From positions 1-37,879 of the forward strand of contig JAHDHV010000014.1 of the NCBI GenBank assembly GCA_020631155.1: a stretch of DNA of 37,879 nucleotides. The letters run 5' to 3'. Under the pieces are notes generated by a model, which saw nothing but the letters and a program-made list of their open reading frames with translations, did not search any database and was not told the DNA's origin. This document shows positions 1 to 37,879 of the stretch, piece after piece. Source of the DNA: Bacteroidota bacterium (GTDB lineage: Bacteria; Bacteroidota; Bacteroidia; Chitinophagales; UBA2359). Numbering within the stretch: position 1 is the first letter of the stretch; every line of letters begins with the position of its first letter. Made by a program: the position numbers and the translations under genes.

Positions 1-79
1 AAGAGGCTTTAGCTTCCTTTGCTTTACTTGAATAAAATCTTCGGAGTCTTCAGAAGGGATTGTGAAAAAACTAAAAAAT

Positions 80-1474
80 ATGACACAAGAAGAACTACTA
101 CAATTAATTGAGAAAGCGAAAAAAGAGGAGTGGACAGAGTTGCATTTGGAATGGCAAGAAGTAAAACAATTACCCAAAGAAATAGGGCAACTGACTAATT
201 TACAACAACTTGATTTATATGGTATTAAATTAACAACGTTACCTATAGAAATAGGACAACTAACTAATTTACAATACCTTAATTTAAGCCGCAATAAACT
301 AACAGCTTTACCTATAGAAATAGGACAACTAACTAATTTACAACAGCTTGATTTAAGCAACAATCAACTAATAACTTTACCCAAAGAAATAGGGCAACTA
401 ACTAATTTACAACGACTTGATTTAAGTCACAATCAATTAACTGCTTTACCTATAGAAATAGGGCAACTAAACAATTTACAACAACTTGATTTACAAGGTA
501 ATCAACTGAAAAGTCTACCATTAGAAATTTCTTGTATTACTCAATTACATAAATTCCGTTTTTATGGTAACCCTATTGACGATGATTCTCCATTCAAAAA
601 ATTTACACTTGCAGGCGTTTACCAACTCCTAAAAGCCAAAGAAAGAGAGCGTTTTAAAATCGGCATTGTAGAATTGCCTCACGCTTTACGCACTGCTTTT
701 CAGCGTTATTTAAGCTTTTTTGATGATTATATTTTAACTACAAAAGGAAAGCACATCAACTTCAAGGTGAATAAACATCCTAAAGGTTTGGAAATAGAAG
801 TAGAAGTAACACCTGATATTAGCCTTGAAGAAATCAATGCCTATTTGATAGAATATACTGATTATTTATGCAAAAAAGCAGATGATATTGCTCAATATTT
901 TACCATTCCTGCACATGAAACAGAAATTAAACTGCTAAAACTAGAAATGGAGAATAAAGTAGCACAGTTTGAACAAGATGTAAGGATAGCGAGAACCAAA
1001 AATGAGCTTTTAGCAAAACATAATGCAGTATTGGAACAGGTTCTTTTTCAATTGAGCCAACAAAATATTTTCCTTCAAAATAATCAAACACAATTACAAA
1101 ACACCCAAACCAAAGTAGATACAAAACTCACCGTAAATATTCGCAATCACCTCAAAATTGAACAGGTACAAACCGATTTTGAGCGTTTGATAGAGGCATT
1201 AAAGGCGGCTAATTTGCTGAATCCGCAGGAGGTAGCGCAGGCTGAAAAACTACAGGATGAACTGGATAATTATGACGCGGAAACAGCAGAAGAATTGCTG
1301 CAAAATAAGGGTTTTAAAAATCGCTTTGGGCGTTTTATCAAAAAGGTATTGGGCAAAGGCAATGATTTACATACCATTACCGATAAAATACCTGATACAC
1401 TCAACACATTAAAAGACTTTGCAAAACAAATAAATTTGCCAGACATTGTGCAAAGATTAACTGAAATATTTTAG
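80..1474 (+). CDS. Leucine-rich-repeat protein with uncharacterised C-terminal half
   Basis: The N-terminal part carries five regular 23-residue leucine-rich repeats of the form [21 protein letters not shown] (from about residue 31), followed by one diverged repeat; such repeats usually form a curved protein-binding surface. The remaining ~290 residues are not LRR. They contain a short alpha/beta stretch ([21 protein letters not shown], then [11 protein letters not shown]), a long Gln/Asn-rich helical segment likely to be a coiled coil (about 295-375), and a C-terminal helical region with a basic patch ([15 protein letters not shown]). There is no signal peptide or membrane segment, so it is probably cytoplasmic. 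I chose ATG at 80 because related LRR proteins commonly begin MTxEELLxLI. An in-frame GTG at 62 would add six residues. The C-terminal half is not a family I can name; a regulatory or conflict-system role is only a guess. It stands alone on the plus strand, convergent with the nuclease gene. Confidence 0.85.
170..535 (+). repeat. Tandem 69-bp units encoding the LRRs
   Basis: Units start at 170, 239, 308, 377 and 446, each exactly 69 bp (23 codons), with a diverged sixth from 515. The first 36 bases of the units at 239 and 308 are identical, and the others differ at only a few positions there. This DNA-level identity goes beyond what protein function requires and suggests recent unit duplication or gene conversion. 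Confidence 0.9.
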
Positions 1475-1563
1475 CTACGCGCTTATGTTTAGCATTACGC
1501 AATGAATAATATCACATACATTCTATACAAATTCCTTTCTTTTTATTTCTAAACTTGATCGTT

Positions 1564-1652
1564 CTAATCACGAATCTACTAATCACAAATCCACGAACTG
1601 TCAAAGTAGCCCAAACTGTTTGGCTAAAAAGTGCAGTACTTGAAGCATTCCC
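1564..1652 (+). repeat. Dispersed ~90-bp repeat R2, copy 1
   Basis: This copy begins with CGAATCTACTAATCAC, continues through GAACTGTCAAAGTAGCC and CAAACTGTTTGGCTAAAAA, and ends in AGTACTTGAAGCATTCCC. Related copies in the same orientation lie at 8849-8938, 22600-22689 and 35254-35342. Here it fills the gap between the convergent LRR and sbcD genes. Confidence 0.75.
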
Positions 1653-1666
1653 AATTTCAAATATAC

Positions 1667-2878
1667 TTACCCTTCCCCCATCCAATCTACCAATTCATTA
1701 AAGGTATTGACCAATTCTTTTTGTTGTTTGGGCGGTACAGATTTGCTTTCGCATTTTTTGATAAATACCTCTACAGGCTCTAATTCATCCAAGTTGATCG
1801 GGCTGTTGAGTTGCTCGTCTAAGGTAGCGGCGGCTTTGCTGTACTGCACTCGCGTTTTTAAAATGTCTACGTTTTTGTCTTTTGCCCATTCTTTGACTTG
1901 CTCGGCTAGTCTAGGCTCGTAGTTGTCTAATTCTACAATAACTTCCGCCCAAACGGCCGCTTCTGTCATTGGCAAATCGAAGGTTAATAAAGCTTCTTTT
2001 ACCTTTTGTAAACTGCCTTTAATGCGTAATAACTGACGATAGACAGGAACTTTTATAGATTCAATATTTTTGATAGCGTCTTTTTCAAAATCTATACACA
2101 ATAATTGTTTTTGATCTTTTCGCTCCGTAAAACTCAATGGAATGGGTGAACCTGAATAGCGAATATGTGCTAAATTATTGACTACTTGCGGTTTGTGGAT
2201 ATGCCCTAGTGCGACATAAGTAAATTCAGGTGGAAAAACCTCGGCTGTTACCTTACCTTGATTGCCAATATGAATGTCCTTTTCACTATCAGAGGTTGTG
2301 CTGCCTGCTGCAAATAGGTGCCCTGTTACAACGATGGGTAGCTGCTGCTCTTTATAGGGTAAAATGCAATCGCGAATTGCCTCATAATGCCTGCGAATCC
2401 CCTCTTTAACGCGCTGCACTCGCTCGCTATACTCTTCCCCTGCAACGGCTGCGCGAAGGTCGCGGTCTCTTAAAAATGGCACAGCCCCAACAATGCCAAT
2501 GACTTCGCCTGCTTCATTTTTTACAGGAATCACCTCATCCTCAATATTGTGACAAGCACCGCCAACTACCTGAACGTTAAAGCGTTGTAACAATTCTTTG
2601 GGTGCATTTAGGGTTGCTACAGAATCGTGATTGCCTCCCGTAATGATGATGTTTCGACAACGTGTAGTGGCATTTTGCAAAAAGTCGTAATATTGTTTAA
2701 GGGCGTAGTTCGGTGGGTTACCCATATCAAAAACATCCCCCGCAACGATAAGAGCATCAGGTTGATAGGTGTCTAAAACTTCGAGTAGCCATTGTAAAAA
2801 GCAATCGTGTTCGATGTGCCTGTCAAGATTACAAAGGCGTTGTCCAAGGTGCCAGTCAGCAGTATGTATGATTCGCAT
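1667..2878 (-). CDS. sbcD: SbcD / Mre11-type exonuclease subunit
   Basis: This is the metallophosphoesterase nuclease subunit of the SbcCD complex, which opens hairpins and trims double-strand ends together with the SMC-like ATPase SbcC. The dimetal motifs are all present in order: HTADWHLG (D8, H10), AGDVFD (D48), GGNHD (N83-H84-D85), TGHLF (H187) and LGHIHKP (H226, H228). The length of 403 residues is normal for SbcD, including the C-terminal capping part. The start MRIIHTADWHLG is typical of the family. No sbcC follows: downstream is the convergent LRR gene, so the partner must lie elsewhere. A perfect 14-bp palindrome sits about 22 bp upstream of the start. Family assignment is secure from the motifs; pairing with SbcC is inferred from family knowledge. 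Confidence 0.95.
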   Translation of the reverse strand: MRIIHTADWHLGQRLCNLDRHIEHDCFLQWLLEVLDTYQPDALIVAGDVFDMGNPPNYALKQYYDFLQNATTRCRNIIITGGNHDSVATLNAPKELLQRFNVQVVGGACHNIEDEVIPVKNEAGEVIGIVGAVPFLRDRDLRAAVAGEEYSERVQRVKEGIRRHYEAIRDCILPYKEQQLPIVVTGHLFAAGSTTSDSEKDIHIGNQGKVTAEVFPPEFTYVALGHIHKPQVVNNLAHIRYSGSPIPLSFTERKDQKQLLCIDFEKDAIKNIESIKVPVYRQLLRIKGSLQKVKEALLTFDLPMTEAAVWAEVIVELDNYEPRLAEQVKEWAKDKNVDILKTRVQYSKAAATLDEQLNSPINLDELEPVEVFIKKCESKSVPPKQQKELVNTFNELVDWMGEG

Positions 2879-2900
2879 TTGTTATTTTTTTGGGTGGAAG

Positions 2901-2914
2901 CACAAAATTTTGTG
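2901..2914. promoter_or_regulatory. Perfect palindrome CACAAAATTTTGTG upstream of sbcD
   Basis: This 14-bp perfect inverted repeat lies 22 bp before the sbcD start codon, where an operator could overlap a promoter. The same word partly recurs inside the R1 repeats (CACAATTTTGTGC). AT-rich palindromes can arise by chance, so an operator role is tentative. The rest of the gap (2879-3366) shows no gene; a -7-like TAAATTTG occurs at 3130-3137 on the plus strand but is too far from the next gene to be trusted. Confidence 0.3.
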
Positions 2915-3366
2915 TCTTTACAAATTTTTAGCTTTTATAAATTATATTATTTTAACCTTATTATTTTTCCATTTTGTAAAATAGCTTTAGGTTGCGCTCA
3001 CTTAGGGTTTTTAGTGGAAATAAGCCGTAGGCAAACACAAGTAGGCTAAATTCATAAATTTATCCTACACTAAGCAATCAATTTCAATAGGTAATGATAC
3101 TTTAATTAGGCGATTCTCGTTAATATGGTTAAATTTGGCGGAAAATAAGCATTAATAGATGTGAGATATTAGACATGAGATGTGAAACAGTTGATTTAAC
3201 ATCAAATAAATTGCTTATCTATCTAATACTTATTTTTACATTCATTTAATTAACATTCATAGACTAATTAAGTAAGTAGCTAGATAACACTTAAATTTAT
3301 TTAAGATTCTGACAATAAATTCACCTTACAATCTTATGTCTCTCTACTTACTAAGAGCAATATACA

Positions 3367-6300
3367 ATGAAAAAGCATATTTTACTAATTCTTTCTATTT
3401 TTTTACTACTCTCCACTGATTTTTTATTAGCACAAGAAGCCGAAAATGCGGATTGGCAGCAGGAAGTGAATTATACCATTGAAGTGAGTTTAGATGATGA
3501 ACAACATCAATTGACGGGTTTCATTCAGATGGAGTATCACAATAATTCTCCTAATGATTTGACCTTCATTTATTTACATTTATGGCCAAATGCTTATAAA
3601 AATGATCAAACAGCTTTTGCTCAACAGCAATTGGAAAATGGCTCAACCGAATTTTACTTCTCTAAACAGTCGCAACGAGGCGGTATCGAAGGCTTGGATT
3701 TTAAAACAGATGAGGGTGATAGACTGCTGCCTATTCCTGATGACAAACATCCAGATATTGTTAAATTGGAGTTAGATGAACCTTTAAAAAGTGGAGAAAA
3801 ACTAAGTATTGGCACCCCATTTATGGTAAAAGTTCCTAATTCTTTTTCCCGTTTAGGGCATGTCGAACAATCCTATCAAATTACCCAATGGTATCCCAAA
3901 CCTGCTGTTTATGATGCTAAAGGCTGGCATCCAATGCCTTATTTGGATCAGGGGGAATTTTATTCGGAATTTGGTTCTTTTGATGTCAAAATTACGGTTC
4001 CTAAAAATTATGTGCTTGGTGCAACAGGAGATTTGCAAAATGAAGAAGAACGCGCTTGGCTCTTAGAAAAAGCAGCACAAAGTCTTGATAACCTTGATAT
4101 TAACAAGGGAATGGAATTTCCAAAATCGGCAATAGAAACCAAGACCTTGCACTACAAACAGGATAATATTCACGATTTCGCTTGGTTTGCCGATAAAAGA
4201 TATTTGGTGCGAATGGATTCGATAACATTGCCAAATTCGGGGCGAACAGTGGATGCTTGGGCAATGTTTTTACCTGAAAATGCACAACTTTGGTCAAAGG
4301 GAATTGACTATATTAAGGATGGCACATTGTTTTATTCTAAATACGTTGGCGATTATCCCTACAATCAGGTAACGGCGGTGGATGGTGCGCTAAGTGCTGG
4401 CGGCGGCATGGAGTATCCAACAATTACGGTCATCGGGCAAATGAATAACGCAATAGGTTTGGAAACGGTGATTGTTCATGAGGTTGGGCATAATTGGTTT
4501 TATGGAATTTTGGGCTCGAATGAACGGGCTTACGCTTGGATGGATGAAGGCATTAATTCGTATTATGAAAAGCGATATTTTGAGGAAAAATACCCTGATA
4601 AAAAATTGCTTGGACAGTTTGCCAAAAGTGGATTGGCAAAATTTCTGAATGTAGCGGACTATAAAAGTAAAGAATTAGATTATTATAGCTATTTGTTTCA
4701 AGCAAGACAACATAAGGACCAACCTATAGAAATTCATTCTGAAAAATATTCAATGATTAATTATTTTTCTTCTGTTTATGGAAAAGCGGCCTTAGCCTTC
4801 AATTATTTAGAAACTTATTTAGGGCAAAAACGCTTTGATGCCTTAATGCAGAAATATTATCAACAATATCAATTCAAACATCCGCAGCCAAAAGATATTA
4901 GACAACTCTTTGAAAATGAAACAGGTAAATACCTAGATTGGTTTTTTGATGAGCTACTCGTAACCAATAAACCTGTAGATTATCACATTAAAAAAGTGCA
5001 GTTGAAGGGGGAAAAAATTGGCAAAAAGACCTTTGACCTTGTTACTTTAAAAAATAAATATGGTAATGTGCGAGGGCCATTTACCCTATCGGCAATCAAA
5101 AATGATAGTATAAAATATAGTCGCTGGTACGATGGGTTTAGTGGAGAAATGGAGGTGTTATTCCCTTCTGGCGACTACGAAGCTTTAACTATTGATGCTC
5201 AACAAGTGATTCCGGAAACGAATCGGCAGAACAATACTTATCGTTTGAAGGGTTTGTTTAAAAAGCGACCGCCTTTGCGTTTACAGCCATTGGGTAGCCT
5301 CGAAAATCCTAAGCGCAAGCAGTTGTTTTTTTCCCCAATTTTGGGTTATAATCACTATGATAAATTAATGTTGGGCATTGGTTTTTACAATAGTTTATTT
5401 CCCCGAAAAAATTTAGAGTATAGTATTGCACCTATGTATACCTTTGGTTCTAAAGGATTTGCAGGTATGGGACAAGTCGCGTATACATGGTATCTAAAAA
5501 AAGGCTTGTTCCATCATTTGCGATTTAACGTGGCTGGCAGCACTTTTACACATGGCAATTATACGGCACAAACGAGCGTTAATCGCGACTTGATTTTTGA
5601 CAAGCCATTCCGTTTTTACAAAATCGCGCCAGAAGTTCAAGCTCGTTTTCGGGAGCCTTCTGCGCGTAGTTCTGTGCAAAAAAGCGTAAAATTTAGGCAT
5701 GTCAACATTCAAAAAAGCAATACAGACTGCCCTAGTGATACGATTAATTGTTTTACGAACAATAATACCGTAAAGTATGATTATTATGTGAATGAGTTAT
5801 CTTTTAATTTTAAAAATAAACGGGCTGTTAATCCTTATCAATTCACTGTTTTTTTGGAGCAAAGTGATCGTTTTATTAAAACATCTTTGGAAGCAAATTA
5901 CCGATTTACTTATGCGAATAAACGGCGGCGCGGCATGAATGTTCGTTTATTTGCAGGAGCTTTTTTACAAGACGATTTACAAGCGTTGGTAGATAATGAT
6001 TTTAAATTTAATATGAGTGCTTTAAAAGGGAAAAAGGATTATTTATTTGATCATACCTATTTGGGGCGTGTCGAAGGAGGTGGTTTTTTAGGGGCGCAGG
6101 TGAATCCAATGCGAAGCGGTGGTTTTAAATTGCGTACCGATCAGTCAGGCGGCAATGAGGTTGGTTTGTCAGATAACTGGTTGGCAGCCATTAATTTAGA
6201 TGTAGATATGCCTGTTGATTTTCTGCCATTGAGTGTTTATGCTAACTTTGGGTTCCACGATCCAAAAGAATTATCGGGAATTAGTGAGCAATTTGTTTAT

Positions 6301-6483
6301 GATATTGGGGCAACTTTAAAATTGATTCCAAATACGGTAGAGGTTTATTTTCCTATTCTACATTCTAATGATTACAAAAATGCAGTTGATGCGAATACAG
6401 ACAATTATTTCCAAAAAATTTCCTTCTTTATTAATTTCCACAATTTAAATCCAATTAGTCGAGTGAGGGCTTTGGAGTTTTAG
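3367..6483 (+). CDS. M1-family zinc aminopeptidase with probable C-terminal outer-membrane barrel
   Basis: A Sec signal peptide (residues 1-22, ending LLAQ) precedes an M1-type metallopeptidase domain. Visible are the substrate-binding GGGMEY (345-350, in place of GAMEN), the zinc site HEVGH (371-375) with the third ligand E394 in WMDEG, and a later SSVYGKAAL carrying the likely catalytic tyrosine. The family removes N-terminal residues from peptides. The last ~380 residues (from about 655) do not look like peptidase. They are aromatic-rich alternating strands with short turns and end in a strand finishing ALEF, as in an outer-membrane beta barrel. The protein therefore probably sits in the outer membrane with the peptidase attached. 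At 1038 residues it is longer than ordinary ~600-residue secreted M1 enzymes. The peptidase call is secure; the barrel is inferred from strand pattern alone. Confidence 0.88.
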   Translation: MKKHILLILSIFLLLSTDFLLAQEAENADWQQEVNYTIEVSLDDEQHQLTGFIQMEYHNNSPNDLTFIYLHLWPNAYKNDQTAFAQQQLENGSTEFYFSKQSQRGGIEGLDFKTDEGDRLLPIPDDKHPDIVKLELDEPLKSGEKLSIGTPFMVKVPNSFSRLGHVEQSYQITQWYPKPAVYDAKGWHPMPYLDQGEFYSEFGSFDVKITVPKNYVLGATGDLQNEEERAWLLEKAAQSLDNLDINKGMEFPKSAIETKTLHYKQDNIHDFAWFADKRYLVRMDSITLPNSGRTVDAWAMFLPENAQLWSKGIDYIKDGTLFYSKYVGDYPYNQVTAVDGALSAGGGMEYPTITVIGQMNNAIGLETVIVHEVGHNWFYGILGSNERAYAWMDEGINSYYEKRYFEEKYPDKKLLGQFAKSGLAKFLNVADYKSKELDYYSYLFQARQHKDQPIEIHSEKYSMINYFSSVYGKAALAFNYLETYLGQKRFDALMQKYYQQYQFKHPQPKDIRQLFENETGKYLDWFFDELLVTNKPVDYHIKKVQLKGEKIGKKTFDLVTLKNKYGNVRGPFTLSAIKNDSIKYSRWYDGFSGEMEVLFPSGDYEALTIDAQQVIPETNRQNNTYRLKGLFKKRPPLRLQPLGSLENPKRKQLFFSPILGYNHYDKLMLGIGFYNSLFPRKNLEYSIAPMYTFGSKGFAGMGQVAYTWYLKKGLFHHLRFNVAGSTFTHGNYTAQTSVNRDLIFDKPFRFYKIAPEVQARFREPSARSSVQKSVKFRHVNIQKSNTDCPSDTINCFTNNNTVKYDYYVNELSFNFKNKRAVNPYQFTVFLEQSDRFIKTSLEANYRFTYANKRRRGMNVRLFAGAFLQDDLQALVDNDFKFNMSALKGKKDYLFDHTYLGRVEGGGFLGAQVNPMRSGGFKLRTDQSGGNEVGLSDNWLAAINLDVDMPVDFLPLSVYANFGFHDPKELSGISEQFVYDIGATLKLIPNTVEVYFPILHSNDYKNAVDANTDNYFQKISFFINFHNLNPISRVRALEF

Positions 6484-6515
6484 GAGTTTGGAAGGTTTTT
6501 ACTTATTTTTTCACA

Positions 6516-6553
6516 TAAAAAAAGGCACAATCAACTATTATGATTATGCCTTT
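6516..6553 (-). terminator. Rho-independent terminator of tRNA-Arg
   Basis: Bases 6521-6533 pair with 6541-6553 (13-bp stem with one mismatch, 7-base loop). On the minus strand the stem is followed by a run of seven T residues (A run at 6517-6523 on the plus strand, partly within the stem). It begins just after the tRNA 3' end. Confidence 0.8.
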
Positions 6554-6554
6554 G

Positions 6555-6628
6555 TGAACCTGAAGAGACTCGAACTCCTAACCTTCTGATCCGTAGTCAG
6601 ATGCTCTATCCAATTAAGCTACAGGTCC
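6555..6628 (-). tRNA. tRNA-Arg (anticodon ACG)
   Basis: The full cloverleaf can be folded by eye. The acceptor stem GGACCTG pairs with CAGGTTC, with discriminator A. The D arm contains AATTGGAT. The anticodon stem TCTGA/TCAGA closes the loop CTACGGA, giving anticodon ACG. The T arm is AGGAG-TTCGAGT-CTCTT. CCA is not encoded. ACG normally needs A34-to-inosine editing by TadA to read CGU, CGC and CGA. The gene is a single transcription unit with its own promoter and terminator. Confidence 0.97.
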
Positions 6629-6657
6629 GTTTTTCTAATAAGATTTTTATTAGAGTG

Positions 6658-6687
6658 CAAAGATACGTTTTTTTTCTTTGCTTACAA
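6658..6687 (-). promoter_or_regulatory. Bacteroidota sigma-A promoter of tRNA-Arg
   Basis: On the minus strand TTG (6687-6685) is separated by exactly 19 bases from TATCTTTG (6665-6658). This matches the Bacteroidota consensus (TTTG, N19-21, TAnnTTTG). The expected transcription start is about 20-25 bases before the mature tRNA. Confidence 0.8.
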
Positions 6688-6909
6688 TAAGTTAAACTCA
6701 CTTTTTTTAAAAAGAGTTCCTTTTTCTTGAAAAGATTTTTGAGGAAATTAATAGAGTGTGTCAAGAAAAGAGGGAAATCAGATATATTCACCTTAATTTA
6801 AAAAGTGTTAGGATTGTCTAAAGGGTTTTCTTTTTTCTTGATAAAAATAGTACAGATGTAATGCATTTACGTCCCAATACTCAAGACAATGAAACTTTTT
6901 CGCTAAAAA

Positions 6910-7026
6910 ATTGCCCTGAAAGTCACAACTATTATAGAATACAAAGCAGCACGACAACTTGACAAAGAGCAAGATACGCTAACAGGAATTTATCATGGAA
7001 ATCCCAAAATAAAGTTGTTTTTTTAG
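6910..7026 (+). pseudogene. Decayed transposase C-terminus (probable remnant)
   Basis: An open stretch of 38 codons ends at TAG 7024-7026. It translates to a peptide containing EYKAARQLDKEQDTLTGIYH then GNP, resembling the C-terminal region of DDE transposases (IS4/IS1634-like, from memory) in which AARxLxxEQxTLxGIYxGNP precedes a conserved tail. No upstream start or DDE region is recognisable, so this would be only a fragment. It ends 8 bases before repeat R1 copy A. The rest of the 6629-7227 gap holds the tRNA promoter, R1 and short TTCGTAATTCGTAAT-type repeats. Confidence 0.4.
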
Positions 7027-7034
7027 GCAATGCT

Positions 7035-7138
7035 TAAGTGCCAAGCACTATTTAATTGTGCACAATTTTGTGCTAAAGTATTAAAAATGAGTAGTTTAGT
7101 CTTTTACTATTGTAACATTAATTTTGCCTAGATACTTA
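7035..7138 (+). repeat. Dispersed 104-bp repeat R1, copy A
   Basis: This element begins TAAGTGCCAAGCACTA and ends GATACTTA, so its ends share a short inverted TAAGT. It contains the hairpin AGTGC-CAA-GCACT and the palindrome AATTGTGCACAATT. Copy B at 30195-30298 is inverted and differs at 11 of 104 positions by my count. A partial copy C lies at 18949-18999. Confidence 0.85.
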
Positions 7139-7227
7139 CCCTAGTAAATTGCACGAACTATTGATTAAATTTAGTGATTAGTTTTTAAAAAAATTCGTAA
7201 TTCGTAATTTCTAATTCGTAATTAAAT

Positions 7228-8271
7228 CTACCAGCCTAATTTTTTATATTTTAAATAAGCCAAATGTAGGCGAGTGTCGTAATTATTTTTTTTGTAATCT
7301 TTTCCATTATAGCCTGCGGCAAATTTCGCCCAATTTTTATTGCGTAAATGCCTTACTAGATTATTGCTTTCAATAAATCCGATAAATGTTTTTAAATGCT
7401 CATATTCCGATTTATATTGTGCATTTACAAATTTTTTAACTGACTTATATTCAGACACATAGTAATTAAAACCCATCACCTGAAACAAGCCCCAAGAAGC
7501 TGAGGCCAAAGCAGCCTCCTCATGTATTTTCACTGCTTTGCGAAGCCGATCATATTCCCCCTCACCGCCACGATAGTGTTCGCGCGTCCATCTTTCATAT
7601 AAAATATCTTCATTTCCTCTTACTAAGCGTTTAGGATTGATCAAGCGCGCTTCTAATTCTCGCCAAAAAATATGGCCTTCAAACAAAATCTTCGGTTTAC
7701 CACTCTTCAAAAAACCACTTCCACTAGACTCAACCGCTACTACTGCCTTAATCGCTGCGCCTTCTACCCCTAAGCGTTTTGCGGTATTAATAATCTGAGC
7801 GGCAGTCAGTTTTTTAGGATGGCGGCCAGATACAATTCTAGGATCATCATCATCGGTAGGGCGATCGTCAGGGAGGTCATCTGTATCGTTACCCCCAAAA
7901 ATAAAGCCCGTAAACCAACCAATTGCACCCGATTTTAACACCTCCCCTGCAATGTCTTTCACCGCTTCAATAAAACCCTCATTCTCTTCGGCTTCGCGCT
8001 TCTTTTGGGCAGCATCATTCTGTCTAATTTTTTCTTCTACTGCTTGTTTTGCATCAGTAGAGCGATTAGATAATATAATTTTTCGCTTAATCTTTCCTAA
8101 AATTCGATCAGAAATGCCCTGTACAGCCAATAAATCTTCTTTTTCTCTAAAATGTCCTATAGTTCTTCGATGTGTAATGATGCGCTCTGCTACTCTTGGG
8201 CCTACACCATGTAATCGTGTTAGCTCCATCATTTTAGCAGTATTCACATTGATTTTGTTGTTTGTTGCCAT
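7228..8271 (-). CDS. Helix-hairpin-helix / N-acetylmuramidase fusion protein
   Basis: Residues ~7-65 form a ComEA-like double helix-hairpin-helix (INVNTAKMMELTRLHGVGPR, later LLAVQGISDRILGKI), a fold that normally binds DNA. A charged helix follows (75-110), then a Gly-rich hydrophobic stretch (114-127, GAIGWFTGFIFGG) and an acidic linker (about 129-143). Residues ~150-347 resemble the DUF3380-type N-acetylmuramidase of phage endolysins: VVAVESSGSGF with candidate catalytic E181, then ILFEGHIFWREL, ASASWGLFQVMG, and AAGYNG near the end. That domain cleaves the glycan strand of peptidoglycan. I chose ATG at 8271 because the ORF's first 24 codons (from 8343) look non-coding and the HhH starts immediately after. 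There is no classical signal peptide. Export could use lysis, a contractile system or the hydrophobic stretch; this is unresolved. No phage genes adjoin it. Confidence 0.8.
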   Translation of the reverse strand: MATNNKINVNTAKMMELTRLHGVGPRVAERIITHRRTIGHFREKEDLLAVQGISDRILGKIKRKIILSNRSTDAKQAVEEKIRQNDAAQKKREAEENEGFIEAVKDIAGEVLKSGAIGWFTGFIFGGNDTDDLPDDRPTDDDDPRIVSGRHPKKLTAAQIINTAKRLGVEGAAIKAVVAVESSGSGFLKSGKPKILFEGHIFWRELEARLINPKRLVRGNEDILYERWTREHYRGGEGEYDRLRKAVKIHEEAALASASWGLFQVMGFNYYVSEYKSVKKFVNAQYKSEYEHLKTFIGFIESNNLVRHLRNKNWAKFAAGYNGKDYKKNNYDTRLHLAYLKYKKLGW

Positions 8272-8690
8272 TGATGTTGTTAAAGTTTTTCTGGAAAAAA
8301 TATCCTTATGGATAACAATTGAAAACTGATATAAAGTTCCCATTAATTTAGATAAAATTCATTGTTGTCTGTCACAAATTAAGTGCTTAGACATAAAATT
8401 TGAGCTATCACTTGACAATGGTAAATTAGACTTTTCTTTCAAATCAAAAACACTGATTTGGTTATCTAAGTATTGCTGGAAACGTTGATCCGTAGATTAG
8501 TGATTCGTGATTAGGTGTTTTTTTGATGGCAGTTTTCTTTTTTTAATAATTTGTATAACAAAGGCTTTAGCCATCATAACTTCACAAAAATAAATAAAAC
8601 AGACAATTATAAAATTAAAAAAATATTATTTTTTCCTTTCTCAATTGGTATGTTTCATTATCATCCTAACACTTTGCATTTAAAATTGAT

Positions 8691-8730
8691 ATTTAGCTAT
8701 TTAGACTTTTGGATTTTTAGCTTTTAAAAA
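8691..8730 (+). repeat. R3-type low-complexity repeat
   Basis: The words TATTTAGACTTTTGG and ATTTTTAGCTTTT recur at 10709-10766, 33622-33670, 35051-35110 and 37780-37858, always between genes. The rest of the gap before it (8272-8690) shows only a CAAATCA/TGATTTG inverted repeat at 8440-8460 and no gene. Confidence 0.55.
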
Positions 8731-8848
8731 TAAAAAATCATCATTTGACAACTAACACACATATAAAACATTAACTATTCATAAATGTGTAATGGCTAAA
8801 GTCTTCGTTACAGAACTCATTCAAAAAGAAACTAAAAAGTGCCAAAAT

Positions 8849-8938
8849 ACGAATCACTAATCTACTAATCACGAATCCACGAGTTGTTAAAATAGCTACA
8901 AACTGTTTGGTGGAAAAGTACAGTATTTGAAACATACC
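8849..8938 (+). repeat. Dispersed ~90-bp repeat R2, copy 2
   Basis: Contains CTACTAATCACGAATCCACG, ACAAACTGTTTGGTGGAAAA and CAGTATTTGAAACATACC. Similarity to copy 4 (35254-35342) extends weakly upstream through a GTTACA...ACTCATT region. It lies 258 bp before the VWA lipoprotein gene. Confidence 0.75.
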
Positions 8939-9196
8939 TCTCAATTTACTTACATCAAATTACACATTTTTATAATTAAAAAATATTAGTAATATACCAT
9001 TGTCAAGTTAAATACAACAAACATCATTTTTCTGCCCCAATCACCAACGCTTTTTACAATACATTCGTTTTTTTTAAAAAAATACAAAATACACAAGCGA
9101 GGTTTTGTATCTCTACAAAATAAGTAATGCAAAAATACTTATCTCTTATCTCATCTCCTGTCTAAAATCTCCTATCTAAATTTAAACAATAAAAAA

Positions 9197-10702
9197 ATGA
9201 AACAACTTTACGGATTCCTACTTTTAGTATCCTTAGCCCTATTAATAGGGTGCAGCTCAGAAGAAGACAGCAATGTAATGAACGAAAGTACAGACAGCTT
9301 GAACAATACTACTGACTTTTCTGCTGATGCTGACATTATTGACCCTACTACAGAGGGTGAGCAATACAATGAATACCCTGAAAATCAGTTTATTAGCGTT
9401 AAAGAGGAACCAACTTCGACCTTCTCTATAGATGCCGATGGTGCTTCCTATAGCAATGCTAAACGATACATCGAAAACGGCAGTTTACCGCCTACCGAAG
9501 CCATTAGAATTGAGGAATTTATCAACTACTTTAGCTACCAATACCCCGAACCTACGGACGAGCATCCTTTAGCCATTCGCACACAAGTTGGCGACTGTCC
9601 TTGGACAGAAGGCAACAAATTAATTCAAATTGGTTTGAAAGGCAAAAACATTCCGGCAGGCGACCTACCTCCTGCCAATATCGTTTTTTTAATTGATGTA
9701 TCTGGCTCTATGTCAGCAGCTAACAAACTCCCCTTGCTTAAAGAAGGCTTTTTATTATTGGTCGAAGAAATGCGCCCACAGGATAAAGTAGCCATTGTTA
9801 CCTATGCAGGTAGCGACAGGGTAGCTTTAGAAGCAACAAGCGGTAATGATAAGCAAAAAATTATAAATGCCATTAATAACCTAGAATCTGGAGGCAGCAC
9901 AGCAGGCGCAGCAGGTATTACAACTGCCTATGAAATTGCAGAAGCTAATTTTGTGGATGCTGGCAATAACCGCATTATTTTGGCAACAGATGGCGATTTT
10001 AATGTAGGTCCATCTAGTCAAGATGAGTTGGTAAAAATGGTGGAAGAAAAGCGACAAAACGGCGTTTTCTTAACCGTTCTTGGCTTCGGCACAGGCAATT
10101 TAAACGATGCCATGATGGAGCAACTCGCCAATAATGGCAACGGCAATTACGAATATATTTCCAGTATGTCGGAGGCTAGAAAAGTGTTTATTCAGGAGTT
10201 TGGAAAATTGTATACAGTGGCTAAAGATGTAAAAATCCAAATTCATTTTGATGAAACGGTGGTGGACAGCTACCGCTTAATTGGCTATGAAAATCGCTTA
10301 TTGAATAATGAAGATTTTGAGGACGACACCAAAGATGCTGGCGAATTAGGAGCGAATCAAACGGTGACGGCTATTTATGAGGTTACCCTCGTTCCGCGCC
10401 CTAGCTATTACAACGCCATTCCGTTGAATGTGGATTTTCGCTATAAATTGCCTGATGAAGATACAAGCCGTCCGATGTCGGTGGATGCGGTAGATAGAGA
10501 GGTAAAATGGGCAGATTGTTCGGAAGATTACCGTTTTGCAGCAGCTACGGCAGCCTTTGGTATGTTGTTGCGCGAATCCGAATTTGCTGGTACGACAACC
10601 TTTGATAATGTTATTGAATGGGCAGAACAAGCACGCGCTTTTGATCCCGAAGGTTTGCGTGCCGAATTTGTGGAAGTGGTGAAAAAGGCAAAGCAATTGT
10701 AG
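9197..10702 (+). CDS. YfbK-type von Willebrand factor A lipoprotein
   Basis: A lipoprotein signal ends at LLIGC (C19), so the protein should be anchored to a membrane facing the periplasm or surface. The family order is complete. An N-terminal vWF_A-associated segment comes first (FSIDADGASYSNAKRYI, then RIEEFINYFSYQYP). A VWA domain (~160-340) follows with the MIDAS motif DVSGSMS, a later conserved TYAG, and ATDGDFNVG. The C-terminal YfbK/DUF3520 domain covers about 345-495. VWA domains bind protein partners through a metal ion; the exact role of this family is not known. At 501 residues it has the core architecture without the extra N-terminal carboxypeptidase-like domain seen in some Bacteroidota relatives. 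It is preceded by AAACAATAAAAAA, a typical A-rich Bacteroidota start context. Confidence 0.93.
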   Translation: MKQLYGFLLLVSLALLIGCSSEEDSNVMNESTDSLNNTTDFSADADIIDPTTEGEQYNEYPENQFISVKEEPTSTFSIDADGASYSNAKRYIENGSLPPTEAIRIEEFINYFSYQYPEPTDEHPLAIRTQVGDCPWTEGNKLIQIGLKGKNIPAGDLPPANIVFLIDVSGSMSAANKLPLLKEGFLLLVEEMRPQDKVAIVTYAGSDRVALEATSGNDKQKIINAINNLESGGSTAGAAGITTAYEIAEANFVDAGNNRIILATDGDFNVGPSSQDELVKMVEEKRQNGVFLTVLGFGTGNLNDAMMEQLANNGNGNYEYISSMSEARKVFIQEFGKLYTVAKDVKIQIHFDETVVDSYRLIGYENRLLNNEDFEDDTKDAGELGANQTVTAIYEVTLVPRPSYYNAIPLNVDFRYKLPDEDTSRPMSVDAVDREVKWADCSEDYRFAAATAAFGMLLRESEFAGTTTFDNVIEWAEQARAFDPEGLRAEFVEVVKKAKQL

Positions 10703-10711
10703 GTTTAGATA

Positions 10712-10761
10712 GATTTTTGGACTTTTGGATTTTTAGCTAAAATTTCAAAAGTCCAAAAATC
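10712..10761. terminator. 50-bp near-complete palindrome, probable bidirectional terminator
   Basis: GATTTTTGGACTTTTG (10712-10727) pairs perfectly with 10746-10761. The 18-base interior itself contains the palindrome TTTTAGCTAAAA. It sits in the 65-bp gap between two convergent genes. The arms use the same words as the R3 repeats elsewhere, so it may be an inverted pair of that repeat recruited as a terminator. Confidence 0.7.
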
Positions 10762-10767
10762 CAAAGC

Positions 10768-11190
10768 CTAGTAGTCGTTCTCCTCTAAAAAATCATCAAT
10801 ATTAGGTATCCACTTCTGAATAAATCCATTTTCGTCAATGTCCATCGTAATGTAATCTCCAAATCCTTCTTCTTTGGGGGTCATAATTTTAGGAACATAG
10901 CCTGTCTTTGTCAAAACAGTATTACCTTGTTCATCTTGTAAATGATAAACGCCCTCATCACGAATTTTGTAATTTGTACTTGCTTTGACTCCCTGTGTCC
11001 AATTTAATATCTTACCAGTGTCAATATCAATTAATGGCATCCAATGTTCATCATCACGACAAGGTATTGTTCCATTCCAATCTCTAACACCATTCACTTT
11101 TGCATCTTCCCAAAATCCTATCCATGCCTCTACTTGTAAGGTTTTGATAGTAACTTCTTTTTCAATTTGTACCTTAATTTTAACTTTCAT
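10768..11190 (-). CDS. Hypothetical acidic protein, 140 aa
   Basis: I do not recognise this family. The protein starts with a beta-rich VKIKVQIEKEVTIKTLQVEA and is rich in Trp and Asp (DWNGTIPCRDDEHWMPLIDI). It ends in an acidic segment (WIPNIDDFLEENDY). There is no signal peptide or membrane segment, so it is likely a small cytoplasmic globular protein. Composition and a consistent reading frame support coding. The start is preceded by an AT-rich, A-run context typical of this genome. It is convergent with the VWA gene and divergent from glnN, with no operon partner. Confidence 0.75.
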   Translation of the reverse strand: MKVKIKVQIEKEVTIKTLQVEAWIGFWEDAKVNGVRDWNGTIPCRDDEHWMPLIDIDTGKILNWTQGVKASTNYKIRDEGVYHLQDEQGNTVLTKTGYVPKIMTPKEEGFGDYITMDIDENGFIQKWIPNIDDFLEENDY

Positions 11191-11490
11191 TAAATTTTAT
11201 ATTTTAAAAAAAACCACTCAATAAACAGCTTTTCAGTCTACCAATTCTCTTTACAAAAAAATGCTCAAAACCCATTTTTAGTTCCCTTCAACTAAGTTTA
11301 TTTCTCCTACTTTACAAAACGACAAAACTATTCTTCAATAGCATCGTTTCTTTCTTTGTTTTCCTAGAAGGCTGTTTTAATTTCAGTCTTTGGCTTAGAA
11401 AATGTGTTTTTTGTTTTTAGAAAACAATCTTTTTTTAAAAAAAAGCTAAGTAACAAGCATTTTTTATGTGGATTTCTAAAAAAAATGCTT

Positions 11491-11498
11491 TATTTTTG
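11491..11498 (+). promoter_or_regulatory. Candidate -7 box of glnN
   Basis: TATTTTTG fits the Bacteroidota -7 consensus TAnnTTTG and would give a ~90-base leader before glnN. No convincing -33 TTTG is seen at the right spacing. The rest of the 11191-11593 gap is AT-rich with no gene. Confidence 0.4.
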
Positions 11499-11593
11499 TA
11501 GTAAATTTAACAAAAACCGTTTTTTATTGTCAAACAAAAAAAACAGTAAATAATTTTTATTTTCATTCATTTAATATAAAAAAATTCAAAGCC

Positions 11594-13780
11594 ATGTCTA
11601 CCAAAAGATTTGATGCTATTGAACACACTTTACAACGACCTATTATTGATGTAAAATTGCCGTCTAATAAAATTTCGGACTTTTTTGCAGAAAATGTTTT
11701 CTCCATAGATACTATGCGAAAATATTTATCCAAAGATGCCTTTATTGGCATGATGGCTGTGATTGAGTCGGGAAAAAAAATTGATAGCGAGCTCGCCGAT
11801 CAGGTGGCTTCTGCTATGAAGGAATGGGCAATGGAAAAAGGAGCCACTTCTTACACACACTGGTTTCAGCCATTAACAGGGGCTACCGCCGAAAAACACG
11901 ATACCTTTTTTACGCCTACCGATTCTAGTAAAGGTATCGAAAAATTTAAAGGCAAAGAACTCGTTCAACAAGAGCCTGACGGGTCAAGCTTCCCAACAGG
12001 TGGCTTGCGAGCTACTTTCGAGGCTAGAGGCTATACCGCTTGGGACCCCTCCTCGCCTGCCTTTATCGTGGAAGTGGGTACTTCAGCAAAAACACTATGT
12101 ATTCCCACTATTTTTGTGGCTTATACAGGTGAAGCCCTAGATTTCAAGGTACCTTTGCTTAAATCACAACAACTTTTGCAGCGCGCCGCCGTGCCTGTTT
12201 GCAATTATTTTGATGAAAAAGTGCAAAAGGTAGTCCCAACGTTAGGCTGGGAGCAGGAATATTTTTTGGTAGATGCTGCACTTTTTGCTGCTCGCCCCGA
12301 TTTATTACTAACAGGTAGAACAGTGCTTGGAGCTGCCCCCCCTAAAGGTCAGCAATTAGACGATCACTATTTTGGTTCTATTTCGGAGCGCGTTCATGCC
12401 TATATGTTGGATTTTGAGACAGAGGCTTTAAAATTAGGCATCACCATCAGCACCCGTCATAATGAAGTTGCCCCGGGGCAATATGAGTGCGCGCCTGTTT
12501 TTTCTGATGTCAACAGCGCAGTAGATAAAAACCAATTGGTGATGGATATTATGGATAGAGTAGCTCGCCGTCATGGGTTGCGGCTATTGTTGCACGAAAA
12601 GCCTTTTGCGGGTGTAAATGGCTCAGGTAAACACAACAACTGGTCTCTCGCAACAGATACAGGTATTAATCTGCTTGCGCCCGGCGATTCGCCTGAAACC
12701 AACCTACAATTTTTGACCTTCTTTGTTAATACCATCAAGGCGGTTCATACTCATGCCAACTTATTGCGTGCTGCCATTGCATCGGCAGGTAATGATCACC
12801 GTTTAGGGGCAAATGAAGCACCTCCAGCCATTATTTCTATCTTTATTGGCTCTACTTTGACTAAAGTACTAGAGAGTATTGCAGAAAATTCTAGCACCGC
12901 AGGCAAAGCAACAAAGGAGAAGCTCAATATTGTAGGTAGTATTCCTGATTTATTTTTAGACAATACCGACAGAAACCGCACCTCTCCATTTGCTTTTACA
13001 GGCAATAAATTTGAATTCAGAGCAGTGGGTTCTTCTGCTAATTGTGCTGCTGCGATGACTGCCCTCAATACAATTGTTGCCGATCAATTGTTTAGCTTCA
13101 AAAAAGAAGTAGATGTATTGATTAAGAAAGGACGTACAACACAAGGCGCACTGTTAAAAGTGTTAAGTAGTTATATCAAAGAGGCTAAAGCCATTTTATT
13201 TGAAGGTGATAACTATACTGATGAGTGGGCTACTGAGGCTGCTCGTAGAGGCTTGTCAAATGTGAAAGACACTCCTAGAGCATTAGGTTTTTATGTAACG
13301 CCCAAAGCTAAATCCTTATTGGTGGGCAATGGTATTTACAAAGAAGCTGAATTAGCTGCTTTTTATGAGGTATTGTTGGAAAATTATGAGTTAAAAATTG
13401 ACATTGAATCGAAGGTAATGGAAGAGATGGTGATCAATCAAATCCTTCCTGTGGCTATTGAATATCAAAGCTCATTGGCAAACAACATACTGACACTCAA
13501 AGACTTGGGTTATAAGAAAAAACAGTATAAAGCACAAACGGAATTGCTAGAAAGTCTTGGCAAACACATTAATGCGGTAAAAGCTGGTGTAGATAAAATG
13601 GTGGCTGCTCGCAAAAAAGCGCATCAAAAGAAATCGGCTAAGGCAACTGCTATTGCTTATGGCGATAAGGTAAAAGGCTGTTTTGATGAAATACGTACTC
13701 ATGCAGATGCTTTAGAGCAATTAATAGATGATCAGTTGTGGCCATTACCAAAATATCGAGAGCTTTTGTTTATTAAATAA
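11594..13780 (+). CDS. glnN: Glutamine synthetase type III
   Basis: This enzyme condenses glutamate and ammonia using ATP to give glutamine. The 728-residue length is typical of the GSIII class (about 700-730), much longer than type I or II. Diagnostic segments are present: the N-terminal GSIII region, a glutamate-binding stretch NEVAPGQYECAP (~290), the ATP/glutamate region GVNGSGKHNNWSL (340-352), FAFTGNKFEFRAVGSSAN (~460-477), and the long helical C-terminus of GSIII ending PLPKYRELLFIK. The enzyme is cytoplasmic and oligomeric. No glnK, amt or glutamate synthase gene is nearby, so it is a single-gene unit with a long AT-rich leader and a strong terminator downstream. GSIII is the usual glutamine synthetase in many Bacteroidota. 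Confidence 0.97.
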   Translation: MSTKRFDAIEHTLQRPIIDVKLPSNKISDFFAENVFSIDTMRKYLSKDAFIGMMAVIESGKKIDSELADQVASAMKEWAMEKGATSYTHWFQPLTGATAEKHDTFFTPTDSSKGIEKFKGKELVQQEPDGSSFPTGGLRATFEARGYTAWDPSSPAFIVEVGTSAKTLCIPTIFVAYTGEALDFKVPLLKSQQLLQRAAVPVCNYFDEKVQKVVPTLGWEQEYFLVDAALFAARPDLLLTGRTVLGAAPPKGQQLDDHYFGSISERVHAYMLDFETEALKLGITISTRHNEVAPGQYECAPVFSDVNSAVDKNQLVMDIMDRVARRHGLRLLLHEKPFAGVNGSGKHNNWSLATDTGINLLAPGDSPETNLQFLTFFVNTIKAVHTHANLLRAAIASAGNDHRLGANEAPPAIISIFIGSTLTKVLESIAENSSTAGKATKEKLNIVGSIPDLFLDNTDRNRTSPFAFTGNKFEFRAVGSSANCAAAMTALNTIVADQLFSFKKEVDVLIKKGRTTQGALLKVLSSYIKEAKAILFEGDNYTDEWATEAARRGLSNVKDTPRALGFYVTPKAKSLLVGNGIYKEAELAAFYEVLLENYELKIDIESKVMEEMVINQILPVAIEYQSSLANNILTLKDLGYKKKQYKAQTELLESLGKHINAVKAGVDKMVAARKKAHQKKSAKATAIAYGDKVKGCFDEIRTHADALEQLIDDQLWPLPKYRELLFIK

Positions 13781-13924
13781 TCCTATAATAACAAGTAAGT
13801 TTTCATATCTATATAACTTATTTATTATCAAAATCTTAGAGTAGTTTTAGGTATCATTAAGCTTTAAGTCAAAAAGCGATTAATTAATAATACTTATTTT
13901 TTTTCTGTAAAAAAAAGCTGAAAT

Positions 13925-13979
13925 AAAAAACTGTTTGTATGTTTTCTTTTCAAGAAGTACATGCAAACAGTTTTTTTTT
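13925..13979 (+). terminator. Rho-independent terminator after glnN
   Basis: An 18-bp stem (13925-13942 with 13959-13976, one mismatch) built on AACTGTTTGTATGT and ACATGCAAACAGTT is followed by a run of nine T residues. The upstream A run lets it work in both directions. It lies about 145 bp after the glnN stop. Confidence 0.85.
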
Positions 13980-14951
13980 GTTTAACTTTTGCAGTTAAAT
14001 CAAAAAGATACATTAACTAAAGTAGCAGTTTCTTTGAATTTTGAGTTGTTCTATTTATTATGTAAACCCCACTATAACTTCGTTATGCTTACATTTTTCA
14101 CCTTATATAGCATAAAAAGTCACTTTACCTTCATCATTTAACTTATTATTTCCGAATTACTTAGAAAATATTTTTTTTTAGGAAAAATTTTTTTCAAAAA
14201 ATCATGATTAAAAGCAGTTTTATATTATCTTTGTAAAAAAAAGTAAAAAGCATTTGAAAATATTTTCATTGTTATAGAACATTATCCAACATAAAAAAGT
14301 TATTACTTTCAAATTTATCAAAACGCGCTTTTCTATTTAGTTCATTTTTAACTTAAAAATATAGCAAAATGAGCTTGTATAGCACATTTAAGTGTTAAAT
14401 TTGTTAAAAAAGTCAGGATAAACACCTTTTTTCCACTCTCATAAGATAAAGTACATTTTAAGTCAACTATGCCAATCTACTAAAACTATATTAAACTACC
14501 CATTTAACATTAGCCCTCACTCATAAAAAACCAGCATTACCTTGATATAGTAAATAAATTTGACATGTTTAAGTAGTTATAAAAAGCCTGACTCAAATAA
14601 TTTTTTAAGTACCAACTAAGTACTGCAAGTGAAAATAATTTAAGTAATTGAAACATAATAACACATTTTACATTAAAATATAATTAAACTGTAATTTTGT
14701 TTTCGCGCAGTAATTGTGTCTAGTTTTTACTTTGGAAAGTTTTTTTAAAAAAAATCAAAAAAATAGCATTACATTATCTACACTTAAACTGTCTTAATAT
14801 TTTTTACTTAACATTTATTTTATCATTTATTATGCAATAGTACTTATAACATCTAAAATACATCTTTATTTTACACTAGCCTAATCAATCACTTATAGAC
14901 ATAAGATGTTTAAAACTATGTGAAAGTATTTTTGCCAAAACTAATGAAGCT
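13980..14951. other. Long AT-rich gap without recognisable genes
   Basis: No open frame or RNA family is recognisable in this ~970 bp. Two items stand out: a nested hairpin at 14060-14094 (ATGTAA/TTACAT enclosing ATAAC-TTC-GTTAT), and an isolated perfect -7 word TATCTTTG at 14226-14233 on the plus strand, about 720 bp before the next gene. Neither is enough to call an RNA gene. Confidence 0.4.
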
Positions 14952-15656
14952 ATGAAATTAAGAAAAACCTATTTGAGAAAGGAGGTATCCTTTATTTGCA
15001 TTTGTACACTTGCAATGTTCATTCATTTATCCTCTGCACAGGCGCAAGCCTCTCTTCTAAATGCTTGCTCACGTAATTACAGTCCTATTTTAGCTACTCT
15101 TACTCCTCCTACAGACCACAATAATTGTGGCTTCACTACAAAATTCAAATTCGCTACTACAGGTTTATCTGTTACTTTAAGTAATCACTCTCCAAAATCA
15201 TATGTTGATAATGCTATACTTTGGAATTTTGGAGATGGGCATACTGCAAAGGGTAAGGAGGTAAAACATACCTATCAAAAGCCGGGTGAGTACTGGTGCA
15301 AGATGACTATAAGCCATCATAAGGAATGTATAGAAGTGCGCGATTTCCCTGTTTATGTATTTGATCAGCAAAAAAAAAGCAAAGTAGTCAAACATTGTAT
15401 AAACGCTAAAACTTATCCAAATCCTACTCAGGATGAACTTTTTATTGCTTATGAACTAAAAAAAAATAGTCACATACTATTGACTTTAACAAGTTTAGAC
15501 CAAACTACGCAAAGGTTTATTCTAAGGGATGGGTATCTTTCTAAAGGAGTTTATAAAGAGCATCAACAAGTCTCTCACTTACCCAAAGGGACTTATAACA
15601 TTAATTTATGGATTGATAAAAAGCAGGTGTTCAGGCAAAAAATTATGCTGTATTAA
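14952..15656 (+). CDS. Small secreted PKD-domain protein with type IX sorting tail
   Basis: The N-terminus has a basic region (KLRKTYLRK) and a hydrophobic core ending SSAQAQA, a Sec signal peptide. A PKD-like beta-sandwich follows at about 48-130, with the hallmark WNFGDGHTAKGKEVKHTYQK and PGEYWCKMTI. The last ~80 residues fit a type A type IX secretion C-terminal sorting domain: TYPNPTQDELFI, then LPKGTYNINLWIDK and a final strand KIMLY. The protein should cross the outer membrane by the type IX system and be released or attached at the surface. At 234 residues it is little more than one PKD domain plus the tail, with no catalytic domain, so it may be a small adhesion or matrix protein. Eight or so cysteines in the mature part could form disulfides. 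Confidence 0.88.
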   Translation: MKLRKTYLRKEVSFICICTLAMFIHLSSAQAQASLLNACSRNYSPILATLTPPTDHNNCGFTTKFKFATTGLSVTLSNHSPKSYVDNAILWNFGDGHTAKGKEVKHTYQKPGEYWCKMTISHHKECIEVRDFPVYVFDQQKKSKVVKHCINAKTYPNPTQDELFIAYELKKNSHILLTLTSLDQTTQRFILRDGYLSKGVYKEHQQVSHLPKGTYNINLWIDKKQVFRQKIMLY

Positions 15657-15679
15657 ATCTTAAACCTGTTTCCATACTC

Positions 15680-17206
15680 TTAAACAACAGTAGTGCTTGT
15701 TTTGGGAACTACTTTGTTGCCTACAGCTTCTTGATCTTTGGGAATACTAAAGTAGAAGGTTGTTCCTTCGTTTACCTCTGACTCGAAAGTTATTTCGCCG
15801 CCATGTAAATCTACAATTTTTTTACAAATTGCTAAACCAATTCCTGTACCCGGGTACTTATTGCGGTTTAGTCGCTGAAAAATCATAAATATTTTATTGG
15901 CATACTCTTTTTCAATGCCGATGCCGTTGTCTTTCACTGAAAATTTCCATGCCTTGTCACTTTCTTCGACAGAAATGTGAATTTTTGGTGGAACATCGGC
16001 GCGAAACTTAATGGCGTTGCTGATAAGATTCTGGAATAATTGGGTAAGTTTTAGGTCGTCTACTTGTAAAGTAGGCAAATTATCATAGGTAATTTCTGCG
16101 CCGTTTTCTTGAATAACGTATTTGAGGTTAGACAAAGAACGATATAAAATAAGTGATGCGTCAGACTCTTTGATATTCATACTTTGTGTGCCTACCCTAG
16201 AAAGTAGCAATAAATCTTTAATTAGTTTTTGCATTCGCTCTACACCATCTACAATATAGTGTATGTATTCATTCATTTCTTCATCTACAATATTGGAATA
16301 GCGGCGAGCGATAAGCTGCGAAAAACTACCAATCATACGGAGTGGTTCTTGTAAATCGTGAGACGCGACATAAGCGAACTGTTCCAATTCTTTGTTGGAG
16401 ATTTCCAGCTCTTTGGTTTTGTGTTGAAGCTCTTTGGTGCGCTCTTCCACTCGCTCTTCCAATGCACCATGTGCTTCTTGTAAAGATTTATCTCGCTTTT
16501 GTATTTGCTCTAACATATCGTCAAAGCCCTCTGAAAGTTGGGCAATCTCATCGCTGCCTCGTTGATTGGTGCGGATGGAATAGTCCTGCTTTTGCGACAC
16601 TTCCTTCATGCTGTTGACCAATCGCAATATAGGTTTGGAAATAGACTTTTGTAATAGGGTGGATAATAGGAAAGCAATTAAAAATCCTAAGACGAGGACG
16701 ATACAAGAGATGGTTAAGTACTGTTTCAAGATGATGCCTGACTGCATTTCTGCACGTAAACATAAGGTACCGAGAAATTCGTCTTGATGGTGTAGTTTGT
16801 AGTATATGTTTAGGAAGTCGTTATCTTTTAGGCTGCCTAATTTATCAATTTTTGGTAGTGCTGCTAAATTGAAGGAAAAATTGTTGTCTTTTCCTCTAAT
16901 ATGTTGAGCAAATATTTTGCCTTGAGCATCAAATATAGTGGCATTAACAATATGAGAGTGTTTTTGTAATTTTCCAAGAGATTCATTAGCATCGTCTTTG
17001 TAGGCATCGCCAAATTCGAGCGCAGGCGTAACATTATCCCCTACAACTACAGCTATTGACTCTAAACTCTCCACTTTATAATTGTTAAACAACTTGTAAT
17101 AACTAATTACAAAGAAGATACCACACAAAATTATAGATACAATAGCTGTACATAACTGTATGATAATGAGTTTATTTTTAATAGATATGTTTGTAGCGTT
17201 CAGCAT
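15680..17206 (-). CDS. Membrane sensor histidine kinase with CHASE8-like periplasmic domain
   Basis: Domain order: TM1 (~13-35); a ~125-residue periplasmic domain with the CHASE8-like features of YfiN-type proteins (DNVTPALEFGD, then AxIFDAQGKIFA); TM2 (~164-186); HAMP (~187-238); a short coiled coil; HisKA with FAYVASHDLQEPLR (phosphorylated H283); and HATPase_c with LFQNLISNAIKF (N box), DNGIGI and GTGIGLAICKKI. It should autophosphorylate in response to a periplasmic signal. No receiver domain is fused and no response regulator is next to it, so its target is unknown. It lies 36 bp downstream of the YfiR-family gene on the same strand, almost certainly co-transcribed. The kinase half resembles phytochrome-type kinases. 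The CHASE8 assignment is by resemblance and context. Confidence 0.92.
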   Translation of the reverse strand: MLNATNISIKNKLIIIQLCTAIVSIILCGIFFVISYYKLFNNYKVESLESIAVVVGDNVTPALEFGDAYKDDANESLGKLQKHSHIVNATIFDAQGKIFAQHIRGKDNNFSFNLAALPKIDKLGSLKDNDFLNIYYKLHHQDEFLGTLCLRAEMQSGIILKQYLTISCIVLVLGFLIAFLLSTLLQKSISKPILRLVNSMKEVSQKQDYSIRTNQRGSDEIAQLSEGFDDMLEQIQKRDKSLQEAHGALEERVEERTKELQHKTKELEISNKELEQFAYVASHDLQEPLRMIGSFSQLIARRYSNIVDEEMNEYIHYIVDGVERMQKLIKDLLLLSRVGTQSMNIKESDASLILYRSLSNLKYVIQENGAEITYDNLPTLQVDDLKLTQLFQNLISNAIKFRADVPPKIHISVEESDKAWKFSVKDNGIGIEKEYANKIFMIFQRLNRNKYPGTGIGLAICKKIVDLHGGEITFESEVNEGTTFYFSIPKDQEAVGNKVVPKTSTTVV

Positions 17207-17242
17207 TATTGCTTTCTTTGATTAGTAATTAATAGGTCTCTA

Positions 17243-17869
17243 TCATTTGTTTTTAGGGACACGCTCATTATCTTCTTCTTGGGTATAACTTTCGTCGTCA
17301 TTATTTACCAATATTGCTAGACGCAGCAACTTAGGGTTTATTTTAAACCCGCAATTAATCATATCGTTTTGGTTGATTTCAAATTTTAACTTGTTTCTTT
17401 TAATCACAAAGTTGATAAGTCCACCTTGCTTTCGGGCAAAGTCTTCGGTTTCACCAATTAATAAAATATTGCGCTTGGAAAATTGAGATAGCTTCTCTGC
17501 ATCTTCAATTTCCACATATTTAGATATAAATAAAATATGTGAGGAAATTTTAGGCAATCCAAGGCGAGTATTAAAATCTTCGATCCGTTTATAATGGTGC
17601 ACAACGATAGGTCTATCTTTAATTTTTTTACGCTTCGCAACTCTATTTAAGATGGGTAAAATTTCAGATTCTCCTAGTACACCAATATAAAAGGTATCTA
17701 CTTCACTCAACTTATAGGTCCACTCTATATACTTGGTGAATTTATATATGTAGGCCGCTTTTAGTTTATACTCCTGATCTATAACTACTTTACTACGCTG
17801 TGCAAAGGAGCAAGAACATCCTACAAGTAGCAGGAGAATAGTAAAAACGATATATTTGCCTTTCAACAT
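17243..17869 (-). CDS. YfiR-family (DUF4154) periplasmic protein
   Basis: The signal peptide MLKGKYIVFTILLLLVGCSC ends near SFAQ, giving a periplasmic protein. A lipobox (LLVGC) is an alternative. The mature part matches the YfiR/DUF4154 pattern: EYKLKAAYIYKFTKYIEW near the start, FYIGVLGES, ILFISKY, ILLIGETEDFARKQGGLINF, and the closing IN-KLLRLA segment. In Pseudomonas, YfiR binds the periplasmic part of the CHASE8 diguanylate cyclase YfiN and represses it. Here the next gene is a histidine kinase with a similar sensor, so YfiR probably gates that kinase. I chose ATG at 17869 because it gives a compact signal peptide. The longer frame from 17908 adds 13 residues. Confidence 0.88.
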   Translation of the reverse strand: MLKGKYIVFTILLLLVGCSCSFAQRSKVVIDQEYKLKAAYIYKFTKYIEWTYKLSEVDTFYIGVLGESEILPILNRVAKRKKIKDRPIVVHHYKRIEDFNTRLGLPKISSHILFISKYVEIEDAEKLSQFSKRNILLIGETEDFARKQGGLINFVIKRNKLKFEINQNDMINCGFKINPKLLRLAILVNNDDESYTQEEDNERVPKNK

Positions 17870-17908
17870 ATTACTGATGTTTAAAATTATTTTCTCAGAA
17901 ATGGCCAC

Positions 17909-18547
17909 CTTGTTGAATCAGTAGTTGAATGTTTATACCTTAGTAATTTTTAAATGATGCAAAGAAGATTTAGTTATTAGATTTTTTATAGCTAAAACTA
18001 AACCAAATTTATCCTACCATTTTCAAGCTCCCAAAAAATAGTCTTAGAGTGCTTACTTAAATGGTACAATTAGGGCTAGTGCTCATCAAGTTTTGGTCTA
18101 TTAAAACAATTCAAATGAAATCATTCTTTCAGTTAGTAAAAACTTTTCTATACAATACAAAACATTAATAATGAATGTATTATATCAAACATCTAAGACC
18201 GCATCATCACTTAAAATCAATCAGATTAATGCACTTTTTAACCATCATTTAGCGCAGAAACTCATTATTCTTTACTAAAACAACTTGTGTGCACTAAAGT
18301 AGTTGTTTGATTAAATCAAGATAACCAGTTAGCATAAATTGTGCTCAATATTCTTTGCAAAGAAAAAATTATTAGTAGAAAACCCTGTCTCTTGTAATTT
18401 TTTTTTACAAAAAATAGCACAACAATTTCTATAATAAGTACCTACACAAAATAAAGTGTGTTTTTTATACATAAGACATTGCAGACCAAAGCCCCAGCAC
18501 AAACTTAGGCGCACTTATATGGTGCGTGGCACTTAGAGATTGTCTTA
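17909..18547. other. Repeat-rich gap upstream of yfiR, first part
   Basis: No gene is seen. On the minus strand a -7-like TAAATTTG lies in the ~100 bp upstream of yfiR, with no clear -33 partner. A 14-bp perfect palindrome TTCTTTGCAAAGAA lies at 18351-18364. The remainder of the 1.6-kb gap up to the TonB receptor gene holds the mobile repeats listed separately. Confidence 0.4.
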
Positions 18548-18706
18548 GTAGTCAGTCAAGATAAAATTGACGATTGCTTTTGGCGTTTTTTGCTCCCTAG
18601 CTGTGTTACAAAGCCTCGCCGTAGCTTTGTATGCCTACGTTTTGCGCCTTGCTAGGGAACAAAAATCACTCAACAGCAACCCGTCATTTTAACGTTGACT
18701 AACTAC
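18548..18706 (+). mobile_element. MITE-like element M, copy 1 (159 bp)
   Basis: The element starts GTAGTCAGTCAA and ends TTGACTAACTAC, imperfect terminal inverted repeats that extend weakly inward (TAAAATTGACG against CGTCATTTTA; TTTTTGCTCCCTAG against CTAGGGAACAAAAA). It is flanked on both sides by TTA. The core contains TACAAAGC/GCTTTGTA arms. It carries no open frame, so it must be mobilised in trans. Copy 2 at 22181-22341 differs by four substitutions and a 2-base indel, which implies recent spread. Confidence 0.88.
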
Positions 18707-18746
18707 TTAGGCAAATTTCTGAAATAGAAAATTTGGTACATCTCGT

Positions 18747-18814
18747 TTTCAAATATCGCGTTTTTTGAGGTATATAGTAAAACTATAGCCCCTATAAAAA
18801 GGCGATATTTGAAA
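18747..18814. repeat. 68-bp inverted repeat
   Basis: TTTCAAATATCGC (18747-18759) pairs perfectly with 18802-18814, and an inner TATAGT/ACTATA pair brackets the centre. It starts 40 bp after element M copy 1. It could be a second tiny palindromic element; only one copy is in the window. Confidence 0.6.
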
Positions 18815-18948
18815 GCAAAAGACCTGTTTTTTAAATCAAAGCATCAACTCAAAACAACCTCTTATCATGTAGCGTAGTAGTTAGTTGTAAAGCAAAGCAG
18901 ACACTATCTATTAAGAAATGTTACAGTAATCAACTGAAACCATCATTT

Positions 18949-18999
18949 TAAGTGCCAAGCACTAATTAATTGTGCACAATTTTGTTCTAAAAAATTGAC
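18949..18999 (+). repeat. Dispersed repeat R1, partial copy C
   Basis: The first ~45 bases match R1 copies A and B (TAAGTGCCAAGCACTA then TTAATTGTGCACAATTTTGT). Similarity stops after TTCTAAAAAATT. It is a truncated copy within the cluster of repeats between the TonB receptor and yfiR genes. Confidence 0.8.
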
Positions 19000-19495
19000 T
19001 TTCATTCTTTTAATCAAACAAAGAGTCCCGTTTAATTATTGTGTAGTACTAAGTACCTTAACATTCCCCAAAAACTATATTTATCTCTAAAAAATTAGAT
19101 TTTTTTAAAAAAGCCTATAGTAATTAGGTAATTCATTATTTCCGCATTACTAAGATAGTATATCCACTAAAAAAAAGTAATTTGTTATATGCACTGCTCT
19201 ACTAAATTAGGTAAGCCATAGGCCATTTAGTTAGAGTAGTGTTTAGATAAAAAAGTTTAATAATCTATATCAAAAAGTTTGTCAGAAAGTTGTAAGTTTT
19301 TCACCTACAATACCAATGCACTCTTTTTGAACGTTTTTTTAGACTAAAAAAGTGCTAATTAGATACAAACCTTGTTGATAAACTGAAAAATAACTGTATT
19401 TGTTTACAAACAAGTCCATGAATTTTAAAGAGCTTTTATCAAGATAGTCAAATAAATGTACAATTTTTTTTTCTTATTTTATACTTAACTCTTAG

Positions 19496-21625
19496 TTAAT
19501 AATACTTAAAAATGACTTTGGTATGTAATTGTCTGCCTATTTGCAGCAATTGCCTAGGCCCTGTTTGCAGCACATTAGGCTGATAAAAGTTTGTTCCTAG
19601 CACATCATTGACTGTTCCCATAAACTGCATTCCTAGTTTTTTGAAGCGTAATTCTTTGGTAGATAATGTGAAATTAAGTCTAGTTTTTGAGGGCAATGCA
19701 ATGGGTGTTGTAATAAATGGGTTGCCATGTGTTGTTTCAATGGCAGGATAATAATTAAGACGTGTATTTACCTGAATAGTGGGTGTGATTCTGTAAGTAA
19801 ATGCCAAGCTTGCACGTTGTGGATACAAATTTGTGCCATTGCTCGCATGTGTATAAGCATAACTCAAGCGCGCGCTTGCCCTTTTGATTCGATAACGGAA
19901 TTGTACTTCAAGACCACTAACACTGGTATTGTTGGCTTCATTTTTCCACTCATTAGTTGTCTCATCTTTTATAATATTATTACTAATGATGCCATGATAT
20001 AAAGAAACATCTGCTTCTACTGCTTTATTAAGCCGATGCATGATGTTTACTTCTGTATTATGGATAACACTGGGTTTCAGTGATTTAGCTGTTGTTGAGC
20101 CATCAGTTGGTGTTAATTCCAAAATAGTAGGTTCTCGGTATCCTTGATTAAAGAAAGCCTTTAAATAGGTTTGTTTGAGTGGTTGATAAATCATTCCTGC
20201 TTTGAAGTTAGTCAAAAAGCCATAATTGCTATTGTGTGTTGCTCGCCCACCTACAATGACAAAAAACTTATCTTCCAAAAAAGCTTTTTCCAATTGAAGA
20301 AAAGCGGTATGTGTTGTGTATTGGAAAAAAGGCAAGCGACTTGGATTGCCGTCTGTTGTCCAAAAGTTATTAGGCAATGGAAAATTATATACATCTGTGG
20401 TATTGACTAAATCGCTGTATTCAAAATTATATCCTGTGTGTATGCAAAAATGTTTATCTAAAAAAGTATTAAAATAGGTATAGAAACGATGTCGTTTAGA
20501 GCCATTTAATGAATGATCGGAGTAATCTAGGGCAAAATGGTTGTTAATTTCCGTTTCATCCAGGGGGATAGTTCGCCCACCATCACCAAATAATTCCTCA
20601 AAATAGGTCGTATTAATGTCATAGCGATACAGCTCCCCTTTTATTTTCTCTTGATAATATTGATATTCTAAATGCAGTAGATGTTTGCCCTGAAAACGAT
20701 GTTGCCAGCCTAGATAATACAAGCCAAAATTGCGTTGGTCGGTATTGTGGTTGTCATTCTGCAAATTAACATATTGTAATCCTTTATTACCTGAGTGATT
20801 AAGGTAATAATCTACCCCACCATAAAAGCTTTTGTACTTGGCGTTCACAGAAATAGGAATACCTAAACCGCTATTGGCATAAGTTACATTTGTTGTATTC
20901 ATTCCATTAGCAAAATTAGGAAATCCTTCTGAAAATAAGGTTGTATCTTGGACAAAATCTGTAAAATCCCTGCCTGTTGTATGATAAGCCCTTGCATTCA
21001 CATTCACATACACCTGCCCTACTTTTTTGGCCATTACCAAGCTCACTGCCTTCCGACCTTGTGAGCCAGCTTCCACAGCAACCTCCATAGTTTCATAGTT
21101 TTTAGAGGCGTTTTTGGTAATCACATTCACTACCCCTGAATAAGCATTAGCACCATATTGTACGCCTTGCGGTCCTTGTGTAATTTCTATGCGGCTGATG
21201 TTGTGGGTAGCAAATTGATGACTTATAAATGCTTGGGCATTACTCAAACTTCGCATTTCCCGTCCGTTGATCAACAATAATAATTTATCAAAATTACCTG
21301 CAATACCGCGTTGCTCTCCTGTTCTAAAAAAACCATTATCAATGGTACTCATACCGGGAATATCGTCTAGTATATCTTCTAAATTATAGTAGCCTCCATT
21401 GATTATTTCTTTTTCATCAAAACGGAAAATAGTGGCGGTTCGCAAATTATCATCCGCATCCACCACACTTAATACGTTGACTTCCATCAAATCCTCCAGT
21501 TTCATTTCTAGCATATCAAAAATAGACAAATCAATATCCTCATCCTGTGCCATAACAAAGGAAGGAAACAGTGTACAAAAGGCTATTGCTATTAAGGTCA
21601 GTATATAATGTAACGATACGTTCAT
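19496..21625 (-). CDS. TonB-dependent outer-membrane receptor
   Basis: A Sec signal peptide ends at SFVMAQ. An acidic TonB-box-like region follows (MLEMKLEDLMEVNVLSVVDA), then a plug domain (about 60-175: TATIFRFDEKEIINGGYYNL, LLLINGREMRSL, ISRIEITQGPQGVQYGANAY, SGVVNVITK) and a ~530-residue beta barrel ending in the aromatic strand HTKVIFKYY. It lacks the carboxypeptidase-like N-terminal domain of SusC proteins and is the classical ~700-residue type. Its VLSV-DADDN leader resembles receptors encoded next to DUF4154 (YfiR) genes, and the next genes on this strand are YfiR and a histidine kinase, so uptake or sensing is probably linked to them. The ligand cannot be read from sequence. A 1.6-kb repeat-filled gap now separates it from yfiR. 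Confidence 0.92.
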   Translation of the reverse strand: MNVSLHYILTLIAIAFCTLFPSFVMAQDEDIDLSIFDMLEMKLEDLMEVNVLSVVDADDNLRTATIFRFDEKEIINGGYYNLEDILDDIPGMSTIDNGFFRTGEQRGIAGNFDKLLLLINGREMRSLSNAQAFISHQFATHNISRIEITQGPQGVQYGANAYSGVVNVITKNASKNYETMEVAVEAGSQGRKAVSLVMAKKVGQVYVNVNARAYHTTGRDFTDFVQDTTLFSEGFPNFANGMNTTNVTYANSGLGIPISVNAKYKSFYGGVDYYLNHSGNKGLQYVNLQNDNHNTDQRNFGLYYLGWQHRFQGKHLLHLEYQYYQEKIKGELYRYDINTTYFEELFGDGGRTIPLDETEINNHFALDYSDHSLNGSKRHRFYTYFNTFLDKHFCIHTGYNFEYSDLVNTTDVYNFPLPNNFWTTDGNPSRLPFFQYTTHTAFLQLEKAFLEDKFFVIVGGRATHNSNYGFLTNFKAGMIYQPLKQTYLKAFFNQGYREPTILELTPTDGSTTAKSLKPSVIHNTEVNIMHRLNKAVEADVSLYHGIISNNIIKDETTNEWKNEANNTSVSGLEVQFRYRIKRASARLSYAYTHASNGTNLYPQRASLAFTYRITPTIQVNTRLNYYPAIETTHGNPFITTPIALPSKTRLNFTLSTKELRFKKLGMQFMGTVNDVLGTNFYQPNVLQTGPRQLLQIGRQLHTKVIFKYY

Positions 21626-21724
21626 AATGTTTAGGATTAAATGTAGTTGGTGTGTTTAATAAATAAACAATCACTAAACTGTTTCCGTTTGTTGTGTTTA
21701 TTTTTTATTTGGTATTTGAAGGAG

Positions 21725-21732
21725 CAAAGATT
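21725..21732 (-). promoter_or_regulatory. Candidate -7 box of the TonB receptor gene
   Basis: AATCTTTG on the minus strand is one base off the TAnnTTTG consensus and would give a leader of about 95 bases. No clear -33 element is seen. Confidence 0.3.
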
Positions 21733-22180
21733 TTGTATCTCTCATTTTTTTCATAAACTTGGGAATCTATTAATTTAGTTAAATTAAACAAATGTAGCAA
21801 CTATAAAAATCATCAAAAAGTGTTCCTAAAATATTTTTGTCAATTAAACATAGGTCTAACACATTAAAAACAATTATCTATTTTTATTATTTTCCAAGCA
21901 AATCAAGCAACCATTTAGGGCATCCTATTCGTCCTTATTGAAATAAGGTTTACACATCACATCGTATACCTATCTGTAAAATAAACAGCTTAATGTAATC
22001 TATTTGTTTATTTTCCCATCCACTGACTTAGACTTTGAACATTTTTGCTTACCTTAGACACATCATCTGATAATTAATCATAAACTTTTACAAAAAACAT
22101 ATAACATAACAAAAAACACTAATTAAAATTTAGTCTATGTAATTATAATTTAAGGAATAATAAAGTTCCATTTATACTAA

Positions 22181-22341
22181 GTAGTCAGTCAAGATAAAAT
22201 TGACGATTGCTTTTGGCGTTTTTTGCTCCCTAGTTGTGTTACAAAGCCTCGCCGTAGCTTTGGCTATGCCTACGTTTTGTGCCTTGCTAGGGAACAAAAA
22301 TCACTCAACATCAACCCGTCATTTTAACATTGACTAACTAC
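22181..22341 (+). mobile_element. MITE-like element M, copy 2 (161 bp)
   Basis: Same element and orientation as 18548-18706. It is flanked by TAA on both sides (22178-22180 and 22342-22344), so both copies fit a 3-bp TNA target duplication. The 2-base length difference is a GC insertion near the centre. The rest of the 21626-22757 gap holds the R2 copy 3 and AT-rich DNA without a gene. Confidence 0.88.
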
Positions 22342-22599
22342 TAAGACTAATTTCAAACAAATAGAGCATTTTATATAAAAAACGTAGACAATAAGTGGTA
22401 TGTTTCATTCTCCTCTAACACTTAAATTTCTAAAATCACCTTTTAGCTGTTAGAAATTGAGGAGCAGTAGTGAGCAATGACAAATTACTTTTTGATTTTC
22501 TTAATGGGTATAAGTTCTTGTTTTTTAACTGACTACATGCCATAGAATTAGGCAAAAATCATGCATAAAAAATTATCCAATCAGAGAATTAGTCTCATT

Positions 22600-22689
22600 A
22601 CGAATTGCTGTTCTACGAATCACCCATCTACAATTACTAAAGTAAATACAAACTATTTGGCTGAATCGTACAGTATTTGAAACTTACCC
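22600..22689 (+). repeat. Dispersed ~90-bp repeat R2, copy 3
   Basis: A more diverged copy: CTACGAATCACCCATCTACA, then ACAAACTATTTGGCTGAA and ACAGTATTTGAAACTTACCC. It ends 68 bp before the SusC start codon. Confidence 0.65.
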
Positions 22690-22757
22690 AAGTCTACACT
22701 AGCATTAAAAATATATAAATCATACTATTTTCTTTTAAACAACCAAAAAACACAAGT

Positions 22758-25700
22758 ATGAAGAAGATTTATGTTTTTTTTGCGCTATTATTTATGTGTA
22801 GTCATACATATATAATGGCGCAGGTGCCCGGCGAGATAAAGCGCGCAGAAGATGGCACTCGTACTGTTTCAGGTACGTTAGTTAACAATGAAGGGGAGCC
22901 ATTAGTTGGTGCAACTGTTGTTGTAACAGGTACTACTACAGGTACTGTAACCGACTTAGACGGTAATTACTCTTTGGAAGTGCCTGCTGATACTAAGTCT
23001 ATCACCATTAGTTCAGTAGGATTTCAAACAACCGAAGTGGAGCTAGGAGCCGAAAACGTCATCAACTTAACGATGAAGGAAGGTTTAGAGCTTCAAGAAA
23101 TGGTTGTTACTGCCCTGGGTATTTCCCGCGAAAAGCGAGCATTAGGCTATGCTGTTCAAGAAGTAAAAGGTGAGGCTGTTGCTCAATCAGGTCAAACCAA
23201 CACTGTAACTGCCCTACAAGGAAGAATATCAGGGGTACAAATCAACCAGTCTGATGGAACTCCGGGTGCTGGCTCGTCTATTAAAGTTAGAGGTAGCAAC
23301 TCTGTTGGTTGGGGGGCGAATAATCAGCCTTTGTTTGTTATTGATGGGGTACCTATAGATAACGGCTTTCAGGAGTCTGGTGATCCAGCAAACCTACAAA
23401 ACAACTTATTAAATGGTGTTTCTACGTCTAATAGAGCCATAGACATTAACCCTGATGATATTGAGACCATGTCCGTTTTAAAAGGGGCAGCAGCAGCAGC
23501 CTTATATGGATTACGTGCTTTAAATGGGGTGGTATTAATTACAACCAAAGCAGGTACTAGAAAAAGCGGTGTTCGAGTAAATGTAAGTTCAGATATCGCT
23601 TTTGAAGAAGTAAGCCGTATACCTGATGTACAGCAAACCTATGGTCAGGGTTCTGCTGGAGCTTATAATAATCAAAGTTCACTATCTTGGGGCCCTCGAG
23701 TATCTGAAATGGGAGAAGTAGAAAATGTATTGGGTGAGTTGGTAACGCCTCAAATCTATGACAATATCAGCCCTTTCTTTGAAACAGGTGTTGCTATAAA
23801 CAATGCAATTAATGTTTCTGGTGGTAGTGATGTTGCTGATTTTTATGTATCCTTCTCCAACCACAATCACGATGGAGTGATTCCTACCTCAACTTTTGGC
23901 AGAAGAACCGCAAAAGTATCTGGTTCTATAGATGTTTTTAAAGATTTAACCATAGGTGCTGCCCTTAATTATGCGAATTCTGGTGGTAATCGTATTCAAA
24001 AAGGCAGTAATTTATCCAATCCTTTATTTACTGTATATCCTGCTCCTATCACTTACGATCTACATGGTCTACCTTTTGAGGATGCTAATAATGAGTTTTT
24101 GCAAGTTCACTATCGTTCCAGATTTGACAATCCTCACTGGTCAAATAAACACAATTCCTTTGTAGATAATGTAGACAGACTATTTGGAAATATTAACTTT
24201 AACTACAAACCTTTAGATTGGCTATCTGTTAGATATACCATTGGTACAGATTTGTTTGTAGATAAAAGAAAAGAAGTTTTATCATTGGGTGCGGGCGAAA
24301 CAGATGGAAGAACAGCAGAACCTTCTGGCGGCTCGATTGCAGAACGTAGAATTTTTAGTAGAGAGATTAACTCCGATTTGATCGTTACTGCTGATAGACA
24401 AATTGGTGATGACCTCAGAGCAACCGTAAGAGTGGGGAATAATGTTAACGCTCAAACATCCACTGATGTATATACCAAAGGCATAGGTATTAGTATTGGG
24501 GGATTTGATAATATTTCTAATACTTCTACTCCTTTGATTTATGAAAGTACTAGCGAGAAAAGAATTATTGGTTTATGGGCAGATGCACAATTTGATTTTA
24601 AACGTATGATCTACTTAGGATTAAGTGCTAGAAACGACTGGTCTTCTACCCTCCCTGGGAAATCCTTTTTCTATCCTGGTGTTAACCTTGGCTTTGTATT
24701 CACAGAACCACTCGGTTTAACAGATAGCAAAATCCTTTCCTTTGGTAAAATTAGAGCAAGTTGGGCACAAGTTGGGCAAGATGCTCCTATTTATGCAACA
24801 CAAACTACTTATGCAGCTCCTACACCGGGTAGTGGTTTTTTAGGCAATAATTTAGCTTTCCCAGTTTCAGGTATTAATGCTTTTGAATTTGGCAATAGTG
24901 CAGGGAACCCAGACTTAGATCCTCAAAATGAAACTTCTTGGGAAATTGGAGCCGATCTTAAATTTTTCCAAAATAGAGTTGGTTTAGATGTTACGTATTA
25001 TGATAAAGTAGCAACCAACCAAATACTCAACGCTTCTACTCCTGCATCAACAGGTATTACCAGTTATATCATTAATGCAGGTAAAATAACCAATAAAGGT
25101 CTGGAACTTACTTTAAATGTAACTCCTATTGAAACTAGAGATTTAGCATGGGACTTGACTTTTAATTATGCTGCCAATAGAGGCAAAGTTGTTGAGTTGA
25201 CTGATGGAGTTGAATTTTCTCCCTTAGGTGGTTTTTCTTCTATTGGAACTCGTTTGGTGCCAGGCCAAGCAATTAGTGTTATTTGGGGGACACCTTATTT
25301 AAGAGATGATAGCGGCAATATTATTATTGATGACCGACCAACCATTGGCGGTAGCCCTAATCCTAGTTATGGAATGCCTGTTGATTCTCCAGAGCAAGGT
25401 ATTGTAGGGATTACACAAGCTGACTGGATAGGCGGCTTAGGAAGTAGATTAACCTATAAAGGATTAACCTTTGGTTTGCAATTCACCACCCGACAAGGGG
25501 GCGATCGCTACTCAGGTAATAACCGCTTAATGAAATTATATGGACAAGCTGCGGTAACTGAAGATAGGGAAACACCTATTGTTGTAAGTGGGGTAAAAGG
25601 GCATTTAGATGCCAATAATGAATTGGTAAGTTCTGGAGAAGCAAATGATATTGCTATTACACCTGGGCAGCAATTCTGGTTCTCTGAAATGGATGCTATT

Positions 25701-25967
25701 GATGAGTCTAGTGTTTATGATGCAAGTTTTATCCGTTTATCAGAAGTTTCTTTAGCTTATGATTTTGGCACCTTATTACGCCGCAATAATTTCATCAAAG
25801 GTATGGAAGTATTTTTACGCGCCAATAACCTTTTGTTGATTACAGATTATCCTAATTTTGATCCTGAAACTAACTTAGGAGGAGCTAATTCTAACTTTGA
25901 AGGTTTTGAATATATGAACTTACCCAACACTAGAAGAATTGGTGGTGGTGTTAGATTATCGTTCTAA
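22758..25967 (+). CDS. SusC/RagA-type TonB-linked outer-membrane transporter
   Basis: A Sec signal ends near YIMAQ. A carboxypeptidase-D-regulatory-like domain follows (about 37-110: VSGTLVNNEGEPLVGATVVV, then GTVTDLDGNYSLEVP and ISSVGFQTTEV), then the SusC-specific leader LQEMVVTALGISREKRALGY, the plug (ALQGRISGVQINQSDGTPGA, IRVRG-like IKVRGSNS, PLFVIDGVPIDNG, ETMSVLKGAAAAALYG, NGVVLITTKAG) and a long beta barrel ending RIGGGVRLSF. At 1069 residues it is a full-length member. With the SusD-like lipoprotein 45 bp downstream it should form a lidded importer for oligosaccharides or peptides across the outer membrane. No degradative enzyme, sigma or anti-sigma gene is adjacent, so the substrate is unknown. 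Confidence 0.97.
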   Translation: MKKIYVFFALLFMCSHTYIMAQVPGEIKRAEDGTRTVSGTLVNNEGEPLVGATVVVTGTTTGTVTDLDGNYSLEVPADTKSITISSVGFQTTEVELGAENVINLTMKEGLELQEMVVTALGISREKRALGYAVQEVKGEAVAQSGQTNTVTALQGRISGVQINQSDGTPGAGSSIKVRGSNSVGWGANNQPLFVIDGVPIDNGFQESGDPANLQNNLLNGVSTSNRAIDINPDDIETMSVLKGAAAAALYGLRALNGVVLITTKAGTRKSGVRVNVSSDIAFEEVSRIPDVQQTYGQGSAGAYNNQSSLSWGPRVSEMGEVENVLGELVTPQIYDNISPFFETGVAINNAINVSGGSDVADFYVSFSNHNHDGVIPTSTFGRRTAKVSGSIDVFKDLTIGAALNYANSGGNRIQKGSNLSNPLFTVYPAPITYDLHGLPFEDANNEFLQVHYRSRFDNPHWSNKHNSFVDNVDRLFGNINFNYKPLDWLSVRYTIGTDLFVDKRKEVLSLGAGETDGRTAEPSGGSIAERRIFSREINSDLIVTADRQIGDDLRATVRVGNNVNAQTSTDVYTKGIGISIGGFDNISNTSTPLIYESTSEKRIIGLWADAQFDFKRMIYLGLSARNDWSSTLPGKSFFYPGVNLGFVFTEPLGLTDSKILSFGKIRASWAQVGQDAPIYATQTTYAAPTPGSGFLGNNLAFPVSGINAFEFGNSAGNPDLDPQNETSWEIGADLKFFQNRVGLDVTYYDKVATNQILNASTPASTGITSYIINAGKITNKGLELTLNVTPIETRDLAWDLTFNYAANRGKVVELTDGVEFSPLGGFSSIGTRLVPGQAISVIWGTPYLRDDSGNIIIDDRPTIGGSPNPSYGMPVDSPEQGIVGITQADWIGGLGSRLTYKGLTFGLQFTTRQGGDRYSGNNRLMKLYGQAAVTEDRETPIVVSGVKGHLDANNELVSSGEANDIAITPGQQFWFSEMDAIDESSVYDASFIRLSEVSLAYDFGTLLRRNNFIKGMEVFLRANNLLLITDYPNFDPETNLGGANSNFEGFEYMNLPNTRRIGGGVRLSF

Positions 25968-26012
25968 ATACCTCTAATAAAATTGTTAATTAATCATTAA
26001 AAAGAATAAAAA

Positions 26013-27410
26013 GTGAACAAATTTAAATCAATTATATTATGGGGTATATTATTATGGTTACTACCCCTAACCGCCTGTGAAGAAACCTTTACAGAAATAA
26101 ACACAGACCCTAACGATCCTGTTGATGTTCCCCTAAATCTAATTTTGCCTAGTGCTCAGGCAAATACAGCTTTTAGTGTACTAGGGGCAGACCTTTCTTG
26201 GTATGCTTCTCTTTGGGTACAACATACTTCAGGTATCTGGAATCAAATGTTTTCGGCAGATCGTTTAGAAATCCAAGACGACTTAGTCAATAATACGTGG
26301 AATGGAGCTTTATATGCAGGTTCTATGATGGATTTGAAAATCATGATAGATAAAGCTACCGAAGGAAGTTTACCGGGCTACTTAGGTGTTGCTAAAATTT
26401 TAATGGCTTATAATCTAGCCATTACCACAGATGCTTGGGGGCGCGTACCTTATAGTCAAGCTTTTCAACTGACAGAAAATCTAAAGCCTGCTTACGATAA
26501 CCAACAAGATTTGTATAATACCATTCAAACTTTATTAAGTGATGGAGTTACTCACTTACAAGAATCAGGAGCGGCATTACCGGGTTCTGAAGATTTAATT
26601 TATGGTGGTAGTAATAGTGCATGGATAAAAGCTGCTCGCGCTTTACAAGCTCGTTATCATCTTCGATTAACAAAAAGAGATGAGGCAGGCTCTGCTCAAA
26701 GAGCCCTAGATGCCATTAGCGCAGGAGCTTTTGAAAGCAGTGCTGATGATATGCTCTATGCTACTTATAGCGCGGGTAATCCTTGGTGGCAATTTTCTAA
26801 TGGACGTAAACAACATGCCATTAGTACAACCCTTGTAGATATTTTATCTGGCCTTAATGATCCACGTTTACCTATTTATGGTAGACCCATTGGTGGTGAA
26901 GTATTAGGCGCGCCTAATGCAGTAGCCGATCAAGATCAATCTTTTGAACAATATTCTTGGCCGTATGATTTGGCTGCAGAATCCACGCCTTTGGAAATGA
27001 TGACTTTTATTGAGCAAAAATTTATTGAAGCAGAAGCCAATTTTAGACTGGGCAATCCTGAAGCTGCCAATGCTGCTTATGAAACAGCAGTATTAGCGTC
27101 TTTAGCCAAAAATGGTGTTGCTCAGGAAGATATAGATACCTATATTGCTCAAACAGAAGTATTCCCCGGACAAAATGGTATGACATTAGAACGTATTATC
27201 ACCCAAAAATACATTTCCCAATATCTACAACAGTCTATAGAAGCCTATAATGATTGGCGTAGAACTAATATTCCAGCTTTATCTAATCCACTAGGAGACA
27301 TTCCACGCCGTTTTCCTTATCCTGTTTCAGAAAAAGATACCAATGGCGAAAATGTACCAAGTGCAACGATTAATGCAGGTGTTTGGTGGGATGATGGTAC
27401 AGAAGATTAA
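26013..27410 (+). CDS. SusD/RagB-type surface lipoprotein
   Basis: The signal peptide ends in a lipobox LPLTAC (C22) followed by acidic EE, a common surface-export signature in Bacteroidota. The mature protein begins FTEINTDPNDPVDVP, typical of the SusD-like_2 group, and has the Trp/Tyr-rich helical body with YNLAITTDAWGRVPYSQAFQ and FIEAEANFRLGNPEAANAAY near the C-terminus. It caps the SusC transporter and captures ligand. It starts with GTG at 26013, 45 bp after the SusC stop; no ATG nearby would keep the signal peptide. The two genes are one operon. Confidence 0.95.
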   Translation: MNKFKSIILWGILLWLLPLTACEETFTEINTDPNDPVDVPLNLILPSAQANTAFSVLGADLSWYASLWVQHTSGIWNQMFSADRLEIQDDLVNNTWNGALYAGSMMDLKIMIDKATEGSLPGYLGVAKILMAYNLAITTDAWGRVPYSQAFQLTENLKPAYDNQQDLYNTIQTLLSDGVTHLQESGAALPGSEDLIYGGSNSAWIKAARALQARYHLRLTKRDEAGSAQRALDAISAGAFESSADDMLYATYSAGNPWWQFSNGRKQHAISTTLVDILSGLNDPRLPIYGRPIGGEVLGAPNAVADQDQSFEQYSWPYDLAAESTPLEMMTFIEQKFIEAEANFRLGNPEAANAAYETAVLASLAKNGVAQEDIDTYIAQTEVFPGQNGMTLERIITQKYISQYLQQSIEAYNDWRRTNIPALSNPLGDIPRRFPYPVSEKDTNGENVPSATINAGVWWDDGTED

Positions 27411-27423
27411 ATTGTTTTAAGGT

Positions 27424-27602
27424 TTTTAGAGTTTGGAAAGTTGCAAAGTTATAAGGTTTTAAAGTTTTTTATTTTTAAAATAAATTTTAAAAACAAGGCC
27501 TATTTTTTTGTTAATTAAAGGTATACAAATTTTAATTAAATTGTTATTATTTTAGTCAATAAAATAAAAGGCGAAAACCTAACTTAGCTCCAAACTCTAA
27601 AA
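27424..27602. repeat. Inverted pair of a short intergenic repeat
   Basis: TTTTAGAGTTTGGA (27424-27437) is repeated inverted at 27589-27602. The same word occurs at 31923-31934 and, shortened, just after the M1 peptidase stop. Words such as AGGTTTTAAAGTT also recur within this 356-bp gap. No gene is seen. Confidence 0.6.
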
Positions 27603-27766
27603 GGTTTAGTAGGTTTTAAAGTTGTAAAGTTTTCCACATATTAAATTAATCATTAATTATTGTTTAAAAAGTTGGAATTCAACAAATAACTAAAGTATTA
27701 AGATTTTCTAAACCTCAAAACAGTCAAATTATTAAGCACTTTTCTATTATAAAAAACTCAAAAAAA

Positions 27767-28588
27767 ATGAATTATATAAAATATATACTACTTACAATGG
27801 TGATTATCAGTTGTACAGTAACTTCCTGTACCAAAGATCATCGAGAACTTATTACGCCTCAAAATGAAGTCTATGGGGCTGCTCTCCCTGTTATTAGCGA
27901 TCAGGTAGGTTCTATTTTCGACTTATTAGACCTAGACAACTCTAAAGTTAGCTTTACTGTTGCAGGAGAAGGTGAGGCAACTGTTAACGGTGTTACCTTA
28001 AAAAAACGATTGAATGGCGGTGCTGAGGCCGACCATGCTACAGTAAGCGGTTCTTCCGCTAATTTTGAAATCACTGCTGCTGATGCGGTACAAGGCTTAG
28101 GTATTGGAACTGGTGATTTAAAAATTGGAGATGTGTTTGAATTTCTTGTTTTATTAAATACAGATAAAGGCACTTTTCGCTCCAATAGAAATATAGCAGT
28201 TAGAGTAAGCTGCTCGTCTGATATTGGAGGCAACTATGGTGCAGTAACAAGCGGTGTTTCTACAGATGGTTGTTGCTTAGACCCTGTAGAAAATTTTGCT
28301 GGTAGTGTTACTTTAGCAAATAATGGTGGAGGCGAATATACTTTATCCGATTATTCAGGTGGTTTATACCTAGAATGGTATGGTGTATATGGCATTACTG
28401 CTGATACTGATGTTACTGTTACACTTGTTGATGTTTGTAATGAACTAAGTTTTGCAGGTGGTTCTACCGAAGCTTTTGGTGCAACGCTCTCTGCCGCAGG
28501 TGCTAGATCACCAGACACAGGTATCATTACCTTAGAATGTACCAATGGATGGGGCGACACTTGGAGCATGACGCTTACTCCAGAGTAG
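27767..28588 (+). CDS. Lipoprotein accessory to the SusC/SusD pair, family not recognised
   Basis: The signal peptide ends VTSC (C21; C16 is an alternative), so this is a lipoprotein. The mature 250 residues are beta-rich, acidic and low in Lys. Features are FDLLDLDNSKVSFTVAGEGE, a repeated SGSSANFEI/GTGDLKIGD pattern, and five cysteines in the second half, including a CC pair in DGCCLDP. Its position after SusC and SusD, though 356 bp away, and its lipid anchor suggest a surface ligand-binding accessory comparable in role to SusE/SusF. I do not recognise a named domain. It may be transcribed separately. A perfect terminator follows. Confidence 0.8.
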   Translation: MNYIKYILLTMVIISCTVTSCTKDHRELITPQNEVYGAALPVISDQVGSIFDLLDLDNSKVSFTVAGEGEATVNGVTLKKRLNGGAEADHATVSGSSANFEITAADAVQGLGIGTGDLKIGDVFEFLVLLNTDKGTFRSNRNIAVRVSCSSDIGGNYGAVTSGVSTDGCCLDPVENFAGSVTLANNGGGEYTLSDYSGGLYLEWYGVYGITADTDVTVTLVDVCNELSFAGGSTEAFGATLSAAGARSPDTGIITLECTNGWGDTWSMTLTPE

Positions 28589-28655
28589 ACTTGATACTTG
28601 AGATAATTAACTCAATGTTAATGTCTCCTAATTTATTTGATAAGCAAAAACTAAA

Positions 28656-28687
28656 AAAGGGATGATCAGTTATCTGATCATCCCTTT
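28656..28687. terminator. Bidirectional terminator, perfect 14-bp stem
   Basis: AAAGGGATGATCAG pairs perfectly across a 4-base loop with 28674-28687. A-rich sequence precedes it and T-rich sequence follows, so it can serve both the SusC/D locus and the convergent DUF4442 gene. Confidence 0.88.
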
Positions 28688-28743
28688 CTTTTATTCAAAT
28701 TATTTTATGCCAAATATAATTATTCTTTTTAAACTTCTACTCA

Positions 28744-29283
28744 CTAGCTTTTTTTCTTAAGCGACCAATTAAATGTAAAGCGAGCAACAACTACGCCCTC
28801 CTCATTGGTGCCAACTGTATTCACTTTAACTGTAACCGCTTCTCCTGTAGTAGCTGCCTTTTCTACCGCAGCAAATATTTTTTCTCCTTCATTACAAGTA
28901 AAAGTCGTTAAATTCGTGGCTTTTTTCACAAATTCACATTCCATCTCCACAGGTAATGTTGATATATTTTGCTCACTATGGTCTACCGCCATCAACACAA
29001 TAATCCCATTGGAGAGTTCCGCAGCCATACTAAGTGCAGCAAAATAGGTAGAGCGAAAAGGGTTTTGATTTAACCAGCCAAATGGAATAGTCACTGTAGC
29101 ATGTTGGCGGTCTAAAGTGCGTACTCGAAGCCGAGCAATAAAGCCCATCGGCATTTTGTACAGCATAAACAGCCATAACTTCCAAGGATTCGTTACTCGA
29201 TTGATAAACGTTTGCATTCTCGGCGGATTTATTGCCAATTCCTGACTAACCGTTTGTGTTTTCGTATTTGTAATCGTAGACAT
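28744..29283 (-). CDS. DUF4442 hotdog-fold protein (thioesterase-like)
   Basis: The 179-residue protein matches the DUF4442 pattern: NPWKLWLFMLYKMPMGFIAR near the start, LRVRTLDRQHATVTIPF, WLNQNPFRSTYFAALSMAAE, and ELSNGIIVLMAV. This family has the hotdog fold of acyl-CoA thioesterases such as PaaI/YiiD relatives. Its substrate is unknown and a direct catalytic residue cannot be assigned. The N-terminal ~18 residues (STITNTKTQTVSQELA) are likely disordered. It lies 34 bp after the stop-proximal end of no other gene in its strand's direction; the TPR gene ends 34 bp upstream, so the two could share a transcript. Confidence 0.85.
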   Translation of the reverse strand: MSTITNTKTQTVSQELAINPPRMQTFINRVTNPWKLWLFMLYKMPMGFIARLRVRTLDRQHATVTIPFGWLNQNPFRSTYFAALSMAAELSNGIIVLMAVDHSEQNISTLPVEMECEFVKKATNLTTFTCNEGEKIFAAVEKAATTGEAVTVKVNTVGTNEEGVVVARFTFNWSLKKKS

Positions 29284-29317
29284 GATTTTTATTTTTTATA
29301 AAAAAAAAAGCTAAAAA

Positions 29318-30172
29318 CTATTGCTTCTCATATGCTTGCAATTCTATCAATGCCAAACTTACCTTAGCTTCTAGTTCCATCACCGCCCGCGTCTGTTGAT
29401 TGCGTTTGGGCAGTTGGCGAATATTATCATAAGCTCTTTGATAAGTAGCGTAAGCTTCCTCATATTGCTTGGCTTTGTGCTGTAATTCGGCCTTTCTGAC
29501 CAGCCATTTTTCATATCTTGGCAACTGCTCAATAATCCCATCAATGGTGGCAATCGCCTCTGTATAAGCCCCTTCTTTTTCCGCAATATCAACCGCATAA
29601 GAGCGCAAAACAATGTTAAAACCCAACACCTTCTCCCCTTTTTCCAGCCATTCTATTGCCGATGATATATTTGTAGAGTCTGCTTGCAAAATTGCCTTTG
29701 CTACATTAACATAATGCTCTGGCAATGGTCGGTTTGTGTGTTCCAAAGCTGTTTGAAAATCAATAACGGCTAATGAGTCTTGCTCTGCTTGCATATACAA
29801 TGCTGCTCGTGTCATCAATCCGTCTATATGCTTCGGCGCAGTTTCTAAAAAGCGATTGATAAAACGTAACGCAGATTGAGTATATTGAAAAGCCGCGAAT
29901 AACTTGGCATAATGATAAGGCAAAACCGCTGCTGTAGGTTCTAATGTTTCGGCGATTTGCAAATCTTGAAAAGCTAAATCAAAATTTTCATCTATACGAT
30001 AGTAAGAAGCTCTTTTAATATACAAAGCTGCATCTTTAGGCGATTTTTCAATTTCTGCCGTTACTATTTTTATTTTTTCATGAATTGGCCCATGCGCCCA
30101 GCTTATTGTGGAAGGTAAAAAAAATAAACTGCTAATGCTTATTAGTATTAAATAACTATGTAAAAATCTCAT
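29318..30172 (-). CDS. Secreted TPR-repeat protein
   Basis: Starting at ATG 30172 the protein opens with a clean signal peptide (MRFLHSYLILISISSLFFLP, cleavage near SWAHG). The longer frame from 30211 would put 13 residues encoded by repeat R1 and its flank in front and spoil the signal. The ~260-residue mature part is built of helical tetratricopeptide repeats: AALYIKRASYYRIDENFDLA, then ALRFINRFLETAPKH, GLMTRAALYMQAEQDSLAV and KQYEEAYATYQRAYDNI. TPRs act as protein-binding scaffolds; the partner is unknown. It probably lies in the periplasm. Confidence 0.85.
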   Translation of the reverse strand: MRFLHSYLILISISSLFFLPSTISWAHGPIHEKIKIVTAEIEKSPKDAALYIKRASYYRIDENFDLAFQDLQIAETLEPTAAVLPYHYAKLFAAFQYTQSALRFINRFLETAPKHIDGLMTRAALYMQAEQDSLAVIDFQTALEHTNRPLPEHYVNVAKAILQADSTNISSAIEWLEKGEKVLGFNIVLRSYAVDIAEKEGAYTEAIATIDGIIEQLPRYEKWLVRKAELQHKAKQYEEAYATYQRAYDNIRQLPKRNQQTRAVMELEAKVSLALIELQAYEKQ

Positions 30173-30194
30173 AAGTTGTTGGATAAATGAACAA

Positions 30195-30298
30195 TAAGTA
30201 GGTAGACACAATTAATGCTATAATAGTAAAAGACTAAACTGCTCATTCCTAATACTTTAGCACAAAATTGTGTACCATTAAATAGTGCTTGGCACTTA
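30195..30298 (-). repeat. Dispersed 104-bp repeat R1, copy B
   Basis: The minus strand reads TAAGTGCCAAGCACTATTTA through GAGCAGTTTAGTCTTTTACT to CTACTTA. It differs from copy A (7035-7138) at 11 of 104 positions by my count. It lies immediately upstream of the TPR gene start and could carry its promoter or leader. Confidence 0.85.
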
Positions 30299-30392
30299 GT
30301 TCTACAATAGCAGTAAACGTACTCTTGTCATAGAGGTTTCATTTTTCAACAACAACCAACATAATTTTATAGATTTTTGAGTAAAAGCCCGC

Positions 30393-30734
30393 TTATACTT
30401 TTGCTCTTTTTTTATTTTTACTGTAATTCTTTTTCACTGTACTTCCTTTTTTAATCACCTTTTCAGGGGGGGCAGGAGCGTCTGATTTACTAAAAATAGC
30501 AAAAATTTGCGCCCCTAATCCTGCTAATACAAAAAAGGGAGCCAATACCGTTCTTCTAAATCCATAAAGGGTATCTTCAGGATAAGTTGTTGTTAAGTCA
30601 GGGGCATCTCCTCCGCCTACCATTAGTAAAAAACCAAGTACCATTAGCCCAATACCAATTAAAACAATGGTGAAATTTTTTTTTCCAAATAATAAATGAT
30701 GTTGATAGCTCATATTTTTATTTTTTATTGTCAT
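30393..30734 (-). CDS. DUF3098 small membrane protein
   Basis: Two membrane segments (about 18-38 and 62-84) carry the family pattern FGKKNFTIVLIGIGLMVLGF, LMVGGGDAPD, and YGFRRTVLAPFFVLAGLG. A basic Lys-rich cytoplasmic tail follows (KKGSTVKKNYSKNKKRAKV). DUF3098 proteins are conserved in Bacteroidota directly after ftsX, as here: the start at 30734 is 3 bp after the ftsX stop, indicating one transcript. A second in-frame ATG at 30713 is equally possible. Function is unknown. The undecaprenyl-pyrophosphatase gene that I recall often following this pair is absent here. Confidence 0.88.
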   Translation of the reverse strand: MTIKNKNMSYQHHLLFGKKNFTIVLIGIGLMVLGFLLMVGGGDAPDLTTTYPEDTLYGFRRTVLAPFFVLAGLGAQIFAIFSKSDAPAPPEKVIKKGSTVKKNYSKNKKRAKV

Positions 30735-30737
30735 TTT

Positions 30738-31607
30738 TTAGTATAAATCCTCTAAATTGGTGTGCATATACTTTTTAATTGCTCTACGTGTACTCCACCA
30801 TGAAATCAAAATACCAATCCCGAACAATATTAGACACACAAAAACGAATTTTCCAAAATGATTTAACAAAGCTAATTCTGGCAATCTACTTTGTAATAAT
30901 AGCTGAAAAATAGCCAGTAAAATGCAAGCAATGGCTCCGCTAATCGCTCCTTTATAAATACTTTGTTTCAAAAAAGGTTGTATAATAAATTTTTGGGTAG
31001 CCCCCACCAATTGCATACTTTTTATCAAAAAACGATTGGTATACATGGTGAGTTTAATCGTATTATTCAATAAAGTAATGGCAATTAATAGAAAAAACAC
31101 TGTTACTGCTAATAATATTAACGTAATTTTATTTGTATTTGTGTTAATTAAATCCAACAAAGTCGCCTGATAAAAAATGTCGTCTACCAAAGTTTGCTGC
31201 TTCAACTCTTCTTTTATCCATGTCAAACTATCTTCATTGGCATAATCGGCTTGCAAATAGACACTTAATGACGAAAAAAGTGGGTTGTAATTCAACACTT
31301 CTGTAAAATCTTCTTCATACTGCTCCATAAATTCCTTTGCTGCTGCTTCCTTAGAAATAAACTCAGTGCTTTTTACATAAGGCTTTTGTTTAAGGGTATT
31401 TTGTAAAGTACTTACCTTTTCCTGATTTACTACATCTTTTAATACCAAAGTCACTTCTACATTTTCCTTAAAATGTCTAGACAACTCATGGGCATGTATC
31501 AAAAAAATACCCAATACACCCAATACAAACAGTACAGCTACAATGCTGATTACTGAATAAACATAGGAAGGCTTAGAGGTATTTACTTTTATTTTGTTAC
31601 TGCTCAT
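30738..31607 (-). CDS. ftsX: FtsX-like cell-division permease
   Basis: Topology is that of FtsX: an N-terminal membrane segment (about 17-38), a ~125-residue extracytoplasmic domain (LVLKDVVNQEKVSTLQNTLK, EFISKEAAAKEFMEQYEEDF), then three membrane segments near 165-187, 215-235 and 250-275 with a conserved intervening loop (MQLVGATQKFIIQPFLKQSI). FtsX works with the ATPase FtsE to activate peptidoglycan hydrolases at the septum. At 289 residues the size is normal. FtsE is not adjacent, as is usual in Bacteroidota. The gene is followed closely by DUF3098. Confidence 0.93.
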   Translation of the reverse strand: MSSNKIKVNTSKPSYVYSVISIVAVLFVLGVLGIFLIHAHELSRHFKENVEVTLVLKDVVNQEKVSTLQNTLKQKPYVKSTEFISKEAAAKEFMEQYEEDFTEVLNYNPLFSSLSVYLQADYANEDSLTWIKEELKQQTLVDDIFYQATLLDLINTNTNKITLILLAVTVFFLLIAITLLNNTIKLTMYTNRFLIKSMQLVGATQKFIIQPFLKQSIYKGAISGAIACILLAIFQLLLQSRLPELALLNHFGKFVFVCLILFGIGILISWWSTRRAIKKYMHTNLEDLY

Positions 31608-31639
31608 TACACAATTTCATCATTTATCAAAAACAGCAA

Positions 31640-31647
31640 CAAAATTA
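31640..31647 (-). promoter_or_regulatory. Candidate -7 box of ftsX-DUF3098
   Basis: TAATTTTG on the minus strand fits TAnnTTTG and would place the transcript start about 25 bases before the ftsX ATG. The -33 element is not clear. The rest of the 31608-31952 gap holds a short repeat (31923-31934) and no gene. Confidence 0.4.
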
Positions 31648-31952
31648 CTAATTTTTACCTTGTTTTTTTGGGCTATTTAGCTTTTTAAGTACTTAGACAT
31701 AACATAGTAGTTACAAACCTCAACACAATTCACTGATTATCAAAAGCTTGCATCAAGCACAACAGTCATTTAATTTATCTAGTCACTCATTTTTTAGAAA
31801 GCAACAATTATTGATAAAAAATCAAACTTTAAGATTTAAACCTTATTTTGCTCTTTCTATGTAGGTACTACACCTTAAAAAGTTTTAAGCTCAAAAAAAA
31901 AACAAGATTTTAGCAGTTTAACTCCAAACTCTAATTTTCTAGGAAGGTGAAA

Positions 31953-32657
31953 CTATACCTCCTCCTCATCTTTCAACAAATCCTGAATCATTTCCTGATA
32001 TTGCGCTTGCAGTTGCCCCCGTAACAATTGTTCTAATTGTGGAAATTCTTTTTGCTGATAGGTAAATTGTATACAGCCATCTACCAAATAGCTAATCGTA
32101 TCGCATAAGGTTGTTAGTGTTTCCAAGATATGCGAAGTCACTAAAATAGTGGTGCCTTTTGCCCTTAGTATTTTGAGAATTTCTTTTACTTTCTCATTAC
32201 TTTCCAAATCCAAACCATTAAAGGGCTCATCCAAAATAAGTATAGGCTTGTTAAGTGCCAATACGCCAAGCAGGGCTAACTTTTTTTTCATGCCTGTAGA
32301 ATAGGTATCAATTAATTGAGTAAGGGGGAGTTCAAAAAGGCGATTCCATTGTTGGAGGTCAAATTGTGGATGATTGATTTGGAAAAGTTGTAAATACTCT
32401 TTGCCTGTAATTCGGCTATAGAAAAAAGGTTTGGTTTCTAGATAAGCAATGTTTTTTTTGCTAATTGCTTGATTATCAAATAGTATATCGCCTGTTTTTG
32501 CTTGTAATAAGCCAAAAATAGTATGCAATAAAGTGGTTTTTCCAGAGCCATTCAAACCCACAATACCGTGAATTTGGGCTTTAGGTAATTGCAAGTTCAG
32601 TTGTTGCAAAACGGTATTTTTTCCATAAGCAACACTTAAATCATTAATGATAAGCAT
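31953..32657 (-). CDS. ABC transporter ATP-binding protein
   Basis: All ATPase motifs are present in 234 residues: Walker A GLNGSGKTT, Q-loop region, signature YSTGMKKKLAL, Walker B ILILDEPFNGLD and the switch histidine in TSHILE. The sequence resembles CcmA/BcrA-like exporters that pair with ABC-2 type permeases. The start codon region overlaps the end of the upstream membrane-protein gene by 14 bp, so the two are translationally coupled and likely form one transporter. The cargo is unknown. Confidence 0.93.
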   Translation of the reverse strand: MLIINDLSVAYGKNTVLQQLNLQLPKAQIHGIVGLNGSGKTTLLHTIFGLLQAKTGDILFDNQAISKKNIAYLETKPFFYSRITGKEYLQLFQINHPQFDLQQWNRLFELPLTQLIDTYSTGMKKKLALLGVLALNKPILILDEPFNGLDLESNEKVKEILKILRAKGTTILVTSHILETLTTLCDTISYLVDGCIQFTYQQKEFPQLEQLLRGQLQAQYQEMIQDLLKDEEEV

Positions 32658-33621
32658 AAAGATAGTAATTGAGATTGTTTATAGCTTTGCGGTAGTAGCG
32701 CACTGCCATAATAAATGGTAAAGGTATAAAAAAAGGCATGATGAAGCCCATAGAAAAAAGTGCGATAAATAGGCTATTACTACTCAAATCGCTATTGGGT
32801 TCGTAGAGGGCGTATTTAAAAATGATGCTAAAAATTTGCAAGGCAAGGCTAAACAAGCTGAAATACAGGAGAATATACCAATAAGAAAAATGAAAGAATA
32901 AGAATAGTACCACCAAAGGCAAAAGTAATAACCAAAAAATAGTTAATTGATGGATGCATTTCATTCTAAGAAAAGCCTTTGCAGGCAATTGAAATACTTC
33001 TAATAATTGCCTATCTTCTCCTTCCATATAAAAAGCGTTGGTTAACCAAGTCAACAACAGTAAAGTCAAAGGCACAACCGCTATATGTGAGCTAAAAACC
33101 ACAGCAAATACATACAATAATACTGCCCAATAGCCATATTGCCGCAGTCCAGCTTTCCATTCAAACAAAGCCGCAGGCAGCCAATCAAAAGCGATGGTAG
33201 ACCGCCATTTTATAGTGGTCAAAGAAAAAGAGAGTAGTGGAATTATAAAAATTCCTGACAATAAATAAAGCAAAGACAGCCATTTTCCAAAACCAATATA
33301 GCCAAGCCAAAACGGAGCAAATAACAATAAATATTCACAAACATATAAAGGATAGGGATTCACTTGTGCAATTTTCAAAAAAAGCCCGTCTTTGCGATTG
33401 ATGTGCATAGACAGTAAGCTAAATAAAAGCACCCCAATCATCAATTTAGATTGAATTAGCTGCTCGAAAGTACCTATAAAAAAGAAAAAAATAACGGGAA
33501 ATATCAACAAACTTCTAATCCATCCAATTTCCTGTATAATTCTCAATGCTTGTTTGAAGCGTATCTGTATAAATGTTTTTATACCTGATGTATTTTGGAA
33601 TTTTGAAAGGGTATGTTTCAT
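32644..33621 (-). CDS. Multi-pass membrane protein, probable ABC permease partner
   Basis: The 325-residue protein has a basic N-terminus (IQIRFKQALR), then roughly eight hydrophobic segments (for example SLLIFPVIFFFFIGTF, YWAVLLYVFAVVFSSHIAVV, FWLLLLPLVVLFLFFHF, SMGFIMPFFIPLPFI), and a short tail. It is the first gene of a two-gene unit with the overlapping ABC ATPase. The pattern fits ABC-2-like exporter permeases, but no specific family motif is recognisable, so the permease role comes from context. Confidence 0.82.
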   Translation of the reverse strand: MKHTLSKFQNTSGIKTFIQIRFKQALRIIQEIGWIRSLLIFPVIFFFFIGTFEQLIQSKLMIGVLLFSLLSMHINRKDGLFLKIAQVNPYPLYVCEYLLLFAPFWLGYIGFGKWLSLLYLLSGIFIIPLLSFSLTTIKWRSTIAFDWLPAALFEWKAGLRQYGYWAVLLYVFAVVFSSHIAVVPLTLLLLTWLTNAFYMEGEDRQLLEVFQLPAKAFLRMKCIHQLTIFWLLLLPLVVLFLFFHFSYWYILLYFSLFSLALQIFSIIFKYALYEPNSDLSSNSLFIALFSMGFIMPFFIPLPFIMAVRYYRKAINNLNYYLYAYH

Positions 33622-33670
33622 TTTAGATTTTTGGATATTTAACTTTTAGAAATTAGCGATTAGAGACCAG
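33622..33670 (+). repeat. R3-type intergenic repeat
   Basis: Contains TAGATTTTTGGATATTTAAC and TTTTAGAAATTAGCGATTAG, shared with 35051-35110 and 37780-37858. It sits directly upstream of the permease gene. Confidence 0.6.
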
Positions 33671-33877
33671 AACCATCTATAAGTCGTTTTTTTATAGGGA
33701 AAAATTACAACCTTTACCACAAAACCTAAACTCATCTAAGATGTTTTCATTAAAATGGCTTATTTTAGAGGCTTTCTTGATTTCATCTTTTGGCTTAAAA
33801 ACAAAATCAGGACAGCCTCTTAAGCTACTTTTACCCAAAAAATCCCGTTTTTTGTAGAAAAGAACAATGTGGCTACT

Positions 33878-35047
33878 ATGAAAAAAATAATCAGTTTATT
33901 TGTGATTGTATTGTTAGGAATTTGTATCAATGCTTGCTCCTCTGATGAGCCTGATCCGATTGACGATGTGACTGACCCCATTGGCGAGAGCATTAACTGG
34001 TCGGTTTTGGCGCAAGATCAAACGCCTTATGAATTGCCTGAATCTGTTACCATGCCTCCTATTCCTACACCTGCTATTTCTTTGACACAACAAGGCGTGG
34101 AACTAGGTCGAATGTTGTTTTATGACCCTATTTTGTCAAAAGACAGCACTGTGTCTTGTGCGAGTTGTCATGGGCAAACCTTTGGATTTACCGATCATGG
34201 CAATCAGTTTAGTCAAGGCGTAGAAGGGCAGCAAGGAGCGCGCAATGCTATGTCCCTAATCAACTTGGCATGGAATGACCGTTTTTTTTGGGATGGTCGC
34301 TCGCCAAGTTTAGAGGATCAAGCCTTGCAACCTGTTCCCGATCCTGTGGAAATGCATTTGCCTTGGGAAGAGGCCATCACGCGCTTGATGCGACATCGGG
34401 ATTATCGCATCGCTTTTTATGAAGCGTTTGGCTCTCAAACTATTGATAGACAGCTGGTTGTCAATGCCATTGCTCAATTTGAACTTACCCTAATTTCCAA
34501 CAACTCACTCTATGATAAAGGCATTACTCCCGGTTCAGGTGTTTTTCTGGACGATTTAGAAGGCGATGTTTTTTTGGGAATGCAGCTATTTTTTGGGCTG
34601 CCCGGCTATGAGGAAAGAGGCGAATGTTATCACTGTCACGGCACTAATTCCACGAATCTATTTACCAATAATAGTTTTGATAATAACGGTTTAGACTTTG
34701 CCGAAACCCTCAATGATTTTAGCGATTTGGGCTTAGGAAAAGTAACAGGTCAAGCAGATGACAATGGAAAATTTAAGATTCCGAGCCTTCGAAACATCGA
34801 ATTGACCGCACCTTATATGCATGATGGACGCTTTCAAACGCTAGAAGAAGTGGTAGAGCATTATAATTCAGGCGTGAAATATGCACCCAATTTAGGGGCA
34901 ATTTTAGCTACTCGCATTGATGACGACAAGCAGTACACTGGCTTAGGGCTAACAGAGGAAGAAAAAGCAGCTTTAGTCGCCTTCCTCAAAGCATTGACAG
35001 ACACCGCTTTTGTTAATAATCCAGCTTTTAGCAATCCTTTTAACTGA
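33878..35047 (+). CDS. Di-heme cytochrome c peroxidase-family lipoprotein
   Basis: The lipoprotein signal MKKIISLFVIVLLGICINAC gives an anchored periplasmic protein. I chose ATG 33878; a GTG at 33869 adds three residues. Two heme c sites are visible, C94-A-S-C-H98 and C250-Y-H-C-H254, with the family segments FYDPILSKDSTVSCASCHGQ, RNAMSLINLAWNDRFFWDGR, and the C-terminal LRNIELTAPYMHDGRFQTLE. This is the bacterial CCP/MauG superfamily. The usual role is reduction of hydrogen peroxide with electrons from a small cytochrome or copper protein, though some members oxidise other substrates. The 390-residue length is normal. No electron donor gene is adjacent. Confidence 0.94.
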   Translation: MKKIISLFVIVLLGICINACSSDEPDPIDDVTDPIGESINWSVLAQDQTPYELPESVTMPPIPTPAISLTQQGVELGRMLFYDPILSKDSTVSCASCHGQTFGFTDHGNQFSQGVEGQQGARNAMSLINLAWNDRFFWDGRSPSLEDQALQPVPDPVEMHLPWEEAITRLMRHRDYRIAFYEAFGSQTIDRQLVVNAIAQFELTLISNNSLYDKGITPGSGVFLDDLEGDVFLGMQLFFGLPGYEERGECYHCHGTNSTNLFTNNSFDNNGLDFAETLNDFSDLGLGKVTGQADDNGKFKIPSLRNIELTAPYMHDGRFQTLEEVVEHYNSGVKYAPNLGAILATRIDDDKQYTGLGLTEEEKAALVAFLKALTDTAFVNNPAFSNPFN

Positions 35048-35050
35048 AAT

Positions 35051-35110
35051 ATGGATTTTTGGATGTTCAGATTTTTAGCTATTAGAAACTAGTTGTTAGC
35101 GATCAGAGCC
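35051..35110 (+). repeat. R3-type intergenic repeat
   Basis: Contains ATGGATTTTTGGATGTTCAG and TTTTTAGCTATTAGAAACTA then GTTAGCGATCAGAG. It lies directly after the peroxidase gene and precedes R2 copy 4. Confidence 0.6.
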
Positions 35111-35253
35111 TAGACATCATCAATCACTTTTTTGAGTTTCTTTCTCTGGGTATAAACTACTGATTATTAAATACTTTTATAAAAAATAGGCTAACTAAAA
35201 CTGTCGTTACAAAAATCATTTAACAAGAAACCAATCAGTAAAAAAGTCCGAAA

Positions 35254-35342
35254 ACGAATCACGAATCTACTAATCACGAATCTACGAACTGTCAAAGTAG
35301 CCACAAACTGTTAGGTAGAAAAACACTGTTTTGAAACATACC
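35254..35342 (+). repeat. Dispersed ~90-bp repeat R2, copy 4
   Basis: ACGAATCACGAATCTACTAA, then GAACTGTCAAAGTAGCCACA and GTTTTGAAACATACC. It ends 15 bp before the methyltransferase ATG; an in-frame TTG of the repeat (35331) could even extend that protein. Confidence 0.75.
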
Positions 35343-35357
35343 AAACTTACAACCTTA

Positions 35358-36134
35358 ATGGCATTTTATAATAAAACATTTTACGAAAAAAATTTACAAG
35401 AATATCTAGCTCCTGATAGTTATGATTTGGAAAATAAATGGGCGGCAGATGATGATTTTTACCTAGAATTAGTTAAAGGTTGTGAAGGGGAAATATTAGA
35501 TATTGCTTGTGGAACGGGAAGATTGACGCGAGCAATTGCCAAATTGGGAAAACAGGTAACAGGTTTGGATGTGATGCCTCAAATGCTAGAAAGAGCTAAA
35601 CAATTAGCTGATAATGAGGGGCTAAATATAGAATGGCTGCACTTAGATTGTCGCAACTTTGAACTTGATAAAACCTTTGATTGGATATTGATGACTAGTC
35701 ATGGCTTTCAACATTTGTTAACAGAACAAGATCAAATAGATTTTTTTACCACAATAAAAAAACATTTAACAAAGAATGGAAAATTGGCATTTGAGACAAG
35801 AAATTTAAACAATAAAACCTATGGAACACATAAAGAGATGAAATATAAAAGAAGTATTCTTAATGAAAAAAATGAAGTAATAAAGATATTTTTAAGCACA
35901 GAATATGATGAACAAACAGCTTTGGATCAGGTGAAATTTAAACGAGTAAATGAAGCAACAGGAGTAGTAAGCTTTTCAGAAATATATTTAAAATATACAA
36001 CACAAGTAGAATTAAACAGACTCTTAACCTCCTGCGGATATGAAATTGTCCATCAATTTGGTAATTGGAAAAAAGAGGCAGTTCAAGTGAATAGCCCAGA
36101 GTTGATTACGATTTGTGGTAAAGACGATTCATGA
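35358..36134 (+). CDS. Class I SAM-dependent methyltransferase
   Basis: Motif I is clear (EILDIACGTGRLTRAIAKLG), followed by the acidic post-I residue in VTGLDVMPQMLERAK, motif II-like WLHLDCRNFEL, and a later LAFETRNLNN. The fold is the Methyltransf_25/11 type; the substrate cannot be predicted. I chose ATG 35358 (MAFYNKTFYEKNL), giving 258 residues. The longer reading from TTG 35331 begins inside repeat R2 and is unlikely. The coding DNA is AT-rich like its neighbours. It stands alone and converges with mlaF, whose stop is only 10 bp away. Confidence 0.9.
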   Translation: MAFYNKTFYEKNLQEYLAPDSYDLENKWAADDDFYLELVKGCEGEILDIACGTGRLTRAIAKLGKQVTGLDVMPQMLERAKQLADNEGLNIEWLHLDCRNFELDKTFDWILMTSHGFQHLLTEQDQIDFFTTIKKHLTKNGKLAFETRNLNNKTYGTHKEMKYKRSILNEKNEVIKIFLSTEYDEQTALDQVKFKRVNEATGVVSFSEIYLKYTTQVELNRLLTSCGYEIVHQFGNWKKEAVQVNSPELITICGKDDS

Positions 36135-36144
36135 ATCGTCTCTA

Positions 36145-36900
36145 CTATTTTATACCTTTTCTTAATTCTTTTAAAAAATCGGACGCAAAAATAAAATCGT
36201 TTAATGCTTGATTGCCACTAGTCAAAATTTGTTTATTACTCCCCTCCCATTCCTTAAAGCCTTTATGTAGAAAAACCACCTTATCCCCCATACCTATTAC
36301 CGAGTTCATATCATGGGTGTTGATGATGGTTGTAATTTGAAATTCTCGTGTAATATCAGTTAACAAACCGTCAATAACGAGGGAGGTTTTGGGGTCAAGG
36401 CCAGAGTTGGGTTCATCGCAGAAAAGGTATTTGGGATTCAGTACAATGGCGCGAGCAATACCGACCCGTTTCATCATACCGCCGCTAATTTCCCCCGGAT
36501 ATTTATCGTTTGCTCCCACCAAATTGACACGCTCTAAGCAAAAATTAACCCGATCTAGCTTTTCCTTATGGCTTTGATTGGTAAACATATCCAATGGAAA
36601 CTTTACATTTTCCTGTACTGTCATTGAATCGAAGAGAGCGCCCCCCTGAAACAGCATCCCTATTTTAGTGCGAATTTGCTTTTTTTCCTTATTACTTAGA
36701 TTGGTAAAATCAACATCATCGTAAAAAATAGAGCCGCTATTAGGTTGAAACAGCCCGACCAAGCACTTCATAAAGACCGTTTTCCCTGAGCCACTTGTTC
36801 CAATGATAAGGTTACATTTGCCCTGTTCAAAAACGGTGCTAATGCCTTTTAATACCTTCTTTTCACCAAACGATTTTCTTATATCTTGTACCTTGATCAT
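36145..36900 (-). CDS. mlaF: MlaF-type phospholipid-transport ATPase
   Basis: The 251-residue ABC ATPase has Walker A GTSGSGKT, signature ISGGMMKRVGIARAI, Walker B YLFCDEPNSGLDP and switch His in NTHDMNSV. The ISGGMMKR signature and the DEPNSGLDP form are characteristic of MlaF/Ttg2A proteins, which power lipid traffic between the inner and outer membranes. Its partner permease MlaE is encoded 130 bp upstream on the same strand. The substrate-binding MlaD gene is not here: the next gene is convergent. The gap to mlaE contains GATTCGT-type repeats, which may have expanded inside the operon. Confidence 0.94.
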   Translation of the reverse strand: MIKVQDIRKSFGEKKVLKGISTVFEQGKCNLIIGTSGSGKTVFMKCLVGLFQPNSGSIFYDDVDFTNLSNKEKKQIRTKIGMLFQGGALFDSMTVQENVKFPLDMFTNQSHKEKLDRVNFCLERVNLVGANDKYPGEISGGMMKRVGIARAIVLNPKYLFCDEPNSGLDPKTSLVIDGLLTDITREFQITTIINTHDMNSVIGMGDKVVFLHKGFKEWEGSNKQILTSGNQALNDFIFASDFLKELRKGIK

Positions 36901-36948
36901 ATATTTTGATAATTAGAGACACTAGATTCCGCGTCTTTACCTATAGAT

Positions 36949-36994
36949 TTGTGATTTGTGATTCGTGATTCGTTGATTCGTGATTCGTTGATTC
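36949..36994 (+). repeat. GATTCGT-type tandem short repeat inside the mla unit
   Basis: GATTTGTGATTTGTGATTCG continues as GATTCGTTGATTC twice more, a degenerate 7-8 base unit. Inverted forms of the same word (ACGAATC) make up the start of the R2 repeats. It lies between mlaE and mlaF. Confidence 0.75.
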
Positions 36995-37030
36995 ATTGTT
37001 TAATAACAAAAAGTCCAAACATCTAAATAT

Positions 37031-37765
37031 CTATGTCAACAATAATGCGATGATATAGTCAAATAATACGACTAAAATACTGCCAAAAACAACAGCGCGT
37101 GTACTTGCTGCTCCAATTTCGAGTGCGCCCCCTTTGACATGATAACCTTGATAACAGGCTACTGAAGTAATGAGAAATGCAAATACAACTGCTTTGACCT
37201 GCATAATGACTACATTAAAGGAATCGAATATATATAACAAACCTTTTTCATATAAAGCTGGAGAAATGCCATAATTTTCGGCCGCCACCAAACCACCATA
37301 GATACCCAAAAATGCGGAAATAACCACTAAGGGAGGCACTATCAAAACGGCTGCTAAAATCTTAGGGGTAATGAGATAGGCAGCACTGTTGATCCCCATA
37401 ATTTCCAGTGCGTCAATTTGTTCAGAAATTCGCATAGTACCCAATTCCGAAGCAATATTAGAGCCTACTTTTCCCGCCAAAACTAAACAAGATAGCGTAG
37501 GAGCCAACTCAATAATCATCATATCACGCACAATAAAACCCAGCATATATAGTGGAAAAAACGAGCCTTTTAATTGGTAAGCAAATTGAATGGCGGTTAC
37601 CCCACCAATAAACAGGGAAATCATACCAATAATAAGCAGGGAACCAACGCCAATATTGTTCATTTGTCTAAAAAGTTCTTTGCGATACATAGAAAGTTTT
37701 TCTGGGCGAGTAAATAAGCTTTTAAGCATTTGAATATAGGCCCCGAAATGGTGAAAAAATCGCAT
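37031..37765 (-). CDS. mlaE: MlaE-type phospholipid-transport permease
   Basis: The 244-residue protein has an N-terminal amphipathic region and about five membrane segments. The family hallmark lies in the middle: GKVGSNIASELGTMRISEQI then DALEIMGINSAAYLITPKIL. MlaE forms the membrane core of the Mla/Ttg2 complex with MlaF. It is the first gene of the mlaE-mlaF unit. It is preceded by R3-type repeats rather than a recognisable promoter. Confidence 0.94.
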   Translation of the reverse strand: MRFFHHFGAYIQMLKSLFTRPEKLSMYRKELFRQMNNIGVGSLLIIGMISLFIGGVTAIQFAYQLKGSFFPLYMLGFIVRDMMIIELAPTLSCLVLAGKVGSNIASELGTMRISEQIDALEIMGINSAAYLITPKILAAVLIVPPLVVISAFLGIYGGLVAAENYGISPALYEKGLLYIFDSFNVVIMQVKAVVFAFLITSVACYQGYHVKGGALEIGAASTRAVVFGSILVVLFDYIIALLLT

Positions 37766-37779
37766 AGTTTGTTGTTTTT

Positions 37780-37858
37780 GGCTATTTAGACTTTTGGCTT
37801 TTTGGATATTTAGACTTTTGGCTTTTTAGCTGTTAGAAATTAGCGATCAGAAATTAGT
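37780..37858 (+). repeat. R3-type repeat with a 24-bp tandem duplication
   Basis: Two 24-base units at 37780-37803 and 37804-37827 differ at one position (GGCTATTT against GGATATTT, each followed by AGACTTTTGGCTTTTT). The block continues with TGTTAGAAATTAGCGATCAG, as in 33622-33670. It lies upstream of mlaE at the window end. Confidence 0.75.
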
Positions 37859-37879
37859 TAAAAAAGTACTGTAGAATAA

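Follow-up and report, generated by a model that had tools for sequence, protein, structure and literature searches.

Two near-identical repeats of about 160 bp lie on either side of a single gene in a 37,879-nt stretch of DNA from a member of the Bacteroidota (hereafter, the window; contig JAHDHV010000014.1). Their arrangement raises the question of whether they are mobile elements and, if so, what moves them and which part of them has been kept by selection.

Mobility and distribution of the repeats

Comparison of the two copies confirmed what the initial annotation had described from the sequence: they are separated by four substitutions and a single indel of 2 bases, point in the same direction to the left and right of a gene with a TonB Plug domain, and have target duplications of TTA and TAA, respectively (Table 1). 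The 2-nt difference (GC) shortens the innermost hairpin of copy 1. Both repeats are near-complete palindromes predicted to fold into hairpins of very high stability (z = -6.7 and -8.5), and the number of chance matches to their 23-bp end pattern expected in the window is 0.

Table 1. Positions of the two element copies, their target duplications, and the intervening gene in the window
Feature	Position	Strand	Remarks
Element copy 1 (159 bp)	18548-18706	folded strand, minus	covariance model score of minus strand, 75.5 bits
Copy 1 target duplication, left	18545-18547		TTA inside CTTAG
Copy 1 target duplication, right	18707-18709		TTA
Copy 1 conserved core and inner stem	18584-18668	-	match to model R1
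Element copy 2 (161 bp)	22181-22341	folded strand, minus	consensus length
Copy 2 target duplication, left	22178-22180		TAA inside CTAAG
Copy 2 target duplication, right	22342-22344		TAA
Copy 2 conserved core and inner stem	22217-22303	-	match to model R1
TonB-dependent receptor gene	19496-21625	-	Plug domain PF07715; host gene between the copies, outside the element

Further copies were sought in the genome containing the window, a fragmented draft of 6.5 Mb in 666 contigs. The end pattern matched 111 times, and a reversed control pattern did not match at all. A search with the element itself gave 40 strong matches, and the genome holds approximately 35-40 copies. Identical triplets flanked 33 of the 35 copies for which both flanks were checked. 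These were TTA in 20 cases and TAA in 12, with a C...G context in 32/32, and the middle base agreed between both triplets in 33/34 (Fisher p = 2e-8). The insertion target is thus CTWAG, nearly always used as C^TWA^G; since the C and G are near-invariant, a 3-bp TWA duplication (C^TWA^G) and a 5-bp CTWAG duplication are indistinguishable. One copy, L017, is located at CTAG. Some copies sit within other dispersed repeats, and paralogous intact versions of these have a single CTWAG; for example, positions 27573-27603 of the window are identical at 31 of 31 bases across the junction of copy L022.

The MITE-like mobility with TNA duplications that had been proposed for the pair was therefore upheld by consistent ends, many copies, and paralogous empty sites. 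The elements measure ~155-166 bp, carry TIRs and target duplications, and encode no transposase ORF. They are real mobile elements and not chance repeats. Recombination between the two copies in the window may, as the initial annotation proposed, delete or duplicate the 3.5-kb segment. Derivatives of 41-47 bp that consist of the TIRs without the central core (described below) were also detected, 2 in the genome containing the window and 28 in 1.2 Mb of genome G255. Their spread in two genomes indicates that the core, whether it aids movement or only accompanies it, is not strictly required.

The elements were almost exclusively intergenic (146 of 148). Analysis of these 148 elements revealed no bias in orientation relative to neighboring genes (58/53 for upstream genes and 60/60 for downstream genes), and no linked gene recurred near elements beyond members of common families. 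Replichore bias was absent from the closed genome G255, sampled over a complete 1.2 Mb (8+/6- versus 6+/11-, p = 0.29), and there was no consistent GC-skew bias. Element copies often lie within or beside a second dispersed repeat (TTAAGTGCCAAGCACTA...TTGTGCACAATTTTGT...), which occurs many times in the genome and at positions 7034-7138, 18948-19015, and 30195-30298 of the window. Another dispersed intergenic repeat family (AATCACGAATCTACTAATCACGAATC...) is present in the window at 1566-1630, 8835-8927, 22603-22667, and 35240-35332.

A conserved folded core in elements with different ends

Full-length similarity to the elements faded rapidly among relatives, and a central piece persisted. The conserved part is a core of ~48 nt, not the outer ends, and has covarying stems and invariant internal loops. 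Alignment of 49 non-redundant sequences, nearly all from Bacteroidota (alignment A1), gave the core consensus AGGC-nnAAA-ACRYAGN-CWTAGC-loop-GCTAMG-RCGAGKM-TTTnn-AACR and was used to build a covariance model. Together, the core and the arms fold one strand into a long hairpin interrupted by two near-invariant internal loops, AGGC/AACG and ACRYAGN/RCGAGKM. The folded strand of copy 2 scored 91.1 bits with the covariance model, versus 26.2 bits for the plus strand.

Substitutions in the alignment followed the proposed pairing. The 5-bp core stem nnAAA/TTTnn was paired in 49 of 49 sequences, with compensatory changes at three of its five pairs. Over the core and inner arms there were 330 double-changed cells versus 121 in shuffled alignments, and none of 500 shuffles gave a count as high; sliding the pairing partner reduced the count to 57-134. 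One detail is contrary to the proposed strand: in the innermost stem, the second pair is conserved as an A.C mismatch on that strand (44/49) and as G.T on the other. Searches of the core against Rfam gave no match at gathering or E-value thresholds.

Structural variants of the core also occur. In G228, the inner hairpin of the core is enlarged in three elements (L291, L302, and L309), giving a match of 105 nt versus 87. In G255, four elements (L333, L334, L336, and L337) contain a further hairpin of ~55 nt (TCGCAGATTCACGAACTC...GGGCGTGAGC) at a fixed point in the core internal loop.

Elements with unrelated terminal repeats had this core in common, both within a single genome and between genomes of Bacteroidota and Pseudomonadota. 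The window type has terminal repeats of the form GTAGTY-AGTCAA... and ends GTAGTYAGTCAA. The end types associated with the core include GTAGTC, GTACTC, GTGGTC, GTAACG, GGAATG, GGGATG, TACAATTT, TACGAATT, and others, all belonging to elements of similar length (~155-166 bp), most of which have TNA duplications. At least three core-bearing end types coexist in the genome containing the window. A weak match to the core model at 14042-14122 of the window (minus strand; 16.9 bits, E = 0.035), which is AT-rich, is probably a decayed element of a different end type (ends ...TTATTTCCGAATTACTTAG). In Membranihabitans marinus CZ-AZ5, whose genome has more than 300 such element ends, some elements (L266-L274, L276, and L279) are expanded to 248-715 bp between identical ends. 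These expansions hold nested small hairpin repeats (e.g., GGTCGATTTACGACC types), and an ORF check of them found no transposase.

An IUPAC pattern of the core matched at least 106 stretches in named genomes. Among the matches listed, most were from Saprospiraceae and other Chitinophagales-labelled Bacteroidota, and others were from Bacteroidales MAGs, Aquimarina, and a single Comamonas. Cultured carriers include Membranihabitans marinus CZ-AZ5 and Lewinella cohaerens DSM 23179. As judged by its content (cco oxidase genes, 67% G+C), the contig from Comamonas is genuine. BLAST searches with the Comamonas element identified the core on plasmids of Cupriavidus, Mitsuaria, Comamonas, and Martelella, and a Bacteroidota element used as query added Variovorax. 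The Pseudomonadota elements scored 45-90 bits with the covariance model from alignment A1, on the same strand. Distribution within Bacteroidota was patchy, as expected for mobile DNA: the model matched 13 of 395 genomes, and five genomes of the family that are 96-100% complete (G001, G004, G005, G006, and G011) had no DNA match. No match to the core or element was found in phages, viral contigs, or E. coli. These elements are thus MITEs by their mobility, with a folded core that crosses phyla.

The family is apparently undescribed; no published description of it was found in the open-access literature. REPs are palindromes of 20-40 bp that are associated with a REP-associated tyrosine transposase (RAYT), and the size and target duplications of the window elements argue against membership in that group. 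Two other candidates were rejected. The E. coli consensus of intrastrand-triplex motifs (PMC4666352) differs, and the core string tried against the GTAG/CGTC REPs was absent from the paper that describes them (PMC3733652). The CIR repeats of alphaproteobacteria, as reviewed in PMC2229807, are similar in being ~110-bp repeats with a phylogenetically conserved proposed RNA structure; they differ in their described two-armed structure with a GANTC motif.

Candidate sources of the transposase

A transposase of the IS5 family, acting in trans, had been suggested by the initial annotation. The 3-bp TNA duplications known from IS5-family MITEs were indeed observed for the window type and for most other end types, but the proposed source was not supported for the window end type. 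Searches of the window's genome with profiles PF01609 and PF13359 identified only three DDE_Tnp_1/DDE_Tnp_4 loci, and no IS5-family element with window-type ends was found among them. One ISL2/IS5-like transposase gene, whose reading frame contains an interrupting stop codon, was present at L105:980-2015 (G000:C664), with 16-bp perfect inverted ends (AGACTGTATATGCCAA) that are unlike those of the window elements.

We also searched 23 genomes for DDE_3 domains. The window's own genome had no match, and elsewhere in this set only fragments without matching ends were detected; multi-copy IS elements are often missing from draft assemblies. The closed genome of a relative, G236, carries an IS630-family element of 1,215 bp (L311) in six full copies, with a two-ORF transposase (HTH_32 and DDE_3) and no core. 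This element and the core elements of G236 have in common a 14-bp terminal repeat (AGTGCTGCGTCAAG) and a CTAG target. The arms of the window type resemble those of the G236 core elements through intermediates in G010 and G012, and CTAG targets were observed for the G010, G015, and G236 types. IS630 elements duplicate TA (2 bp), whereas the window type duplicates TWA within CTWAG. The sequence similarities suggest that the window end type is likely mobilized by an IS630-type transposase; since a 3-bp TWA duplication is atypical of IS630, we consider this attribution likely and no stronger. IS5-type enzymes may serve the remaining end types that have TNA duplications, for which no partner was found.

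A comparable case is RUP of Streptococcus pneumoniae, a MITE mobilized by IS630-Spn1 (PMC2229807). Like the elements studied here, RUP is a short intergenic non-autonomous element with ends that match an IS630-family element and with a TA-containing target; it differs in that the available part of PMC2229807 describes no conserved folded core shared by elements with different ends.

Strand bias and a possible role of the fold

We compared mismatches in the paired arms using an alignment rule that treats G.T and A.C alike, with the core setting the strand on which they were counted (minus in the window). For 48 non-redundant elements, there were 171 G.U, 30 A.C, 249 purine-purine, and 71 pyrimidine-pyrimidine mismatches. 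The bias was toward G.U in 45 of the 48 elements and in the opposite direction in none. It was also evident in the outer arms alone (G.U versus A.C, 82:13) and in the Pseudomonadota elements (26:5), which were found by BLAST and not by the model. Such an excess of G.U on one strand is predicted if a folded single strand is selected, and not if selection acts on double-stranded DNA.

Recent changes among resident copies did not show this bias. At paired positions of 34 resident copies from the window's genome, we counted 19 changes to G.U and 16 to A.C (9:10 when distinct changes were counted), a ratio that differs from that of the deep alignment (Fisher p = 1e-4 / 4e-4). This comparison draws on 35 events from a single genome. 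In these copies, C>T and G>A changes were about equally frequent (26 and 21, respectively), indicating that the deep bias does not result from mutational strand asymmetry. The loss of G.U bias suggests that the fold is selected at propagation, and that resident copies drift. A structure acting in trans would give no advantage to the descendants of its own copy, so a role in cis is the simplest reading.

The explanation that we favor, to which we assign about an even chance, is that these are non-autonomous transposons of ~160 bp in which the folded single strand acts in cis in mobilization. A DDE transposase supplied in trans would recognize the terminal repeats and insert the element at CTWAG. 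The folded single strand, either an RNA transcript or single-stranded DNA, would be a step in propagation or a strong aid to it. Well-folded copies would leave the most descendants, and resident copies would decay neutrally. It is possible, if somewhat unlikely, that the folded strand with its universal core works with several unrelated transposase specificities and serves as a "handle" for swapping terminal repeats, and with them transposases, across phyla.

The initial annotation had regarded a match to a conserved RNA gene family as grounds for rejecting the MITE reading. The middle of the element does hold a folded motif that is conserved and specific to one strand. The element also moves, however, so neither reading excludes the other. 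We nevertheless think it unlikely that transposons have spread the core as an RNA gene with a regulatory or host-beneficial function, with a few expressed master loci and decayed copies elsewhere. In favor of this idea, the core shows structure, strand specificity, and conservation across phyla, and nearly all elements are intergenic; however, the resident copies have no detectable constraint, the elements are not oriented relative to neighboring genes, and their patchy distribution indicates that hosts generally do not need the core.

The elements might also be ordinary MITEs, with an interior that survives from an ancient IS as a fossil passenger and a hairpin that merely follows from the length of the terminal repeats. 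This would account for the movement of TIR-only derivatives and the neutral drift of resident copies. It is quite improbable, since a passenger would not have stayed conserved across two phyla and so many end types, its loops invariant and its stems showing compensatory changes, and would not produce the large G.U excess on one strand only.

The fold might instead make insertions tolerable, with folded RNA insulating the site as an RNase III site or transcript end. A precedent reviewed in PMC2229807 is the Correia/NEMIS elements of Neisseria, which are ~155-bp intergenic hairpin MITEs that are transcribed as stem-loops and proposed to be cut by RNase III. Intergenic position and very stable hairpins agree with this idea, which is nonetheless very doubtful for the window family, as it calls for selection in resident copies and for a relation to gene orientation, neither of which was found. 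The window family also differs from Correia/NEMIS in having one core over phyla and end types, and resident copies without fold constraint.

Least probable of all is lagging-strand single-stranded DNA transposition as in IS200/IS605, with the core as the recognized hairpin: selection of a one-strand fold in the propagating lineage fits it, and single-stranded DNA also tolerates G.T and purine-purine mismatches, but there was no replichore bias in G255 or consistent GC-skew bias, and the elements have inverted ends and duplications, which are absent from IS200/IS605.

MITEs are usually recognized by their ends, and whatever lies between is dismissed as junk. The family described here, which we explain preferentially by a cis-acting fold, reverses this usual view: its ends vary, and its middle stays the same in Bacteroidota and Pseudomonadota alike. 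Should the fold act in mobilization, non-autonomous transposons would possess a structure that works in cis whatever the type of transposase. If the core is an RNA gene, it would represent a phylum-crossing RNA family missing from Rfam. On either reading, model R1 provides a searchable tool.
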